Origin: Sphaerisporangium siamense
GTDB lineage: Bacteria > Actinomycetota > Actinomycetes > Streptosporangiales > Streptosporangiaceae
Direction: 5' to 3'
NCBI RefSeq assembly: GCF_014205275.1
Contig: NZ_JACHND010000001.1
Coordinates: forward strand, 7,502,001-7,566,000
DNA length: 64,000 bases
Positions 1-64,000 of the stretch are shown here, piece by piece. The translations under genes were made by a program, and so were the position numbers. The notes beneath the pieces were generated by a model. It saw only the letters and a program-made list of their open reading frames with translations. It was not told the DNA's origin and searched no databases. Position 1 is the first letter of the stretch, and every line of letters starts with the position of its first letter.

Positions 1-158
1 TCGTACGCCTGGTTGATCTCCTTGAAACGCTCCTGCGTCTCGGGGTCGGGGTTGACGTCGGGGTGCAGCTCGCGGGCGAGCCGGCGGTACGCCTTCTTGA
101 TCTCGTCCTGACTGGCGTCACGGCGGACCCCGAGGATGCCGTAATAGTCGCGGGCCAC
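1..158 (-). CDS. dnaJ: Chaperone DnaJ, N-terminal part (gene runs off the window)
   Basis: Only the first 52 codons are present. They encode the start of a J domain: [11 protein letters not shown] at residues 1-11, then the J-domain HPD signature ([10 protein letters not shown]) at about residues 30-39. The HPD loop stimulates the ATPase of DnaK. The GTG start lies directly after the TAG stop of hrcA with no gap, so the two genes are co-transcribed and probably translationally coupled. The hrcA-dnaJ order is typical of actinomycetes and points to the HrcA/CIRCE-controlled copy. Regulation is inferred to come from the CIRCE site upstream of hrcA. Confidence 0.95.
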
Positions 159-1169
159 CTAGGACCCCGCCAGGATCTGGCCGACATAGCGCGCCACCGC
201 GCGCACCGCTCCCATAGTCACCGGGTAGTCCATTCGCGTCGGGCCCAGCACTCCGAGCCGAGCCAGTTCGTTGTCGCCCGAACCGTATCCTGCGGCGACG
301 ATCGAGGTGCCGTGAAGACCCGAGTACGGGTTCTCCGAACCGATGCGCACCATGAGCGCGGAATGTTCGTCCGCCTCGCCGAGCAGCCGCATGAGCACGA
401 CCTGCTCTTCCAGGGCTTCGAGAACATCGCGCAGGCCGACGGTGAAGTCGCCCGCGAGGTTGGCCGCCCCGGCGAAGATGATCTTCTCCTCGTGGCGGTC
501 GACCAGAGTCTCCAGCAACACCGACAGGATAGTGGCCGCCACCGGGCGCTCTTCCTCGGGAAGCCGCTCGGGCAGATCGGCGATCGTGTCGGGCACGCGG
601 TTGAGCCCGCACCCGTCCAGCGAGGCGTTCAGCAGCGCCCGCAGATGCGCGATGCGATCGTCGCCCACCACCTCGGGAAGGTCGACGACACGCTGCTCCA
701 CCCGGCCGGTGTTGGTGATCAGCACCAGCATGATGCGCCGCTCGGCGAGCGGCACCAGCTCGACATGGCGCACCGTCGAGCGGGTCAGCGAGGGGTACTG
801 GACCACCGCGACCTGACGGGTGAGCTGGGCGAGCAGCCGGACCGTGCGCGTGACGACGTCGTCGAGATCGACGGCGCCGGCGAGGAACGTCTCGATCGCC
901 CGGCGTTCCGCGGCCGACAGCGGCTTGATCTGGGACAGCCTGTCGACGAACAGCCGGTAACCCTTGTCGGTCGGCACGCGGCCCGCGCTGGTGTGCGGCT
1001 GCGTGATGTACCCCTGCTCCTCGAGCACGGCCATGTCGTTGCGGACGGTGGCCGGGGAGACGCCCAGATTGTGGCGCTCGGCCAACGCCTTGGACCCGAC
1101 CGGCTCGTTGGTGGACACGTAATCTTCGACAACGGCGCGCAGGACGGCCAGCTTACGGTCGTCGAGCAA
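159..1169 (-). CDS. hrcA: Heat-inducible transcriptional repressor HrcA
   Basis: This 336-residue protein has the HrcA layout: an N-terminal winged helix containing SPATVRNDM (about residues 37-45) and the [12 protein letters not shown] segment, followed by the GAF-like dimerisation region. HrcA represses groE/dnaJ-type operons by binding CIRCE. I place the start at a TTG because AGGAGG lies 8 bases upstream and the resulting N terminus ([18 protein letters not shown]) begins where actinomycete HrcA proteins begin. The frame is open up to position 1283, but that extension runs through the CIRCE operator. The stop abuts the dnaJ start. Autoregulation is inferred from the operator. Confidence 0.95.
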
Positions 1170-1214
1170 CGTGCTCACCTCCTGCCTCGCGATCGTGCCT
1201 GCGTGCACAGCTGG

Positions 1215-1241
1215 CTGGCACTCTGTGTTCCTGAGTGCCAA
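1215..1241. promoter_or_regulatory. CIRCE operator (HrcA-binding inverted repeat)
   Basis: The sequence reads CTGGCACTC, nine spacer bases, then GAGTGCCAA. The CIRCE consensus is TTAGCACTC-N9-GAGTGCTAA, so 8 of 9 bases pair between the two arms and the spacing is exact. It lies about 45 bases upstream of the hrcA start, as expected for HrcA autorepression of the hrcA-dnaJ operon. Confidence 0.95.
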
Positions 1242-1350
1242 GTGTACGGCCCCGGCCGCCGGCGTGCGATAAGACGATGGCACGACCTCACCCGGTCAGT
1301 GACAAGCCACTTGCTATCTGATGACAAGGCCCGTCGTCCACACTGGGATC

Positions 1351-2232
1351 ATGACCGAGAAAGAGCCAGGTCCGGGCGGCCCGGCACCCCGGATCCCCCA
1401 CCAGGGCCCCCCGGAACACCACGGCCGGCCCCCTGTTCCCCCGCCCGGCGGCCCCCGCCCGCACGGCGGTCCCCTCCCCGGCGGCCCCGCGTACGGCCCT
1501 CCCCCGGCGGGCGGCCCCACCGCCCCGCCCCCCGGCGGCCCGCCGCGGGGTCCCGTGCCGCCCCCGGGCGGCCCCGTCTCCGGACCACCGCCCGGCGGCC
1601 CGGCGTACGGCGTCCCGGGCGTCCCGCAGCCGGCGGCCCCGCTGCGTCCCCGCAGGCGGTGGATCCCGCTCGCCTGGCTCGTCTTCGCCCTCAGCGTCGT
1701 CGTGGGCGTCTGGGCGGGTTTCAGCGGCTTCGTGGGCGCCGTCGAGCAGATCGCCCCGACCCATGTCTTCCAGAGCGGCGGCAAGGTGTCCGCCCCCCTG
1801 AACCCGCTGGACCAGCCCGTCCTGTACGCCTCGGCGTCCGGGCCGACCAACGTGACCTGCCTCGCCCAGGACCTCACGGGGCAGCCCGTGAAGCTCACCC
1901 CGACGACCATCCGTCAGACGATCACGGCGAACGGGCGCACCTGGGAGGGCATGTTCGACATCACCGTGCCCGCGGCCGGCACCTACCAGATCAGCTGTGA
2001 GACCCAGGGCGGGAAGGTCCTCTTCGGGATCGGCAAGCGCCTGACCGCCAGCGCCGGCGGCTTCGCCAAGGGCGCGGCGGCCCTGTTCCTGATCCCCCTC
2101 GCGGGCTTCCTGTTCGCGTCGATCGTCACGATCGTGATCGTCGTCCGGCGCCGCCGTGCCCGTGCCGCCCGCACCGCCGAGACGCGCGGCGCGTGGCCGC
2201 AGGCGCCCCAGGGGCCGCATCCGCGGGTCTGA
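1351..2232 (+). CDS. Pro/Gly-rich membrane protein with two transmembrane segments, unknown function
   Basis: The 293-residue product has a cytoplasmic-looking N-terminal tract of about 95 residues made largely of PPGGP-type repeats. A membrane segment follows at about residues 103-128 (WLVFALSVVVGVWAGF), then an exported domain of about 110 residues with two cysteines that could form a disulfide (CLAQ and SCET). A second membrane segment at about 241-266 is followed by an Arg-rich cytoplasmic tail. I chose the ATG at 1351; another in-frame ATG at 1321 is possible. The gene diverges from hrcA. I do not recognise a catalytic family; such proteins are common, uncharacterised actinomycete envelope proteins. 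Confidence 0.75.
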   Translation: MTEKEPGPGGPAPRIPHQGPPEHHGRPPVPPPGGPRPHGGPLPGGPAYGPPPAGGPTAPPPGGPPRGPVPPPGGPVSGPPPGGPAYGVPGVPQPAAPLRPRRRWIPLAWLVFALSVVVGVWAGFSGFVGAVEQIAPTHVFQSGGKVSAPLNPLDQPVLYASASGPTNVTCLAQDLTGQPVKLTPTTIRQTITANGRTWEGMFDITVPAAGTYQISCETQGGKVLFGIGKRLTASAGGFAKGAAALFLIPLAGFLFASIVTIVIVVRRRRARAARTAETRGAWPQAPQGPHPRV

Positions 2233-2252
2233 TTTTGCTAGCGTGCCCGGTT

Positions 2253-3074
2253 ATGCGGGACTACGGACGTGACGTGCTCGCCGGCGACTGGCGCAGGCCC
2301 CTGCGCGGGAAGATCCCCCAGGTGCCCGCCGAACCCGGCCTCGTGGTCGAGGACGCCGGCGGCGGCTTCTGCGGCGCCGTCGTGGCCTGCGACAAGGAGG
2401 CCGTAACGCTGGAGGACCGCTTCGGGCGGCGGCGGCTGTTCCCGCTCGCCCCCGCGGCCTTCCTGCTGGAGGGCGAGCCGGTCACGCTGGTGCGCCCGGC
2501 CCCCTCCGCCGCGTCCGGCCCGGCGCGCAGCGCGTCGGGATCGATCGCGGTCGCCGGGCTGAAGGCGCGGGTCGCCAAGGAGAGCCGCATCTACGTCGAG
2601 GGCGTCCACGACGCCTCCCTGGTCGAGAAGATCTGGGGCCACGACCTGCGCGTGGAGGGCGTCGTCGTCGAGTACCTCGAAGGGGTGGACGACCTGCCGG
2701 CGATCGTCGACGAGTTCGGCCCCGGCCCCGGGCGCCGCCTCGGGGTGCTGGTGGACCACCTGGTGGCCGGGTCCAAGGAGAGCCGCATCGCCGCCGAGGT
2801 CACCTCGCCGCACGTGCTCGTGGTGGGCCACCCGTTCGTGGACGTGTGGCAGGCCGTCAAGCCCTCCGTGGTGGGCATCCCCGCCTGGCCGCAGGTGCCG
2901 CGCGGCATCCCCTGGAAGGAAGGCGTGATCGCCGCCCTCGGCTGGCGCGGCGAGCCCGCCGACGCCTGGCGGCGCATCCTCGGCTCCGTACGCGGCTACG
3001 CCGACCTGGAACCCGAGCTGCTCGGCCGCGTCGAGGAACTGATCGACTTCGTGACGGCCGAGAACGCCTCCTGA
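2253..3074 (+). CDS. DUF3097 family protein, possible Toprim-like fold
   Basis: This 273-residue protein matches my recollection of the actinomycete DUF3097 family, starting MRDYGRDVLAG and containing GLVVEDAGGGFCGAVV. At about residue 112 is YVEGVHDASLVEKIWG and at about 163 is GVLVDHLVAGSKESRIA. An E-G pair followed about 50 residues later by an acidic DH motif resembles a Toprim domain, which would suggest a nucleic-acid role; this is an inference. The family usually lies beside hemW, lepA and hrcA, as here. The preceding gene ends only 20 bases upstream, and hemW converges from the right. Confidence 0.85.
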   Translation: MRDYGRDVLAGDWRRPLRGKIPQVPAEPGLVVEDAGGGFCGAVVACDKEAVTLEDRFGRRRLFPLAPAAFLLEGEPVTLVRPAPSAASGPARSASGSIAVAGLKARVAKESRIYVEGVHDASLVEKIWGHDLRVEGVVVEYLEGVDDLPAIVDEFGPGPGRRLGVLVDHLVAGSKESRIAAEVTSPHVLVVGHPFVDVWQAVKPSVVGIPAWPQVPRGIPWKEGVIAALGWRGEPADAWRRILGSVRGYADLEPELLGRVEELIDFVTAENAS

Positions 3075-3110
3075 CCCTCGCCCGGCCTTTCCGGGGTCCC
3101 ACGGGCCCGC

Positions 3111-4328
3111 TCAGGTCAGGTCGCGGACCAGCGCGTCGGCGAGCAGGCGGCCCTTCAGGGTGAGGACGGCGCGGCCCGCGCGGAACGGCCCCGGGTCGAG
3201 CAGGCCGTCGCCGAGCGCGCGGGCGAGGGCCGTGCGGGCGTCCGGGCCGATCTCCGCCACGGGGAAGCCCGAGTCCAGCCGCAGCTCCAGCATCAGCCGC
3301 TCCACGTACCGGTCCTCGGGGGCCAGCACCTCGCGGGCGTGGGCCGGGGAACGCCCCTCGGCCAGGCGCGCGGCGTACGCGGCGGGGTGCTTGACGTTCC
3401 ACCAGCGCGTGCCGCCGACGTGGCCGTGCGCGCCGGGGCCGACGCCCCACCAGTCGCCGCCGGTCCAGTACAGCAGGTTGTGGCGGCAGCGGGCGGGCTC
3501 GGAGGCCGCCCAGTTGGAGACCTCGTACCAGGAGAAGCCGGCCGCCGCGAGCATCGCGTCGGCGATCAGGTAGCGGTCGGCGGCCACGTCGTCGTCGGGC
3601 ATGGGCAGCTCGCCCCTGCGGATGCGGGCGGCGAGACGGGTGCCGTCCTCCACGATCAGCGAGTACGCCGAGACGTGGTCGGGACCCGCGTCGATCGCGG
3701 CGGCCAGCGAGGCGCGCCAGTCGTCGTCGCTCTCGCCGGGAGTTCCGTAGATCAGGTCCAGGTTGACGTGCGCGAACCCGGCGGCGCGGGCTTCCCGGAC
3801 GGCCTCGGCGGGCCGGCCGGGGGTGTGGCGTCGGTCGAGGACGGCCAGGACGTGCTCGCGCGCGCTCTGCATGCCGAAGCTGATCCGGGTGAAGCCCCCG
3901 GCGCGCAACGCCTCCAGCGCGGCCGGGCCGACCGACTCGGGGTTGGCCTCGGTGGTGACCTCGGCGTCCGGCGCGAGCCCGAACTCGTCGCCGATCGCGC
4001 GCAGCACCCGCGTCAGGTCGCCGGCGGGCAGCAGGGTGGGCGTGCCCCCGCCGAAGAAGACCGTGCGGACCGGCAGGTCGGCGTCCCCGAGCACGCGGCG
4101 GGCCAGCCGCACCTCCTCGACGGCCGTGGCGGCGTAGTCGGCACGCGAGGCGCCGGGGCCGAGCTCGGCGGCGGTGTAGGTGTTGAAGTCGCAGTAGCCG
4201 CAGCGCGTGACGCAGAACGGCACGTGCACGTAGAACCCGAAGGGGCGCGTGCCGAGCCCCTCGCGGGCGCTGTCGGGCAGCGCCCCCGACGCGGGGACCG
4301 GGTCGCCGTCCAAGAGCGCGGAAGGCAC
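3111..4328 (-). CDS. hemW: HemW-type radical SAM protein (heme chaperone, coproporphyrinogen oxidase-like)
   Basis: This is a 405-residue radical SAM protein with the HemW cluster motif CxxxCxxC at Cys39, Cys43 and Cys46 (PFCVTRCGYC), followed by GGGTPT, TTEANPES and the SFGMQS region. HemW binds heme and a [4Fe-4S] cluster and is now regarded as a heme-trafficking chaperone, although it was historically annotated as oxygen-independent coproporphyrinogen III oxidase HemN. True HemN carries an additional N-terminal cysteine arrangement not seen here. The gene starts 4 bases after the lepA stop, so the two probably share a transcript, which is the common lepA-hemW arrangement. Confidence 0.93.
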   Translation of the reverse strand: MPSALLDGDPVPASGALPDSAREGLGTRPFGFYVHVPFCVTRCGYCDFNTYTAAELGPGASRADYAATAVEEVRLARRVLGDADLPVRTVFFGGGTPTLLPAGDLTRVLRAIGDEFGLAPDAEVTTEANPESVGPAALEALRAGGFTRISFGMQSAREHVLAVLDRRHTPGRPAEAVREARAAGFAHVNLDLIYGTPGESDDDWRASLAAAIDAGPDHVSAYSLIVEDGTRLAARIRRGELPMPDDDVAADRYLIADAMLAAAGFSWYEVSNWAASEPARCRHNLLYWTGGDWWGVGPGAHGHVGGTRWWNVKHPAAYAARLAEGRSPAHAREVLAPEDRYVERLMLELRLDSGFPVAEIGPDARTALARALGDGLLDPGPFRAGRAVLTLKGRLLADALVRDLT

Positions 4329-4332
4329 GGGA

Positions 4333-6162
4333 CTACTTCTTGCCGGCCTTGTCGGCGGCGGAGCCCTCGGTGGACAGCGCGGCGACGAACGCCTCCTGGG
4401 GGACCTCGACGCGCCCGACCATCTTCATGCGCTTCTTGCCCTCCTTCTGCTTCTCCAGCAGCTTGCGCTTCCGGCTGATGTCACCGCCGTAACACTTGGC
4501 GAGGACGTCCTTGCGCATGGCGCGGATGTTCTCGCGGGCGATGACCCGGGCGCCGATGGCCGCCTGGATCGGCACCTCGAACTGCTGCCGCGGGATCAGC
4601 TCCTTGAGCTTCTTGGCCATCTCGACCCCGTAGGAGTAGGCCTTCTCGCGGTGCACGATCGCGCTGAAGGCGTCGACGGCCTCCCCCTGGAGCAGGATGT
4701 CCACCTTGACCAGGTCGGCCTCCTGCTCGCCCGAGGGCTCGTAGTCCAGCGAGGCGTACCCGCGGGTGCGGGACTTGAGCTGGTCGAAGAAGTCGAAGAT
4801 GATCTCGGCGAGCGGCAGCATGTAGCGGATCTCGACCCGGTCCTCCGACAGGTAGTCCATGCCGAGCAGCGAGCCGCGGCGGCCCTGGCACAGCTCCATG
4901 ATCGCGCCGATGTGGTCGGACGGGGACAGCACCGTCGCCTTCACCACCGGCTCGAAGATCTGGGCGATCTTGCCGGCCGGGAACTCCGAGGGGTTGGTGA
5001 CGACGAGCTCCTTGCCGTCCTCCATGACGACCCGGTAGATGACGTTGGGCGCCGTGGAGATCAGCGACAGGTTGAACTCGCGCTCAAGCCGCTCGCGGAC
5101 GATCTCCATGTGGAGCAGGCCGAGGAAGCCGCAGCGGAAGCCGAAGCCGAGCGCCGCCGAGGTCTCGGGCTCGTACACGAGGGCCGCGTCGTTGAGGCGC
5201 AGTTTGTCCAGGGCCTCGCGCAGCTCGGTGTACTCGTCGCCGTCGATCGGATAGAGGCCCGAGTAGACCATGGGCCTCGGGTGCTCGTACCCGCCGAGGG
5301 CCTCCGCGGCCGGACGGACGACGGAGGTGACCGTGTCGCCCACGCGGGCCTGGCGTACGTCCTTCACACCGGTGATCAGGTAGCCGACCTCGCCGACGCC
5401 GAGCGAGGCGGCGGGCACCGGCTCGGGCGAGATGACGCCGATCTCCAGCGTCTCGTGCGCGGCGCCGGTGGACATCATGATCGTGCGCTCGCGCTTGGAG
5501 AGCTGCCCGTCCACCACGCGGACGTAGGTGACCACGCCGCGGTAGGTGTCGTACACCGAGTCGAAGATCAGCGCGCGGGCGGGCGCCGCGGCGTCGCCCA
5601 CCGGGGCGGGGACCTGCGCCACGACGTGGTCGAGCAGCTCCGCCACGCCCACGCCGGTCTTGCCCGACACCCGCAGCACGTCGGACGGCTCGCAGCCGAT
5701 GAGGTGCGCCAGCTCCTCCGCGTACTTGTCGGGCTGGGCGGCCGGCAGGTCGATCTTGTTGAGCACCGGGATGATGTGCAGGTCGGCGTTCATGGCCAGG
5801 TAGAGGTTGGCCAGGGTCTGCGCCTCGATGCCCTGGGCGGCGTCGACCAGCAGGACGGCGCCCTCGCACGCCTCCAGCGACCGGGACACCTCGTAGGTGA
5901 AGTCCACGTGGCCCGGAGTGTCGATCATGTTGAGCACGTGGCCGTCCCATGGGAGGCGCACGGCCTGCGACTTGATCGTGATGCCGCGCTCGCGCTCGAT
6001 GTCCATGCGGTCGAGGTACTGCGCGCGCATCTGCCGGTCGTCGACCACGCCGGTGAGCTGCAACATCCGGTCGGCGAGCGTGGACTTGCCGTGGTCGATG
6101 TGCGCGATGATGCAGAAGTTGCGGATCAGCGCGGGGTCGGTCTGGCCAGGCTGGGTGCGCAC
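4333..6162 (-). CDS. lepA: Elongation factor 4 (back-translocating GTPase LepA)
   Basis: This ribosome-associated translational GTPase is homologous to EF-G, and the family signatures are complete. The P-loop AHIDHGKST lies at residues 20-28, the switch region [11 protein letters not shown] follows, then [14 protein letters not shown], and the LepA-specific C-terminal basic domain ([20 protein letters not shown]). I place the start at the GTG that gives [16 protein letters not shown] (609 residues) because other actinomycete LepA proteins start close to this point and GGA lies 7 bases upstream. The frame stays open to an ATG at 6354, which would add about 64 unconserved residues. It is transcribed away from rpsT and into hemW. 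Confidence 0.95.
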
Positions 6163-6415
6163 CGGGGTCCGTTTCGGCAGGTAGACGATGATCGGGCGGC
6201 TGGCGGGCCAGCCGGTGTCCTTCGTGACGCGCCGGGTCGTCCCCGGGGGCGTCATCCCGGACAGCAGAGCAGCGCGGTCGCACACCGGCGTCGCATCGCC
6301 GGAGCGCCGGGGCCGCGCTCTTCCCCCCAGTTTACCGGGCACCAAGAGCGACAAGCTCGTCGCCGGGTTAAGATGGACGGCGCAGGTGTGTGCCGTGGTC
6401 TCTCGGGTCGCTGAT

Positions 6416-6445
6416 TTGAGGGCTCACTCGGCATGTTGGTAGCCT
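6416..6445 (+). promoter_or_regulatory. Putative rpsT promoter
   Basis: TTGAGG (6416-6421) and TAGCCT (6440-6445) are separated by 18 bases. They fit the actinomycete housekeeping pattern TTGAnn / TAGnnT and lie about 75 bases upstream of the rpsT start codon. The assignment rests on pattern match only. Confidence 0.5.
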
Positions 6446-6518
6446 GTTCCTCTGCGTGTGGCGCGCCCTCTCTGCCCGCGCGCCCACCAATCCGACCGAC
6501 TTTCACCGAGGCTTCTTC

Positions 6519-6791
6519 GTGGCGAACATCAAGTCCCAGATCAAGCGCAACCGGCAGAACGAGAAGGCCCGGCTGCGTAACAAGGCCGTCAAGTCGTCCC
6601 TGAAGACGGCCGTCCGCAAGTTCCGCGAGGCCGCCGACCAGGGCAACGCGGAGGAGGCCGCCACGCTCATGCGCGCCGCCGCCCGCCAGCTCGACAAGGC
6701 CGCCAGCAAGGGCGTCATTCACAAGAACCAGGCGGCCAACCGCAAGTCGGCCATCGCCAAGCGCGCGGCCGCCCTGCAGGCCGCCAAGTAG
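6519..6791 (+). CDS. rpsT: 30S ribosomal protein S20
   Basis: The 90-residue, Lys/Arg-rich helical protein has the S20 N terminus ([18 protein letters not shown]) and the C-terminal segment [19 protein letters not shown]20 binds 16S rRNA early in 30S assembly. It uses a GTG start, and its length is normal for the family (86-90 residues). It diverges from lepA, a frequent actinomycete arrangement. In most relatives holA and comEC lie just beyond rpsT; here they are about 23 kb away. Confidence 0.97.
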
Positions 6792-6835
6792 TTCCACAGG
6801 CAGGCCAATCAGGCCGAACAGGCCGAATTCACACG

Positions 6836-6864
6836 AACGCCGCGCCCATCACGGACGCGGCGTT
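6836..6864 (+). terminator. Intrinsic terminator of rpsT
   Basis: A perfect 9-bp stem, AACGCCGCG and CGCGGCGTT with an 11-base loop, starts 45 bases after the rpsT stop and is followed by TCGTCAT. The T-tract is short, as is usual for high-GC terminators. Confidence 0.8.
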
Positions 6865-6904
6865 TCGTCATACCCTCACCCGGCCACGCGAAACCACAGG
6901 TCGG

Positions 6905-7008
6905 AGGAGGCCGATGACGTGGTGCAGAAGACGTTCCTCCTCGCGTGGAAGAACGTCCGCGGCTTCGAGGGGCGCTCGACCTTCCGGGCCTGGTCGTACC
7001 GGCGAGCC
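6905..7008 (+). pseudogene. ECF sigma factor relic, region-2 fragment (inverted relative to its own N terminus)
   Basis: The plus-strand frame reads SEEADDVVQKTFLLAWKN followed by a segment ending FEGRSTFRAWSYR. This is sigma-70 region 2 of a large ECF sigma factor, where EDVVQETFLRAW and FEGRSSFRAWLYRIATN are typical. No ribosome site, N terminus, region 4 or C-terminal domain follows in frame. The missing N-terminal part is found on the opposite strand immediately to the right. Seen: both fragments. Inferred: a small inversion plus loss of the rest of the gene. Confidence 0.6.
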
Positions 7009-7149
7009 GAGCATCTGCTAAAAGTGCACCCGCAGTTCCGCCCGGTGGCGCGCGACAAGCACCGCGAACGCGTTCTCCTCCCCCGCCCGCGCGGCGGCCA
7101 CCACCACGCTCTCTCTACCACCTTCCTCCCCCTCATCACCATCACCGAC
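7003..7149 (-). pseudogene. ECF sigma factor relic, N-terminal fragment on the opposite strand
   Basis: The minus-strand frame reads RESVVVAAARAGEENAF, then VLVARHRAELRVHF, then a TAG stop at 7018-7020, and continues QMLGS. In intact SigJ-like ECF factors the corresponding stretch is AxAGdexAFxxLVxRHRxELxVHCYxMLGS, so the stop replaces the Tyr of CYxMLGS. MLGS normally joins directly to EEADDVVQ, which here lies on the other strand with the breakpoint near 7002. The gene is dead. The relic starts the accessory segment to the right of rpsT. Confidence 0.6.
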
Positions 7150-7404
7150 CGGCGCTGACAGGCACGCTACGCCAGCCGGACGACAGTCACGGAGGGGCCA
7201 CGTCGTCGCAGCGCCCCCCGGGGGGTGTCCACGGCGGTGTACGACAAGTCTGATCAGGCCATCGAATCGCTGCTGCCACGGACACCTCGACCGGAGGGGA
7301 GGTCCGCCTGTCTTCTCTGGGCAGGCCAGTCCGCGCGAACAACGGGTGTACGCCGAGCTGAACGCGCATGATGTGGCGCGTGACGGCCATGGAGAGCGCC
7401 CTAC
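7150..7404. other. Intergenic stretch without a supportable gene
   Basis: No reading frame here gives a recognisable product. It lies between the sigma-factor relic and the ASCH-like pseudogene, and is probably rearrangement debris. Confidence 0.6.
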
Positions 7405-7872
7405 ATGGTGCAAGAGGGGTTGTTCGACGAGGTTGAGCGGGCGGCGATTCCTGAGCCCGTGCTGATGGCGCTGCACGCCGAGTTCTTCGATCTGATCTGG
7501 CAGGGGCTGAAGACGCACGAGTTCCGGCGCCGCTTCCTGGAGGGGCGACCGACTCGCTGGTCCGTCTATCTCAATGCGCCGGTGTCTCCGCTGGCGGCCG
7601 TGATCGACTGGGGCCCGGCGGCTGTCGATGTCCCTGAGCGGATCTCCGCCATCGCGGAAGAGGCGCGGATGGGGAACGGCGTGAGCGTGTTGGAGTACGT
7701 GAAGGATCTCGAGCGCGCGTACGCGATTCCGATTCTGCGGGTCGTGGAGTATCCCGGTATGTCGGCGGACGAGCTGCGGCAGGTGCTTGGAAGGTTATAC
7801 CGCCGTAGGGCTATGCCAGGCTCAACCAGCATCCGGAGCTGTTGCCCGCGTGCGAGAGAGTCGCCGCGGACT
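7405..7872 (+). pseudogene. ASCH/PUA-like domain gene, frameshifted and truncated
   Basis: Residues 1-128 read like an intact small ASCH-type protein: LMALHAEFFDLIWQGLKTHEFRRR, WSVYLNAPVSPLAAVIDWG and a C-terminal helix (SADELRQVL), split here to stay short. The natural continuation, GYARLNQHPELLPACERV, is found in the next frame from about 7809, preceded by an in-frame TAG at 7806-7808 where a PPQGY-type motif would have Gln. One frameshift and one nonsense codon have therefore accumulated. The sequence then stops at about 7872 at an intron-maturase fragment. ASCH domains are RNA/nucleotide-binding folds; the function of this one is unknown. The long open frame that continues to 8463 is fortuitous. 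Confidence 0.6.
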
Positions 7873-7874
7873 CC

Positions 7875-8075
7875 CCCGAAGGAGCAAGTCAAGCCCGTGG
7901 CGGTAGAAGGCTCCGTAGTAGGCCATCCAGTCCCGTACCACCGGATTGATCATCTGGGCGAGGTCCGCCCCGGTGTTGTTGACCCGGCGGTGCAACCGCC
8001 AGGACCGCGCCTTCGCGCTCATCTTCTTCAGGGCGTCCTTGCTGACCGCCGGGGGAAAGGACGTTGGACTACTCC
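7875..8075 (-). mobile_element. Group II intron reverse transcriptase/maturase fragment
   Basis: The minus strand encodes SFPPAVSKDALKKMSAK, RSWRLHRRVNNTGADLAQ and NPVVRDWMAYYGAFYRHG in order. This is the maturase (GIIM/X) domain at the C-terminal end of group II intron-encoded reverse transcriptases. No YADD reverse-transcriptase core, no HNH endonuclease end and no intron RNA domain V hairpin is visible nearby, so only about 65 codons remain. It is sandwiched between the ASCH pseudogene and the toxin tail and runs antisense to both. It is a scar of a retroelement, not an active one. Confidence 0.75.
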
Positions 8076-8094
8076 CGAGTTCGTAGACACCTAT

Positions 8095-8463
8095 ATGCCC
8101 GACTTCAGACTCCCGCGAAAGGTGGACCACTCGGCGGCAGGGAATCGCAGGACCGGACACGGCGAGTATCGAGTCGGCTCAGGTGAGACGATCGTCCCCG
8201 AAGGAACAAGCGTCTATGTCTACGCGGAGCACGGCGGAAAGATCCCTGACATCGTCGGGCTCGGCATCGAGACAGGAACCGGCCGAAAGCCAGTGCGGAT
8301 CTACGGCCCCGGAGAGTCGATACCCAACTACACTCTCAAACCCCCCGTGGGACTTACCATTCGCCAAGGATCTCACACGGTTGATACTGCGACCAGCCTG
8401 AGCGAGCTACTCAAGCGCAAAATGGGCGCCTGCCACTGGGCCGCCTGTCAAGAAGTGAGATAG
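8095..8463 (+). pseudogene. Stv-type putative adhesin/toxin C-terminal domain, N-terminally truncated
   Basis: The last 122 codons of a longer chance frame hold a coherent domain: RRTGHGEYRVGSGETIVPEG, YVYAEHGGKIPD, PVRIYGPGESIPNYTLKPP and a C-terminal KMGACHWAACQEVR. This matches my recollection of the putative adhesin Stv domain found at the C termini of large secreted polymorphic-toxin-like proteins. No secretion or RHS part precedes it. The stop is immediately followed by the start of the next gene, as in toxin-immunity pairs. It could be an orphan toxin tip left by recombination or, if translated from the ATG at 8095, a free-standing domain. Confidence 0.55.
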
Positions 8464-8877
8464 ATGACCGAGTATTCAGATCTTTCGCCGTACACGTACT
8501 GGGAAGATTCGGGATGCGGATCCACCCCGAATCCGACTCCAACAATGCTCAACATCGGATGGCTGGGAAGAAATCAGCAGTTCAATACAGGGCCATGCCC
8601 TCCTGAAGTTCTCGAGGTTCTGCACCGTCTCGCTGCCGAGCCGAAGAACGTGATGCGAGGACTTCATTACTGCGAGTTCTGCGACGTGGAGTCGCCCATC
8701 AAGATCCCATCATCAGGTAACAAAAAGGGGTTCGCCTGGCTGGGAACCGGCGAAATCCACATCGCGACGACAGGGAACGTGACATACGTGGCGCCGACCC
8801 TCGCGATCCACTACATGGAGGCGCATTCGTACTCGCCTCCCATCCAATTCATCGAGGCAGTGCTGCGTTTGGCATGA
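8464..8877 (+). CDS. Small DUF7919-like protein, candidate immunity protein of the Stv domain
   Basis: This 137-residue soluble protein starts MTEYSDLSPYTYWEDSG and contains LNIGWLGRN, PPEVLEVLHRLAAEP, RGLHYCEFC, GEIHIATTGNVTYVAPTLA and HYMEAHSYSPP. I recall a family of actinomycete proteins with this same order of motifs, including the CEFC cysteine pair (DUF7919), often encoded next to polymorphic-toxin genes. The start codon follows directly on the stop of the Stv fragment, implying coupling. A toxin-immunity role is inferred from position only. A perfect hairpin terminator follows 24 bases downstream. Confidence 0.65.
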   Translation: MTEYSDLSPYTYWEDSGCGSTPNPTPTMLNIGWLGRNQQFNTGPCPPEVLEVLHRLAAEPKNVMRGLHYCEFCDVESPIKIPSSGNKKGFAWLGTGEIHIATTGNVTYVAPTLAIHYMEAHSYSPPIQFIEAVLRLA

Positions 8878-8900
8878 CCTTCGAATTCAAACTCCGCAGC

Positions 8901-8924
8901 ACTGGCCTGCAAAAACAGGCCAGT
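8901..8924 (+). terminator. Intrinsic terminator
   Basis: Perfect 9-bp stem: ACTGGCCTG, loop CAAAAA, CAGGCCAGT, followed by TGG. It closes the Stv/DUF7919 unit. Confidence 0.75.
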
Positions 8925-9168
8925 TGGTGATCACGGTCTAATGGGCGTCCTCGGCGTCCCGCCGGAGACGGCGGACGACGAGGACGCCGCATTTCGCCCA
9001 AGGCGCATGTGCGCCAACTGGTGTCCGGTCCCACTGCCGAGCAGTCGCACGGGATGCCTGACGCACAGCAGATACGTCTCGTTCGCCTCGTCGCAACCTG
9101 AGCATCGGGCGCTGCAACCTCGCTATCGAGTGGTGCCTCCTCCCGACGGCCATTGTTATCCTGTGACG
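8925..9168. other. Intergenic region without a supportable gene
   Basis: The upstream region of the HAD-like gene. An open frame runs through it into that gene, but codon use and the translated sequence do not look like protein until about position 9169. Confidence 0.5.
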
Positions 9169-9678
9169 ATGGCTGGTCCCGTGAACCGTCCAATACTGTT
9201 CCTCGACGTCGATGGGCCGCTCATTCCATTCGGGGACCCCGGACTGCGTCCAGGTGGACACTCAGGCATATCAGTAGGGCCACGGTCACTGCCGACAGGA
9301 TCGAATCCGCTGCTCGCCAGGATCGATCCTCGACACGGATCGCAGTTGTCGGGGTTACCGTGCGACCTCGTGTGGGCGACGACATGGATGGCCGAGGCGA
9401 ATGAAGTGATCAGTCCGTTGCTCGGCCTGCCCGAGTTACCCGTCGTGGACTGGGCGGACGCGGAAGATGAGGGGCCTCTGCACTGGAAGACCCGGGGCCT
9501 GGTCGACTGGGCGGCCGGCCGTCCGTTCATCTGGGTCGATGACGAAATCGCTGAGGCTGATCGCGCCTGGGTAGCCGCACACCACGGCCGCCAGGCTCTC
9601 CTGCATCGCGTTGACCCGCGCCGTGGCCTCACGCACACCGACTTCGCCATCATCGCCGACTGGTTGGCCCAGCTATGA
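9169..9678 (+). CDS. HAD-like hydrolase domain protein
   Basis: The 169-residue protein begins MAGPVNRPILFLDVDGPLIP, giving the HAD motif I DxDG at about residues 13-16 with the nucleophilic Asp. Motif III/IV-like acidic residues occur late in WVDDEIAEADRAW, followed by DFAIIADWLAQL. The middle contains ATTWMAEANEVI, the WATTW signature of a family of small HAD-like proteins common in actinomycetes. The substrate is unknown. GTG at 9163 is an alternative start. Neighbours are unrelated accessory genes. Confidence 0.75.
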   Translation: MAGPVNRPILFLDVDGPLIPFGDPGLRPGGHSGISVGPRSLPTGSNPLLARIDPRHGSQLSGLPCDLVWATTWMAEANEVISPLLGLPELPVVDWADAEDEGPLHWKTRGLVDWAAGRPFIWVDDEIAEADRAWVAAHHGRQALLHRVDPRRGLTHTDFAIIADWLAQL

Positions 9679-9917
9679 CCGGCAGAGCCACTGTGCCGGA
9701 TGTGAACCGAACGCAGCGCAACGCGGATGGCTGAATTGATCCGTAGTGTCGAGGACGAGGTGCCGATCTCCTACGGCCGTTTCGATCTGTTCGACGGATT
9801 CGGTGGTGACCATGTAGTCGAGCCGGAGGTCGAGGCGGGTGCGTTGCTGGTCGAGCCCGACCAGGTCGCCCTGGGGCAGGTCGGCATGAAAAGCCAGGAT
9901 GGGCGAGAAAGGCGCAC
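9679..9917. other. Short unassigned interval, possible gene remnant on the minus strand
   Basis: The minus strand has an open stretch ending at 9673 that contains FHADLPQGDLVGLDQQRTRLDLRLDY split by no stop, but without a start or a recognisable family. The plus strand is also open. I cannot choose between a degraded gene and chance. Confidence 0.25.
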
Positions 9918-10779
9918 GTGTGGATGGAGGCCTGGGACGCCGAGCCTCCGGCACCTGGCGACCCCTGGGCGGAGGCCGGACAGGTGATCTATCTGAGTCC
10001 GGGCGGCATCGTGCTCCTGTGCGGCCCCATGCACAGTCCCTCAGGGCAGATGCTGCTGCTGGGGCCGCCGTTCTTCGCCTACGGCCTGCGTGCCTACGCC
10101 GGCACCGTGCGCACCCAAGCTGCCGACTACGACGAGACCGTGACCGAAGCCGTCGAGGAGTCCTGGCTCCTGCGGTTCTGGCCGCTGGCCGACGCCGCCG
10201 GTCCGGCTCTACGCGCGGAACCGGAGGGGGACGGGCGGGTCCTCGCCAAGATGGGCGAGATCCTTCCGCTCGAACCCGGCTCCGCCGCACCGCAGACTGT
10301 GCCATGGCCCGCGCTGCACCCGCTGCCCGAACCGGTCCCCCCGACCGGAGTGCTGGTCAGGTTCTCCCCACCCGCTCAACCGGAGCGCGTCCCGAGCCGT
10401 GAAGCCCCAGGCAGCATCAGCCTCCCCCGGGAAAGGCTCGACCTGAGTCAGCGCATAAAGGACACACTGGCCGACCTGCAGCACGACATGCTGGGGAACC
10501 CCCACCCTCCGCTTGGAGGCTTCGAGCGTACGCACGGTCCTGAGCGGACCCGATCGCGGGTTCAGCGGCCGTGCCTGGGTATGGGCGAGCGACGGGAACG
10601 CCCACGCCGACGTGTTATCGGTCGATCGACAGGTCATCGCCCGTGACGTTCTCCGCCAGAGCACGCTGCTCACCGGAATCGTCACCATCCTGCGCAACGA
10701 GAATGACTTCGTCCAGGTTCGCGCGGCGACCGAGGCGGAGGCCGCCCGCGTGTTCACCGTTGAGCCACTGCGGGACTGA
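9918..10779 (+). pseudogene. Unknown protein gene with an apparent +1 frameshift near 10500
   Basis: From the GTG at 9918 about 190 codons look like real protein (WMEAWDAEPPAPGDPWAEAG, LLRFWPLADAAGPAL, SQRIKDTLADLQHDMLGNP). After about 10495 this frame becomes Arg-rich nonsense ending at 10646. The next frame takes over cleanly with LEASSVRTVLSGPDRGFSG, then WVWASDGNAHADVLSV, ending VRAATEAEAARVFTVEPLRD at 10779. The switch falls in a GGGGAACCCCC tract. This is either a genuine frameshift, a sequencing error that would restore a protein of about 287 residues, or two overlapping genes (the second from TTG 10513). No family recognised. Confidence 0.5.
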
Positions 10780-10860
10780 CATCGTAGCCGGAGCACTCTA
10801 CCGAGAAACTGGCAGAACGTATCCTAAACGGTCTCATTGATAGGACATGGCTGCGTGGGA

Positions 10861-11196
10861 ATGTTCAACAGGTTACGGCTGCCCGGGTCGGCGCGTTGTG
10901 CGAGTTGTGGTAGTGATGTCGATCGCTGGGTGCAGTTCAAATATGGCGAGCTTGATCTGTACAGCTATGACATCGGAGATGCCCTCGCCTGGCGGGGGGA
11001 TCAGTACGACGAGGGTGTGCCTGGTATGGCGCATGTTTACATTTTCGCCATTGCGGAGCCATGTCGGGCGTGTGGTTTCGAACCGGAGGTCGATGAATAC
11101 GACATCGAACTTCGGAAGGATGTCGTATACGGCGTGTCCGCGTCGGCGTACTCCATTGACTACGACATGGAGGGCTGGGTCGTCGTACAAGAATGA
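10861..11196 (+). CDS. Small acidic protein with two CxxC pairs, unknown function
   Basis: The 111-residue product has CASCG near residue 14 and CRACG near residue 69, spaced like a zinc ribbon inserted around an aromatic, acidic core (YGELDLYSYDIGDALAWRG). No secretion signal or membrane segment is seen. I chose the ATG at 10861; TTG 10837 or GTG 10855 would add up to eight residues. It stands alone, ends 43 bases from the 3' end of the convergent response-regulator gene, and lies in a lower-GC stretch than its neighbours, consistent with acquired DNA. I do not recognise the family. Confidence 0.55.
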   Translation: MFNRLRLPGSARCASCGSDVDRWVQFKYGELDLYSYDIGDALAWRGDQYDEGVPGMAHVYIFAIAEPCRACGFEPEVDEYDIELRKDVVYGVSASAYSIDYDMEGWVVVQE

Positions 11197-11239
11197 CTCG
11201 GCCGTTTTGATGCACCGACGGGCAAGTAGAAGCCGCTGG

Positions 11240-11920
11240 TCAGTGATGTGGGGTGACGAGGCCGGAGTCGTAGGCGGTGATCACCAGGTGGACTCGGTCG
11301 CGGGCGTTCAGCTTGGTGAGGAGGCGGGTCACGTAGGTCTTCACGGTGGCGACGCTGATGTACAGGTCGGCGGCTATTTCGTGGTTGGAGAGGCCGCGGC
11401 CTACGAGGGTGAGGACTTCGCGTTCGCGGTCGGTGATGCCGTCGAGGGGGCGGCGCGGTGGGGGCGCCGGGGGGCGTTCGGCGAAGACTTCGATCAGGCG
11501 GCGGGTGACGCTGGGGGCGATCAAAGCGTCGCCGGCGGCCACGACGCGGATCGCGGTGAGGATCTCTTCCAGAGCCATGTCCTTGACGAGGAAGCCGGAG
11601 GCCCCGGCCCGGAGGGCGCCGTAGACGTAATCGTCGTCGTCGAAGGTGGTGAGGACGATGACGCGGGCGTCGGTGGGGCCGCTCATGATCTGCTTGGTGG
11701 CGGCTACGCCGTCCATTCCCGGCATGCGGATGTCCATCACGACGATGTCGGGCCGGGTCTTCTCGGTGAGTTCGACGGCCTCCGTACCGGTTCCGGCCTC
11801 GCCGACGACATCGAGATCAGGGACATCGGCGATGACCATGCGCAGGGCGGCCCGGACCAGCGGTTGGTCATCGACGAGCACGACGCGTACGGTCGTCGGA
11901 GTCGCTTCGGTTTCAAGCAT
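11240..11920 (-). CDS. NarL/LuxR-family response regulator
   Basis: A 226-residue regulator. The receiver domain (about residues 5-120) has VVLVDDQP at its N terminus, the phospho-acceptor Asp in DIVVMDIRMPGMDG, the switch Thr in VIVLTTFDDDD and the Lys in FLVKDM. The C-terminal LuxR helix-turn-helix is TDREREVLTLVGRGLSN through SVATVKTYVTRLL. I chose the ATG at 11920 because GGAGG lies 4 bases upstream. The partner histidine kinase lies 138 bases upstream on the same strand. Target genes are unknown; the divergent secreted hydrolase on the far side of the kinase is one candidate. Confidence 0.93.
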   Translation of the reverse strand: MLETEATPTTVRVVLVDDQPLVRAALRMVIADVPDLDVVGEAGTGTEAVELTEKTRPDIVVMDIRMPGMDGVAATKQIMSGPTDARVIVLTTFDDDDYVYGALRAGASGFLVKDMALEEILTAIRVVAAGDALIAPSVTRRLIEVFAERPPAPPPRRPLDGITDREREVLTLVGRGLSNHEIAADLYISVATVKTYVTRLLTKLNARDRVHLVITAYDSGLVTPHH

Positions 11921-12058
11921 CGGACCTCCGCCACTGCCGGTCACCGGCCCCAGCCTGCGGTCACCGCACCTCCATCGCTACCCGCCACCGCACCCCCGCC
12001 ACTATGGGGCAGCTGAGCCACCCACGGCCATCGGTCACCGTGCCTCCGCCGCAATCGG
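11921..12058 (-). repeat. Degenerate short repeats between kinase and regulator genes
   Basis: Read on the minus strand, three imperfect copies of a GGCGGAGGxxCGGTGACCG-like unit occur between the kinase stop and the regulator start. The last copy supplies the ribosome-binding site of the regulator (GGCGGAGG). An origin by short tandem duplication is inferred. Confidence 0.4.
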
Positions 12059-13465
12059 TCATCGGACTCCTGCCGGTGCGGGGAGGTTGGCCGTTACTCG
12101 AAAGCCGCCTTGGGGGCAGGGGCCTGCCGAGAACTCGCCGCGTAGGAGGGTGACGCGCTCGCGCATTCCGACTAGGCCGTATCCGCGATCGGGTAGTTCG
12201 TATCCGACTCTGGGCGCGTCTGCGCCGCCGGTCTGCCATCCGGGTCCGTCCGCGGCCACGGCATGCGCCGTGTGCCCGTTCGGGGGGAGAGGGATGTTGG
12301 CGGCGTCGTTGTGGACTTCGATGGAGAGGTCTTCGGGGTGGTAGGCGATGGAGAGCCGGCAGGTTCGAGTGTGGGCATGGCGGATGACGTTGGTGAGCGC
12401 CTCTTGGATGATGCGATAGGCGGAGATGTCGATCTCGGGAGGCAGGGGACGCCGTTCGCCGTGCCACTGGACGTCGACGTGAACGCCGGCGTCGGTCGTC
12501 GTCCCGACAAGGCGCGTGACGTCCGCGAGGCCGGGGGCCGGGGAGAGTGGCGCGACGAGGTCCGCCGCTGCTTGTGGGTCGGTCTGGTGGAGCGCCGCCA
12601 TGGCTGCTTTCCGGTCGGTCTGGCCGAGCGATGACGCCGCCGGTTCCGTGTCGGGCTGGCGGAGGGCGCCGAGCATGCGTCGCAGGCCGGACAGCGCCTC
12701 ACGGCCGACGGTTTCGATCTCGCCGAGTGCCTCACGTGCCCGGGGCGGCTGGGTGTCGATGACTCGGCGTGCCGCGCCGGCCTGGAGGGCGATGATGCCG
12801 ATGCTGTGCGCGACCATATCGTGCAGTTCGCGGGCGATGCGGAGGCGCTCGCCGGTGACGGCCTGGGCCGCGGCCTGGGCGCTCAGCCGTTGGGCGTACT
12901 CGCGGGCCTGGCGCGTCGAGTCGCCGGCCAGCCAGGCGATGACGGCGGTCAGTGCGACGGCCAGTTCGGCGGAGGTGCCAATGGTCCAGCCGAGCAGCAG
13001 CCGTACGGTGACGTAGCAGGCGAGCGTGGTGAGGGCGACGGTCACGGCGAGGACTCCGGTCCGGCGCGGGCGAGTGGCCGCGATGAAGCACAGCACGACG
13101 TCCACGGCCAGGAACTGGGCCATGGGGATCTCTCCCACGCCCAGCGGGAGCGTCGCGAGGGTGGAGGCGGTGAGTTCGAGGGCGAGCGCCGAGATCGGCC
13201 GGGATCGCAGGAGGACGGCGCCGGCCAGGGCGAGGGCGGTCGCCACCACGAGGAACGTCAGGCCGTCCCATCGGTAGAGCAAGTAGCCGGCCCGGATGGC
13301 GGGCTCCTCCTCGCCGGGCAGCCTGACCCGCATGAGGAAGGTGAACACGACGCCCGCGCACCAGGCGAGCGCCGTCCAGGCGGCCGGCGGCACGCGCTTC
13401 AGCAAAGGAAGCTGCGGGGTGACGTGCATGGACGCATCGTAGGCGCGCGGCTTCGCGTCGGGCAT
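12059..13465 (-). CDS. Membrane sensor histidine kinase (DesK/NarX type, HisKA_3)
   Basis: A 468-residue kinase. About six hydrophobic segments occupy residues 25-185, with no large external sensor domain. A dimerisation/phosphoacceptor helix ARELHDMVAHSIGII follows at about residue 210; its His is the phosphorylation site of the HisKA_3 family. The HATPase region has EALTNVIRHAHTRTC (N box) and GYGLVGMRERVTLL (G box). A low-complexity, Gln/Asp-rich insert follows the dimerisation helix. Start could be 13465 or the ATG at 13429. It pairs with the adjacent NarL-type regulator; the signal is unknown. Confidence 0.9.
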   Translation of the reverse strand: MPDAKPRAYDASMHVTPQLPLLKRVPPAAWTALAWCAGVVFTFLMRVRLPGEEEPAIRAGYLLYRWDGLTFLVVATALALAGAVLLRSRPISALALELTASTLATLPLGVGEIPMAQFLAVDVVLCFIAATRPRRTGVLAVTVALTTLACYVTVRLLLGWTIGTSAELAVALTAVIAWLAGDSTRQAREYAQRLSAQAAAQAVTGERLRIARELHDMVAHSIGIIALQAGAARRVIDTQPPRAREALGEIETVGREALSGLRRMLGALRQPDTEPAASSLGQTDRKAAMAALHQTDPQAAADLVAPLSPAPGLADVTRLVGTTTDAGVHVDVQWHGERRPLPPEIDISAYRIIQEALTNVIRHAHTRTCRLSIAYHPEDLSIEVHNDAANIPLPPNGHTAHAVAADGPGWQTGGADAPRVGYELPDRGYGLVGMRERVTLLRGEFSAGPCPQGGFRVTANLPAPAGVR

Positions 13466-13562
13466 CAGACCACGGTCGTACACCCGTGGCGTACCTGCGG
13501 GCCGGTGAATGCAGGCGACGGTCCGATGTGCCGGAGAACCGCCGCGCGGCACTGTCAGTCAG

Positions 13563-14588
13563 GTGACCAGTACCAGTACAACGGCCTGGCAGAAACTGGC
13601 TGGGCTCGTTTCGGCGCTGCTCGGTATGGCGCGGGTTGGCGGGGTGCGGCTCGTTGGTGGGCGGCTGGGGCGGGCGTTGTTGGGTGGGGTTGTGGTGGCG
13701 TCGGTGGCGGTGCCGTTGACGGGCGCGGCGCGGGCCGCGGGTGTGCGGGCGCCGGTACCGGCCGCGGTGCCGCCGTTGCGGGCCGCGAGTCCTACGGCGC
13801 TGGCGGAGCGGTACGCCGTCAGCCGGGGGTCTATTCGGGCGGCGGAGCGTATGGCGGCCGGGGACGGTAATCGGTGGCGGGCCTCGATGCTGCGGGGGAT
13901 GGCGGATCCCGCGCGGGCGTTCCTGTCGTTCGACGGACGTGATGGGGGCCGTGCCGTCGAGGTGTTCGGTGATCTGTCGCGGGCCGAGCGGATCGCCGTG
14001 ATCGTCCCGGGGGCGGATACCAATCTCGACAAGTACGGACTTTTGCGCGGCGGTTCCCTTCGGCTGCAGGCGCGGCTCGGTGACCGGTCGGCTGTGATCG
14101 CCTGGCTCGGGTACCGCACACCGAGCACGGTGAGCCTCCCGGCGGTGACCACCGGGCGCGCGGACGAGGCGGCGCCCGGCTTACGGTCCTTCGTCCGCGA
14201 ACTTACCGCGATCAAGCCCGACGCGCGGATCTCCTTGCTGTGCCACTCCTACGGGTCCGTCGTCTGCGCCCGGGCCGCCGACGGGCTCGATGTCGCCGAC
14301 ATCGTCCTGTATGCCAGCGCCGGCGTCGGGGTGGACGACGTGGCCGCGCTGCGCACCCGGGCGACCGTCTGGGCCGGGCGAAGCCTCGGCGACTGGATCG
14401 GGGGCGTGCCGCACACGCGATTACCCCTGCCCTTCGTCACGGTCGGATTCGGCGCCGATCCGGTCTCCCCCGAGTTCGGCGCGAGGGTGTTCGCCGCCGG
14501 AAACGACGGCCACAGCGATTACTTGAGACCTGGTGTGGCCCTGGAGAACATCGCCAGGATCGTCTCCGGCCGACTCCCGCCGGAATAG
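13563..14588 (+). CDS. Secreted alpha/beta-hydrolase (DUF1023-like)
   Basis: The 341-residue protein begins with an Arg-containing n-region and a hydrophobic core (LLGGVVVASVAVPLTGAARAAG), a clear signal peptide. The mature part has an alpha/beta-hydrolase fold of the DUF1023 type: AVIVPGADTNLDKYG, IAWLGYRTPS, and the nucleophile elbow LLCHSYGSVV with Ser at about residue 229. The elbow starts with Cys instead of the usual Gly. A late His in GNDGHSDYL is the probable catalytic base. Substrate is unknown (lipase/esterase-like). It diverges from the two-component kinase gene with under 100 bases between them. Confidence 0.85.
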   Translation: MTSTSTTAWQKLAGLVSALLGMARVGGVRLVGGRLGRALLGGVVVASVAVPLTGAARAAGVRAPVPAAVPPLRAASPTALAERYAVSRGSIRAAERMAAGDGNRWRASMLRGMADPARAFLSFDGRDGGRAVEVFGDLSRAERIAVIVPGADTNLDKYGLLRGGSLRLQARLGDRSAVIAWLGYRTPSTVSLPAVTTGRADEAAPGLRSFVRELTAIKPDARISLLCHSYGSVVCARAADGLDVADIVLYASAGVGVDDVAALRTRATVWAGRSLGDWIGGVPHTRLPLPFVTVGFGADPVSPEFGARVFAAGNDGHSDYLRPGVALENIARIVSGRLPPE

Positions 14589-14593
14589 ACAGG

Positions 14594-15262
14594 TCAAACG
14601 CCGTGGCGGGAGAGGTGGTCGGCGTGGCGGAGGGGGGCGGGGATGCGGTACTTCGGGGTCAGGGTGAGGAGGTGGTGGCAGGCGATGTCGAGGGTCATGC
14701 GGTGGCCTTGGGAGACGAAGATCGGTTTGACGTTCTGCCTTGTGCGTAGTGCTCTGCCGAGGGTCTCGTCATCATCCCTGATGGGGGACCATGCGCCTCG
14801 GGATGGGGCGGGCATCTCGTAGGCGCCGATGAACGCGGTCTTGGCCACGCCGATGGTGGGCAGGTCGGCGAGGACGCCGAGGTGGCAGGCCAGGCCGAAG
14901 CGGTGCGGGTGCGCGACGCCGTAGCCGTCGCAGAGGAGGAGGTCCGGCGTCGTCTGGAGCTTCTCCAAGGCGTCCACGAGGGACGGCAGCTCGCGGAAGG
15001 CGAAGAGGCCGGGGACATAGGGGAAACGGACGCGGCCGGAGACGGTGACGCGCTCGACCACCTCCAGCGTCGAGACGCGGAGCACGGCCACGGCGGCCGT
15101 CAGGTGATCGCCGTCGGCCGCGTACGCGACGTCCAGACCCGCGACGAGTTCAACGTCGCGCGGGCCGAGGTCGGTGAGGTCGGCCAGAGGGCGCAGGCGC
15201 TCCTGCACGGCTCGTGCCTCGGGGATCGTCGCAGGCCAGTCGTGAAGTCTCCGGACGCGCAC
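14594..15262 (-). CDS. nfi: Endonuclease V (deoxyinosine 3'-endonuclease)
   Basis: The 222-residue protein has all EndoV landmarks: GLDVAYAADGD (first catalytic Asp), YVPGLFAFRELP (the strand-separating PYIP-like wedge), LLLCDGYGVAHPHRFGLACHLG (catalytic Asp and active-site His; written as one motif only to Gly), and GVAKTAF with VSQGHRMTL near the end. EndoV cleaves the second phosphodiester 3' to deoxyinosine to start alternative excision repair. It converges with the secreted hydrolase, whose stop is 5 bases away. GTG start; no close partner gene. Confidence 0.93.
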   Translation of the reverse strand: MRVRRLHDWPATIPEARAVQERLRPLADLTDLGPRDVELVAGLDVAYAADGDHLTAAVAVLRVSTLEVVERVTVSGRVRFPYVPGLFAFRELPSLVDALEKLQTTPDLLLCDGYGVAHPHRFGLACHLGVLADLPTIGVAKTAFIGAYEMPAPSRGAWSPIRDDDETLGRALRTRQNVKPIFVSQGHRMTLDIACHHLLTLTPKYRIPAPLRHADHLSRHGV

Positions 15263-15435
15263 CCATGGAGCATAACGAGATCATCCGTGCGACCTTCTCC
15301 AGCGCACATCGAAGATCCGTCCCGCGTCACGGTGCCAGGGCGACCGACCGGGGACGACCTGCTCGCGGGGGCTGTGGTGTGGACCGTCCGCAGCCTGCCC
15401 GCGAGGTCGCCGGTGTCGGTGGTCGCCGGATGGCG

Positions 15436-16329
15436 TCACAGCGTCTCGTCGCGGCCGAGGATCGCGTTGTGGACGGTGGGGGGGACGGACAGGCGGGCGT
15501 CGTCGTGGTAGAGGGCGCGGAGGTCGGTGAAGGTGGAGTCGGGGGTCCGGGTGAGGGTGGCGAGGTGGTCGAAGAGGGACAGCAGTTCGTCCTTGATGGG
15601 GGTGTGGGGTTCGGGCATGGCGCCCCAGACGTCCCATGGGAGGAGTTCGACGCTGAGCAGGGCGGCGGTGTCGCGCATCAGGTTGCCGGCGATCCACCAG
15701 TCGCCCGTCTCGTTGATCGCGGACAGTCCGAACCTGGCCGGATCGAGCGCGCCGGCGCGGCACTGGAGCCAGGCGTCGCCGGCCGTGAGGAAGCGGTCGC
15801 GGGGGACGTCGGCGACGTCGAAGTCGATCGGGAACATGCCGAGCTGGAGGTCGTCGATCTGCGGATCGACCAGGACCCACTGCCGCCGCCCGGCGTTCCA
15901 GTACTCGCAGACCCAATGGTCCTCGAACGCGCCGTCGACGAAGTAGGAGGCGAAGCCGCAGCGCGCCCGCGCCGGGACTCCCCTGGCCCGCAGCATGGCG
16001 ACCATCAGCACGGCGAAGTGGCGGCAGTTGCCCGCGACGCGCATGGCGGGGGGCCGGGCGATGGCCAGGGGGCGGTCGTCGCGGGCGACGATCTCGTCCA
16101 GCAGAAGCTCCACCGGGCGGATGTGGACGGGGGCGCGGTCCTCGTCGGACAGCTCTACGCCGTAGAGGGGAGCGATGTGCTCGTGCACGAGCAGGCCGTG
16201 CCCGACGGCGGCCAGCCCGGTCATGTCACGGGGCGACATGGCGTCGAGCAGCGGCTTGTGGTGGCCGATCGACGTCATCACGCCCGGCATCGCGTGGAAC
16301 GTGGACGTGTCCTGCTCGTGGACCTGCAT
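15436..16329 (-). CDS. Transglutaminase-like cysteine protease-fold protein
   Basis: The 297-residue cytoplasmic-looking protein has a transglutaminase-like catalytic triad: Cys in VAGNCRHFAVLM (about residue 96), His in FEDHWVCEYW (about 138) and Asp in WVLVDPQIDD (about 154). Surrounding sequence ARGVPARARCGFASYF is the usual family context. The reaction could be amide hydrolysis or transfer; the substrate is unknown. AGGTGAAGG immediately precedes the ATG. No operon partner: endonuclease V is 173 bases downstream on the same strand. Confidence 0.85.
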   Translation of the reverse strand: MQVHEQDTSTFHAMPGVMTSIGHHKPLLDAMSPRDMTGLAAVGHGLLVHEHIAPLYGVELSDEDRAPVHIRPVELLLDEIVARDDRPLAIARPPAMRVAGNCRHFAVLMVAMLRARGVPARARCGFASYFVDGAFEDHWVCEYWNAGRRQWVLVDPQIDDLQLGMFPIDFDVADVPRDRFLTAGDAWLQCRAGALDPARFGLSAINETGDWWIAGNLMRDTAALLSVELLPWDVWGAMPEPHTPIKDELLSLFDHLATLTRTPDSTFTDLRALYHDDARLSVPPTVHNAILGRDETL

Positions 16330-16993
16330 CCTTCACCTCGGGTGTGAGAGAGACGTGGGAGAGGAGAGACAGCGGGGTGCCGGGAGCTCCGTCGCCGCCG
16401 GCGAGTCTGCCAGAGAGCTCCGACATTTTCGGTGGACGGATTCAGCGGACGAATTCGGTGGCCCGATTCGGTGGACGGATTCACGACGACTCCACGGACG
16501 GCACAGGCCACGGAACCTCGTGGACGCCACAGCGGGCAACCCCACTGAGAACACGGAGCGAGGCGGCGAACGGCACAGGGTTCGCGCGGCGGGTGGCTCC
16601 ATTGAGAACACGGAGGGTGACGGCGGGCGGCATGGGCTGTCTTGGGCGGCGGAGGGGACGCTGAGCGGGCGGGGGCGGTGAGCGGGCGGGGTGGTGGGTG
16701 GGGTGGCCGTTCGTCGCGGAGAGTCGACCGCTCGTCGGGGGGTGGGGGCGCTGGTCGCTGACGCGGGACCGTCCGCCGATCCGCGTCTTTCAGTCAGGGA
16801 GTACTCAGCGGATGCTCAATAAATCCGCACAAGCACCTTAAGACGAATAGAGACGACATTCCTCCATAAAGTCGTCTATTTCCTGATTTATCATCACCGA
16901 ATTTCCATCCGACCAGCTCCCTGACCGAGCCGCGTGGCCTTGCTCCTTTGTTCCGTTCCCCGCAGATCCGCCGTGCAAGGAGGTCCCCACCGG
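16330..16993. other. 664-base intergenic region with short direct repeats
   Basis: No supportable gene. The left part holds two exact copies of TTCGGTGGACGGATTCA (16428-16444 and 16467-16483). Further right two imperfect units of about 57 bases each contain TGAGAACACGGAG (near 16545 and 16602). The right end (16800-16920) is AT-richer and is the likely promoter region of the downstream amidase-like operon. Confidence 0.6.
16428..16483. repeat. Direct repeat, two 17-bp copies
   Basis: TTCGGTGGACGGATTCA occurs at 16428-16444 and again, identical, at 16467-16483. Between them lies a partial third copy (ATTCGGTGG). Confidence 0.85.
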
Positions 16994-19459
16994 ATGAGAA
17001 GATCCAGAACAACGACAGCACTGGCCCTGGCCGCCCTGGTGACGGCCACGACGGTGGCGTCGCAGTCGCACGCGTCCGCCGGTCAGACGGCCAAGGCGAG
17101 CCAAGCGGCGCTGACCTACGTCCCCGACGAGCCCCTTCCCATCGAACCCGTCCCGCCGCAGCAGTCCCTCGACGGGCTCGGCATCAGCGGCTACCCCGAC
17201 CGGCTCAGCGTCAGGCCGGGCGAATCCGTCAAGATCATGGTGAGCACCAAGTCGCCCACCTTCACCTCCTCCATCGTCAGGGTGACCCACGGCGACGCCG
17301 ACCCCGCCGGGCCCGGGCTCAAGGAGAAGGTCGTCGACTCCCCCGTCAACAAGACCTACCCCGGCTCCGACCAGCGACTGCCGCTCGGCTCGTACGTGAC
17401 GGTGCCGGACGACCGGCGGCTGAACCCTTCGGGCGACTTCACCATCACCGCCTGGATCGCGCCGTCCACGATCCCCGGTTCGCCGTACAACCGGACCGCG
17501 CTGAAGCGCACCCCGGTCGGCACGCCGCGGCTGCAGGGCCTGGTGACCAAGTGGTCGGAGGCGGACAAACGCGGCTACGGCCTGTTCATCGACGAGCAGG
17601 GCGCCGTCGCACTGCGCCTCGGCACGGGCGATGGGCGCGCCGAGACCGTGACGACCGGGGTGAAGCTCAAGCCGTGGGCCGCGGCGATGGGCGGCCCCGA
17701 GGCGTACTTCATCAACAGGCCCCGGCCGCAGCACGTGAACAACTCCGGCTGGTACTTCGTCGCGGCCTCCTACGAGGCGAGATCCCGTACGGTGACCGTG
17801 ACCCAGCAGCCGGTCTCCACCATGCCCGACGACTCCGGCGCGACCGTCACCACGCGCGTCGCCTTCGGGCAGGTCCGGCCGTCGAACGACCCGCTGCTGA
17901 TGGCGGCCTACTGGAACCGCTCCGGCGACGCCCATCCGACGGGCTTCTACAACGGCAAGATCGAGTCACCCGCCGTCTACGGCCGGGCGCTGAGCACAGG
18001 CGAGCTGAAGGCGATCAGCGCGGGCAAGGGCAGGAACCAGCGTCCGGTGGCCGCGTGGGACTTCTCCCGGGACATGTCCGGCGACCACGTGGCCGACGAG
18101 GGGCCGAACCGGCTCGACGGGCGCGCGGTGAACCTCCCGGTCCGTGCGATGACCAGCCACGACTGGGACCGCAAGACGATGGACTACCACCAGGCCCCCC
18201 GGCAGTGGGGGGCGATGCACTTCCACGAGGACGACCTGGGCGACGCCGGGTGGAAACCCGCCTTCACCTGGAAGGTCCCGGAGAACGCGCGCAGCGGCGT
18301 CTACGCCGCCCGTCTGGAGGCGGCCGGCAAGGTCTACCACGCGACGTTCGTCGTGCGGCCGAAGAAGGCCACCGCCAAGATCGCGATGTTGGTGCCCACG
18401 CTGACGTACCTGGCCTACGGCAGGACGGGCGCCACCCTGAGCCAGTACTCCAACCACGCCGACGGCAGCGGCTACGTCTACTCCACCCACCGGCGGCCGA
18501 TCGACAACCTGCGGCCGCTGACCACCGGCCCCACCGGCGCGGGCAGGCCGTGGGCATTCGAGGCGGACACGCACATCTTCGACTGGCTGGAGACCAAGAA
18601 GTACGAGGTCGACTACATCACCGACCACGACGTGGACCGTGAGGGCCGCGAGATCCTCGACCCCTACCGGACCGTGATCACCGGCACGCACCCCGAGTAC
18701 ATCTCCACGACCGAGTCGGAGGCGATCAAGGACTGGCTGGGCGACGGCGGCCGGCTGATGTACCTGGGCGGCAACGGCTTCTACTGGGTCACCGCGCTGG
18801 ACCGGGCCAGGAACTACACCGAGCTGCGCCGGCACGACGGCACCGAGGCGTGGCAGGCCGCGCCGGGTGAGTACTACCACAACACCGACGGCGAGTACGG
18901 CGGGCTGTGGCGGTTCCGCGGCACGCCTCCCCAGGAGCTGGTCGGCGTCGGCTTCACCGCGCAGGGTTTCGGCCACCCGAATGGCAATGCCAACTACAAC
19001 AAGCCGTTCGACCGCACCGAGGCCAGCTACTCCGACGCCGCGGCCTGGGTCTTCGAGGGCGTCACGAAGAAGGACGGCATCGGCGGCGACATGCCGAGCC
19101 TGCAGAGCCTGGGCGGTCCGATGGGCGAGGAGGTGGACCGGGTGGACTACTCGCTCGGCACACCGGCCAACACGATCCTGCTCGGCAGGTCCCAGCCGTT
19201 CGGCGAGCAGTACATGCACGTGGTGGAGGAGATCAACACCTCGGCGCTGTTCGAGGGCGGCGACACCAACCCGATGGTGCGCGGCGACATCACGCTCATG
19301 CACTACCCGAACGGCGGCGCGGTCTTCTCCGCCTCGTCGATGGTGTGGAGCGGTGGCTTCTTCTACAACGACTACGTCAACGACATGACGCGGATCACCG
19401 AGAACGTGCTGAACAGGTTCACGTCGGGGGCCCCGCTGCCGGGCGCGCAGGCCCGCTGA
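16994..19459 (+). CDS. Secreted N,N-dimethylformamidase large-subunit-like protein (LamG plus DMFA2_C)
   Basis: The 821-residue protein starts with a signal peptide (RRSRTTTALALAALVTAT, cleavage near ASAG). A concanavalin/LamG-like domain spans about 120-390 (FTITAWIAPSTIPG, GYGLFIDEQGAVALRLG, GWYFVAASYE). The C-terminal half resembles the glutamine-amidotransferase-like catalytic domain of the Paracoccus dimethylformamidase beta subunit: LTYLAYGR, DTHIFDWLETKKYEVDYITD, and TGTHPEYIS at about 566. That enzyme uses a mononuclear iron with Tyr and Glu ligands and a His-x-Glu pair; HPE here fits. No small alpha subunit is seen nearby. AAGGAGG lies 9 bases before the ATG. Two downstream genes look co-transcribed. 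Substrate unknown. Confidence 0.8.
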   Translation: MRRSRTTTALALAALVTATTVASQSHASAGQTAKASQAALTYVPDEPLPIEPVPPQQSLDGLGISGYPDRLSVRPGESVKIMVSTKSPTFTSSIVRVTHGDADPAGPGLKEKVVDSPVNKTYPGSDQRLPLGSYVTVPDDRRLNPSGDFTITAWIAPSTIPGSPYNRTALKRTPVGTPRLQGLVTKWSEADKRGYGLFIDEQGAVALRLGTGDGRAETVTTGVKLKPWAAAMGGPEAYFINRPRPQHVNNSGWYFVAASYEARSRTVTVTQQPVSTMPDDSGATVTTRVAFGQVRPSNDPLLMAAYWNRSGDAHPTGFYNGKIESPAVYGRALSTGELKAISAGKGRNQRPVAAWDFSRDMSGDHVADEGPNRLDGRAVNLPVRAMTSHDWDRKTMDYHQAPRQWGAMHFHEDDLGDAGWKPAFTWKVPENARSGVYAARLEAAGKVYHATFVVRPKKATAKIAMLVPTLTYLAYGRTGATLSQYSNHADGSGYVYSTHRRPIDNLRPLTTGPTGAGRPWAFEADTHIFDWLETKKYEVDYITDHDVDREGREILDPYRTVITGTHPEYISTTESEAIKDWLGDGGRLMYLGGNGFYWVTALDRARNYTELRRHDGTEAWQAAPGEYYHNTDGEYGGLWRFRGTPPQELVGVGFTAQGFGHPNGNANYNKPFDRTEASYSDAAAWVFEGVTKKDGIGGDMPSLQSLGGPMGEEVDRVDYSLGTPANTILLGRSQPFGEQYMHVVEEINTSALFEGGDTNPMVRGDITLMHYPNGGAVFSASSMVWSGGFFYNDYVNDMTRITENVLNRFTSGAPLPGAQAR

Positions 19460-19545
19460 GAAGGACGGCCCCGGACCGGGGGTGGTGTGCGGACCGGCCG
19501 CACGCCACCCCCGGCTCCCGGAACTCGACGCGAGAGAGAGGCACC

Positions 19546-20781
19546 GTGTACATATCGGTTCGCAACATCCCGTCCGGCACCGGTTCGCGTCCGGCCGGGC
19601 GGGTGGCGAAGACCGTCGTCGTCCTCGGAATGGTCAGCCTGCTCACCGACATCTCCACCGAGATCGTCACCGCGGTGCTGCCGCTGTTCGTCACGGTCGG
19701 GCTGGGGTTGCCGGCGCTGGCCTTCGGCGTGCTGGACAGCGTCTACCAGGCGGGCACCGCCGCCGCCAGGGTCGCCGGCGGTTACGTCGCCGACCGTTCC
19801 CGCCGGCCGAAGGCGGTGGCCGTCGTCGGGTACGGCCTGGGTGTGGCGTCCAAGGCGCTGCTGCTCCCGGCCGCCGGGGTGGTCGCGCTGTCGGCCGCGA
19901 TCGGCGTGGACCGGGTCGGGAAGGGGCTGCGGACGGGGCCGCGGGACGCGCTGATCGCCGGGTGCAGCGAGCCGGGCATGCTCGGACGGTCGTTCGGGGT
20001 GCACCGCGCGCTGGACACCCTCGGCGCGGCGATCGGCCCGCTGGCGGCGTTCTACCTGCTCATGGCGATGCCGGGCGACTTCGACGCGGTCTTCACGGTG
20101 TCGCTGTGCGTGGGGGGCCTGGGCGTGCTGCTGCTGGTGAGCAAGGTCGCCGAGGCCCCGAGGGCGCCGCGGCCCGCGCGGATCACCCTGGCGGGGGCGG
20201 GGCGCCTGCTCGCGGGGCGACGGCAGGTGCGCCGCCTGCTGGTGGCGGCGACGGCCCTGTCGGCGCTGACGGTCAGCGACGCGTTCCTCTACCTGGCGCT
20301 GCTCGACCGCGGCGCGGTGCCGGCGCACCTGTTCCCGCTGCTGTTCCTGGGCACGAGCGTGGTGTACCTGGCTGCCGCGGTCCCGTTCGGGCGGCTGGCC
20401 GACCGGCTCGGCAGACGCCGGGTCTTCGTCGCCGGGCACGTGGCCGTCGTGGCGGCGTACGGCGTCACCGGCCTGGCCGGCGGGGCCGCCGCCGTCGTGG
20501 TGACGCTGGCCCTGCTCGGCCTGTACTACGCCGCGACGGACGGCGTGCTGCCCGCGGCGACCTCGGTCCTGGTCCCGGCCGAGTGGCGGGCGACGGCGAT
20601 CTCGGCCCTGCAGACCGGCGTGGCGCTCGGCCGCAGCCTGGCGGCGCTCGCCTTCGGCGGCCTGTGGACGCTGGCGGGGCCCTCGGTCGCGCTGGGGACG
20701 TTCGCGGCCGGACTCGCCGTCGTCCTGCTCGCCGTCGCGCCCGTGCTGCTCCGCACCCGATCGGAGGTCTCAGATGCGTAG
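19546..20781 (+). CDS. MFS transporter
   Basis: A 411-residue polytopic protein with about 12 hydrophobic segments. It has the MFS loop 2-3 motif AGGYVADRSRRPK, a central loop, and a second such motif at FGRLADRLGRRR. The opening GMVSLLTDISTEIVTAVLPLF is typical of the bacterial MFS group often found as YajR/major facilitator efflux-type proteins. GTG start after a GAGAGAGAGG purine tract, 86 bases from the amidase-like gene. It overlaps the next gene by 8 bases. By position it may export or import the amide or its product, which is an inference. Confidence 0.9.
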   Translation: MYISVRNIPSGTGSRPAGRVAKTVVVLGMVSLLTDISTEIVTAVLPLFVTVGLGLPALAFGVLDSVYQAGTAAARVAGGYVADRSRRPKAVAVVGYGLGVASKALLLPAAGVVALSAAIGVDRVGKGLRTGPRDALIAGCSEPGMLGRSFGVHRALDTLGAAIGPLAAFYLLMAMPGDFDAVFTVSLCVGGLGVLLLVSKVAEAPRAPRPARITLAGAGRLLAGRRQVRRLLVAATALSALTVSDAFLYLALLDRGAVPAHLFPLLFLGTSVVYLAAAVPFGRLADRLGRRRVFVAGHVAVVAAYGVTGLAGGAAAVVVTLALLGLYYAATDGVLPAATSVLVPAEWRATAISALQTGVALGRSLAALAFGGLWTLAGPSVALGTFAAGLAVVLLAVAPVLLRTRSEVSDA

Positions 20782-21781
20782 ATCATGGATAACGCCGGCG
20801 CTGGCGGTCCTGCTGGTGGGGGTGGCCGTGGCGACCGTCCTCGTCTCGGTCCTCGGAGGGAGGACGCCGTCGGCGGCGGGCGAGGTGGACGCGGGGCTGT
20901 TCGGGTCCGAGCACGTGGTGTTCCGTTCGCTCAGGCCGGGCGCCGACCTCGGCAGGATCGGGTACGTGGCGGTGACCGGCGGCGCGCCGGGCGCCCCCCG
21001 GCTCGCGGGCCCGCGGTGCCTGCGGGTGGCCGCAGCGGCGGGACAGGCGATCTGCCTGAGGGCGGGGCGCGTGCCGACCCGGCCGTACGAGGTGGTCCGG
21101 CTGGACGGGCGGCTGCGCGAGGCCGGGGACGAGCCGTTGAACGGCGTGCCGAGCAGGGGACGGGTCGCCCCCGACGGCCGGCGCTTCGCGACCACGGTGT
21201 TCGTCAGCGGGCACGACTACATCTCGCTCGGGTTCTCCACCGAGACCGTGATCTATCAGGGCGACGGCGAGCCGCTGGCCGACCTGGAGGACTTCACGTT
21301 CCTCATCAACGGGACGAAGGACGAGAGCGCCGACCGCAACGTGTGGGGCGTGACCTTCGCCGCGGACTCGACCACCTTCTTCGCCACCGTCGCCGCGTCG
21401 GGCCGCACCTATCTCGCCCGGGGCGACCTGGCCGCGCGCACGCTGACCGCGTTGCAGGACAACGCCGAGTGCCCGTCGCTGTCCCCCGACCAGACCAAGG
21501 TCGTCTACAAGAAGCGGGTCAACGAGACGTCCGACGACGCCTGGCGCTTCTACTCGCTGGACCTGCGGACCGGCCGGGAGAGCCCGCTGGGTGAGAAGCG
21601 CAGCGTGGACGACCAGGTGGCCTGGCTGGACACCGGGCACGTGATGTACGCCGTGCCCAAGGTCGCCGCCGGCCGTACGGCGGCCGACATCTGGGTCGCC
21701 CCGCTCGACGGCGGGCCGCCGCGGATGTTCATCCCGGACGCCGACTCCCCCACCCTGGTCGGCACGTCCGCCGACCAATAG
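20774..21781 (+). CDS. Membrane-anchored TolB-like beta-propeller protein
   Basis: The 335-residue protein has a single N-terminal membrane anchor (ALAVLLVGVAVATVLVSVLGG) and an extracytoplasmic domain. That domain has repeated WD40/TolB-like beta blades: RVAPDGRRFATTVF, GVTFAADSTTFFATVA, SLSPDQTKVVYKKR, DQVAWLDTGHVMYA and DIWVAPLDGG. Such propellers usually act in binding rather than catalysis. It overlaps the MFS gene by 8 bases, so translation is coupled. Together with the secreted amidase-like enzyme this makes a conserved-looking enzyme, transporter and sensor/binding-protein set. Confidence 0.8.
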   Translation: MRRSWITPALAVLLVGVAVATVLVSVLGGRTPSAAGEVDAGLFGSEHVVFRSLRPGADLGRIGYVAVTGGAPGAPRLAGPRCLRVAAAAGQAICLRAGRVPTRPYEVVRLDGRLREAGDEPLNGVPSRGRVAPDGRRFATTVFVSGHDYISLGFSTETVIYQGDGEPLADLEDFTFLINGTKDESADRNVWGVTFAADSTTFFATVAASGRTYLARGDLAARTLTALQDNAECPSLSPDQTKVVYKKRVNETSDDAWRFYSLDLRTGRESPLGEKRSVDDQVAWLDTGHVMYAVPKVAAGRTAADIWVAPLDGGPPRMFIPDADSPTLVGTSADQ

Positions 21782-21964
21782 CGGCGCGGCCGGTGGGGCT
21801 CTTGGAGGTGACCGAAAAACGAAGACGCTGCAATGTCACAGTTTCGATATCACACGGTAGTTTCCGCTGCATATCGGCTATATCACCGTGATCCCCGGCC
21901 TCTTCCCTCGCCCGAAACCATAACTAGGGTGTGCGAAACGGGATAGGGCGGCAGGAGGCGGTTC
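21782..21964. other. Upstream region of the ABC transporter operon
   Basis: The AT-richest stretch nearby, with two ATATCAC direct repeats and inverted CACGGT/ACCGTG elements (about 21847-21894). A TAGGGT hexamer lies about 40 bases before the start codon and could be a -10 element. A regulator site is possible but unproven. Confidence 0.35.
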
Positions 21965-24900
21965 ATGCGGGGGCGAACACCGCTGGTGCTGAGACGTGCG
22001 TTCAGCGAGCCGCTTCTCATCTTCGCCGCCTTCGGCTCCATCCTCCTCGCCACGACCACCCTGGTCGCGCTCACCATGTACGCGTCCTCGGTCGCGGACG
22101 TGGGCGTCCGGCGGGCGATGGAGACCGCCTCCGCCTCCGTCACCGCGACGAAGATCACCGTCCCGGTGCGGCGCGGCGCCTTCGCCGACGTCGAGAAGGC
22201 GGTCCTGAGCCGCGTCGACGCGCTGAAGAAGGACCAGACGGTCCCGCACCAGGTCACGCTGAGCGCGCGCTCGGACTCCTACGCCCTGCCCGGGCAGGAA
22301 CGCCTGAACCACCCGGAGCTCACCCGATTCGGCACCTACGGCGGCCTGGAGGAGCACGCGCACCTCCTCCAGGGACGCTGGCCGCGGGCCGCCACCGGCG
22401 GCACGGTCGAGGTCGCCGCCTCCCAGACCGTCGCGCAGGCGTTGAACCTGGCCGCCGGGCAGACGTTCACGGTCACCGGCCGCCTGGACCGCAAGCCCGT
22501 CCGGGCCACGCTCACCGGCGTCTTCCAGATCAACGACCCCTACGCCGAGCGCTGGGACGGCGAGGAACTCCTGCGCAGGGGCGTGGAACGCGGCGACTAC
22601 ACCACCTACGGCCCGCTGATGGTGCCGCGGGAGACGTTCCTGGCCCGGTTCACCTCGGCGTCGAGCGTCACGATGAGCTGGACCGCCGTCCCCGACCTGC
22701 GCGACCTGCGCCAGGACCGCCTGCGCCCGTTCGCCGCCCAGGTGGCGGGCCTCGGGCAGGACCTCAGGCGCGACTGCCCGTCCTGCGAGACGTCCAGCCG
22801 CCTGCCTGAGATGCTGACCCAGCTCGACCAGGCCGCTCTGGTGGCCCGCTCGACGATGCTGGTCCCGGTGCTGCAACTGCTGCTGCTCGCCGCGTACGCG
22901 CTGATCCTCACCGCGCGCCTGCTGGCCGACCACCGCCGCATGGAGGTGGCGCTGCTGCGCTCGCGCGGCGCGGGCAGCCTGCGCCTGGCCGTCCTGACCG
23001 GCACCGAGGCGCTGCTGGTCGCCGTGCCGTGCGCGATCGTGGCGCCGTTCCTGGCCCCGCCGCTGCTCACGCTGATCAACTCGCTGCCGTGGATCCAGGC
23101 CGCCGGGGTGCGCATCACGCCCGAACCCGGCCCCGCCACCTTCGCGGTGTCGGCCTCGGTGGCGCTGGCCTGCGCCGTCCTGCTGGCGCTGCCCGCGCTG
23201 CGCGGCGGCCGCAGGACCTACGTCGAGGAGCAGTCGGCGCGCGGCCGCGGCGACAAGCAGGGCCTGCTGCAGCGGGCGGGCGGCGACGTCGGGCTGCTGG
23301 TCGTGGCGGCGCTGGCCATCTGGCAGCTCCAGCACTACGGCGCCCCCGTGACCGCGACGGCGGGCGGCGACCTCGGCATCGACCCGCTGATCATCACCGG
23401 GCCCGCGCTGGCGCTGCTGTGCGGCGGCATGCTCGGCCTGCGGCTGGTCCCGCGCGTCTCGCGGATCGCCGAGCGCTTCACCTCGCGCAGGCCGAGCCTG
23501 GCCCCGGCGCTCGGGGCCTGGCAGGTGAGCCGCCGCCCGCTGCGCTACTCCGGCCCCGCGCTGCTGCTGACCATGGCGGTGGCGATCGGCGTCGTGTCCA
23601 TGGCCACGGCGGCGACGTGGCGGGGCTCGCAGACCGACCAGGCGCGCCACCAGGCCGCGGCCGACCTGCGCGTGTCCGGTCCCGTCGAGGGCGCGGAGCT
23701 CGGCCCGCTCGGCAGGGGCGGCGCGTACGCCGCGCTGCCCGGCGTCACCGCGATCACCCCTGTGTACCGCGGCTCGGCGACGTACGCCGGCGGCACCGGC
23801 ACGCTGCTGGCCGCCGACGCCACCAAGCTCGGCCAGATGCTCATGCTCCGGCCCGACCTGGCCGACGACACGCCCGGCGCGCTCGCCTCCCGGGTCGCCG
23901 CGGGACGGCCGGACACACGGGCGATCCCGCTGCCCGGCACCCCGTCCAAGCTCACCATGGACGTGCGGCTGCGGTTCGACGCCGCCACGCCCAGCTCCGA
24001 CTACCAGGAGACCCGCCTGCGGATGGTGGTGGCCGACGCGCTCGGCGTGCAGCGCGAGGTGACGCTCGGCCCGCTGGTCCCGGACGGCCGGCCGCACCGG
24101 GTCACCGCCGACCTGTCCGCGCTGGCCGGGCGGGCGGGACGGCTGAGCCACCCGCTGGCGATCCGGGGCTTCATCCTGCAGGTGCCGGTGCCCGCGCGCG
24201 GCGGCAGCGGCCTGCAGCTCGCCGTCGAGTCGCCGGCCACCGACACCGGCGCCAAGGTGACGATGCCGGGCGGCGTCCAGTGGGGGCACATCGTGCGGGG
24301 CGAGGGCAACCTCACCGGCGAGCGGGTCGCCACCGGCGCGTCGCTGTTCACGCTGACCGTGCCGCCGCCGCCCGCCGTCGACGGCGTGGCCGACCCCGAG
24401 TTCGTCGCCCTGGTCGCGGCGCCCGCCGGCGTCGGCGACCAGGAGCTGTTCCAGCCGCTCACCTCGGGCGGGCCAGGGGCGTCCCTCTTCAAACCGCTGC
24501 CGGTGGTGGTCACCGAGGACATCGCCGCCAAGGAGCGGCTCGTGCCGGGCAGGAACGGCACGCTCACCCTGGACGGGCAGCCCGTCACGGTGCGCGTCGC
24601 CGGAGTCGTCCAGGCCATGCCGGGGACGGCGCCCGGGGTGCCCGCCGTACTCGCCGACCTGCCCACCCTGCTGACCCGCGACCTGGGCGCGGCGCGGGAA
24701 CCCCGGGCACCCGGCGAATGGTGGATGTCGGCGCGCGGCGGCGACCCCGCGCCGGCCGCGCGGGAGCTGTCCCACCACCCCGAATGGGACCAGACGGTCG
24801 TGGACCTGGCCTCGCTGACCCGGCAGTTCCGCGACGATCCGCTCGCCAGCGGCCTGCAGGGCGCGCTGATCCTCGGCTTCGTCGCCGCGCTGATCTTCGC

Positions 24901-25279
24901 GGCGCTGGGCTTCCTGGTCAACGCGGCCGTGGCGGCGCGGGAGCGGGTGTCGGAGTTCGCGATCCTGCGGGCGCTCGGGCTGAGCTTCCGGCAGATCTTC
25001 GGGCTGCTGGCCGTGGAACAGGCGTTCCTCATCGGGTTGTCGCTGGTCGGCGGCACCGTGCTCGCGGTCGCGGTGGCGGCGCTCGTCGTCCCGCACATCG
25101 TGCTCACCGGGCAGGCGGCGGCGGTGACCCCGGACGTGCTGCTGGACATCCCGTGGCCGGCGACGCTGGCGATGCTGGCCGGCATGGGCGCGGTCCTGTT
25201 CGCGATCGTCGCCGGGCTCGCCCGGTCGCTGCGGCGCCAGGGACTCGGACGGGCCCTGCGCATTGGGGAGGACCGATGA
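21965..25279 (+). CDS. FtsX-like ABC transporter permease 1
   Basis: The 1104-residue permease has the duplicated FtsX/MacB layout. An N-terminal membrane helix (about 15-40) precedes a large periplasm-side domain with a MacB-like extracytoplasmic fold. A central set of membrane helices lies near 296-530 (LLLLAAYALILTARLLAD and similar), then a second extracytoplasmic domain. A C-terminal FtsX set at about 965-1080 contains FAILRALGLSFRQIFGLL, the coupling-helix signature. Such systems work by mechanotransmission, moving lipids, lipoproteins or peptides at the envelope. GGAGG precedes the ATG. The stop overlaps the next start as ATGA. Confidence 0.9.
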   Translation: MRGRTPLVLRRAFSEPLLIFAAFGSILLATTTLVALTMYASSVADVGVRRAMETASASVTATKITVPVRRGAFADVEKAVLSRVDALKKDQTVPHQVTLSARSDSYALPGQERLNHPELTRFGTYGGLEEHAHLLQGRWPRAATGGTVEVAASQTVAQALNLAAGQTFTVTGRLDRKPVRATLTGVFQINDPYAERWDGEELLRRGVERGDYTTYGPLMVPRETFLARFTSASSVTMSWTAVPDLRDLRQDRLRPFAAQVAGLGQDLRRDCPSCETSSRLPEMLTQLDQAALVARSTMLVPVLQLLLLAAYALILTARLLADHRRMEVALLRSRGAGSLRLAVLTGTEALLVAVPCAIVAPFLAPPLLTLINSLPWIQAAGVRITPEPGPATFAVSASVALACAVLLALPALRGGRRTYVEEQSARGRGDKQGLLQRAGGDVGLLVVAALAIWQLQHYGAPVTATAGGDLGIDPLIITGPALALLCGGMLGLRLVPRVSRIAERFTSRRPSLAPALGAWQVSRRPLRYSGPALLLTMAVAIGVVSMATAATWRGSQTDQARHQAAADLRVSGPVEGAELGPLGRGGAYAALPGVTAITPVYRGSATYAGGTGTLLAADATKLGQMLMLRPDLADDTPGALASRVAAGRPDTRAIPLPGTPSKLTMDVRLRFDAATPSSDYQETRLRMVVADALGVQREVTLGPLVPDGRPHRVTADLSALAGRAGRLSHPLAIRGFILQVPVPARGGSGLQLAVESPATDTGAKVTMPGGVQWGHIVRGEGNLTGERVATGASLFTLTVPPPPAVDGVADPEFVALVAAPAGVGDQELFQPLTSGGPGASLFKPLPVVVTEDIAAKERLVPGRNGTLTLDGQPVTVRVAGVVQAMPGTAPGVPAVLADLPTLLTRDLGAAREPRAPGEWWMSARGGDPAPAARELSHHPEWDQTVVDLASLTRQFRDDPLASGLQGALILGFVAALIFAALGFLVNAAVAARERVSEFAILRALGLSFRQIFGLLAVEQAFLIGLSLVGGTVLAVAVAALVVPHIVLTGQAAAVTPDVLLDIPWPATLAMLAGMGAVLFAIVAGLARSLRRQGLGRALRIGEDR

Positions 25280-27996
25280 ACCCTCTGCTCCTGCTCAGGG
25301 TGCACCGGGGCGCGGTCGCCGTGCTCGCGCTGCTGACGCTGAGCGCCTCCCTGCTCGTCGCGGGCCTGCCGCGCGGGTTCGAGGCCGCCTTCGACGAGGC
25401 GCTGCGCGGGATCGTCGACGACACCGGCGCCAACCAGACGGACCTGGCGGTGCGGCTGCGGGCGGGAGCCCCCGACCAGTCCATGGCCTCCGAGGACGAC
25501 TTCCGCGCCAAGGACGTGTGGTGGCGCTCGGCCGTCCCGCCCTCCCTGAAACCGGTGCTCGCCACCGGTCCCGGCTCCGACAGCCACTTCTCCGCCAAGA
25601 CCGTGGGCACGCCGGTGGCGGGACGGGTCGAAGGCGGCGAGATCCCGCGGCAGTACGTCAACGTGGGCTGGCTGTCCGGGACCGCCAAGCGGATCCGTTA
25701 CGTGGAGGGGACTCCCCCCGGCGACCCGCGGCGGCTCGCCTCCGTGCCCGGCCACCCGGAGATGAAGGACATCGACCTCTTCGAGATCGCGCTCGTCAGG
25801 AGCGCCTCGGAGAAGATGCGCATCCCGGTCGGCACCACGCTGATCCTCGGCAACAGCAGCCCCATGCTGGCCAAGGTCACCGGCCTGTTCGAACCGGTGG
25901 CCCCGTCGGACCGGTACTGGGGCCACAACCTGGACGCGCTCAAGGTCACCGTCCGCCAGGACCCCGGGTCCGACACCGAGGAGAACCACATCACGGCGAT
26001 CTCCTCGGAGAGCTCGCTGGCCAGGCTGAACAACACCGCCCGCGACCTCACCTACAACTGGGTCATCGGCGTCTCCCCCGCGGCGCTCGACGCCCGCAAC
26101 GCGGTAGACGTGATCAAGGGCGTGGACGACTTCGAGCGCGAGGTCAGAGCGGTCGTCGGGCGGTCCATCGGCTCCTACACCCAGCTCAACGCGTACGCCC
26201 CGTTCCGGGTGGACACCGGGCTGCGCGAGGTGCTGGGCGGCTTCCTCGGACGGCTCGCCACGGCGCAGAGTCTGATGGTCCTCATCCTGGGCGGGCTGGC
26301 GGTCGTCGCGGCCGGGGTCATCGCGCTGGCCGTCCAACTCCTCACCGAACGCATGCGCGCCGCGCTGTCCCTGGCGCGGGCGCGCGGTGCGTCGCTGGCG
26401 CAGGTGGTGCGGACGGCCGCCGGGACCGTCGCGCTCACCGTCTTCCCCGCGGCGCTGATCGGGTACGGCCTGTCGTACCTGCTGCCCGGCCCCCTCACCC
26501 CGATCGTGCACCTCGGCCCGGTCGCGGCCGCGGCGTTCGCGACCGTCTTCGCCGCGGCCCGCGTCGCGCTCTCCCACCGCACGCCGCTGCGCGAGCGCCG
26601 CGACGACGTGGTGGCCCGGCGGGCGTCGCCGCGCCGGACCATGCTCGAAGTGCTGGTCGTGGTCCTGGCACTGGCGGGCGCGTACCTGCTGCGCACGCGG
26701 GGCCTGACCACCGAGGTCGCCGCGATCGGCGCCGACCCGTTCCTGATGCTCGTGCCCGCCGCGCTCACCGTGGCCGCGGCGCTGATCACCCTGCGGTGCT
26801 ACCCGTACCCGCTGCGGCTGGTGGTGTGGCTGGCCGGGCGGGCGCGCGCCGCGGTGCCGTTCGTCGGGCTCACCCTGGCGGCGCGGGCGCGGTCGGTCAC
26901 CGCGCTGCCCGTGGTGATCCTGCTGCCCGCCCTCGCCGTGTCGGTGTACGGGGCCGTGGTCGGCGGCACGCTGGACGCCACGCAGCGGCTCGCCGCCTGG
27001 CAGGCCACCGGGGCCGACGCCCGCGTCGAACGCGGGGCCGAACTGCCGGCCGACGCCGACGCCAAGGTGCGGCAGGTGCCCGGCGTCCGCGCCGTCGTCC
27101 CCGCCGACAAGGGGTCCGCGCAGATCGGGTACACCGGCAAGAGCGCGACCATCGTCGCCGTGGACCTCGACGCCTACCGGCGGCTCGTCGCGCACGCCCC
27201 GTTGACCGTGCCCGGCCCGCCCCCGGACGCGCCGGCGCCGTCCATCCCGGCGCTGGTCTCCCCCGACCTGGCCCACCTCAGCACGGTCGAGATCGGCTGG
27301 CACGTCCGCATGAAGATCGTCAAGACCGGTGTGATCAGCGGAGGGCTGCCCGGGGTCAGCCTCAGCGCGAACAACCTGATCGTGGTCCCCTACGACGCCT
27401 CCCAGCGGGCGGGCTCCCGTATCTACACGAACCTGCTGCTCATCGGAGGCACCGGCTCCGACGGCGGCGGCATCGACGCCCGCGCGCTGGCCGCCGCGAC
27501 CGGCAACCGGCCGGACGTCCTCGTCGAGACGTTCGACCGCGCGCTGGAGCGGGTGACCAAGACCCCGCTGACCGGCACGATCAAGAGCAGCTTCCTGATC
27601 GTCACGATCGCCCTGGCGGTGTACGCGCTGCTGACCGTCGTCATCGCGCTCGTCGTCGGCGCCGCCGACCGGGCCAAAGTCCTGTCCTACCTGCGCACGC
27701 TCGGCCTGTCCGAACGCCAGGCCGCCAGGCTCACCGTCCTGGAGATCGCGCCGCTGATCCTGCTGACCGCGTGCGCCGGGCTCGCCCTCGGCCTCGCCCT
27801 CCCCTCGGCCCTCGGCCCCGGCGTCGACCTGAGCGCCTACACCGGCGACATCGCCGTCGGCGACTACCGTCTCGACCCGACCACACCGATCCTGCTGGCC
27901 GCCGGCCTCGCCGTCGTCGCTTTGGCGGGGGCGTTCATCCACGCCGTGATCGGCAGACGCCGGTCCCTCGGCTCGACCCTGCGAGTGGGTGACTAA
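25276..27996 (+). CDS. FtsX-like ABC transporter permease 2
   Basis: The 906-residue protein is a second, divergent member of the same family. An N-terminal helix (VLALLTLSASLLVAGL) leads to an extracytoplasmic domain. Membrane helices follow in the middle, with a coupling motif LSLARARGASLAQVVRTAAG, then a second external part and a C-terminal FtsX unit with SYLRTLGLSERQAARL. It probably forms a heterodimeric translocator with permease 1, because each MacB/FtsX core needs two membrane subunits. Start and previous stop overlap by four bases; the first ATPase gene starts directly after the stop codon. Confidence 0.9.
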   Translation: MNPLLLLRVHRGAVAVLALLTLSASLLVAGLPRGFEAAFDEALRGIVDDTGANQTDLAVRLRAGAPDQSMASEDDFRAKDVWWRSAVPPSLKPVLATGPGSDSHFSAKTVGTPVAGRVEGGEIPRQYVNVGWLSGTAKRIRYVEGTPPGDPRRLASVPGHPEMKDIDLFEIALVRSASEKMRIPVGTTLILGNSSPMLAKVTGLFEPVAPSDRYWGHNLDALKVTVRQDPGSDTEENHITAISSESSLARLNNTARDLTYNWVIGVSPAALDARNAVDVIKGVDDFEREVRAVVGRSIGSYTQLNAYAPFRVDTGLREVLGGFLGRLATAQSLMVLILGGLAVVAAGVIALAVQLLTERMRAALSLARARGASLAQVVRTAAGTVALTVFPAALIGYGLSYLLPGPLTPIVHLGPVAAAAFATVFAAARVALSHRTPLRERRDDVVARRASPRRTMLEVLVVVLALAGAYLLRTRGLTTEVAAIGADPFLMLVPAALTVAAALITLRCYPYPLRLVVWLAGRARAAVPFVGLTLAARARSVTALPVVILLPALAVSVYGAVVGGTLDATQRLAAWQATGADARVERGAELPADADAKVRQVPGVRAVVPADKGSAQIGYTGKSATIVAVDLDAYRRLVAHAPLTVPGPPPDAPAPSIPALVSPDLAHLSTVEIGWHVRMKIVKTGVISGGLPGVSLSANNLIVVPYDASQRAGSRIYTNLLLIGGTGSDGGGIDARALAAATGNRPDVLVETFDRALERVTKTPLTGTIKSSFLIVTIALAVYALLTVVIALVVGAADRAKVLSYLRTLGLSERQAARLTVLEIAPLILLTACAGLALGLALPSALGPGVDLSAYTGDIAVGDYRLDPTTPILLAAGLAVVALAGAFIHAVIGRRRSLGSTLRVGD

Positions 27997-28929
27997 ATGA
28001 ACACGCCGACCCTGTCGGAGCTGGAGGCGCGGGCCGGCAAGGCCCAGCCCGCCTTCGGCGAGAGCGCGCACATCCTGTGCGACAACCTCGTCCGCATCTA
28101 CAAGACCGAGGGCGTCGAGGTCGTCGCCCTCCAAGGGCTCGACCTCCTCATCGAGGAGGGCGAGCTGATCGCCATCGTCGGCGCGTCAGGCTCGGGCAAG
28201 TCGACGCTGCTCAACGTGCTGTCGGGGCTGGACGTGCCCACCGCCGGGCTCGCCCGGGTCGCCGGGACCGACCTGCTCGCCATGTCCGCCAAGGACCGCC
28301 TGCGCTACCGGCGCGAGGTCGTCGGATTCATCTGGCAGCAGACCGCGCGCAACCTGCTGCCGTACCTGACCGCCCGCGAGAACGTCGAGCTGCCGGTACG
28401 GCTCGCGGGCGTGCGCGACCGCAAGGCCGCCGCCGCTGACGACCTCCTGGAACTGCTCGGGGTCGGGTACTGCGCCGACCGCAGGCCCGCCCAGATGTCG
28501 GGCGGCGAACAGCAGCGCGTCGCCATCGCCGTCGCGCTCGCCAACGCGCCGCAGGTCATCCTGGCCGACGAGCCCACCGGCGAGCTCGACAGCGAGAACT
28601 CCGAGCAGGTCTTCGCCGCGCTGCGCCGCGCCAACCGCGAGCTCGGCGTCACCGCCGTCGTCGTCACGCACGACCCGCTGGTGTCGGAGCAGGTCGACAG
28701 GACCGTCGGGATCCGCGACGGGCGGACCAGCAGCGAGACCCTGCGGCGCGAAGGCTCCGACGGCGGCATCATCGCCGAGGAGTACGCGGTGCTCGACCGG
28801 GTCGGACGGCTGCAGTTGCCCAGAGACTTCACCCAGGCGCTCAACATGGAGCGCCGCGTCCGGCTTGAGCTGGAACGCGACCACATCGGCGTGTGGCCCG
28901 ACAGGCCACGGGCGGAGGACGAGGAGTGA
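27997..28929 (+). CDS. ABC transporter ATP-binding protein 1 (MacB/LolD type)
   Basis: A 310-residue ATPase. Walker A is GASGSGKST (about residue 63), the Q-loop region FIWQQTARNLLPYLTARENV is characteristic of LolD-like subunits, the signature is MSGGEQQRVAIA, Walker B VILADEPTGELD, and the H-loop VVVTHD. A C-terminal extension of about 60 residues (beyond the usual 230-250) and an N-terminal leader of about 25 residues are unusual. The start follows the permease stop with no gap. It ends in a GTGA overlap with a second ATPase gene. Confidence 0.93.
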   Translation: MNTPTLSELEARAGKAQPAFGESAHILCDNLVRIYKTEGVEVVALQGLDLLIEEGELIAIVGASGSGKSTLLNVLSGLDVPTAGLARVAGTDLLAMSAKDRLRYRREVVGFIWQQTARNLLPYLTARENVELPVRLAGVRDRKAAAADDLLELLGVGYCADRRPAQMSGGEQQRVAIAVALANAPQVILADEPTGELDSENSEQVFAALRRANRELGVTAVVVTHDPLVSEQVDRTVGIRDGRTSSETLRREGSDGGIIAEEYAVLDRVGRLQLPRDFTQALNMERRVRLELERDHIGVWPDRPRAEDEE

Positions 28930-29669
28930 GCGAGCAGGTGGACACCACGGCGCGTCCCGAGGCGGCGCCCGACGGCGAGCCGCTGGTCGTCGTACAAGGA
29001 CTGCGCAAGGTGTATCGGACCGGCCCCAAAGAGGTCGTGGCGCTGCGCGATGTGTCGTTCGAGGCCTACCCCGGGCAGCTCATCGCCATCAGGGGACGCT
29101 CCGGGTCGGGCAAGACGACGCTGCTCAACCAGGTCGGCGGGCTCGACCGTCCGGACGCCGGGCGCGTGCTCGTCGCGGGGCGCGCGGTCACCGAGCTGCC
29201 CGAGGCCGGGCTGCTGGAGCTCCGGCGCGACGTGATCGGCTTCATCTTCCAGTCGTTCGGGCTCATTCCCGTGCTCTCGGCGGCCGAGAACGTCGGCGTT
29301 CCCATGCGCCTCACCCGCACGCCCGTCCCCGAGCGGGAGGAGCGCGTGCGCATGCTGCTCGCCATGGTCGGGCTGGACAAGCACGCCAACCAGCGTCCGT
29401 ACGAGCTGTCGGGCGGGCAGCAGCAGCGGGTCGCGGTCGCGCGGGCCCTGGCCAACCGGCCACGGCTGCTCATCGCCGACGAGCCGACCGGTCAGCTCGA
29501 CTCCGGGACCGGGCGGCAGATCATGGAGCTGCTGCGCGCCGTGGTCCGCAGCGAAGGCGTCACCGCCCTGGTCGCCACCCACGACCCCAACCTGATCTCA
29601 TTGGCCGACACCGTCCTGGAACTCCACGACGGCACCCTGACCCGCACCCCCAACCCCGCAACAACCTGA
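28926..29669 (+). CDS. ABC transporter ATP-binding protein 2 (MacB/LolD type)
   Basis: A 247-residue ATPase with Walker A GRSGSGKTT, Q-loop FIFQSFGLIPVLSAAENV, signature LSGGQQQRVAVA, Walker B LLIADEPTGQLD and H-loop ATHD. Having two non-identical ATPases with two non-identical permeases suggests either an asymmetric transporter or two cooperating ones. It is the last gene of a four-gene operon with overlapping junctions. No accessory periplasmic protein or nearby sensor kinase is seen. Confidence 0.93.
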   Translation: MSEQVDTTARPEAAPDGEPLVVVQGLRKVYRTGPKEVVALRDVSFEAYPGQLIAIRGRSGSGKTTLLNQVGGLDRPDAGRVLVAGRAVTELPEAGLLELRRDVIGFIFQSFGLIPVLSAAENVGVPMRLTRTPVPEREERVRMLLAMVGLDKHANQRPYELSGGQQQRVAVARALANRPRLLIADEPTGQLDSGTGRQIMELLRAVVRSEGVTALVATHDPNLISLADTVLELHDGTLTRTPNPATT

Positions 29670-29954
29670 CCCCACCCCTCCCCGGCAACCTCCGCCCCCG
29701 ACCATCACGAACCGATCCCGGCCTCCTGGCCCTGCTGTGTCTCCCATCCAGGCATTGCCCGCGAGATCACGTGTTCCCGTCCACCGTGGTCAGCGGCCTG
29801 CGTAGTGCGGCATGTGCGCGGTGCGGCATGTGACCGTTGCCCACGTGGTCGGCCACCGATGCGGTCAACGGCTACCGCGATCGATGACCACTGCGCGACG
29901 GCCGGGCGGTCAATGATCGGTACGGTCAGAGTTGGTGATCAGGGGTTGGTACGG
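29670..29954. other. Intergenic region between the ABC operon and holA (convergent)
   Basis: No gene is supported. It contains short direct repeats (GTGCGGCATGTG twice near 29808-29831; GGTACGGTCAG twice near 29920-29957) but no clear terminator hairpin. It marks the right edge of the accessory segment. Confidence 0.5.
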
Positions 29955-30923
29955 TCAGCGGCCGGTGCGGCTGGCGACGATCGTGTGAATTGTGCGCTCC
30001 AGGGCGTAGGCGGGGTCGGTGCCGCCGCCCTTGACCTGCTCGTCCGCCACGGCGACGGCCTGCATGGCGCGGGCGATACCCTCGGGGCTCCAGCCGTTGA
30101 GCTGGCGCGTCACCCGGTCGACCTTCCACGGCGGCATGCCCACGTGGCTCGCCAGACGGCCGCCGCGCAGGTTGCGAGGCGCGCTGCCCACCTTTGCCAA
30201 CGATCGGACGCCCCCCGCCAGCGCGCTGACGATCAGCACCGGCGCGACCCCGGTCGAGAGCGCCCATCGAAGCTGTTCGAGCGCCTCGCCCAGCCGTCCC
30301 TCGACGGCCGAGTCGGCGACCGCGAACCCGTTGACCTCGGCGCGGCCCCGATAGTAGCGGGCCACCGCCGCCTCATCCACGGTCTTGCCCGGGGTGTCGA
30401 AGGCCAGTTGCGAACAGGCGGCGGCCAGCTCACGAAGATCGTTGCCCACGGCGTCCAACAGCGCCTGGGCGGCGTCCCCGCCGATGGAACGGCCGGCGGC
30501 GCGCATCTCGCCCCGGATGAAGTCCAGGCGTTCACCCATCTTGGTCAGCTTGGCGACCGTGATCACGGCCGCTCCGGCCTTCTTGACCCCGTCGACCAGG
30601 GCCTTCCCCTTCACACCGCCCGGGTGGACCAAGACGACCACGGCGTCCTCCGACGGCGTCTTGGTGTAGGAGACGACCTCCGCCACCACGTCCTTGCCGA
30701 GATCCTGCGCGGACCTGAACACCACCACCGCGCGATCACCGAACAGCGAGGGGGACGTCAGCCGGGTCAGCTCGCCCGGCTCCACCTTGCCACCGAACAG
30801 GTCGTGCACCTTGGCCTCGGGGTCGGTGGCGCGCGCCGCCGCGATGACCGAGGTCACCGCGCGGTCGGCGAGCAGCTCCTCGTCACCGATCACAAGCGTC
30901 ACAGGGGCTGGTTCGGTCGCCAT
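29955..30923 (-). CDS. holA: DNA polymerase III subunit delta
   Basis: The 322-residue clamp-loader subunit opens with VTLVIGDEELLADRAV, the HolA N-terminal strand and helix. It contains DVVAEVVSYTKTPSEDAVVV, the LDFIRGEMRAAG region and the C-terminal collar domain with GWSPEGIARAMQAVAVADEQ. Delta opens the beta sliding clamp. The start at 30923 gives the usual N terminus (MATEPAPVTLV); the frame remains open to 31016. In actinomycetes holA normally lies next to comEC and near rpsT; here the accessory segment separates it from rpsT. Confidence 0.94.
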   Translation of the reverse strand: MATEPAPVTLVIGDEELLADRAVTSVIAAARATDPEAKVHDLFGGKVEPGELTRLTSPSLFGDRAVVVFRSAQDLGKDVVAEVVSYTKTPSEDAVVVLVHPGGVKGKALVDGVKKAGAAVITVAKLTKMGERLDFIRGEMRAAGRSIGGDAAQALLDAVGNDLRELAAACSQLAFDTPGKTVDEAAVARYYRGRAEVNGFAVADSAVEGRLGEALEQLRWALSTGVAPVLIVSALAGGVRSLAKVGSAPRNLRGGRLASHVGMPPWKVDRVTRQLNGWSPEGIARAMQAVAVADEQVKGGGTDPAYALERTIHTIVASRTGR

Positions 30924-31117
30924 GCGAGCAGCATGCCACGTCCGGAGACTCCCACGGCAATCCACCGACGAACCGGGCAACGTGCTCAGTAACCCCATCT
31001 CCCCCATGCGACACAAAAGTTAACGGCTGGTCAGACTGCAAGTAACCAGCAATCCAACTGCAGGTATGCTCTGGGAGTCTTGAGGCACGAAGCACAAAAG
31101 AGGAGGTGAGACCCATA

Positions 31118-31273
31118 ATGAAGACCAACCCGCGCAGCCACGACTGTCCGCGCTGCGGAGCGATGCTCGACGAAGGTCCCATCCTCTTCCGCTGCGCCGT
31201 CTGCTGCCGCTCCCTCTACGCCGCCGACCTCGACACCGAGTTCCGCACCCACCGCTCCACCTCATCCCGCTGA
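31118..31273 (+). CDS. Short zinc-ribbon protein, 51 residues
   Basis: A strong ribosome-binding site (AGGAGGTGAG, 31101-31110) precedes an ATG with 7 bases between. The 51-residue product MKTNPRSHDCPRCGAMLDEG continues with a second pair in FRCAVCCRSLYAADLD. CPRCG plus CAVCC make a compact zinc ribbon. It has no membrane segment. It lies divergent from holA and convergent with comEC, a place where related actinomycetes also appear to carry a gene this short. Function unknown; RNA/DNA or protein binding is possible. Too short for routine ORF cut-offs. Confidence 0.75.
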   Translation: MKTNPRSHDCPRCGAMLDEGPILFRCAVCCRSLYAADLDTEFRTHRSTSSR

Positions 31274-31465
31274 CCCGCGCTCCACAGGTGCCGCCGCACC
31301 CAACTGACGCCCCCTGAGCCACAACGGGACTCCCACCACGCCGAGCCCCACCGCCCGACATGAACCTGGGCGCAAGGGCCAAGGTCAGCGGCGCCTCAGG
31401 CTTGTCGGGTACTCTCAGCGCGCCGAGCCCCACCGCCTCACATCGAGCTGGGTGCGAGGGCTGGG

Positions 31466-34294
31466 TCAGTGGTGCCGGGGGACGATGGATAAGTGGTTCT
31501 GGGCGGTTGTTACGGCCAGGTCGCCTTGGGTGTCGGTGCGGTAGACGTGGATGCCCAGCGTGCGCAGGCGGGTCAGGGTCAGCGGGGCCGGGTGGCCGTA
31601 GTCGTTGTCCTCGCCGACGCTGATCAGCGCCGCGCTCGCCCGGACCGCCGCGAGGAAGCGCGGATCCTGGCGAGCGGAGCCGTGATGAGGGATCTTGAGA
31701 ATGTCGGCCTGTGGGAGGCCGTGCTTCAGCAGGGCGTCCTGGGCCTCGGTCTCGACGTCGCCGCAGAGGAGCGCGGACCCGGCCGGCCATCGGGCGTGCA
31801 GGACGATGCTGGCGTTATTGGCCACCGACCCCTCCCCGGGGCCCGCCATGATCGCCTCCTCGGAAGGCCCCAGGACGGTGAGGGTCAGTGGACCGAGACT
31901 CCACGCCATACCAGGTGTCGCGATCCATTCAGGCGTCCGGCGCTGCTGAAGCGCCGCCGTCACCCGGCCCGCCTCCCCTCGTGACCGCTCACCCGGGCTG
32001 ACCAGGACGGCGCCCACCTGACGTGCCCGGAACACCCCGTTCAGGCCGCCCACATGATCGAAATGCGGATGGGTGAGCACCAGCAGCGGCACCTGTTCGA
32101 CGCCCAACTCCCGCAGACACCTGTCCACGAACGCCGGTTCGGGCCCCGTGTCCACGACGACCGCCCGGCCCGGCCCCGCCGCCAGGACGAGCGCATCGCC
32201 CTGGCCGACGTCACAGGACACCAGCAGCCAGCCGTCCGGCGGCCACGACGCCACGACCGGACGCACCACGAGCACGGCGACGATCGCTCCGCCGGCGATG
32301 GCGCACATGGCCAGACGCAACACCGGGCGCCGCAGAAGCAGCCAGAGCGCCACGGCCGCGACAGCCAGCAGAAGCAGCCCCACCGCTCCCCCAGGCCATG
32401 ACAGGGTGGCCGCGGGCAGACCCGCCGCCTGCCGGGCCACCCAGATGATCCAGCCCACGGCGTACCCGGCGGGCCACACCAGCCAGCGGGCGATCTCGAC
32501 GCTGACGGGCGCCACCAGCGAGGCCGCGAAGCCCAGCAGCGTGGCCGGGGCCACGGCAGGCCCCGCCAGAAGGTTGGCCGGGACGGCGACCGGCTCCACC
32601 TGGCCCGACATCAGCACGAGAAGAGGCGTCACCGCCACCTGGGCCGCACAGGGCACGGCTATCGCCTCGGCGGCGATCGTGGGCATGCGCCGGGCCATGC
32701 GGTCGCGCCACCGCGGCGCGAGAACCAGGATGCCTCCGGTGGCGAGCACCGACAGCGCGAAGCCGTACTCACGCGCCAGCCCCGGATCGAAGAGGACCAG
32801 TGCGAGCACGGTCGCGGCCAGGGCGGCGAGGCCGTCCCTGGAGCGGCCGGTGCCGAGCGCGACGGCCGCCACACATCCCATCACCAGGGCCCGCAGCACG
32901 CTGGGCGAAGGGCGGGCGACCACCGCGAAGCAGAGCATGCCGGCGATGGCCGGCACGGCGCGGGCCGCGAGCGGCAGCCCGGCCAGGCGTCCCATGACGA
33001 TCACCGCGCCCGCGACGATCGCCAGATTGGCCCCGGACACCGCGGTCAGGTGGCTCAGCCCGGCCGTGGCGAGGTCCCGCCTCACCTGCTCGTCCATCAG
33101 AGACAGATCGCCGACGACCAGCCCGGGCAGCAGACCCCGCTCCGCCGGGGGGAGGATGCCCGCGGCCTCGCGCAGGCCGGAGCGGAACATGCCCGCGATG
33201 CGCTGGGGTGTGGACGGCCCGGAAAGCACGTCCGGCGCTTTCGAGGCCAGCAGCACCGCGGCTGTGAGCGTCCCCGGCTCGGCGGGGCCGAGCCTGCCAC
33301 GTACCCGCACACGCTGGCTGGGCAGCAGCGCGTTCCACCCCGGCCCGTTGGCGAACACGACGACCGGGGAATCGGTTCTGGTTCTCGTCCCTGAGGCGCT
33401 CTCGACGACCTCGACCGAGCCTTGCACGATCACACGCTCGCGCCGTCCCGCCCCGTGATGTCCCGGCAGCCTCTTGGGGTCGCCGGTAAGCCTCATCTCG
33501 ACCGTCACGGGAGACCGCGTGACGGCGAGTGCAGCCACCGGGCTGGTAGTGACACTGTGAACCCGGAACCCCACCGCACACGCCACCGCCGCGACACACC
33601 CCAGAGCTCCAACGGCGACACTCCCCCACCATGCCCGAGCGCCGTAGCCTCGCGGGGTTTGAGCGACACAGCCCCGCGCGGTCTGAGCGACACAGTCAGA
33701 CCCCCTATGAGCGACACTCCGCAGCCCGGACTGTCTGAGGACGTCCCGCTCCCCGGCGCATCCGCCGGCGACCGGGATGATCGCCCCACCGTGTCGATGA
33801 GGACCGGCAGCAGCCGGATAGCGAGTCACACGCCCCACACGGCAGAACACACCAGCCATGTGACCGAGCACACGACCGACGTGATCGAGCACACGCCCCA
33901 GGCAGCTGAGCACATGCCCCAGGTAGCCAAGCGCACAAATCAGGTGACGGGGCGCATGAGCCAGGTGGTGGAGCACGCGATCCAGACGGCCGAGCAGACG
34001 GCCCTGGGGAAAGCGCACCAGGCCCATGTGGTGAAGCGCACGACCTTCGCGGTGCCCTATACGACCTGGGTGGCGAGCCGTATGGGCCTCGTCGCCCGCC
34101 ATGCGTATGAGAGTGATCGCAGCCACGGCCGACAAAGCCGTGACGGCCGTGATCACGCACGTCCGCACAGAGCAGTCCAGCAGCACAAGTGACGTCACCC
34201 AGGTGGTAACGGCAGGCGCGACGAGCCGAAGATCCCCGACACTGCGGCCTTTCTCTACCCCTGAATCAGACTTGGATGCCGGTCCGGACCCCAT
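31466..34294 (-). CDS. comEC: DNA internalisation channel protein ComEC, with a repeat-expanded linker
   Basis: The 942-residue protein is longer than the roughly 750-850 residues usual in actinomycetes. Two membrane segments near residues 20-65 (DLRLVAPAVTTWVTSLVLL) are followed by a linker of 160 residues. That linker carries a heptad tandem repeat (about 84-160) and an octad repeat (about 190-221), then a third helix. The Competence domain follows (HLTAVSGANLAIVAG, PSPSVLRALVMG). The C-terminal metallo-beta-lactamase domain has LTHPHFDHVGG, LLCGDVE and LKIPHHGS. ComEC takes single-stranded DNA across the membrane. ATG 34294 is the nearest start before DLRLV; no strong ribosome site is seen. 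Confidence 0.9.
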   Translation of the reverse strand: MGSGPASKSDSGVEKGRSVGDLRLVAPAVTTWVTSLVLLDCSVRTCVITAVTALSAVAAITLIRMAGDEAHTARHPGRIGHREGRALHHMGLVRFPQGRLLGRLDRVLHHLAHAPRHLICALGYLGHVLSCLGRVLDHVGRVLGHMAGVFCRVGRVTRYPAAAGPHRHGGAIIPVAGGCAGERDVLRQSGLRSVAHRGSDCVAQTARGCVAQTPRGYGARAWWGSVAVGALGCVAAVACAVGFRVHSVTTSPVAALAVTRSPVTVEMRLTGDPKRLPGHHGAGRRERVIVQGSVEVVESASGTRTRTDSPVVVFANGPGWNALLPSQRVRVRGRLGPAEPGTLTAAVLLASKAPDVLSGPSTPQRIAGMFRSGLREAAGILPPAERGLLPGLVVGDLSLMDEQVRRDLATAGLSHLTAVSGANLAIVAGAVIVMGRLAGLPLAARAVPAIAGMLCFAVVARPSPSVLRALVMGCVAAVALGTGRSRDGLAALAATVLALVLFDPGLAREYGFALSVLATGGILVLAPRWRDRMARRMPTIAAEAIAVPCAAQVAVTPLLVLMSGQVEPVAVPANLLAGPAVAPATLLGFAASLVAPVSVEIARWLVWPAGYAVGWIIWVARQAAGLPAATLSWPGGAVGLLLLAVAAVALWLLLRRPVLRLAMCAIAGGAIVAVLVVRPVVASWPPDGWLLVSCDVGQGDALVLAAGPGRAVVVDTGPEPAFVDRCLRELGVEQVPLLVLTHPHFDHVGGLNGVFRARQVGAVLVSPGERSRGEAGRVTAALQQRRTPEWIATPGMAWSLGPLTLTVLGPSEEAIMAGPGEGSVANNASIVLHARWPAGSALLCGDVETEAQDALLKHGLPQADILKIPHHGSARQDPRFLAAVRASAALISVGEDNDYGHPAPLTLTRLRTLGIHVYRTDTQGDLAVTTAQNHLSIVPRHH
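33632..33727. repeat. 24-bp minisatellite inside comEC
   Basis: About four imperfect 24-bp units, each containing TGAGCGACAC on the plus strand. On the comEC strand they encode octapeptides of the type SDCVAQTA, RGCVAQTP. The period is a multiple of three, so the frame is preserved. Confidence 0.75.
33815..34045. repeat. 21-bp minisatellite inside comEC (about 11 units)
   Basis: About eleven degenerate 21-bp units in tandem encode the heptads GRVLDHV, GRVLGHM, GHVLSCL, DRVLHHL and similar on the comEC strand. The opposite strand is also open, reading EHTPQAA-type heptads. Units differ mainly at third positions and in conservative changes, so the array looks old. It lies in the linker between membrane segments 2 and 3 of ComEC. 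Confidence 0.8.
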
Positions 34295-34802
34295 CGAAGT
34301 ACGCGAACTCCACGACTCAGACGACACCATCGTCCGAATCCTCCGGCCCCACGTGGACACCACCCGAAAGCCGCGTGCCAGGTCGAACGACTCAGCCCAC
34401 CACCTCACGTGCCCACCCCCTCGACGAGGCGGACCGATACGTCCAAGCGAAGGAGATCGCGCACTTGCACACGGCATGCGTGAAGGCGGCCGTTCTTACG
34501 GCCGACCCCACGGCGCAAGTCGTCGGAGAGCACCTGAGCGATCGGAGACTCCACGATGGAGAGGGGCGCAGAGATGTCGGACTGGAGGGCTGTAGCGTCC
34601 TTGGGATATGAGGTGACTCGGGAGACTTGGGGCGCCGGTTCGCGGGATCGGGACACCACCGGTTCACCGGGTCGGGGGCACCACCGGTTCACGAGATCGG
34701 GGCACCACCGGTTCGCAGGACCACGTGCTTGGGCGGGGTGGTGGGTGGTTCTGCGGCGGCGTGGTCGTGCGTTCTCAATGCGGTGTGTGGGGCGGTAGCG
34801 GT
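34295..34802. other. 508-base comEC-comEA intergenic region
   Basis: No supportable gene; open frames exist on both strands but lack family features or ribosome sites. It contains a 24/25-bp tandem repeat (34636-34714). comEA and comEC are usually nearly contiguous, so this gap looks like repeat expansion. Confidence 0.55.
34636..34714. repeat. 24/25-bp tandem repeat in the comEC leader region
   Basis: Three and a half copies of a unit beginning GGTTC and ending CACCACC (GGCACCACCGGTTC recurs three times). Copies differ by single bases and one insertion, so the period is not frame-locked here, in contrast to the arrays inside comEC and comEA. Confidence 0.8.
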
Positions 34803-36221
34803 TCATACGCGGACCTTGTCGCGGAGCGCGGCGAACTTGCGGTCGCCTATGCCCGATACGTCGCGGAGTTGCGTGATGCTGCGGAAACCCGCGTGGGTTT
34901 GGCGGTACTCGATGATGCGTGCGGCGAGGACCTCGCCGACGCCGGGCAGGGTTTCCAATTGGCTTGGTGTCGCCGCATTGAGGTCAAGTGGTTCGGCTTG
35001 AACGGCGGTCGGGTCGGCCGGCGGTGATACAAGGCCCTCGCCTGATGCCCCGGTACCGCTAGAGGCATAGTGAACGCCTTGGCCACGGCCGCCGACGACG
35101 ATCTGTTCGCCGTCGATGAGCTTTCTCGCCAGGTTCAGGGGGCCCGTGCCGCCGGATCTCACTCCGCCGGCTGCCTTCACCGCATCGGCCACCCGGGATC
35201 CGATGGGGAGGAGGACGATGCCCGGCTTCTTGACCTTCCCGGTGACATGGACGATCACCTGCGCCGTAGGCGACGGCATGGGGAAGGCACCCGGGGCCGC
35301 CGGTTGTGTACCGCCCGATGGGAAGGATGCCTTGGTGGCCGGGAGTGGAGAGCCGGCCATGGGGGACGGCGGGGCAACCGGCTCGGCGGACGGCCGCGAC
35401 CGCCAGGCGTAGATACCCCCGGCAACTGCCGCGAGCAACCCCAGAACCAACAGCAAACGCAGCCCCTTACGCCCCGGATCGAGAACGGAGCCATACTCGG
35501 CCACACCGTTCACCCGGCCACGAAGAGAGTCACCGACCTCGCCATGAACAGCGCCGTCCCTCCGAGCGCGCAGAGGGTCATTCACGCGATCATGCGGGGA
35601 ATCACGCACCCCACCAGGAATGGTGTCCTCCATCCGGCCGCGTAGGGGGTCATTCACGCGACCATGCAGAGACTCACTCACCTGCTCGTGAGGAGTGCCG
35701 TCCTCCCAGCCATCCAGAGGATCGTTCACCCGACCGTGCAGAGAAGCACTCATTTCGGCATGGACAGAGCGGACCATCCGGCCGTGCAAAGGGTCATTCA
35801 CGCGACCGTGCAGAGAATCATTCAGCCGGCCGCCGGGAGAGTCATCCACCTCGTCGCGCGAGGGGTCGTCCACCGGGTCGTGGAGAGAATCGTCCCCCTG
35901 GACGCGGAGGGAGCCGTCTACTCGACTGCTGGGAGAGTCATTGACCTGGCTGTGTAGAGGGGCGGTCGTCAGGGATTTGTTTGTTCGGGTGCGGAGGAAG
36001 TTGGTCAGTTTGGTGTGGAGAGGGCGGGGTGGGGTGGGTTCGGCGTGGATGCGTGTCGCGGGGGGCGGGGCGTGTTCGGGATCGCGTGCGCCGGTTTGCG
36101 GGACGTCCTCGTGATCGGGAACGTTTTCGTGGGCGGGCCACAGGTCGGATCGGCGTCTGCGGGCATACGCGTCGGGGCCCGATATCTCCTCGACCTCAGG
36201 CGCGTCGTAAGGGCGTGCCAT
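34803..36221 (-). CDS. comEA: Competence DNA receptor ComEA (SLBB plus helix-hairpin-helix) with octapeptide repeat region
   Basis: The 472-residue protein is about twice the usual length. The N terminus (MARPYDAPEVEEISGPDAYA) is cytoplasmic. Residues about 91-242 are nineteen octapeptide repeats (GRVNDPLH, GRMVRSVH and similar). A membrane helix (LRLLLVLGLLAAVAGGIYAW) follows, then a Pro-rich spacer, an SLBB domain (VIVHVTGKVKKPGIVLLP), and a C-terminal double helix-hairpin-helix DNA-binding domain (LDLNAATPSQLETLPGVGEV). ComEA binds incoming duplex DNA outside the membrane and hands it to ComEC. GGGGGAGG precedes the ATG at 36221 by 2 bases; the frame is open to 36356. Confidence 0.9.
   Translation of the reverse strand: MARPYDAPEVEEISGPDAYARRRRSDLWPAHENVPDHEDVPQTGARDPEHAPPPATRIHAEPTPPRPLHTKLTNFLRTRTNKSLTTAPLHSQVNDSPSSRVDGSLRVQGDDSLHDPVDDPSRDEVDDSPGGRLNDSLHGRVNDPLHGRMVRSVHAEMSASLHGRVNDPLDGWEDGTPHEQVSESLHGRVNDPLRGRMEDTIPGGVRDSPHDRVNDPLRARRDGAVHGEVGDSLRGRVNGVAEYGSVLDPGRKGLRLLLVLGLLAAVAGGIYAWRSRPSAEPVAPPSPMAGSPLPATKASFPSGGTQPAAPGAFPMPSPTAQVIVHVTGKVKKPGIVLLPIGSRVADAVKAAGGVRSGGTGPLNLARKLIDGEQIVVGGRGQGVHYASSGTGASGEGLVSPPADPTAVQAEPLDLNAATPSQLETLPGVGEVLAARIIEYRQTHAGFRSITQLRDVSGIGDRKFAALRDKVRV
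35496..35951. repeat. 24-bp minisatellite inside comEA (about 19 units)
   Basis: Roughly nineteen 24-bp units encode the octapeptide consensus GRVNDPLH on the comEA strand. Several units are almost identical (GRVNDPLH, GRVNDPLD, GRVNDPLR, GRVNDPLR-like), others have diverged. All unit lengths preserve the frame. The array sits in the cytoplasmic N-terminal region before the single membrane helix. Confidence 0.85.
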
Positions 36222-36749
36222 GTCCTCCCCCGAGGGTGTCGGATGATCTGCGTGGACGTGTGTGCGGGGCCGCCAGGGCGCTCCTAGAGGAGCGAGCGCA
36301 CGCAGCCGGGACACCGCGGCGTCGCTCTCCTGAACAGACCTGCTGACCGTTCCCACGAGGGCGAAATTACGTGGGCGTGGACAGCCCTGAATCGGCCGAA
36401 GCCGGTTCTGTGGATAACCGAGCCGCTGTATGGAGGGCCGCGCCGCGGAGAACCTCTACGGAGGAGTGACCACCGCTACGTACGCCCGACTGTTCCTTCA
36501 GCGGATCCGGGCCGTGTACCTCGACGGGACGACGGTCGGCCAGGTGAACGTCTGGCTCGACCAGCGACTGCGCGCCCTGCACGTCCTGAACGGCTCTTCA
36601 CGCGGTCCGGGCGTATCCGTCGTCGGTCAGCCCTAACAAAGAAGCAGCCCAGACCGGCAAAGGGCGGTCCTGGCTATAGACGGCGTCTCTGGCCATGGCG
36701 GCCACTCCTAGACCGCCCATTCGGTAGAGCCGTCCGCGTGAGGTGTCTG

Positions 36750-37327
36750 AGCGATCTGGGTAGAGATGCGCCCCTCATCCGCTGCTCGCGCCTTTCGTTC
36801 GCGCCTTGCGCTTGTGCCCTTCGTTCGCGCCTTGCGTTGGCTGGTGGCGCAGGTGGTGGGTGGGATCGCGGTGCTTAGCCACGATGGCGGGTCACGGGTG
36901 GGCTCAACTCACCTCAGCCATTGAGCCTTCTCTTTGGGCGGGATGGTCTGATGTTTGCGGCGGGGATGCCTGGGCGGTTCGCGGGCGTGAATCCGGCGGG
37001 GTTTGCGCCTCGGGTTCGCTGATGGCGCAGGTGGTGGGAGCGATCTGGGTAGAGATGCGCCCCTCATCCGCTGCTCGCGCCTTTCGTTCGCGCCTTGCGC
37101 TTGTGCCCTTCGTTCGCGCCTTGCGTTGGCTGGTGGCGCAGGTGGTGGGTGGGATCGCGGTGCTCGGCCACGTAGGCGGGTCACGGGTGGGGGCAACTCA
37201 CCTCGGCCGTTGAGCCCTCTCTTTGGGCGGGATGGTGTGGGGTTTGCGGCGGGGATGGCTGAGCGGCCGCGGGCGTGAGTACGGGTTCGTTCGTGTTTTG
37301 GGTTCGCTGGTGGCGGGTGGTGGGTGC
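36750..37327. repeat. 289-bp tandem duplication, two copies
   Basis: Copy one starts at 36750 (AGCGATCTGGGTAGAGATG) and copy two at 37039. The first 126 bases are identical, the remainder is around 80-90 percent alike by eye. Each copy carries an internal 17-bp direct repeat, TTCGTTCGCGCCTTGCG, twice. A third, decayed start (GCGATC ... GATGGCGGGTC) follows near 37328. There is no transposase or terminal inverted repeat. Confidence 0.9.
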
Positions 37328-37479
37328 GATCACTGTGGTGGGGCGCGATGGCGGGTCGGGGGTGGGTGGTGGGCTCGTTGGTCGGCGTGCCTGGTTCTGA
37401 GCTTTCGGCTTGCCCTCCGCTTTCTGTGGCCGGCAGTTGCCGCTGGCCTGGCCTCATCGTCCGCGCTGGCCTTCAGCTT

Positions 37480-37566
37480 CGCCTTGGCCCCGTCTCCGCC
37501 TTGGCCCCCTATCCGCCTTGGCCCTCTCTCCGCCGCCCTGGCTCCATCTCCGCCCTGGCCCGGTCC
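37480..37566. repeat. 17-bp tandem repeat, about five units
   Basis: Units of the form CGCCTTGGCCCCGTCTC occur head to tail: three at 17 bp, one of 20 bp, one partial. A simple pyrimidine-rich array. Confidence 0.75.
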
Positions 37567-37599
37567 TCTGCTCTGGCCCTGGCGCTTTCCTGCTGGTCT

Positions 37600-37860
37600 G
37601 GGGGAATTCAAAGGCGGGTGTCTGGGTGTCTTGGCGGGATTGATAGTGGGGGTAGGGGGGTCTATTCGGCTAGGTGGTTACTGAGTGTGTGTTTAGGGGG
37701 TTTAGGGAGGTGGATCGTCTATTGGTGGGTTATTTGGGGGCGGGGGCGTGGTGGGTTGTGTGGGAGGGCTATCTGGGGGCGGTTAGGTCAGCGGGGTTGG
37801 GGGTTGGGTGAGGGTGAGGTGGGGTGGCTAGGGGGGAGGTGGGTCAGGGTAGGGGTGATG
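37600..37860. other. G-rich tract at the 3' end of degV
   Basis: The plus strand has many runs of three to six G (for example GGGGGTAGGGGGG near 37653 and GGGGGCGGGGGCG near 37735) with T-rich spacers. Several G-quadruplexes could form on this strand; the degV transcript would be C-rich here. The tract enters the last 25 codons of degV. Confidence 0.6.
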
Positions 37861-38690
37861 GCGACGCCGAGCATGCCGGGGCCGACGTGGACGCCGACCA
37901 CCGGGGCGACCTCCAGGACACGGATGCCGGCCAGGGCGGGGATCCGTTCGGTGAGGTGCTCGGCGACCATGGCGGCGCGAGCGGCCGCGGCGAGGTGGTG
38001 GACGGCCACGTCGGCCGGGGTGTCGCCCGCGGCGCGGACGGCGAGTTCCTCGAGGCGGGCGATCGCCCGGCCGGCGGTGCGTACCTTCTCCAGGGGCGCG
38101 ATCGTGCCCTGGGTGATGTGCAGCAGCGGCTTGATGGCGAGCGCCGAGCCGAGCAGGCTCGCCGCGGAGCCGATGCGTCCGCCCCGGCGGAGGTACTCCA
38201 GCGTGTCCACGTAGAAGTAGGTCTTGGTGGCGTCGGCGCGGGCGCGGGCCACGGCGGCCACCTCGTCATGGGAGGCGCCCCGGCGGGCGGCTTCGGCGGC
38301 GGCGAGCACGGGGAAGCCGAGTCCCATGGCCAGGGATCCGCTGTCCACGACGTCTACGGGGATGGGGGCGTCCTTGGCGGCTATCCGCGCGGCGTCCACC
38401 GTGCCGGACATGTCCCCGGAGATATGGATGGAGACGACGCTCGCGGCCCCCCGCGCGGCTGCGGCCTCGTAGGCGTCCTTGAAACGCTGGGGCGCGGGTC
38501 GCGAGGTGGTCACCGGCGACCGTGCCCGGAGCGCGGCGGCGACCCCTTCCGCGTCGATCTGAATGGAGTCATCCAGGGTGCGCCCCTCGATGACGACCTG
38601 TAGGGGGATCACGGTGACGCCCAGCCGCGCGGCCTCCGCCCGATCGAGGGAGGAGGTGGAGTCGGTGACCACGACGACCGGTTGCGACAT
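37788..38690 (-). CDS. DegV family fatty-acid-binding protein
   Basis: The 300-residue protein has the DegV signatures VVTDSTSSL at the N terminus, SRPAPQRFKDAYE, HISGDMSGTVDAAR, VDSGSLAMGLGF and YFYVDTLEYLRRGGRIG. DegV/FakB proteins bind a fatty acid and present it to the kinase FakA; no fakA (DAK1-like) gene is in this window. The C-terminal tail (LPPSHPTSPSPNPQPR) is low complexity and arises where the gene runs into the G-rich tract, so it is probably a recent extension. degV next to comEA is the usual actinomycete arrangement. Confidence 0.93.
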   Translation of the reverse strand: MSQPVVVVTDSTSSLDRAEAARLGVTVIPLQVVIEGRTLDDSIQIDAEGVAAALRARSPVTTSRPAPQRFKDAYEAAAARGAASVVSIHISGDMSGTVDAARIAAKDAPIPVDVVDSGSLAMGLGFPVLAAAEAARRGASHDEVAAVARARADATKTYFYVDTLEYLRRGGRIGSAASLLGSALAIKPLLHITQGTIAPLEKVRTAGRAIARLEELAVRAAGDTPADVAVHHLAAAARAAMVAEHLTERIPALAGIRVLEVAPVVGVHVGPGMLGVAITPTLTHLPPSHPTSPSPNPQPR

Positions 38691-38817
38691 GCCCGAAGGC
38701 TACGCGACACGTCACCGGCTGCTCGCCCCGCCTGGACCCGGACCGGGGGCGTCGGGCCCGTGGACCCAAGCCCGCCGGGGGCTTGGGCGCACGCGAGTCG
38801 AGGTGGGTGAGTGGTTC

Positions 38818-40026
38818 TTACTGGACGGGGGTGCCGCCGCGCCAGACGCGGCGGGGCTTCAGGCCGAAGCCCCAGGCGAAGGCGCCCTCGTGGTCGGCGT
38901 CCCACTGGACGATGTCGGCGAGGCGGCCCGGGGCGAGGACGCCGCGGTCCGGAGCGCCGAGGACGGTGGCGCCGCCGAGGGTGGCGGCGCGCAGGGCGTC
39001 GCCGACGCTGATGCCGAAGGCGGCGACGGCGAGGCTGATCACCAGGGACATCGAGGTGATGCCGCAGTGGCCGGGGTTGTGGTCGCTGCCGAGGGCGATG
39101 GTGACGCCCTGGGCGAGCATGCGACGGACCGGGGGCAGGTTGCCCTGCTGGAGGGCGGTGCCGGGGCAGACGACCGCGGGCACGCCGTAGCGTCCGAGGA
39201 GGGCGATGTCCTCGTCGGAGGTGTTGTAGAGGAGGTCGGCGGAGGCGCAGCCGAGCTCGGCGGCGAGCTGGACGGCGCCGCGCCGCTTGTGGGCGCCGGC
39301 GTGGATACGCGGCAGGAGGCCGACGTTGCGGCCGGAGGCGAGGACCCAGCGGGCCTCGTCGGTGGTGAAGTGGCCTTCGTCGCAGTAGACGTCGACGCTG
39401 TCGGCCCCGGCCGCGGCGGCGTCGGCGCACCACGAGCCCACGGCTTCGACGTAGTCGCGCTGGCGGCCGAAGTACTCGGGCGGCACGACGTGGGCGGCGA
39501 GGAAGGTGACGTGCACCCGCGGCATCATCGGCTCTTTTTCCAGCTCGCGCAGGAGCCGGACGTCGGCGAGCTCGCCGTCGCGGGTGAGGTGGTAGCCGGT
39601 CTTGGCCTCGACGGTGGTGGTGCCGTTGAGGAGCCAGTCGCGCAGGCGCTCCCTGACGCCGTTGCACAAGGTCCACGGGTCGGTGCCGCGGGTGACGGTG
39701 ACGGTGGAGCCGATGCCGCCGCCCGCCGCGGTGATGGCGCTCAGCGTGGAACCGCCGGAGCGCATGGCCAGCTCGGCGTAGCGGTTGCCCGCGTACACCG
39801 GATGGGTGTGGGCGTCGATGAGCCCGGGCGTCACGAGGGCGCCGCCGAGGTTCTCGACGTGATCGACGTCCACGATGTCGTCGACGACACCGGGGACGCT
39901 CTGCGGCAGGTCGGCGGCTCGTCCGACCCAGGCGATCCTGTCGTTGTGGACGAGGATCGCGGCGTTGCTGCAGACGTCGTTGCCGGTCCAGAGCCTGCCG
40001 ATGTTGGTGAGAAGCCGCACCGTCAT
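38818..40026 (-). CDS. hutI: Imidazolonepropionase (histidine degradation)
   Basis: The 402-residue amidohydrolase has the HutI metal-site and substrate motifs: DAHTHPVYAGNRYAE, AGGGIGSTV, AKTGYHL, LAAHVVPPEYFG, YCDEGHFTTDEA, and SDHNPGHCGITSM. It hydrolyses imidazolone-5-propionate to formiminoglutamate, the third step of the Hut pathway. hutH, hutU and the last step are not in this window. Its ATG overlaps the stop of a small upstream frame, which implies coupled translation. degV is about 127 bases downstream on the same strand and probably unrelated. Confidence 0.95.
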   Translation of the reverse strand: MTVRLLTNIGRLWTGNDVCSNAAILVHNDRIAWVGRAADLPQSVPGVVDDIVDVDHVENLGGALVTPGLIDAHTHPVYAGNRYAELAMRSGGSTLSAITAAGGGIGSTVTVTRGTDPWTLCNGVRERLRDWLLNGTTTVEAKTGYHLTRDGELADVRLLRELEKEPMMPRVHVTFLAAHVVPPEYFGRQRDYVEAVGSWCADAAAAGADSVDVYCDEGHFTTDEARWVLASGRNVGLLPRIHAGAHKRRGAVQLAAELGCASADLLYNTSDEDIALLGRYGVPAVVCPGTALQQGNLPPVRRMLAQGVTIALGSDHNPGHCGITSMSLVISLAVAAFGISVGDALRAATLGGATVLGAPDRGVLAPGRLADIVQWDADHEGAFAWGFGLKPRRVWRGGTPVQ

Positions 40027-40157
40027 GGCATCACCACCCGGTTCTTGGCCACCGGAGCCCGCTCCGGGGCGGCCGCGGGGACATTCCAGAACGCGAAGAG
40101 GCCCCAGCGTGAGCCGGGCGCCACGCCCGCTGGGTCCGCTCCGTTTCCGGACGTCAT
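40023..40157 (-). CDS. Possible 44-residue small protein coupled to hutI
   Basis: An AGGAGA-type ribosome site lies about 7 bases before the ATG at 40157. The 44-codon frame encodes MTSGNGADPAGVAPGSRWGL, then FAFWNVPAAAPERAP, and ends VVMP. Its TGA overlaps the hutI ATG (CATGA). hutI itself has no good ribosome site, so translation of this small gene may deliver ribosomes to hutI. No histidine-rich attenuator run is seen (no His codons), so it is not a classical leader peptide for histidine. Function unknown. Confidence 0.5.
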   Translation of the reverse strand: MTSGNGADPAGVAPGSRWGLFAFWNVPAAAPERAPVAKNRVVMP

Positions 40158-40670
40158 TGGGGGGTCTCCTGATCTCATCCGCACGCGATGTGCGATGACG
40201 GTACCGTCCGGATCATGGCCGGGCGATTTCAGTTCAGTTACGTTATTTCACAGGTCGGCTCGCTGTACAGGCTTATTGAGAAGAACGCCGGTTCGTCATC
40301 CCCTGCGTCAGGTCGGCGATCTCCACACCCCGCGCGTCGATATCTGCCCAAGGGTCACGCCTGGTGTCGACCTAGCCTCTGCTGCACCAGCAGTCACACA
40401 CGTCATCATGCGAAACCAACGCCAGAATGTCTCGTCAGGGTTTCCATATCGTAGCAATATTCAAGCCTCGCGGGCCACAGCGCTTTTCCTGCACCGATGC
40501 GAGGTTTTGCCCACCACATGACGGTTACCGCCTGCTTTGCCCTGATCATCCTGATCTAGAACGGGTGTCGCATATGTCCGGAAGGTGGGATGATCTTGGT
40601 CTACCCAGTGTAGCCTCTCTGGAGAACACCGTATTCGCTAGCCACACTGTGGGTTGGCCGGGGAGCCATC
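40158..40670. other. 513-base intergenic region between hutI and the rsb operon (divergent)
   Basis: No gene is supported. It is AT-richer than its surroundings from about 40230 to 40640. It should contain promoters for hutI and for the rsb operon, but I could not assign -35/-10 pairs confidently. CTACCCAGTGTAGCC near 40598 has a GGGTAG-like element on the minus strand resembling a SigB-type -10, but it points toward hutI. Confidence 0.45.
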
Positions 40671-41534
40671 TTGACCGTCCAGGACAATACCAGCAGGCAT
40701 CACATCGAACAGCTGCTTCGTGAGCACGAGAGCCGCATCCTCGACCGCTGGGTGAAGATCTCGAACGAGCCGCTGCTCGGCCGTGTCAACGAGACCGAGA
40801 CCCGGAAGGAACTGCAGGAGCTCTACCGCGCCTTCCTGCAGACACTGGTCCAGCCCGAGACCGTCTCCGAGCTGCGGGGCCTGCTGGGCGAGCTGTCCCG
40901 CTCCCGCGCCCGCCAGGGCTTCACCCCCAGCGAGACCGCGGTCGCCGTCTTCGGGCTCAAGGAGGCCGTCTACGAGATCGTCGAGGCCGACGGCAGCGAG
41001 CAGGCGCTGCGCGGCTTCGTCTGGCTCTCCCGCACGATCGACGGCCTCGGCCTCAACACCTTCGAGGCCTACACCGCGGCCCGCGACAAGATCATCACCG
41101 AGCAGACCGAGCAGCTCCTGGAGCTCTCGACCCCGGTGGTCAAGCTGTGGGACGGCATCGTCTCGGTCCCCCTGGTCGGCACCCTGGACTCCGCCCGCAC
41201 CCAGGTCGTCATGGAGAAGCTGCTCCAGATCCTGGTCGACACCGGCTCGGAGTACGCGGTGATCGACATCACGGGCGTGCCGGCGGTCGACACCCAGGTC
41301 GCCCAGCACCTGCTCAAGACCGTGATGGCCGCCCGCCTGATGGGCGCCCAGTGCGTCATCTCCGGCATCCGCCCGCAGATCGCCCACACGATCGTCACCC
41401 TGGGCATCGAGTTCGGCGACATCGTCACGAAGGCCACCCTCGCGGACGCGCTGGCGTACACGCTGAAGCAGAGCGGGGTGGAGGTCGTGAGCAAGAAGCA
41501 GACCCGCGTGGCGATCCGGGCCGAGGAGGCCTGA
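40671..41534 (+). CDS. rsbR: RsbR-type stressosome scaffold protein
   Basis: The 287-residue protein has an N-terminal RsbR sensory (globin-like/RsbRD_N) domain (about 1-160; HIEQLLREHESRILDRWVKI, WLSRTIDGLGLNTFEAYTAA). The C-terminal STAS domain holds DITGVPAVDTQVAQHLL, in which Thr is the expected phosphorylation site, plus GIRPQIAHTIVTLGIEF. RsbR and RsbS form the stressosome that holds RsbT until stress. TTG start, with GGGGAG 5 bases upstream. First gene of a tightly overlapping operon. Confidence 0.92.
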   Translation: MTVQDNTSRHHIEQLLREHESRILDRWVKISNEPLLGRVNETETRKELQELYRAFLQTLVQPETVSELRGLLGELSRSRARQGFTPSETAVAVFGLKEAVYEIVEADGSEQALRGFVWLSRTIDGLGLNTFEAYTAARDKIITEQTEQLLELSTPVVKLWDGIVSVPLVGTLDSARTQVVMEKLLQILVDTGSEYAVIDITGVPAVDTQVAQHLLKTVMAARLMGAQCVISGIRPQIAHTIVTLGIEFGDIVTKATLADALAYTLKQSGVEVVSKKQTRVAIRAEEA

Positions 41535-41923
41535 TGGACCGCGTGCCCATCCTGAAGATCGGTGACATCCTCCTCGTCTCGATCCAGGGAGATCTCGACG
41601 ACCACGCCGTCCTCACCCTTCAGGAGGACCTGGCGGACCGCGTCGTCGCCACCAGCGCGGTGGGCGTGATCATCGACATCACCGCCGTCGAGATCGTCGA
41701 CTCGTTCGTCGGGCGCATGCTGTCGACGATCGCCGGGATGGCCCGCATGCTGGACGCCGAGACGATCGTCGTCGGCATGCGCCCCGCCGTGGCCATCACT
41801 CTGGTCGAGCTCGGGCTGTCGCTCGGCGGCCTGCGCACGGCGCTCGACCTTGAGAAGGGCATCGCCCTGCTCGGCCGCCATGCCCGTGGGGCCGCGGACG
41901 AGCTGTCGCCGGTGGGCCCGTGA
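41534..41923 (+). CDS. rsbS: RsbS-type STAS protein
   Basis: The 129-residue single STAS domain has DITAVEIVDSFVGRML with the conserved phosphorylatable Ser, and VGMRPAVAITLVELG. It partners RsbR in the stressosome core and directly inhibits RsbT. The start and previous stop overlap as TGATG. The stop overlaps the following start by 4 bases. Confidence 0.93.
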   Translation: MDRVPILKIGDILLVSIQGDLDDHAVLTLQEDLADRVVATSAVGVIIDITAVEIVDSFVGRMLSTIAGMARMLDAETIVVGMRPAVAITLVELGLSLGGLRTALDLEKGIALLGRHARGAADELSPVGP

Positions 41924-42345
41924 GCCACCCCCCGCCCCGCATCGTGGAGCCCACGGAGGAGCTCACCATCACGTCCAACGACGAGGTGGTGATCGTCCGT
42001 CAGAAGGTCCGCGCGGCGGCCATCGAACTCGGCTTCTCGCTGATCGACCAGACGAAGGTCGTGACGGCGGCGAGCGAGCTCGCCAGGAACACCCTCGTGC
42101 ACGCGGGCGGCGGCCATGCCCGCATCGAGATCCTCGACCGCGGCGGGCGTCGTGGGCTGCGCCTGGTGTTCGGCGACAACGGTCCCGGAATCGCCGACCT
42201 GAACCTGGCCCTGACCGACGGCTGGAGCAGCGGAGGCGGCCTCGGCCTCGGCCTGAGCGGCAGCCGCCGTCTCGTCGACGAGTTCGAGCTCGATTCCGAG
42301 CCCGGCCGGGGAACGGTCGTGACGGTGACGAAATGGACCCGCTAG
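41920..42345 (+). CDS. rsbT: RsbT-type serine/threonine kinase
   Basis: The 141-residue GHKL ATPase has SELARNTLVHAGGG (N box), LVFGDNGPGIADL (G1) and GLGLGLSGSRRLVDEF (G2). RsbT phosphorylates RsbS/RsbR, is released, and activates a PP2C phosphatase of the RsbU type. The N-terminal ITSNDEVVIVRQKVRAAA segment is family-typical. GTG start within the end of rsbS; it overlaps the next gene by 13 bases. Confidence 0.93.
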   Translation: MSHPPPRIVEPTEELTITSNDEVVIVRQKVRAAAIELGFSLIDQTKVVTAASELARNTLVHAGGGHARIEILDRGGRRGLRLVFGDNGPGIADLNLALTDGWSSGGGLGLGLSGSRRLVDEFELDSEPGRGTVVTVTKWTR

Positions 42346-43343
42346 GCCCCGAGCGGGAGGACTCCTGGCTGAGGCTCGAAGACGCCAGCGCGATCGGCGC
42401 GGCCCGCAGGATGGCCACCGCGCTCGCCCGGGACAGGGGGTTCGACGACGAGCACGTCGGCCAGGTCGCCGTGGCGGTGAGCGAGGCCGCCTCGAACCTG
42501 GTCAAGCACGCCCGGGTCGGCTTGATGCTGATCCGCCCGCACCCGGGCGCCCTCGGGACGGTCGAGGTGATCTCGATCGACAGCGGCCCCGGCATGTCCG
42601 ACACCGTTGGACCGATCCGGGACGGCTATTCCACCACCGGCACGCTCGGCATCGGCCTCGGCGCGATCACCCGTCTGGCGGACTCCTACGACATCTACTC
42701 CCAGCCGGGCAAGGGAACCGTCCTGACCATGCTGTTCACGGCACGTGGCACGTCCGTCCCCGACACCGTGGCGTGCGGGCTGGGACGGCCCGTGGGCGAC
42801 GAGATCGTGAGCGGTGACGCGCTGGCCTTCGAGGAGACCCCCGACACGGTGACGGCCATCGTCTGCGACGGCCTCGGCCACGGCATCGGAGCGGCGGAGG
42901 CGTCGCGCGAGGCCGTCCGGGTCTTCCGCGCCGCCCCGGAGGTCACGCCGGTCTCGATGATCGAGCGCGTGCACCGCGCCCTCGGGCACACCCGGGGAGG
43001 CGCCGTGGCGGCGATCCACGTCGACAGGAGGTCGCGCGCGGTGACGTACGCCGGCATCGGGAACATCTCCGGGTGGATCGTCACGCCCACCGGGCGCCAG
43101 GGGATGCTGGCCATGCCGGGCATCGCCGGGCACAACGCCCGCCACATGCGGGAGTCCCGCTACGAGCTCCCCCCGCACGCCGTGATCGTGCTGCACTCCG
43201 ACGGGCTCACCGAGCGCTGGGACCTCGCCGCCTATCCCGGCCTGCTGCGCCACTCGGCGCACGTCATCGCCGGCACGCTGTTCCGCGACTCGGCCATCCG
43301 CCGGGACGACGCGAGCGTGCTCGTCATCCGGACCGGCCCATGA
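42333..43343 (+). CDS. Anti-sigma-kinase-like ATPase fused to an RsbX-like PP2C phosphatase
   Basis: The 336-residue fusion has an N-terminal GHKL domain (about 1-135; VSEAASNLVKHARVG, ISIDSGPGMSD, LGIGLGAITRLAD) and a C-terminal SpoIIE/PP2C-type domain (about 150-336; IVCDGLGHGIGAAEAS, YAGIGNISGW, VLHSDGLTERWD). Related fusions occur after rsbRST in many bacteria. The phosphatase half would dephosphorylate RsbR/RsbS and reset the stressosome, as RsbX does in Bacillus; the ATPase half may be a second RsbT-like kinase. The start overlaps rsbT and the stop overlaps the next start. Confidence 0.85.
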   Translation: MDPLGPEREDSWLRLEDASAIGAARRMATALARDRGFDDEHVGQVAVAVSEAASNLVKHARVGLMLIRPHPGALGTVEVISIDSGPGMSDTVGPIRDGYSTTGTLGIGLGAITRLADSYDIYSQPGKGTVLTMLFTARGTSVPDTVACGLGRPVGDEIVSGDALAFEETPDTVTAIVCDGLGHGIGAAEASREAVRVFRAAPEVTPVSMIERVHRALGHTRGGAVAAIHVDRRSRAVTYAGIGNISGWIVTPTGRQGMLAMPGIAGHNARHMRESRYELPPHAVIVLHSDGLTERWDLAAYPGLLRHSAHVIAGTLFRDSAIRRDDASVLVIRTGP

Positions 43344-44686
43344 CCCGCGAGCTGATCACCGTCGTCCTGGAGGACGACCACGCCGTGTTCGCGGTCCGGC
43401 AGGTGGGCCGTGACGTCGCCGAGGCCGTCGGCCTGGACGAGCTGGACCGCATCCGGGTGGGCACCGCGCTCAGCGAGGTGGGCCGTGAGATCGTCGCGGG
43501 CGGGCGCCGGGCGACGATCACTTTCCGCCTGGACGAGGGCGTGGGCCTCGTGCTGGAGCTGTCCTACTCGGAGGGCCCGCGCAAGGTCGCCGCCGCGGGG
43601 ATGCTGCTCGCGGGCCGTCTCATGGATACGGTGGACCACGATGACGGGACACGCCGGATCACCATGGTGAAAAGGGTTCCCGGGTCTCGCGACCTCGCCG
43701 AGGGGGCGCTGGGAGAGATCCGGGCGAGGCAGGGCGAGCTGACGCCCGCGGGCGTGCTGGAGGAGCTCCGGCAGCAGAACCGCGAGCTCGCCGCCGCGCT
43801 GGAGGACTCCCAGGAGCAGCGTCAGAACCTGCTGCGGCTCAACGCCGAGCTGGAGGAGACCAACCAGGGCGTCCTCGCACTGTACAACCAGCTCTCGGAG
43901 GAGCTGGAGGAGACCAACAGGGGCGTGGTCGCGCTGTACGCCGAGCTGGACGAGAAGTCCGCCCAGCTCCGCGAGGCCAGCGAGGCCAGAAACCGCTTCT
44001 GGGCCACGATCAGCCACGAGCTGCGCACCCCGCTGAACTCGATCATCGGCCTGGTACGGCTGCTGCTCGGGCCGGGCGGCGAGGATTTGAGCCAGGAGCA
44101 GCAGCTCCAGGTCGAGCTGATCGGCGGCTCCGCGCAGACGCTCCTGGCGCTGGTGGCCGAGCTGCTGGACATGGCCAAGGCCGAGTCGGGCCGCCTGACC
44201 CCGCAGCCGGCGGCCGTGGACGTCCCCGCGCTGGCCGACCGGCTGCGCATGACGCTGAACCCGACGAGCGCCGACCGGGTCCGCCTCACCGTCGACGTCC
44301 GCCGGGCGCCGCAGACGCTGACGACCGACGAGGTCCTGCTGTCGCGGGTGCTGCGCAACCTGATGTCCAACGCGCTGAAGTTCACCGAGGCGGGCGAGGT
44401 GAGCCTCACGGCCTACACCGACCACGGCGAGGTGGTGTTCGTGGTCGCCGACACCGGTATCGGCATCCCCGACGAGCTCCAGCAGCGCGTGTTCGAGGAG
44501 TTCTTCCAGATTCCCGGCCCCGTGCAGACACGGGCGCGCGGCACCGGACTCGGCCTGCCGTACGCGCGCAGGCTGGCCGAGGCGCTGGGCGGCACGCTGC
44601 AACTCACCAGCGTTCCGGGTGAGGGCACGACCGTCACCGTGCGGCTGCCGCTCGCCCCGGAAACCGAGACCCCCCAGACCGGTTAG
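43340..44686 (+). CDS. Soluble histidine kinase with an N-terminal RsbT-like domain and coiled coil
   Basis: A 448-residue cytoplasmic kinase. Residues about 1-110 resemble a degenerate RsbT/anti-sigma GHKL domain (GRDVAEAVGLDELDRIRVGT, ALSEVGREIVAGG). A coiled coil at about 140-220 contains a duplicated 23-residue-spaced motif (AELEETNQGVLALYNQL, EELEETNRGVVALYAEL). HisKA follows with FWATISHELRTPLNSIIG, then HATPase with LMSNALKF, DTGIGIPDE and GTGLGLPYARRL. It links phosphorelay signalling to the stressosome. No receiver is attached; the next gene encodes one. Start overlaps the previous stop as ATGA. Confidence 0.88.
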   Translation: MTRELITVVLEDDHAVFAVRQVGRDVAEAVGLDELDRIRVGTALSEVGREIVAGGRRATITFRLDEGVGLVLELSYSEGPRKVAAAGMLLAGRLMDTVDHDDGTRRITMVKRVPGSRDLAEGALGEIRARQGELTPAGVLEELRQQNRELAAALEDSQEQRQNLLRLNAELEETNQGVLALYNQLSEELEETNRGVVALYAELDEKSAQLREASEARNRFWATISHELRTPLNSIIGLVRLLLGPGGEDLSQEQQLQVELIGGSAQTLLALVAELLDMAKAESGRLTPQPAAVDVPALADRLRMTLNPTSADRVRLTVDVRRAPQTLTTDEVLLSRVLRNLMSNALKFTEAGEVSLTAYTDHGEVVFVVADTGIGIPDELQQRVFEEFFQIPGPVQTRARGTGLGLPYARRLAEALGGTLQLTSVPGEGTTVTVRLPLAPETETPQTG

Positions 44687-44775
44687 CCTCGGCGTTCCGG
44701 AGGCAGAACCCACCCGGACGCCACTCGGTGGCCGGTCTCAGGTACGCCCCGACCCGGTGCTATCAAAGAGGAACG

Positions 44776-46353
44776 ATGACTGAGAAACCAGGAACCATCT
44801 TGGTGGTGGACGACACCCCCACCAAGCGGTACATCCTGGGCAGCTGGCTGCGCAGGGCCGGGCATGACGTCGTGGAGGCCACCTGCGGCGAGGAGGCCCT
44901 CCGCCTGGTGCGGGCCGTCTCGCCCGACCTGGTGATCCTCGATGTGCGACTGCCCGACATCGACGGGTACGAGGTGTGCGAGCGGATCAAGGCCGACCCT
45001 CTCACCATGGCCATTCCGGTCATCCAGATCTCGGCGCACGCCATCGCCGTGGCCGACCGCGCGCACGGGCTCTACCGGGGCGCCGACGCCTACATGGCCG
45101 AGCCGATCGAGCCCGAGGAGTTCCTCGCGACCGTGCAGGCCGCGCTGCGCTACTACCGGGCGCGCCAGCGGGCCGAGCGCATGGCCAAGCGGCTCAGCGA
45201 GCTGACCAACGTCACGCTGCAGATGAGCGCGAGCACGACGTTCGACAGGCTGCTGCGGGTGGCGGTGGAGGGCACGTCCCAGATCCTGGACCGCAGGGCC
45301 GGGGCGCTGGCCATCGCCCTGGACGGCCGTATGCGCCGCTACACCGCGATCGAGCCGGGCGGCATGTCCAGGAGCCGCGGGGCCCCCGACGACAGCCTGG
45401 ACAAGGTGACGGCCGCGACGCTGGGCACCTCGGCGGGCACGGCCGAGTTCACCATGGCGCGGAACGACTGGCTGGGGATCATTCCCGACACCGACGTCGT
45501 CACGGGCATCACCGCCGTCGTCTCGCGCACCCGGTCCGAACGCCCGGCGGTGGTGCTCGGCGTGGACCGCTCGGAGCCGCTGGACTCCGACGAGCTGGAC
45601 ATCCTCAAGCAGCTCGGCCAGGCGCTGACGCTGGCCGTGGACGCGCTCCGCGCCTACGCCGAGGAGCACATGATCGCGCTCACCCTGCAGCGCAGCTTCC
45701 TGCCCTCCCACATCCCGCCCACGCCGGGGCTGGAGGTGGCGCTGCGCTACGAGCCCGCCATCGACAACGTGGAGGTGGGCGGAGACTTCTACGAGGTCAT
45801 GCGCCTCGGCGACCGGCTGCTCGTGGGCATCGGCGACGTGCAGGGGCATTCGCTGCACGCGGCGACGGTGATGGCCGAGCTGCGGCACGCCCTGCGCGCC
45901 CTGGTGGTGGAGGAGCAGGATCTCGGGCGTCTCATGGGGCGGCTGAACGACGTGCTCCGCCGCTACCACCCCTCGATGACCGCGACGGTGTGCCTGCTGC
46001 TGATCGACGTGGCGAGCGGCGTGGTCGAGATCGCCAACGCCGGGCACATCCCGCCGATCATCGTGGCCGACGGCGAGGCCCACTACCACGACTGGGGCAA
46101 CCTGCTGATCGGCGCCGCCCCCGAGGAGTACCGGGTGGACCGGCTGAAGCTCCCCGGGAACGGCGCCCTTCTCATGTTCACCGACGGCCTGATCGAGGAC
46201 CGGGACGTGCCGCTCGACCAGAGCCTGGAGGTCGTGCGGAGCATCGCCGAGTCCTTCGACCGGGACCTGGAGATGTTCTGCGACCGCCTGATCGCGCACT
46301 TCGGGGCCCGGGAGGACGACGTGGCCATCGTCGCCCTCCGGCGGACCGGCTGA
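44776..46353 (+). CDS. Receiver-GAF-PP2C (RsbU-like) phosphatase, output of the stressosome operon
   Basis: A 525-residue protein. The receiver domain (about 1-120) has LVVDDTPTKRYILG and the phospho-Asp in LVILDVRLPDIDGYEV. A GAF-like domain (about 150-300) follows. The C-terminal SpoIIE/PP2C domain (about 320-520) contains VEVGGDFYEVM, GIGDVQGHSLHAA, EIANAGHIPP and LMFTDGLIEDR, the metal-binding acidic residues included. It likely receives phosphate from the upstream kinase and dephosphorylates an anti-anti-sigma factor. GAGGA precedes the ATG by 3 bases. The anti-sigma/sigma pair is not in this window. Confidence 0.9.
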   Translation: MTEKPGTILVVDDTPTKRYILGSWLRRAGHDVVEATCGEEALRLVRAVSPDLVILDVRLPDIDGYEVCERIKADPLTMAIPVIQISAHAIAVADRAHGLYRGADAYMAEPIEPEEFLATVQAALRYYRARQRAERMAKRLSELTNVTLQMSASTTFDRLLRVAVEGTSQILDRRAGALAIALDGRMRRYTAIEPGGMSRSRGAPDDSLDKVTAATLGTSAGTAEFTMARNDWLGIIPDTDVVTGITAVVSRTRSERPAVVLGVDRSEPLDSDELDILKQLGQALTLAVDALRAYAEEHMIALTLQRSFLPSHIPPTPGLEVALRYEPAIDNVEVGGDFYEVMRLGDRLLVGIGDVQGHSLHAATVMAELRHALRALVVEEQDLGRLMGRLNDVLRRYHPSMTATVCLLLIDVASGVVEIANAGHIPPIIVADGEAHYHDWGNLLIGAAPEEYRVDRLKLPGNGALLMFTDGLIEDRDVPLDQSLEVVRSIAESFDRDLEMFCDRLIAHFGAREDDVAIVALRRTG

Positions 46354-46360
46354 CGGCGGG

Positions 46361-47770
46361 TCAGACGACGGTCTCGACGGGCTTTCCCGTGCGGTCGAGC
46401 TCGGAATAGAGACCGGCCGGAACCCGGGCCCGCAGCACCGTGCCGTCGGCGGTGTGGTCGATCGACAGCACCTCGCCCTCCTTGTGCGCCCGGGAGATGA
46501 GATCGCCCCGGTCGTACGGCACGAGCATGTGGACCTCGTGGTCCAGGTGTGGCAGTTCCCGCTCGATCACGGCGAGCAGCTCGTCGATGCCCGCCCCGGT
46601 GCGGGCGGACACGACCACGCTGTGCCGCTCGCGGGTGGCCAGGCGGGCCAGCACCACCGGGTCGGCGGCGTCGGCCTTGTTGACCACCACGATCTCGGGG
46701 ATGTGGCTCACGCCGTCGAGGTCGGCCAGGACCTCGCGGACGGCGGCGAGCTGGGACTCGGGGTCCGGATGCGAGCCGTCCACGACGTGCAGGATCAGGT
46801 CGGCGTCGGCGACCTCCTCCAGCGTGGAGCGGAAGGCCTCGACGAGCTGGTGCGGCAGGTGGCGGACGAAGCCGACGGTGTCGGCGATCGTGAACAGCCT
46901 GCCGTCCGGCGTGCGGGCCCGGCGGACGGTCGGGTCGAGGGTGGCGAACAGGGCGTCCTCCACCAGGACTCCGGCGCCCGTGAGACGGTTCAGCAGCGAG
47001 GACTTGCCGGCGTTGGTGTAGCCGGCGATGGCCACGGCCGGGACCTCGCGCCGCGCCCTGCGCGAACGCATGGTCTCGCGGGCGGTGGACATGCCGCCGA
47101 TCTGCCGGCGCAGCTTGGCCATGCGCTCGCGGATGCGGCGGCGGTCCAGCTCGATCTTCGTCTCACCGGGGCCGCGGCCTCCGATGCCCACGCCGCCGGC
47201 GGCGCGGCCGCCGACCTGGCGGGACAGGTTGCCACCCCAGCCGCGCAGGCGCGGCAGCAGGTAGCTGAGCTGGGCCAGCTCGACCTGCGCCTTGCCCTCG
47301 CGGCTCTTGGCATGCTGGGCGAAGATGTCGAGGATCAGGGCCGTGCGGTCGATGACCTTGACCTTGACGACCTCTTCGAGCTGGCGCAGCTGACCGGGCG
47401 TGAGCTCGCCGTCGCAGATCACGGTGTCGGCGCCGCTGGAGGCGACGATGTCGCGCAGCTCGGCGGCCTTGCCGGATCCGATGTAGGTGGCGGAGTCGGG
47501 GCGCTGGCGCCGCTGGATCAGGCCCTCCAGGACCTGCGATCCCGCGGTCTCGGCCAGGAGCCTCAGCTCCTGCAGGGAGTTCTCCGCGTCGACGACGGTG
47601 CCGGTGGTCCACACCCCGACCAGGACCACCCGCTCCAGGCGGAGCCGGCGGTACTCGACCTCGGTGACGTCCTCAAGCTCGGTGGACAGTCCGGCGACCC
47701 GCCGGAGCGCCTGCCGGTCGTCGAGGTCGTAGTCGCCGGCGGCGAGGTGTTCGTAGGACTCGTTGGACAT
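46361..47770 (-). CDS. hflX: Ribosome-associated GTPase HflX
   Basis: The 469-residue GTPase has the N-terminal HflX domain (SATYIGSGKAAELRDIV, CDGELTPGQLRQLEE), a linker coiled coil (KIELDRRRIRERMAKLRR) and the G domain with GYTNAGKSSLLNRLTG (G1), FATLDPTVRR (G2), ADTVGFVRHLP (G3) and VVNKADA (G4). HflX splits stalled 70S ribosomes under stress. It converges with the phosphatase gene, 7 bases apart. In many actinomycetes it lies near dapF and miaA; here 15 kb of other genes intervene. Confidence 0.95.
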   Translation of the reverse strand: MSNESYEHLAAGDYDLDDRQALRRVAGLSTELEDVTEVEYRRLRLERVVLVGVWTTGTVVDAENSLQELRLLAETAGSQVLEGLIQRRQRPDSATYIGSGKAAELRDIVASSGADTVICDGELTPGQLRQLEEVVKVKVIDRTALILDIFAQHAKSREGKAQVELAQLSYLLPRLRGWGGNLSRQVGGRAAGGVGIGGRGPGETKIELDRRRIRERMAKLRRQIGGMSTARETMRSRRARREVPAVAIAGYTNAGKSSLLNRLTGAGVLVEDALFATLDPTVRRARTPDGRLFTIADTVGFVRHLPHQLVEAFRSTLEEVADADLILHVVDGSHPDPESQLAAVREVLADLDGVSHIPEIVVVNKADAADPVVLARLATRERHSVVVSARTGAGIDELLAVIERELPHLDHEVHMLVPYDRGDLISRAHKEGEVLSIDHTADGTVLRARVPAGLYSELDRTGKPVETVV

Positions 47771-47984
47771 ATACGTCTTCTCTGTGGTTATGGTCGCGCT
47801 CCTCGGCGCTCGTGGGGCTCACCGTTACGCACAGTTCAACACGGGGACCCCGTTGTTGTCTTCCCTTACGATCGTGCCACGCGGACCTCGTCGATTCACC
47901 TTGTTATCCGCACAGATCACCGCGAAGCAGACGTTACCCACCGACCACCGAGCATTCCCCCCGGCGGAGCACGGCGCCGCCGCG
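47771..47984. other. hflX upstream region
   Basis: No gene supported. It includes the hflX promoter region and the 3' side of the following lipoprotein gene, which reads in the same direction. Confidence 0.5.
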
Positions 47985-48773
47985 TCAGCCCTTGAGCACC
48001 TTGGCCTCGCCGGACCCCGTCTGCACCATGATCCTGCGCGGCGACGCCGGGTCGTTGGCGACCTGCATGGTGTGGTCGCCGGAACCGGTGGTGAGGCTCA
48101 CGTGGTAGGTGTTCTGCGGCACGTGCACGATGCCGTCCCCCGAGCCGGTCCCGATCCGCACGTACTCGGGGACGCTGGTGAAGCGCAGCTCCACGTCGCC
48201 GGACCCGCTGTCGGCCTCCGCGTACGTGGCGCCGAGCCCGCGCGCGTCGACGGCGCCGGATCCGGTCTTGGCGTCGACCCGGCCGGACAGGGCGCGCAGG
48301 GTGATGTCGCCCGACCCGGCCTCCAGCTTCACGTTGAGCCCGCGCGGGACCTCGACCTTGTAGTCGACCCCGCACGTCCAGCCGCCGTTATCGCAGGTGA
48401 AGCCGAGCTTGAGCGTGTCGCCGTCCATCGGGTGCTTGGTCTTCGGCTTCTCGCTCTTCCAGTGCAGCGTCTCGGTGACGCGCACCCCCGTGCGCGCGGA
48501 CTCGGTCACCACGATGTCGCCCGCGCCCCCCTCGACGCGCAGCAGGCCGATCCGGCCGGTCACGTCGTAGGTCTCGGTCGCCTGCTTGGTGGGCCCGGCG
48601 ATGTTCTCCAGGCCGCAGGCGCCGAGCAGCAGTCCCGCGCCGAGCACGAGCCCGGCGGCCATCATCGGCCGCGCGCGTCCCCGCGGGGGGCGCGGCCCCC
48701 GTCCGGAGCCGGGGGAACCCTCCGGGTCGCCGGGGGACTCGGAGGACGGCTCGGAGGACAACGTCTTCGTCAT
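47985..48773 (-). CDS. Lipoprotein with GSGD beta-repeats (DUF4097-like putative adhesin)
   Basis: The 262-residue protein has a Pro/Ser-rich start, then a lipoprotein signal (GLVLGAGLLLGACGLE; lipobox LGAC). The mature part is a DUF4097-type right-handed beta-helix with six regularly spaced turns: EAGSGDITL, KTGSGAVDA, DSGSGDVEL, GTGSGDGIV, TTGSGDHTM and QTGSGEAKV, about 20 residues apart. Such proteins are surface-exposed and of unknown function. Two Cys (TCDNGGWTCG) could form a disulfide. It diverges from the glyoxylate operon. Confidence 0.85.
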   Translation of the reverse strand: MTKTLSSEPSSESPGDPEGSPGSGRGPRPPRGRARPMMAAGLVLGAGLLLGACGLENIAGPTKQATETYDVTGRIGLLRVEGGAGDIVVTESARTGVRVTETLHWKSEKPKTKHPMDGDTLKLGFTCDNGGWTCGVDYKVEVPRGLNVKLEAGSGDITLRALSGRVDAKTGSGAVDARGLGATYAEADSGSGDVELRFTSVPEYVRIGTGSGDGIVHVPQNTYHVSLTTGSGDHTMQVANDPASPRRIMVQTGSGEAKVLKG

Positions 48774-48859
48774 GCTCCAAGCCTGCCGCCCGGCGTGTCC
48801 CGCGCCCATCGGGGAACGCCCCGAGACAGCCCTTAGGGATCCCTCAGGGGCACCCGGCG

Positions 48860-48888
48860 TTGACCCCTGAGCCGTCGCTCGGTAGCGT
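48860..48888 (+). promoter_or_regulatory. Promoter of the glyoxylate/glycolate operon
   Basis: TTGACC (48860-48865), 17 bases, then TAGCGT (48883-48888). Spacing and sequence fit the actinomycete housekeeping promoter. The predicted transcription start, near 48895, falls inside the first of two palindromes. Confidence 0.75.
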
Positions 48889-48891
48889 CGA

Positions 48892-48927
48892 TTCCGTAAT
48901 TCAGAACTCTTTTTCCATATTGTGGAA
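48892..48927. promoter_or_regulatory. Double IclR-type operator upstream of malate synthase
   Basis: Site 1 is TTCCGTAATTCAGAA (48892-48906; one mismatch in symmetry). Site 2 is TTCCATATTGTGGAA (48913-48927; perfectly symmetric 5-bp arms). Their starts are 21 bp apart, two helical turns. TTCC-n-GGAA palindromes are typical of IclR-family regulators, and an iclR gene is the last gene of this operon. The sites cover the predicted transcription start and the leader, a position suited to repression. Confidence 0.75.
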
Positions 48928-48945
48928 GTCCTGGAAAGGATGGCC

Positions 48946-50535
48946 ATGGACGGCGTTGAGATCACCGGCCCTCGGCTGGACCGCTTCGACGAGATCCTCT
49001 CCCCCGAGGCCCTGACCTTCGTCGCCACCCTGCAGCGCGAGTTCGACGGCCGGCGCCGCGAGCTGCTGGAGGCGCGGCAGGCACGCCAGGCCGAGCTGTC
49101 CTCGGGCGGCACCCTGGACTTCCTGCCGGAGACCAAGGCGATCCGCGAGGACGAGGCCTGGCGCGTGGCGCCGCCCGCCCCCGGCCTGGTGGACCGCCGC
49201 GTCGAGATCACCGGCCCCGTCGACCGCAAGATGACCGTCAACGCGCTCAACTCCGGGGCCAAGGTCTGGCTCGCCGACTTCGAGGACGCCAACTCCCCGC
49301 TGTGGGAGAACGTCGTCAACGGCCAGCTCAACCTGCGCGACGCGCTCGACCGCACGATCGACTTCGAGACCGGCGGCAAGCGGTACGCGCTGCGCCCCGA
49401 CGACGAGCTGGCCACCGTCGTGGTCCGCCCCCGGGGCTGGCACCTCACCGAGAAGCACGTCCTGGTGGACGGCGCGCCGTTCTCGGCCTCGCTGTTCGAC
49501 TTCGGGCTCTACTTCTTCCACTGCGCCCGCCGCCAGCTCGACAAGGGCCGCGGGCCGTACTTCTACCTCCCCAAGATGGAGTCCCACCTGGAGGCCCGCC
49601 TCTGGAACGACGTGTTCACCCGGGCGCAGGAGCTGCTCGGCGTGCCGTACGGGACGATCCGGGCGACCGTGCTGATCGAGACCTACCCGGCGGCGTTCGA
49701 GATGGAGGAGATCCTCTACGAGCTGCGCGACCACTCGGCGGGCCTCAACGCGGGCCGGTGGGACTACCTGTTCAGCGTGATCAAGAAGTTCCGCACCCGG
49801 GGCCGGGAGTTCCTGCTGCCCGAGCGCAACGCGGTGACGATGACCGCCCCCTTCATGCGCGCCTACACCGAGCTGCTGGTCCGCACCTGCCACCGGCGCG
49901 GGGCGCACGCGATCGGCGGCATGGCGGCGTTCATCCCCTCCCGCCGCGACCCCGAGGTCAACAAGGTGGCGCTGGAGAAGGTGCGCGCCGACAAGACGCG
50001 CGAGTCGGGCGACGGCTTCGACGGCTCCTGGGTCGCCCACCCCGACCTGGTGCCGATCTGCCGCGAGGTGTTCGACTCGGTGCTCGGCGATGAGCCCAAC
50101 CAGCTCGGACGGCTCCGCGAGGACGTCTCGGTGTCGGCGGGCGAGCTGCTGGCGGTCGCCGAGACGCCGGGCGACATCACCGAGGCCGGCCTGCGCAACA
50201 ACGTGGACGTGGCCCTGCGCTACCTGGCCGCCTGGATGGGCGGCAGCGGGGCGGTCGCCATCCACAACCTGATGGAGGACGCCGCCACCGCCGAGATCTC
50301 CCGCTCGCAGATCTGGCAGTGGATCCACAACGGCATCGAGCTGGCCGACACCGGCGAGATCGTCACCCGCGAGATGGCCGAGCGCGTCATCGCCGAGGAG
50401 CTCGCCAAGATCGGCGAGCAGCCCGGGTTCGACGAGCCCCTGTACCGGCAGGCCGCCGAACTGTTCCGGGAGGTCGCGCTGGACGACGACTTCGCCGAGT
50501 TCCTGACCCTGCCCGCCTACGCCCGCATGCCATGA
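48946..50535 (+). CDS. aceB: Malate synthase A
   Basis: The 529-residue enzyme condenses glyoxylate and acetyl-CoA to malate. Conserved segments are [44 protein letters not shown]-like sequence, [35 protein letters not shown], the signature [17 protein letters not shown], and [10 protein letters not shown] near the end. I chose the ATG at 48946 because GGAAAGG lies 6 bases upstream; an ATG six bases earlier is possible. The stop overlaps the glcD start (ATGA), so glyoxylate made by glycolate oxidase is directly channelled into this step. No isocitrate lyase is present. Confidence 0.95.
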
Positions 50536-51995
50536 CCACCGGCCCCGCCGCCCTGCCCGGCCTGACCGCCCGCCTGCTGGAGCTGCTGGGCCCCGGCGGG
50601 GTGATCACCGACCCGGTGCGGCTGCGCACCTACGAGTGCGACGGGCTGACCTACCACCGGGCCACGCCGGGCGTGGTCGTGCTGCCGGAGACCGCCGCGC
50701 AGGTCGCGGCGGTCGTCCGGGCGTGCCACGAGACCGGCACGCCGTTCGTCGCGCGCGGATCGGGCACCGGCCTGTCCGGCGGCGCCCTGCCGCGCACGGA
50801 CGGCGTGCTCATCGTGACCTCGCGGATGCGCCGGATCCTGGAACTGGACATCCCCAACCGGCGGGCCGTCGTGGAACCCGGCGTCACCAACCTGGCGATC
50901 AGCGAGGCGGCCCGGCCGTACGGCTACTATTACGCGCCCGATCCGTCCAGCCAGCAGATCTGCACGATCGGGGGCAACGTCGCGGAGAACTCCGGCGGCG
51001 CGCACTGCCTGAAGCACGGCTTCACGGTCAACCACGTGCTCGCGATCGAGCTGGTCACCCCCGAGGGCGACATCGTGACGCTCGACGCCATGGACCCCGG
51101 GTACGACCTGCTCGGCGCGTTCATCGGCTCGGAGGGCACGCTCGGCATCGCCACGAAGGTCACCGTCCGGCTGTCGCGCGAACCGGAGACCGTGACGACG
51201 CTGCTCGCCGCGTTCCCCGACGTGGAGTCCGGCGGGGTGGCGGTGTCGGCGGTCATCGGCGCGGGCGTCCTGCCGGCGGCGATCGAGATGATGGACGCGC
51301 TGGCCATCGAGGCGGCCGAGGCCGCGGTGCGGTGCGACTACCCGCCCGGGGCCGGGGCCGTGCTGATCGTCGAGCTGGACGGCCCCGCGGCCGAGGTCGC
51401 CCACGAGTTCGCCCAGGTGGAGCGCCTGTGCCGCGAGAGCGGGGCGTTCGAGATGCGCGTGGCCGACGACCCGGCGCGGCGCGCGGCGATCTGGAAGGGC
51501 CGCAAGTCGGCGTTCGCGGCCGTCGGGCGGATCAGCCCCGCCTACCTCGTGCAGGACGGCGTCGTGCCGAGGACGGCGCTGCCCGCGGTGCTGGCGGGCA
51601 TCGAGGAGCTGTCGGCGCGGTACGGCATCCGCGTGGCCAACGTCTTCCACGCCGGGGACGGCAACCTGCACCCGCTGGTGCTGTTCGACGACGCGGAGGA
51701 GGGCGCGGCCGAGCGCGCCGAGATCGTGTCCGGGGAGATCCTGGACCTGTGCCTGCGGTACGGCGGGTCGATCACCGGGGAGCACGGGGTGGGCGTGGAC
51801 AAGTCCCGATATATGCCGAAGATGTTCACCGCGGAGGAGCTGGACACGATGCAGCTCGTCCGCTGCGCCTTCGACCCCGCCGGCCTGTCCAACCCCGGCA
51901 AGATCTTCCCCACGCCCCGGCTGTGCGGGGAGGCCCCCGGGGTGCGTAAGGGCGTACACCCTCTGGTGGCCTCCGGAGAGGCGGACCTGTTCTGA
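50532..51995 (+). CDS. glcD: Glycolate oxidase FAD-binding subunit GlcD
   Basis: The 487-residue flavoprotein has the FAD_binding_4 domain ([53 protein letters not shown]) and the FAD-oxidase C domain ([36 protein letters not shown]). Of the two FAD subunits of glycolate oxidase, this is the catalytic one. It oxidises glycolate (or a related 2-hydroxy acid such as D-lactate) to glyoxylate. It overlaps aceB by 4 bases. glcE follows after 49 bases. Confidence 0.92.
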
Positions 51996-52044
51996 TGCGG
52001 CCCCTCCCCCCGTCCCCCGGTCCCGCGCGCGGCGGGAGCCGGTC

Positions 52045-53307
52045 ATGACGCCCGGCGAGTCCCTGGTGACCACCGGCGTCGCCGTCCGCCCCGCCGAGCC
52101 GGGCGACGAGGTCGCCGGCGTGGCGCCGCGCTGGGTGGCCACGCCCGAGACCACCGGCGAGGCCGCGCTGGTGATGCGCGCGGCGGCCGATCACGGCCTG
52201 GCCGTCACCCCCGTGGGAGGCGGCACCAAGCTCTCCTGGGGCCACCCCCCGGCCCGCTGCGACCTCGTCCTGGACACCCGGCGCCTGGCCCGCGTGCTGG
52301 AACACGAGGCCGGCGACCTGGTCGCGCGCGTCCAGGCCGGCATCACCGCCGACGCCCTGGCCGCGGCGCTCGGCGCGGCGGGCCAGCGGCTCGCCCTCGA
52401 CTTCACCACGGGAGGCTCGACCGTCGGCGGCGCGCTGGCCACCGCCGCGGCCGGTCCGGGCCGCCTGCGGCACGGCACCGCGCGGGACCTGCTGATCGGC
52501 GTCACCGTCGTGCTCGCCGACGGCACCGTCGCGCGGGCGGGCGGCAAGGTCGTCAAGAACGTCGCCGGCTACGACCTCGGCAAGCTGTTCACCGGCTCCC
52601 TGGGCACGCTCGGGCTGATCACCGAGGCCACCTTCCGGCTCCACCCCCTCCCCACCGCCCGTGCCTGGATCACGGCGACCTCCCCCGGCCCGGGCGTCGT
52701 GGCGGCCGTCGCGCGGCTCGCCACGTCGCCGCTGGAGCCGAGCGCGATCGAGCTGGACAGTCCCGGCGTCCGCGCGCCGGTCACCGTGGCCGCGCTCGTC
52801 GAGGGCGTCGCCGCGGGCGAACGGGCCGAGGACGCCGCCCGGCTGCTCGGGGACACCGCACGGATCTCGGCGGACCCGCCGGCCTGGTGGGGACGCCTGC
52901 CCGGCCAGGCCGCGCCCGGCGCGGGCCCGGCGGGCTACCTGCTGGAGCTGCGCGTCCCGCCCGCGGCGGCCGTCACCGCGCCGGCCGCCGCCGGACGCGC
53001 GGCCGGCGCGGCGGGGCTGGACGCCCATATCCGCGGATCGGCGGCCACGTGCGTCCTGTACGCCGCGCTGCCCCCCGACACGCCGCCCGGCGCGGCCGAG
53101 ATCTTCGTGACGTCCCTGCGTACGGAGCTGTCCGCCGCCGGCGGCAGACTGGTGGTGTGGACCGCGCCCCCGGAGGCGGCCCGGATCGACCGTTTCGGCC
53201 CCGTCGGGTCCGCCGCGCTCATGCGGCGCGTCAAGGAGCGCTTCGACCCCGAGGGGCGCATGTCCCCCGGACGGCTGACCGGCGGCGCCGCACGGGCGGG
53301 CGCGTGA
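52045..53307 (+). CDS. glcE: Glycolate oxidase FAD-binding subunit GlcE
   Basis: The 420-residue protein is a second FAD_binding_4-type subunit, with TPVGGGTKLSWGHPP, DFTTGGSTVGGALATAAAGPG, GGKVVKNVAGYDLGKLFTGS and GLITEATFRLHPLP. GlcE is shorter than GlcD and lacks the full oxidase C domain; it works in the GlcDEF complex. Its C-terminal half is Ala-rich and more divergent. The reading continues into glcF after 10 bases. Confidence 0.9.
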   Translation: MTPGESLVTTGVAVRPAEPGDEVAGVAPRWVATPETTGEAALVMRAAADHGLAVTPVGGGTKLSWGHPPARCDLVLDTRRLARVLEHEAGDLVARVQAGITADALAAALGAAGQRLALDFTTGGSTVGGALATAAAGPGRLRHGTARDLLIGVTVVLADGTVARAGGKVVKNVAGYDLGKLFTGSLGTLGLITEATFRLHPLPTARAWITATSPGPGVVAAVARLATSPLEPSAIELDSPGVRAPVTVAALVEGVAAGERAEDAARLLGDTARISADPPAWWGRLPGQAAPGAGPAGYLLELRVPPAAAVTAPAAAGRAAGAAGLDAHIRGSAATCVLYAALPPDTPPGAAEIFVTSLRTELSAAGGRLVVWTAPPEAARIDRFGPVGSAALMRRVKERFDPEGRMSPGRLTGGAARAGA

Positions 53308-53317
53308 GGAGGCGGAC

Positions 53318-54571
53318 GTGGACCCCGAACTGATCAAGGACTGTGTGCACTGCGGGTTCTGCCTGCCCACCTGCCCCACCTACGGGCTGTGGGGCGAGGA
53401 GATGGACTCCCCGCGCGGGCGCATCCACCTGATGAAGCAGCACGTCGAGGGCACCCCCCTCACGCCCGAGATGGCCGGGCACTTCGACGCCTGCCTGGGC
53501 TGCATGGCGTGCGTCACCGCCTGCCCGTCCGGCGTGCGCTACGACATGCTCATCGAGCAGACCCGCGCCGAGGTGGAGCGGGAGCACCACCGCCGCTGGG
53601 ACGACCGCGCCTTCCGCGCCCTGGTGTTCGGCCTGTTCCCCTACCCCCGGCGGCTGCGGGCGCTGCGCCTGCCGCTGCGGCTCACCGAACGGCTGCGGCC
53701 GCGCCTGGGCCCGCTGCTCGAACGCCTGGACCCCCGCCTGGCCGCCATGGCCGCGCTCGCGCCCCCGACCCCCCGCCGCGTGCGGATCCCGGGTCTGGTG
53801 GAGGCGCGCGGCGAGCGGCGGGCGACGGTCGGCATGCTCACCGGCTGTGTGCAGTCGGAGTTCTTCCCCTCGGTCAACGCCGCCACCGCGCGGGTGCTGG
53901 CGCTGGAAGGGTGTGACGTGGTCGTCCCGCCCGGCCAGGGGTGCTGCGGCGCGCTGTCGGTCCACTCCGGGCGCCCGGAGGAGGCCGCGCGGTTCGCCCG
54001 GCGCACGATCGCGACGTTCGAGCGGGCGGGCGTGACCACCGTGGTCGTGAACGCGGCCGGGTGCGGGTCGAGCACCAAGGAGTACGCCGAGCTGCTCGCC
54101 GGGGACCCGGCCTGGGCGGAGCGGGTGCGGGCGCTGCGCTTCGTGGACCTGGCCGAGTACCTGGCCGAGCTCGGCCCGCTCGCCGAGCGGCATCCCCTGC
54201 CGATCACGGTCGCCTACCACGACGCCTGCCACCTCGCGCACGCCCAGGGGGTGCGGGCCGAGCCCCGGGCGCTGCTGGCGGCCATTCCCGGACTGCGGCT
54301 CCGCGAGATCCCGGACTCCGCGATCTGCTGCGGGTCGGCGGGCACCTACAACCTCTTCCAGCCCGAGGCCGCCCGGGAGCTGGGCGAGCGGAAGGCCGGG
54401 CACGTGCTGGGCGTCGGCGCCGACCTTCTCGTCTCGGCCAACCCCGGCTGTACGATGCAGATCGCCTCGGCCGCGCGCGGGCGGGGCGAGAGCCTGCGCG
54501 TCGCCCACACCGCCGAGGTCCTCGACGCCTCGCTCCGCGGCCTGCCCGCGTCGTCCCTGGGCAGCCCATGA
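53318..54571 (+). CDS. glcF: Glycolate oxidase iron-sulfur subunit GlcF
   Basis: The 417-residue protein has two 4Fe-4S ferredoxin motifs (CVHCGFCLPTCP at about 8-19 and CLGCMACVTACP at about 61-72). Two cysteine-rich CCG domains follow (GCVQSEFFP, GQGCCGALSVHSG and ICCGSAGTYN with PGC). It passes electrons from GlcDE to the quinone pool at the membrane. GTG start with GAGGAGG 4-5 bases upstream. It completes the GlcDEF complex; the regulator follows. Confidence 0.93.
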   Translation: MDPELIKDCVHCGFCLPTCPTYGLWGEEMDSPRGRIHLMKQHVEGTPLTPEMAGHFDACLGCMACVTACPSGVRYDMLIEQTRAEVEREHHRRWDDRAFRALVFGLFPYPRRLRALRLPLRLTERLRPRLGPLLERLDPRLAAMAALAPPTPRRVRIPGLVEARGERRATVGMLTGCVQSEFFPSVNAATARVLALEGCDVVVPPGQGCCGALSVHSGRPEEAARFARRTIATFERAGVTTVVVNAAGCGSSTKEYAELLAGDPAWAERVRALRFVDLAEYLAELGPLAERHPLPITVAYHDACHLAHAQGVRAEPRALLAAIPGLRLREIPDSAICCGSAGTYNLFQPEAARELGERKAGHVLGVGADLLVSANPGCTMQIASAARGRGESLRVAHTAEVLDASLRGLPASSLGSP

Positions 54572-54629
54572 ACGCCGCCGCGCGATTACGGACCGACCGC
54601 CGCCACGACCCGGGAGAGGAGCGCCTGAG

Positions 54630-55370
54630 GTGAGCACCGTGCAGAGCGTGGACAGGGCGCTGGACGTGCTGGAGGCGCTGGCCGACCGGGGCGGTGAGGC
54701 GGGGCTGTCGGAGATCGCGGCGCGGACCGGGCTGCCGTACGGCACGATCCACCGGCTGCTGCGGTCCCTGCTGGCCCGGGGGTACGTCCGCCAGGAGTCC
54801 GACCGCCGTTACGCCCTCGGCAGCGCGCTGGTGCGGCTCGGCGGCACGGCCGAGCGGATGGTCGGGGTGTGGGCGCAGCCGTACCTGGAGAAGATGGTGG
54901 CGCTGTCGGGCGAGACCGCGAACCTGGCGATCATGGAGGGCGACTTCGTGATCTACCTGGCGCAGGCGGCGTCGCCCCGGCGGCTGCGCATGTTCGCCGA
55001 GGTCGGCCGCCGGGTGCTGCCGCACAGCACGGCGGTGGGCAAGGTGCTGCTGGCCGACCGCCCCGACGCGGCGGCGGTGCTCGGCCGCACCGGCCTGCCG
55101 CGCCGCACCGACCACACGGTGACCACCGTCGAGGGCATGCTGGCCGAGCTGGACGCGGTGCGGGAGCGCGGGTATGCCGTGGACCTGGGCGAGGAGGAAC
55201 TCGGCGTCCACTGCCTGGCCGTGCCGGTGCGCGACGGCGGCCGGGTGGTGGCGAGCATGTCCATCTCCGGCCCGGCCGAGCGCATCGAGGCACTGGACCG
55301 CGACCGGCTGGCCGAGGGCATGCGTGAGATCGCCGGCGAGTTCGGCGCCGAACTGGGTCCGGGGCACTGA
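54630..55370 (+). CDS. IclR family regulator of the glyoxylate/glycolate operon
   Basis: The 246-residue protein has the IclR winged helix-turn-helix (QSVDRALDVLEALADRGGEA, LSEIAARTGLPYGTIHRLL) and the effector domain (GETANLAIMEGDFVIYLAQA, RVLPHSTAVGKVLLAD, GEEELGVHCLAVPVRDGG, ASMSISGPAERI). It is read in the same direction after glcF and is the last gene. With IclR-like palindromes at the operon start this makes a closed feedback loop; the probable inducers are glyoxylate or related small acids. GTG start, GGAGAGGAG upstream. Confidence 0.92.
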   Translation: MSTVQSVDRALDVLEALADRGGEAGLSEIAARTGLPYGTIHRLLRSLLARGYVRQESDRRYALGSALVRLGGTAERMVGVWAQPYLEKMVALSGETANLAIMEGDFVIYLAQAASPRRLRMFAEVGRRVLPHSTAVGKVLLADRPDAAAVLGRTGLPRRTDHTVTTVEGMLAELDAVRERGYAVDLGEEELGVHCLAVPVRDGGRVVASMSISGPAERIEALDRDRLAEGMREIAGEFGAELGPGH

Positions 55371-55427
55371 GGCACTCCGGACCCAGCGAGCGGGAGCGCT
55401 TTTCGCTCCGGTGATCGTCAGCCCCGA

Positions 55428-55913
55428 TTACTTGTAGTTCTGCACCCAGTACTCGACGGTGTGCTTCTTGGTAACGCTGAAGCTCGCGTAGTACTTCGAG
55501 TGCCCGGCGTTGTGGATGCGGGCGTAGATGTACTTGCCGTTGCAGGGCCCCTGGGCGTTCTTGGCGACCCCATCGCCGGCGCCCCACTTGCGCAGGAACA
55601 TGAGCGAGATGTACAACCGCGCGTTGTTGCCCCAGCAGCGGGCCTTGACCTGCATCACCCGAACACCCGACGGCCGCTTCCAGAGACCGGTGTCCCCGGA
55701 CCGGAACGGACCCAGCGCTTCGTGTCGTTGAGTCCGCCATTGTGCCCGAGCCGCCGCGCCCGCGCCGGTGGAGCCCTCGGCGTGCGCGGCCGGCACCGGT
55801 TGGGCGGCGGCCGGGGCGAGGGCCGCCGCGGCCGCGGGGCCCGTCGTCACCGCGGGAACGAGCGAGAACGCCGCCGCCGCGACCACGGCGCTGACTCTCG
55901 GCGTGAGTTTCAT
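55428..55913 (-). CDS. Small secreted protein, unknown function
   Basis: The 161-residue protein starts with a signal peptide (KLTPRVSAVVAAAAFSLVPA, cleavage near AHAEG). The mature domain of about 115 residues holds two Cys (KARCWGNN and GPCNGKYI) likely forming a disulfide, aromatic repeats, and ends HTVEYWVQNYK. AGGAAAGG precedes the ATG by 3 bases. It faces the iclR gene tail to tail and stands alone. I do not recognise a family. Confidence 0.65.
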   Translation of the reverse strand: MKLTPRVSAVVAAAAFSLVPAVTTGPAAAAALAPAAAQPVPAAHAEGSTGAGAAARAQWRTQRHEALGPFRSGDTGLWKRPSGVRVMQVKARCWGNNARLYISLMFLRKWGAGDGVAKNAQGPCNGKYIYARIHNAGHSKYYASFSVTKKHTVEYWVQNYK

Positions 55914-56080
55914 GTCCCTTTCCTTTCGTCGGCCTAGGAATCGGCTCGCTCCCGACCATGCGGGTGGCCGCGTGAGCAGCGCTTTCACCGCGCTTTAGCG
56001 GCAGGTCAGTTGTGGCGGGCACGGTGGGTCGCGCGCCGATATAGGCAGGTCTGGGGGGTAAGCGAGGTCGGACGAGTCGG

Positions 56081-56389
56081 ATGCGGGAAACACTTCCGGA
56101 GACGTTCGCCTGCCAGCTGCACACCGAGGACCTGTTCGGCTACGAGTCCGAACAGGCCGGGGACGGCGTCGACGTCGACTACCTGGTGTGGACGATCGAC
56201 CGGCGGCCCGCGTGCGGACGGCTGCGCGTCCCGTACGACTCGCTCGGCGACGAGCCGCGCTGGACGCTCTACCTGAACGTGCCCGACTGCGCCGCCGCCC
56301 TCGCCGACATCGTCCGCGCCCCCGCCCACGGCCTGCCGGGGCGGCGCGTGACCGTCCGCGCGGCGGCGGGTCAGTCGTCGTGCTCCTGA
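56081..56389 (+). CDS. Hypothetical protein, 102 residues
   Basis: A short acidic protein (FACQLHTEDLFGYESEQAGD, VDYLVWTIDRRPACGRLRVP, WTLYLNVPDCAAALADIVRA) with no membrane or secretion signal. Amino-acid composition is protein-like, unlike the opposite strand. No ribosome site is convincing and the last six codons overlap the PepSY gene on the other strand. Family unknown. Confidence 0.5.
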   Translation: MRETLPETFACQLHTEDLFGYESEQAGDGVDVDYLVWTIDRRPACGRLRVPYDSLGDEPRWTLYLNVPDCAAALADIVRAPAHGLPGRRVTVRAAAGQSSCS

Positions 56390-56733
56390 CGGAACTTGAC
56401 GATCTTCCCGGTGCGCGCCGAGACGTAGACGTCGTACTCGGTGTGCCGCTTGGTCAGCTCGACCTTCCAGACCCGCTGCCCGTGCTCCCACTCGCGCTCC
56501 ACCTCGGTGACCCGCGCGCCGGGCACGCGCTTCTTGGCGATCCTGACGGCCTGCCGTGCGGAGATCGCCGCGCTGCCGGTGACCGAGGAGGCGACGGCCA
56601 TGGTCGTGGCGGGGACGGCGGCGCGTGCCGTGGCCGGGAGGGCGCCGGCGCCGAGGACGGCGAGCGCGCCCGCGCCCGCGAGGATGAGCCGGGCCGTCCT
56701 GCCGATTCGTTCGGTGCTCGTGTTGTTCGTCAT
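56371..56733 (-). CDS. Secreted PepSY-domain protein
   Basis: The 120-residue protein has a signal peptide (ARLILAGAGALAVLGAGALPAT, cleavage near ARAAVP) and a PepSY domain (AISARQAVRIAKKRVPGAR, WKVELTKRHTEYDVYVSART, GKIVKFRQ). PepSY proteins are thought to restrain peptidases or bind metal/envelope components. It is followed downstream by a histidine kinase and response regulator on the same strand upstream; PepSY genes are often targets of such systems. Confidence 0.85.
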   Translation of the reverse strand: MTNNTSTERIGRTARLILAGAGALAVLGAGALPATARAAVPATTMAVASSVTGSAAISARQAVRIAKKRVPGARVTEVEREWEHGQRVWKVELTKRHTEYDVYVSARTGKIVKFRQEHDD

Positions 56734-56779
56734 GGCCCAAGGCTCGCCCCGGCAGCGCTAAGGCCGCGCTGCGGCGTCG

Positions 56780-58042
56780 TTAACGGCGTCCTAAGAGCAG
56801 GACGACCAGCGCGCCGCCGCCCGGCGCGGCGGCCACGGCCATCGACCCTCCGGACCCCTCCGCCGTGCGCCGCGCGATGTCGAGGCCGAGCCCGGTCGAC
56901 CCCGCGCCGCTGCGTCCCCGCGCGAGGGATCCCGCGCCGAACCCGGGCCCGTCGTCGGCGACCTCCAGCCGCGCCCCCTCAGGGACGGCCGTGAGCCGCA
57001 CCGCGAACCCGGCGCCCTCGGGGGTGTGGGCGAAGACGTTGCCGAGCAGGGCGTCCACGCAGGCGCCCAGGTCGGCGGCGCCGGCCGCCACGGTGAGCGG
57101 CGCGGGCGGAAGCCGCAGGTCCACCGGCCGGTCCTGGTCCTCGGCCAGCACCGACCAGAACCTGACCCGCTCGCCCACGACCGCCGCCGCGTCGCACGAT
57201 TCCTGGTCGCGCGAGCGGCGGCGCACGTCGTTGATCACCGAGCTGACCGCGCGCTCCAGGGCGTCGACGCGGGCGCCGAGCCGCGCGGCCTCCTCGGGGT
57301 CGGCCAGCGACTCGGCCTCCAGCCGCAGGCCGGTGAGAGGGGTGCGCAGCCGGTGGGAGATGTCGGCGGCCGTCTCGCGCTCCTCGGCCAGCAGGTCGCC
57401 GATGCGCCCGGCCAGGTGGTCCAGCGCGAGCCCGACGTCGCGCACCTCCGGCGGGCCGCCCGGCGTGGTCCGCGCCGTCAGGTCGCCGGCGGCGAGCCGG
57501 TGGGAGACGCGGGCGAGCCCGCTCATGGGCCTGGTGAGGGCGAGCGCGAGGCGGTCGGCGACCAGGATGCCGACCCCGATCAGCGCCAGCCCGAGAAGAA
57601 GCATGCCGAGCCACGCCTCGCCGACGCCCCGGCGCAGGTCGGCCTCGGCCAGGCCCACGCGGACCACGGCCGTGCCGCCGGGCAGGCCCTGGACGCTGAC
57701 CAGCACCTCAAGGCCGGACGGCGTCTCGGCCACCAGGCTGCGCCCCCGCGCGGCGTACTCCACGGCGGGCGACCTCGGGGCGGCGGAGCCGAGGACGCGG
57801 CCGTCCGGCAGGAACACGGTGACCGGATGCCCGCCCGACGCGGACGCGCGTTCGGCCGTGATCGTCAGCGCGGCGGCGTCGGCCGTGCCCACCGAGGCCG
57901 CCACCGACTGCGCCTCGGCGGTGGCCTGGTCGACCGCGCCGCTCTGCGCGAGCGCGCGCACCAGCAGCGCCATGGGGACGAGCAGCGCGATGAGCACCAG
58001 CGAGGTCGTGGCGGCCACCAGCACCGCCAGCCAGCGCCTCAC
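56780..58042 (-). CDS. OmpR-type partner sensor histidine kinase
   Basis: A 420-residue kinase: first membrane helix (WLAVLVAATTSLVLIALLVP), an external domain of about 100 residues, second helix (GMLLLGLALIGVGILVAD), HAMP, HisKA with TAADISHRLRTPLTGLRL (His phosphorylated), and HATPase with LGACVDALLGNVFAHTPEGA, DDGPGFG and STGLGLDIARR. GTG start overlaps the regulator stop (GTGA). The PepSY gene lies 46 bases downstream. The ligand is unknown; the location suggests envelope or metal stress. Confidence 0.9.
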   Translation of the reverse strand: MRRWLAVLVAATTSLVLIALLVPMALLVRALAQSGAVDQATAEAQSVAASVGTADAAALTITAERASASGGHPVTVFLPDGRVLGSAAPRSPAVEYAARGRSLVAETPSGLEVLVSVQGLPGGTAVVRVGLAEADLRRGVGEAWLGMLLLGLALIGVGILVADRLALALTRPMSGLARVSHRLAAGDLTARTTPGGPPEVRDVGLALDHLAGRIGDLLAEERETAADISHRLRTPLTGLRLEAESLADPEEAARLGARVDALERAVSSVINDVRRRSRDQESCDAAAVVGERVRFWSVLAEDQDRPVDLRLPPAPLTVAAGAADLGACVDALLGNVFAHTPEGAGFAVRLTAVPEGARLEVADDGPGFGAGSLARGRSGAGSTGLGLDIARRTAEGSGGSMAVAAAPGGGALVVLLLGRR

Positions 58043-58719
58043 GAGGGGTCGACCAGCTTGACGCCCACGCCGCGCACGGTGTGCAGGTACCGGGGCTCCT
58101 GGGCGGTCTCGCCGAGCTTGCGCCGCAGCCAGGACAGGTGGACGTCCACGGTCTTGTCCGCGCCTCCGTAGGGCACCTGCCACACCTGCGTGAGCAGCTC
58201 CCGCTTGGTCACCACCTGGCCGGGGCGGGCGGCCAGGTAGTGCAGCAGGTCGAACTCGCGCGGGGTGAGGTCGAGGACCACGCCGCCGAGCGCCGCCTCG
58301 CGTCCGCGCGGGTCCAGCCGCAGGCCGCCCACGGTGATCGACGGGTCGGCGGGCCCGCCGTCGGCGCGGCGCAGCACGGCGCGGACCCGGGCGTCGAGCT
58401 GGGCGGCGCTGAAGGGCTTCACCACGTAGTCGTCGGCCCCGGCGTCCAGCAGGCGGACCATCTCGGCGTCGCCGTCCCGCGCGGTGGCCACGATCACGGG
58501 CACGCGGCTGACGGCCCTGAGCATCCGCAGCATCTCGGCGCCGTCCAGGTCGGGCAGGCCGAGGTCGAGCACGACCAGGTCGGGGCGGTCGGCCACGGCC
58601 TGCCGCAGGCCCTCCAGCGCGGCGGGCGCGGAGGTCACGGCGTGCCCCCGATCGCGAAGTCCCCGGATGAGCGCGGTGCGGATCGCCGCGTCGTCCTCGA
58701 CGATCAGGATGGTGGCCAT
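58039..58719 (-). CDS. OmpR/PhoB-family response regulator
   Basis: The 226-residue regulator has a receiver domain (ILIVEDDAAIRT, phospho-Asp in LVVLDLGLPDLDGAEML, VIVATAR, YVVKPF) and a C-terminal winged helix (LTPREFDLLHYLAARPGQVV, TVDVHLSWLRRKLGE, YLHTVRGVGVKLV). It is first in the operon with its kinase and diverges from the small exported protein at 58812; that promoter region and the PepSY gene are plausible targets. Confidence 0.93.
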   Translation of the reverse strand: MATILIVEDDAAIRTALIRGLRDRGHAVTSAPAALEGLRQAVADRPDLVVLDLGLPDLDGAEMLRMLRAVSRVPVIVATARDGDAEMVRLLDAGADDYVVKPFSAAQLDARVRAVLRRADGGPADPSITVGGLRLDPRGREAALGGVVLDLTPREFDLLHYLAARPGQVVTKRELLTQVWQVPYGGADKTVDVHLSWLRRKLGETAQEPRYLHTVRGVGVKLVDPS

Positions 58720-58811
58720 GTGCGGTTACGCTAATCGGTCAAAGCCCAGGACATAAGTCCGTTATCGCGCTCTTAACCCGGCTTTAGCCGTGGGCCAGGG
58801 AGGATCGGCGC

Positions 58812-59279
58812 ATGAAACGGCGCCCGCTGCTGGTCGTCGCCGGGTGGCTGGTCGTCGCGCTCGTGGCGACCGGCGCCGGCGTCGTCGTCACCACGTTCCT
58901 CGGCGAGTCGGTCACCGGGGCGGGCCGCGTGATGTCCTCCGCCGACGTGCGGCGCGCCCTGGAGGTCACGCCGCCCCCGGGCACGGCCGTGCCGGCCCCC
59001 ACGATCCCGTCCCCCGCCGCCGGGACGCCCGCGCCCCGGACGGACCCCGACGCCGGCCGGGCGTTCCGGGGACGGGGCGGGGTCGTCGTCGCGCGGTGCT
59101 CCGGCGGGCTGGTCACCCTGCTCACCTGGACCCCCTCCCCCGGATACGCGGTGAAGGACGCCGAGTCCGGGCCGCGCGACAAGGCGCGCGTCAGGTTCGA
59201 GGCCGGGGACGACGAGGAGACCGAGATCGAGGTCCGCTGCTCCGGCGGCCGGCCCACCGCCTCCGTGGAGGACGACTGA
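58812..59279 (+). CDS. Small membrane-anchored/exported protein, unknown
   Basis: The 155-residue protein has an N-terminal anchor (PLLVVAGWLVVALVATGAGVVV), a Pro/Ala spacer and a compact domain with two Cys (VVVARCSGGLVTLL and EVRCSGG), ending with many Asp/Glu. A disulfide and a small beta-sandwich are plausible. It is divergently transcribed from the OmpR-type regulator 92 bases away and may be regulated by it. I do not recognise a family. Confidence 0.7.
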   Translation: MKRRPLLVVAGWLVVALVATGAGVVVTTFLGESVTGAGRVMSSADVRRALEVTPPPGTAVPAPTIPSPAAGTPAPRTDPDAGRAFRGRGGVVVARCSGGLVTLLTWTPSPGYAVKDAESGPRDKARVRFEAGDDEETEIEVRCSGGRPTASVEDD

Positions 59280-59292
59280 GACGCCCCCGCCG

Positions 59293-60060
59293 TCAGCGGC
59301 ACTGGGCGAGCATGGCGTCCTTGTCCGGGGCCGTCACCGGCAGGTCGTACTTCAGCGCCACCTGGGCGAAACGCACCGCGTACGCGCAGCGGATCGTCTT
59401 GGACGGGGGAAGCCAGGTCGCCGGGCCGGAGTCGCCCTTGGAGGAGTTGGCCGAGCCGTCCACCGGCAGGAGGTTCAGCGGGTCGTTGGCGATCCGCATC
59501 CGCTCGGCCTTGCTCCAGCGGGACGCTCCCATCTGCCAGTCGTAGGACAGCGGCATGACGTGGTCGATCTGGACCTCGGCGGCGTCGCTCTTGCTCCACT
59601 CGATGGTCTTGCCGGTGTAGGGGTCCTCAAGGGTCATCGAGACCAGGACGCAGTTCGAGCCCGACCGGTACTTCAGGTCCTTCCCGTCCCGCTTCAGGAT
59701 GTCGTTGCGGGTGTCGCAGCCGTTGCGCGCGAAGGGGATGTCCTCCGCGTTGTCCGCCCAGGCGTACCCGAAGTCCTCGCGGTCGTAGCCGGTCTTCGCG
59801 CCGCGTCCCTTGGTCGGCACCTTGTCGATCAGCTTGACGGCGGCGGCCCGGTCCTTGCCCGAGCTGATCGCCCCCAGGCCGCGTTCGGTGCCGTCGGGAT
59901 TGTCGAGCGGGCTGACCCCGGTCGAGCCGCCGCCCTTGCCTCCGGACCCGGCACGGCCGCCGGTGTCCCCGAGGCCGCCGGTCTCGACCGGTCCGCACCC
60001 GGCCAGCAGGGCGACCGCGGCGACGCCCGCCATGATCGTGCGAGATCCACGCAGACCCAC
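59293..60060 (-). CDS. Secreted HNH-family endonuclease lipoprotein (DUF1524/GmrSD type)
   Basis: The 255-residue protein starts with a lipoprotein signal (MAGVAAVALLAGCGPV; lipobox LAGC), then a Gly/Ser linker. The nuclease domain has the DUF1524 arrangement: YDREDFGYAWAD, CDTRNDILKRD, VQIDHVMPLSYDWQMGAS (DH metal site), NDPLNLLPVDGSANSSKGD and TWLPPSKTIRCAY. Such proteins degrade extracellular DNA or RNA. The GTG at 60060 gives the usual lipoprotein start; the frame is open to an ATG at 60087. It is convergent with the small exported gene. Confidence 0.85.
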   Translation of the reverse strand: MGLRGSRTIMAGVAAVALLAGCGPVETGGLGDTGGRAGSGGKGGGSTGVSPLDNPDGTERGLGAISSGKDRAAAVKLIDKVPTKGRGAKTGYDREDFGYAWADNAEDIPFARNGCDTRNDILKRDGKDLKYRSGSNCVLVSMTLEDPYTGKTIEWSKSDAAEVQIDHVMPLSYDWQMGASRWSKAERMRIANDPLNLLPVDGSANSSKGDSGPATWLPPSKTIRCAYAVRFAQVALKYDLPVTAPDKDAMLAQCR

Positions 60061-60250
60061 TGCCACCCCCAGGTAAAGAAAATGCAATGCCTAGGTATAG
60101 CAACTACCCCCGAAAAACGCGATCACCGCAGACGTCACCAACGGCCCACGTCAATGCATCAAAGGGACAGGTCTGGTCGGCGCGCACCCACCGTCCACGG
60201 CCGAGACGGCGGGTGCGCAGGGTGAGAGGCGGCGGGCCGGAAACGGCGGC

Positions 60251-60277
60251 GGCGCCCGGTCCACCGGACCGGGCGCC
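60251..60277 (-). terminator. Strong hairpin downstream of the TPR-like gene
   Basis: Perfect 12-bp stem GGCGCCCGGTCC / GGACCGGGCGCC with a 3-base loop, 25 bases beyond the stop of the minus-strand gene. No long T-tract on either strand, as is common in high-GC genomes. Confidence 0.75.
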
Positions 60278-60301
60278 GCGTTCTGAAGGCGGGCGGGCCG
60301 C

Positions 60302-62590
60302 CTACAGGCCGTACTCCTTGACGATGCGCTCGTGCCGCTCGACCTCGACGCCCACGGCGCGGGCCAGGTCCAGCCAGGCCATCGGGTGGCTCCAGCGCTC
60401 GGTGGCGTCGTCCAGGACCGCGTCCAGCTCGGACGGGTTCACCTGCGGCGGGACGGCGATCCAGCCGTAGACGCCCTGCAGGCGCTCGCCGGTCGACGGG
60501 TGGGCGATCGTGTAGTTCTCGTCGCTGTAAACCCACATCGGCCAGCCGCGCTCGGCCATGACCTCGTTGAACTCGGTCCAGTCCTCCTCGCTCGGGGCCG
60601 CGCCGTCGAAGAACCAGCTCGTGAAGCCGCCCGGGCGCAGCATGGACACCCCGGCGAACGGGATGACGTAGCCCTCCTGCGCCTCGGCGTCGTCGGGGAC
60701 CGGCTCCAGGGGCCGCGGGTCGATGACGAAGACGTCGCCGGCGTTGTAGTCCATGCCGCGGGGCTGCGGGATGAGCAGGCGGGCCGTGGCCGGGCCCGTG
60801 CGCACCGACAGCACCTCGCGGCTGCTGCCGTCCGACACCGGGAGGACCACCCGGACCAGGTGCCATTCCTCCTCGATGGGGCCCTCGTCGGAGGCGAGGG
60901 GCATGCCGAGCTTGGCGGCGCCCGCGCGGACCAGCGGCCAGTCCTCGGCGGCGGTCGCCATGACGATCATGCGCCAGACGTCCTCCTCCTCGCCGGCCTC
61001 CGACTCGACCAGCTCGCGCAGGATGGCGGCGCCCTTGGCGTTGTCGCCGAGCTGCTGGGCCGCGCCGGCCAGCAGGCGGCGGGCCTCCAGCGCGGTGGTG
61101 CCCTCGGCGCCCGCCTCAAGGGAGCGCCCGGCCTCGGCGGAGGTCTCCTCCCAGCGCTCCCGGGCGCGGTGCAGCCGGGCGAGGGCCAGGTGTGCCGCGG
61201 GGGCCGGGAGCATGGCGGCGAAGCGCTCCAGGCGCTCGTCCTGACCGGCCTCGATGAGCACACCGGTGAGGTAGGCGATGTCCTGGTCCTCGGCGGTGGC
61301 CGGGTCGCCGCCCTCGACGACGGCCTTCCACAGGATGTCCGCGCCGACCGGGGCGTACCCGAGGAAGCTCAGCGTGGTCGTGTGACGGCGCGTGGCCGGC
61401 AGGTCGGTGCCCGACAGCGGCCACAGCCAGCCCACCCACCGCTCGGGGTCGGCGTTGTGGCCGTCGGCGGCGTCGAAGTACTCGACCAGCTCGTCCTGCG
61501 GGCCGGGCGCGGGCGGCGGCGTCACGGCCGCGGCGGCGGCGCGCAGCTCGGCCACGCGCTCGGGCAGCCCGTCGGTGACGCGCAGCGAGCCCAGCCACGA
61601 CTCGGCCAGGTCGGCCAGGGCGTTCGCCTGCCAGGGGATCTGACGCTTGACGGCGAGGTGCCCGGAGATCAGGGCCAGCTCGACGCGGCCGCGGTGCACG
61701 CCCATGGTCTCGAAGTAGGTCATCCACTGGCGCATGACCCGGCCGAGCTGCCAGGTGTTGCTGATGACCTGGTCCAGGCGGCCGACCACGTGCGCCCACT
61801 CGACCCAGTCGCGCGGGTGGTCGCCGACGACGTCCAGGTCGGGCAGCGCCTCCAGCGCCTCGGCGGAGCGGCCGGCCGTGGCGAGCACCAGCGCGCGCAG
61901 CACGCCCTCGCGGTGGTCCTTGGCGACCGGGTCGTCGGCGGGGAACTCCTTGGCGGAGTCGAGCTCGGCCAGCGCCTCCTCGGCGCGGCCCGCGGCGAGC
62001 AGGGCGCGCACGCCCATGGCGGCGAGCTCCCAGCTCACCTGGCCCCCGGCGCCGCGGTGGCCGGCGGCGGCCGACTCGTAGTAGGTGACGGCCTGCTCGC
62101 TCTCGCCCGCGTCGATCAGCGCCGCGACGTACTGGCCGGCCAGGCCGCAGAACGCGGGAGAGCCGGGGCTCACGCCTTCGAGGGCGGCGCCGAGGGCGGC
62201 GAGGCGTTCCGCGGCGTACCCGGGGCCGTCGACGTTGGCCTGCGTGAGGGCCAGGGCCTCGGCGGCGGCCGGGACCGAGGGGCAGTCCTTGACGTCCTCG
62301 CGCGCGGCGAACTCGGCCAGCGCCTCGGCGTCGCCGAGCGCGACGGTGCCCTGGGCGCGGTCGCCGATTCGGCTGATCAGGTGCCAGTAGCGGGCGAACA
62401 GCTCCAGCCACGGCCGCTCCAGCGTGCCGGCCTGCTGGGCCACCGCGGGCGCCATGACGTCGAGCTGGGAGTACCGCCCCTCGAATGCCTGGGCGGGCAG
62501 GTCGCCCAAGGCGATGGCGAGCCCTGTGTCGCCTGCTTCGTGCAACTGCCGTTGGGTGTCAGCGACCCAGGCCCAGATGTCCACGTCCAT
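60302..62590 (-). CDS. Large TPR-like cytoplasmic protein, unknown function
   Basis: The 762-residue soluble, Ala/Glu-rich helical protein has TPR-like antiparallel helix pairs throughout about 50-530 (AVTYYESAAAGHRGAGGQVS, RALLAAGRAEEALAELDSAK, ALARLHRARERWEETSAEAG). A C-terminal beta-rich domain follows (about 560-720; VRVVLPVSDGSSREVLSVRT, YNAGDVFVIDPRPL, MWVYSDENYTIAHPSTGERL). Proteins of this length with a similar end are found in other actinomycetes, but I cannot name a function. It lies between the HNH lipoprotein and dapF, with a strong terminator beyond its end. Confidence 0.75.
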   Translation of the reverse strand: MDVDIWAWVADTQRQLHEAGDTGLAIALGDLPAQAFEGRYSQLDVMAPAVAQQAGTLERPWLELFARYWHLISRIGDRAQGTVALGDAEALAEFAAREDVKDCPSVPAAAEALALTQANVDGPGYAAERLAALGAALEGVSPGSPAFCGLAGQYVAALIDAGESEQAVTYYESAAAGHRGAGGQVSWELAAMGVRALLAAGRAEEALAELDSAKEFPADDPVAKDHREGVLRALVLATAGRSAEALEALPDLDVVGDHPRDWVEWAHVVGRLDQVISNTWQLGRVMRQWMTYFETMGVHRGRVELALISGHLAVKRQIPWQANALADLAESWLGSLRVTDGLPERVAELRAAAAAVTPPPAPGPQDELVEYFDAADGHNADPERWVGWLWPLSGTDLPATRRHTTTLSFLGYAPVGADILWKAVVEGGDPATAEDQDIAYLTGVLIEAGQDERLERFAAMLPAPAAHLALARLHRARERWEETSAEAGRSLEAGAEGTTALEARRLLAGAAQQLGDNAKGAAILRELVESEAGEEEDVWRMIVMATAAEDWPLVRAGAAKLGMPLASDEGPIEEEWHLVRVVLPVSDGSSREVLSVRTGPATARLLIPQPRGMDYNAGDVFVIDPRPLEPVPDDAEAQEGYVIPFAGVSMLRPGGFTSWFFDGAAPSEEDWTEFNEVMAERGWPMWVYSDENYTIAHPSTGERLQGVYGWIAVPPQVNPSELDAVLDDATERWSHPMAWLDLARAVGVEVERHERIVKEYGL

Positions 62591-62651
62591 GGCAGGCCAG
62601 TCTGCCAGTTCGGCGCTCGTGCCCCAAACAGGCGGCCACGCGCGGTGGGGT

Positions 62652-63482
62652 CTAGAGCCCCGTGACCTCGCCCGAGGCGACCAGGACCGCGGGGCCGGCC
62701 AGCAGGCTCGTGCCCGCGCCGAGGGTGACGGTGAGCACGCCGCCGGGAACCTCGACGATCCAGGTGCCCTCCGGCTCGTCCGCGAGCCGCGCCGCCGCGA
62801 CCGCCGCCGCGACCGTCCCCGTGCCGCAGGAGCGGGTCTCGCCCGAGCCGCGCTCGTGGACGCGCATCACGACCCGCCGCTCGCCCACCACGTTCACCAT
62901 CTCGACGTTCACGCCGGCGGGGAACACGGCGGGGTCGAAGCCCGGCTGGGAGCTCAGGTCCATGAGGCCCACGGGGTCGCCGGTGACGCAGGCGAGGTGC
63001 GGGTTGCCCATGTCGACGACCAGGCCGGTGTACTCGGCGCCGCCGACGGTGGCCCGGCTCTCGCCGCCCACCCGGGGCGCGCCCATGTCCACGGTGACGT
63101 CGCCGGTGCGCCCGAGGCTCACGCGGCGCACACCCCCGCGGGTCACGATGTCGAACTCGCCGGGCTCGGCCAGCCCCGAGTCCACCAGGTAGCGCGCGAA
63201 GACGCGCGTGCCGTTGCCGCACATCTCGGCCAGGCCGCCGTCGGCGTTGCGGTAGTCCATGAACCACTCGGCGCCGCCGCGCGGCGCGCCCTCGCGGTCC
63301 AGGATCTCGCCCGCCTCGGGGCTGAGCTTGGCGGGGACGACGCGGAGGATGCCGTCGGCGCCGATGCCGGCGCGCCGGTCGCAGAGCCGGGCCACCAGGG
63401 ACGCGTGCAGGTCGAGGCCCGCGTCGAGATCAGGGAGGATGACGAAGTCGTTCTCGGTGCCGTGGCCCTTTACGAAACGCAT
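62652..63482 (-). CDS. dapF: Diaminopimelate epimerase
   Basis: The 276-residue enzyme interconverts LL- and meso-diaminopimelate for lysine and peptidoglycan synthesis. Both catalytic cysteines are present: EMCGNGTRVFARY (about 88) and SCGTGTVAAAVAAARL (about 226). The N terminus FVKGHGTENDFVILPD is typical. Its start lies 11 bases after the miaA stop, so the two are co-transcribed; the miaA-dapF pair is widespread in actinomycetes. Confidence 0.95.
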   Translation of the reverse strand: MRFVKGHGTENDFVILPDLDAGLDLHASLVARLCDRRAGIGADGILRVVPAKLSPEAGEILDREGAPRGGAEWFMDYRNADGGLAEMCGNGTRVFARYLVDSGLAEPGEFDIVTRGGVRRVSLGRTGDVTVDMGAPRVGGESRATVGGAEYTGLVVDMGNPHLACVTGDPVGLMDLSSQPGFDPAVFPAGVNVEMVNVVGERRVVMRVHERGSGETRSCGTGTVAAAVAAARLADEPEGTWIVEVPGGVLTVTLGAGTSLLAGPAVLVASGEVTGL

Positions 63483-63493
63483 GTCTCCAAAGC

Positions 63494-64000
63494 TTACGCC
63501 CCCGCGAGCCGGAGGGCCTGTTCGAGCAGGTCAGGGGCGTCGAAGGGCAGCCATACGACCCGGGGGTCGCGGCGGAACCACGACTCCTGGCGGCGCGCGA
63601 ACCTGCGGGTGGCGCGGACCGTCTCCTCGCGGGCCTGGTCCTCGGTCCACTCCCCGGCGAGGTGGCGCAGCACCTGCGCGTAGCCGAGCGCCCGGCTCGC
63701 CGTGCGGCCGTCGGCGAGGCCGTGCCCGGCCAGGGCCCTGACCTCCTCGACGAACCCGGCCTCCCACATGCGGTCGACGCGCAGCGCGATGCGCTCGTCG
63801 AGCACCGGCCTCGGCACGTGCAGGCCGATCTGCGCACTGGTGTAGACGGCGTCGTAGGACGGCATCGTGGCGGAGAACGGCCGTCCTGAGATCTCGATGA
63901 CCTCCAGGGCGCGCACGATGCGGCGGCCGTTGCTGGACAGGACGGCCTCGGCGGCCACCGGGTCGAGCTCCTTCAGGCGCTGGTGCAGGAGCTCGGAGCC
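63494..64000 (-). CDS. miaA: tRNA dimethylallyltransferase MiaA, C-terminal part (gene starts outside the window)
   Basis: The last 168 codons are present. They include SNGRRIVRALEVIEISGRPF (the R-A-L-E substrate-binding loop), RVDRMWEAGFVEEVRALAGHG, SRALGYAQVLRHLAGEW and the C-terminal ATRRFARRQESWFRRDPRV. MiaA adds a dimethylallyl group to A37 of tRNAs reading UNN codons. The P-loop end is beyond position 64000. It is the upstream gene of dapF. Confidence 0.95.
   Translation of the reverse strand, partial: GSELLHQRLKELDPVAAEAVLSSNGRRIVRALEVIEISGRPFSATMPSYDAVYTSAQIGLHVPRPVLDERIALRVDRMWEAGFVEEVRALAGHGLADGRTASRALGYAQVLRHLAGEWTEDQAREETVRATRRFARRQESWFRRDPRVVWLPFDAPDLLEQALRLAGA

Follow-up and report, generated by a model that had tools for sequence, protein, structure and literature searches.

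In-frame repeat arrays in the competence genes comEA and comEC of Sphaerisporangium siamense and a conserved N-terminal motif in ComEA

The competence genes comEA and comEC are adjacent on the minus strand of the window analyzed here, a stretch of 64,000 bp from Sphaerisporangium siamense (G000:C1:7502001-7566000, from a genome of 8.51 Mb in 2 contigs); all coordinates below are window positions. The comEA coding sequence (34803..36356, minus strand) has a GTG start and encodes 517 aa, with a predicted membrane helix at aa 296-318 (35403..35471, minus strand; mean pLDDT of 90 for aa 301-310 and 82 for aa 311-320). This anchor precedes an SLBB-type middle domain (Pfam SLBB, 5.4e-12) and a C-terminal helix-hairpin-helix DNA-binding domain, for which the HHH_3 match (2.9e-18) lies above the Pfam cut-off; the two domains cover aa 368-421 and 452-516 (34809..35255, minus strand). 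Against the NCBIfam model TIGR01259, ComEA scored 60 bits, below the cut-off of 152. The comEC coding sequence (31466..34477, minus strand; Pfam Competence 2.2e-50, Lactamase_B 6.2e-17) spans 1003 aa from its first in-frame start. The true start may be the GTG at 34408, because similarity to a relative (G004) is visible by eye from there. Sequence matches to solved ComEC chains reached E 4e-58 at best, and the score against TIGR00361 was 165.5 bits, below the cut-off of 190. Both the Competence domain and the lactamase-like domain are present, and the protein retains AVSGAN, HPHFDH, and HHGS, which we take to be catalytic motifs that include the metal-binding motif of the latter domain.

The original prediction held that both proteins are intact apart from their repeats. 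This is true of the family domains and the ComEC motifs but not of the junction between the genes, where a gap of 325 bp containing an array separates the two ORFs, compared with a 4-bp overlap in 25 of the 47 ORF pairs examined. The further suggestion that the repeats might disable DNA uptake finds no support, given the retained catalytic motifs and purifying selection on both protein cores (pN/pS in comparison with G004: ComEA 0.32, ComEC 0.21). In the actinobacterium Micrococcus luteus, deletion of comEC abolishes transformation (PMC4322843).

In-frame repeats had been predicted inside both genes, and a test of self-identity at a given lag against 300 codon shuffles confirmed them. In ComEA, 19 diverged units of 24 bp occupy codons 132-283 (35508..35963, minus strand), between a conserved N-terminal motif and the membrane helix, in agreement with the predicted number of about nineteen ahead of the helix. 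Self-identity in this array was 0.56 at lag 72, 0.51 at lag 96, and 0.50 at lags 24 and 48, none of which was reached in any of the 300 shuffles. The strongest period, 72 bp (3 × 24), is a higher-order repeat that the original prediction had not included, and it is an indication that duplication took three 24-bp units at once. In ComEC, the TM2-TM3 loop carries about 11-12 units of 21 bp (33806..34057, minus strand; tested over codons 126-235; identity at lag 21 of 0.54), followed by a 24-bp array with about four clear units that extends up to TM3 (33602..33745, minus strand; tested over codons 241-290; identity at lag 24 of 0.52; TRF 33646-33695). Neither value was reached in 300 shuffles, and the two arrays correspond to the predicted eleven 21-bp units and shorter 24-bp array. 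All in-gene periods (24 and 72 bp in ComEA, 21 and 24 bp in ComEC) are multiples of three, as had been claimed. These tandem, in-frame, above-chance units are therefore coding minisatellites by definition.

A third array lies between comEA and comEC, also as predicted (TRF 34635..34714, minus strand; period 24, 3.3 copies, score 116); across the whole 325-bp gap, the lag-24 signal is weak (z 3.7). The window holds eight noncoding arrays in 9.3 kb, more per kb than the genome sample described below, which may hint at a local hotspot. In two stretches of the protein cores used as controls, no comparable peak appeared; the highest z values were 3.0 (lag 82) and 3.3 (lag 42). Because the units have diverged, TRF recovers only the best-preserved pieces of the in-gene arrays; for the same reason, the units are not copies made by an assembler, and an assembly artefact is an unlikely source of the arrays. 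A role of the arrays as a DNA uptake sequence was rejected at the level of the array DNA as a whole, as the ComEA and ComEC array DNA matches only itself in its own genome at E 0.001.

Repeats of this kind are ordinary for this genome. We surveyed 60 stretches of 20 kb together with the window; prediction by GC bias yielded 929 coding sequences with a minimum length of 120 aa, which we ranked by their strongest 180-bp tandem signal. ComEA ranked 3rd and ComEC 12th. At a threshold of z 6.5, which was chosen after the first survey, 22 of the 927 other coding sequences carried arrays (z at least 6.5) versus none of 927 codon-shuffled sequences, and two relatives had 7/158 (G007) and 4/156 (G004) such sequences. 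Pfam was applied to 20 of the 21 non-competence sequences among the top 23 (rank 13 was left out); eight had no match at E 1e-5, and 12 matched families of unrelated kinds, among them those of a signal peptidase, IF-2, ribosomal protein S2, a sigma-70 factor, an AMP-binding enzyme, a tetrapyrrole methylase, a nitrite/sulfite reductase-type protein, and a pentapeptide-repeat protein. In pentapeptide-repeat proteins, the repeat is the fold. The occurrence of arrays in so many unrelated genes rules out a repeat process specific to competence and points to repeat growth as a general habit of this genome.

Reading frame appears to filter these arrays. Among TRF arrays with a period of at least 9, and with the proviso that noncoding stretches may contain undetected genes, the period was divisible by three in 123/137 coding versus 29/45 noncoding arrays of the genome sample, in 8/8 versus 2/8 in the window, and in 19/25 versus 6/9 in G007. 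The contrast was absent in G004, where 28/30 coding and 10/10 noncoding arrays had such periods.

We compared loci from the window genome, 10 other genomes of the genus, and 40 genomes from elsewhere in the family, out of 90 there that had a match; these 40 lean to near relatives because mainly better-scoring ones were chosen. Gene calls, starts, and membrane helices of the relatives came from simple scripts. With the window genome included, the locus holds ComEA in 51/51 genomes and ComEC in 47/51; the ComEC ORF runs off the locus in three of the 47, and two of these three (G022 and G119), which exceed 1400 aa and lack AVSGAN, may be wrong frames. At the z 6.5 threshold, arrays were found in 12/51 ComEA and 8/47 ComEC, compared with 6/142 other coding sequences of the same loci, three of these six being from a single locus (G038). 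Uncorrected for kinship, this excess gives one-sided Fisher p values of 0.0002 for ComEA and 0.0075 for ComEC. The arrays of the two genes also tend to co-occur (5 genomes with both, 6 with ComEA only, 3 with ComEC only, and 33 with neither; one-sided Fisher p 0.011, kinship again uncorrected).

The arrays look separately born, since no kinship was detectable among the 22 that we intercompared: the best match (E 3e-4) is on opposite strands, followed by E 0.001 over 50 bases and E 0.003 over 18 bases. In ComEA, all 12 arrays begin before the membrane helix. One of them, in G108, is nearly perfect (lag 66, identity 0.98). The predicted role of the arrays as variable-length spacers is supported by orthologues whose lengths differ at matching sites in steps of whole codons. 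The TM2-TM3 loop of ComEC, for example, is 216 nt longer in the window genome than in G004 (162 vs 90 aa), with ComEC cores that are 91% identical. The same role is supported in ComEA by the distance between its N-terminal motif and the membrane, as described in the following.

The arrays led us to a conserved element at the N-terminus of ComEA, which in the window reads AVSRLRAL (aa 14-21; 36294..36317, minus strand). The family pattern [AG]xxRLxx[LVIM] was defined on the genus after reading all 51 tails and was then counted outside the genus, where it occurs in 32/40 ComEA tails (shuffle mean 1.7, max 6) and within the first 110 residues in 31/40 (shuffle mean 0.9, max 4). Some matches, a small minority of the 32, sit far from the start and may be due to chance. 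The eight tails without the strict motif include one of only 11 aa. A relaxed motif is found in 35 of these 40 tails (shuffle mean 3.0, max 10) and in 46/51 ComEA overall, in 29/46 exactly 12 residues past the nearest upstream MR or VR. Flanking residues outside the search pattern are also common (E in 29/46, R in 31/46, A in 22/46). The R and L of the motif itself, both in this comparison and as the invariant R and the conserved L of an alignment of 33 fragments (chosen from the 46 picked by the pattern, with 13 omitted), are not independent evidence, as the pattern demands them; the shuffle counts are. Several codons are used for the R and L, so it is not the DNA that is fixed. When the profile of this alignment was searched against the proteins of its own genome, only ComEA was convincing; the second match (E 2.4e-4) appeared by eye to be the C-terminal end of a NeuB-like protein, and the third had E 0.008.

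Two further relatives agree by eye: AESRLRSI is present in a ComEA from Nonomuraea, and a weaker form, TDRLRVL, in one from Actinomadura. Beyond the family, the signal fades. Among 42 tails from other families of the class, which were extracted with BLASTP, the strict motif occurs in six, near chance (shuffle mean 1.9, max 7), and a looser core that was picked after viewing the tails occurs in 23, more than in shuffles (mean 11.3, max 19).

While the motif is conserved, its distance to the membrane is not. In the 46 ComEA with a relaxed motif, the span from motif to membrane ranges from 25 to 685 residues (median 121.5), which is a 27-fold variation, compared with 182-264 residues from the membrane to the C-terminus (n=51). 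In all 12 array-bearing ComEA (z at least 6.5), the relaxed motif precedes the array, and in the window, it does so in the same frame. This order argues that translation starts upstream and that the array lies within the protein. The position of the assigned comEA start is supported by the motif shortly downstream. Start assignment was mechanical, and some relatives have their first start well upstream of the motif. Taken together, the conserved motif and the span of 25-685 residues suggest that what the arrays rewrite is a tether linking a docking-like tip to the membrane.

Structure prediction of the ComEA N-terminal region had been proposed as a check. The model (three sequences; mean pLDDT 48.7) has a low-confidence helix at residues 10-19 (pLDDT about 44), which overlaps the motif, and no helix or strand for aa 70-294, and is more confident for the membrane helix and the SLBB and helix-hairpin-helix parts. 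As for topology, ComEA has an N-terminal membrane anchor region and a periplasmic DNA-binding part (PMC9747964), such that residues ahead of the helix should be cytosolic. For Gram-positives, the OB fold of ComEC is predicted to lie outside the cell (PMC12455585), and the TM2-TM3 loop should be cytosolic because one membrane segment separates it from that fold. The ComEC arrays of the genomes compared occupy five sites, namely, the N-terminal tail, the TM2-TM3 loop, the presumed OB region, a membrane-domain loop, and the lactamase domain. The predicted placement on the cytoplasmic side or in linkers thus fits the ComEA tail and TM2-TM3 loop of this genome, but in relatives, ComEC arrays are also found in the last three sites.

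Selection on the arrays was gauged by the pN/pS between units. For the ComEA array, this ratio at lag 72 is 0.56, compared with 1.24 and 0.95 when the other frames are read, and at lag 24 it is 0.64; for the ComEC arrays, it is 1.02 (21-bp) and 0.88 (second array). In twelve arrays from other genomes, from which the G004 ComEA entry was left out because of a wrong lag (33 in place of 27), values range from 0.28 to 1.21, with six at 0.28-0.65 and six at 0.79-1.21. Compared with the cores, the window arrays are under weaker constraint. Some amino-acid constraint is nevertheless seen in the ComEA array, whose repeat peptide may therefore not be wholly free.

We consider it probable that these are coding minisatellites that arose by tandem duplication and were kept in tolerant places, which in ComEA would be a tether between a probable docking tip and the membrane. 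Local tandem duplication would create such minisatellites in many genes of this genome, and arrays would persist where the protein tolerates extra length, with selection retaining mostly whole-codon steps. The tolerant site of ComEA would be a cytosolic, presumably disordered tether that runs from the conserved, probably helical N-terminal motif to the membrane helix, while the outer domains would bind DNA. The motif probably docks onto a cytosolic partner, and the tether would let it search, its length and sequence being nearly free. In ComEC, the arrays seem to occupy several permissive places and are probably passive, and in neither protein would they be expected to affect uptake.

Purely neutral growth, with the tail and motif now functionless and the arrays being slippage tolerated in a GC-rich genome, appears unlikely to us, even though arrays in many unrelated proteins, the pN/pS of 1.02 in the ComEC array, and unit sequences that vary between species are what it would produce. 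Across the family, the N-terminal motif is far more frequent than in shuffled tails, so the ComEA tail is not functionless; arrays are also commoner in ComEA and ComEC than in flanking genes, kinship being uncorrected. Selection might instead act on the repeat peptides themselves, which would bind DNA, membrane, or a partner and be kept for multivalency. The pN/pS of 0.56 in the ComEA array and of 0.28-0.65 in six relatives' arrays would suit such binding, but the other six relatives' arrays are at 0.79-1.21, unit sequence and length vary among species, and 39/51 ComEA are below the array threshold, which together make this improbable.

Just as improbable is a contingency locus in which changes in copy number alter uptake among cells and thereby tune or switch competence. 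The near-identical ComEA units of G108 suggest recent expansion there, and the co-occurrence of ComEA and ComEC arrays would be in line with it. Against this, in-gene periods that are multiples of three mean that copy change cannot switch the frame, and the diverged units of the window make fast slippage unlikely. We give hardly any credence to the notion that assembly error or a wrong gene start has placed the arrays in proteins where they do not belong. Mechanical start assignment, with some first starts well upstream of the motif, leaves some room for a wrong start, but the motif upstream of the array is in the same frame; diverged units are no assembly copies, and the window sits in a contig of 8,487,127 bases.

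With the reading of a tether rewritten by tandem duplication, an odd repeat leads to a statement that can be tested: a conserved motif sits on a probably cytosolic tail whose linker varies 27-fold in length. The new element is the conserved tip, to which the arrays led. Arrays without detectable kinship that recur in one segment of ComEA amount to a natural experiment, and this recurrence suggests that the linker length is free and the tip is not. More tentatively, and with some doubt on our part, ComEA might be two-sided, with DNA bound outside and, inside, a helical tip that couples incoming DNA to a cytosolic partner through the repeat-rewritten tether; the looser form of the tip may extend class-wide. 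Examples of partners for such a tip could be ComFC, DprA, an SSB, or the pilus motor. If true, this coupling would add to actinobacterial transformation a step that has not been described. In the open-licence literature, we found no paper on the ComEA tip or on repeats within either gene.

Several known systems resemble parts of this picture. Gram-positive ComEA proteins from Bacillus subtilis and Geobacillus (PMC9747964) share with the protein here their one membrane anchor, their middle domain, and their DNA-binding domain of the helix-hairpin-helix type; unlike them, the window ComEA has, ahead of the anchor, a long tail in which a repeat-built linker follows a conserved tip. The word "cytoplasmic" is absent from the main text of that paper. 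For ComEC, the OB fold, competence, and lactamase-like domains are described in PMC12455585, and the competence and lactamase-like domains with their motifs also occur here; the difference lies in extra in-frame arrays, at sites that vary among species. Protein tandem repeats have been linked with disorder (PMC7230257; PMC5120217), and in-frame repeats and relaxed selection are shared with the present case. What sets it apart is the recurrence, within one segment of orthologous competence proteins, of arrays that show no detectable kinship. A parallel in plan is FtsZ, whose C-terminal linker is disordered and hypervariable in length and sequence and whose conserved C-terminal peptide binds partners (PMC12607630). 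ComEA follows the same plan, with a short peptide that is conserved and a linker whose length is free. The FtsZ tip is C-terminal and belongs to a non-membrane protein, whereas the putative docking tip of ComEA is N-terminal and belongs to a membrane protein; the likeness is one of analogy, not homology.

Among the genomes compared, the relative G108 (stretch L143) carries the most recent-looking array expansion. Its ComEA array retains 98% identity when compared with itself at an offset of 66 bp, and its ComEC contains a 15-bp array with the peptide unit GGDLR. In another relative, G010 (L030), the loop between TM2 and TM3 of ComEC is interrupted by a contig end, which by eye looks like it falls within another repeat array. 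Because the contig stops inside this loop, the G010 ComEC was outside the array scoring.

Repeat stretches also occur in other genes of the window's own genome, namely, those encoding a sigma-70 factor (L076:5348-7063), IF-2 (L101:16310-19513), ribosomal protein S2 (L102:5937-7163), and a signal peptidase (L102:16363-17379). Noncoding arrays are more frequent per kb in the window than in the genome sample. Upstream of comEA, at window 36786-37127 and 37447-37601, lie 13-bp noncoding arrays present in two copies located 289 bp apart, together with 17-, 20-, and 24-bp noncoding arrays.

The comEA and comEC ORFs overlap by 4 bp in 25 of the 47 pairs. The gap between them is 325 bp in the window (34478-34802), compared with 90 bp in G004 and 60 bp in G007, two related genomes. 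For the window (31466-36356) against G004 (L024), the synonymous difference (pS) of the ComEA core (0.56) exceeds that of the adjacent ComEC core (0.22). This difference may reflect comEC having recombined between lineages.
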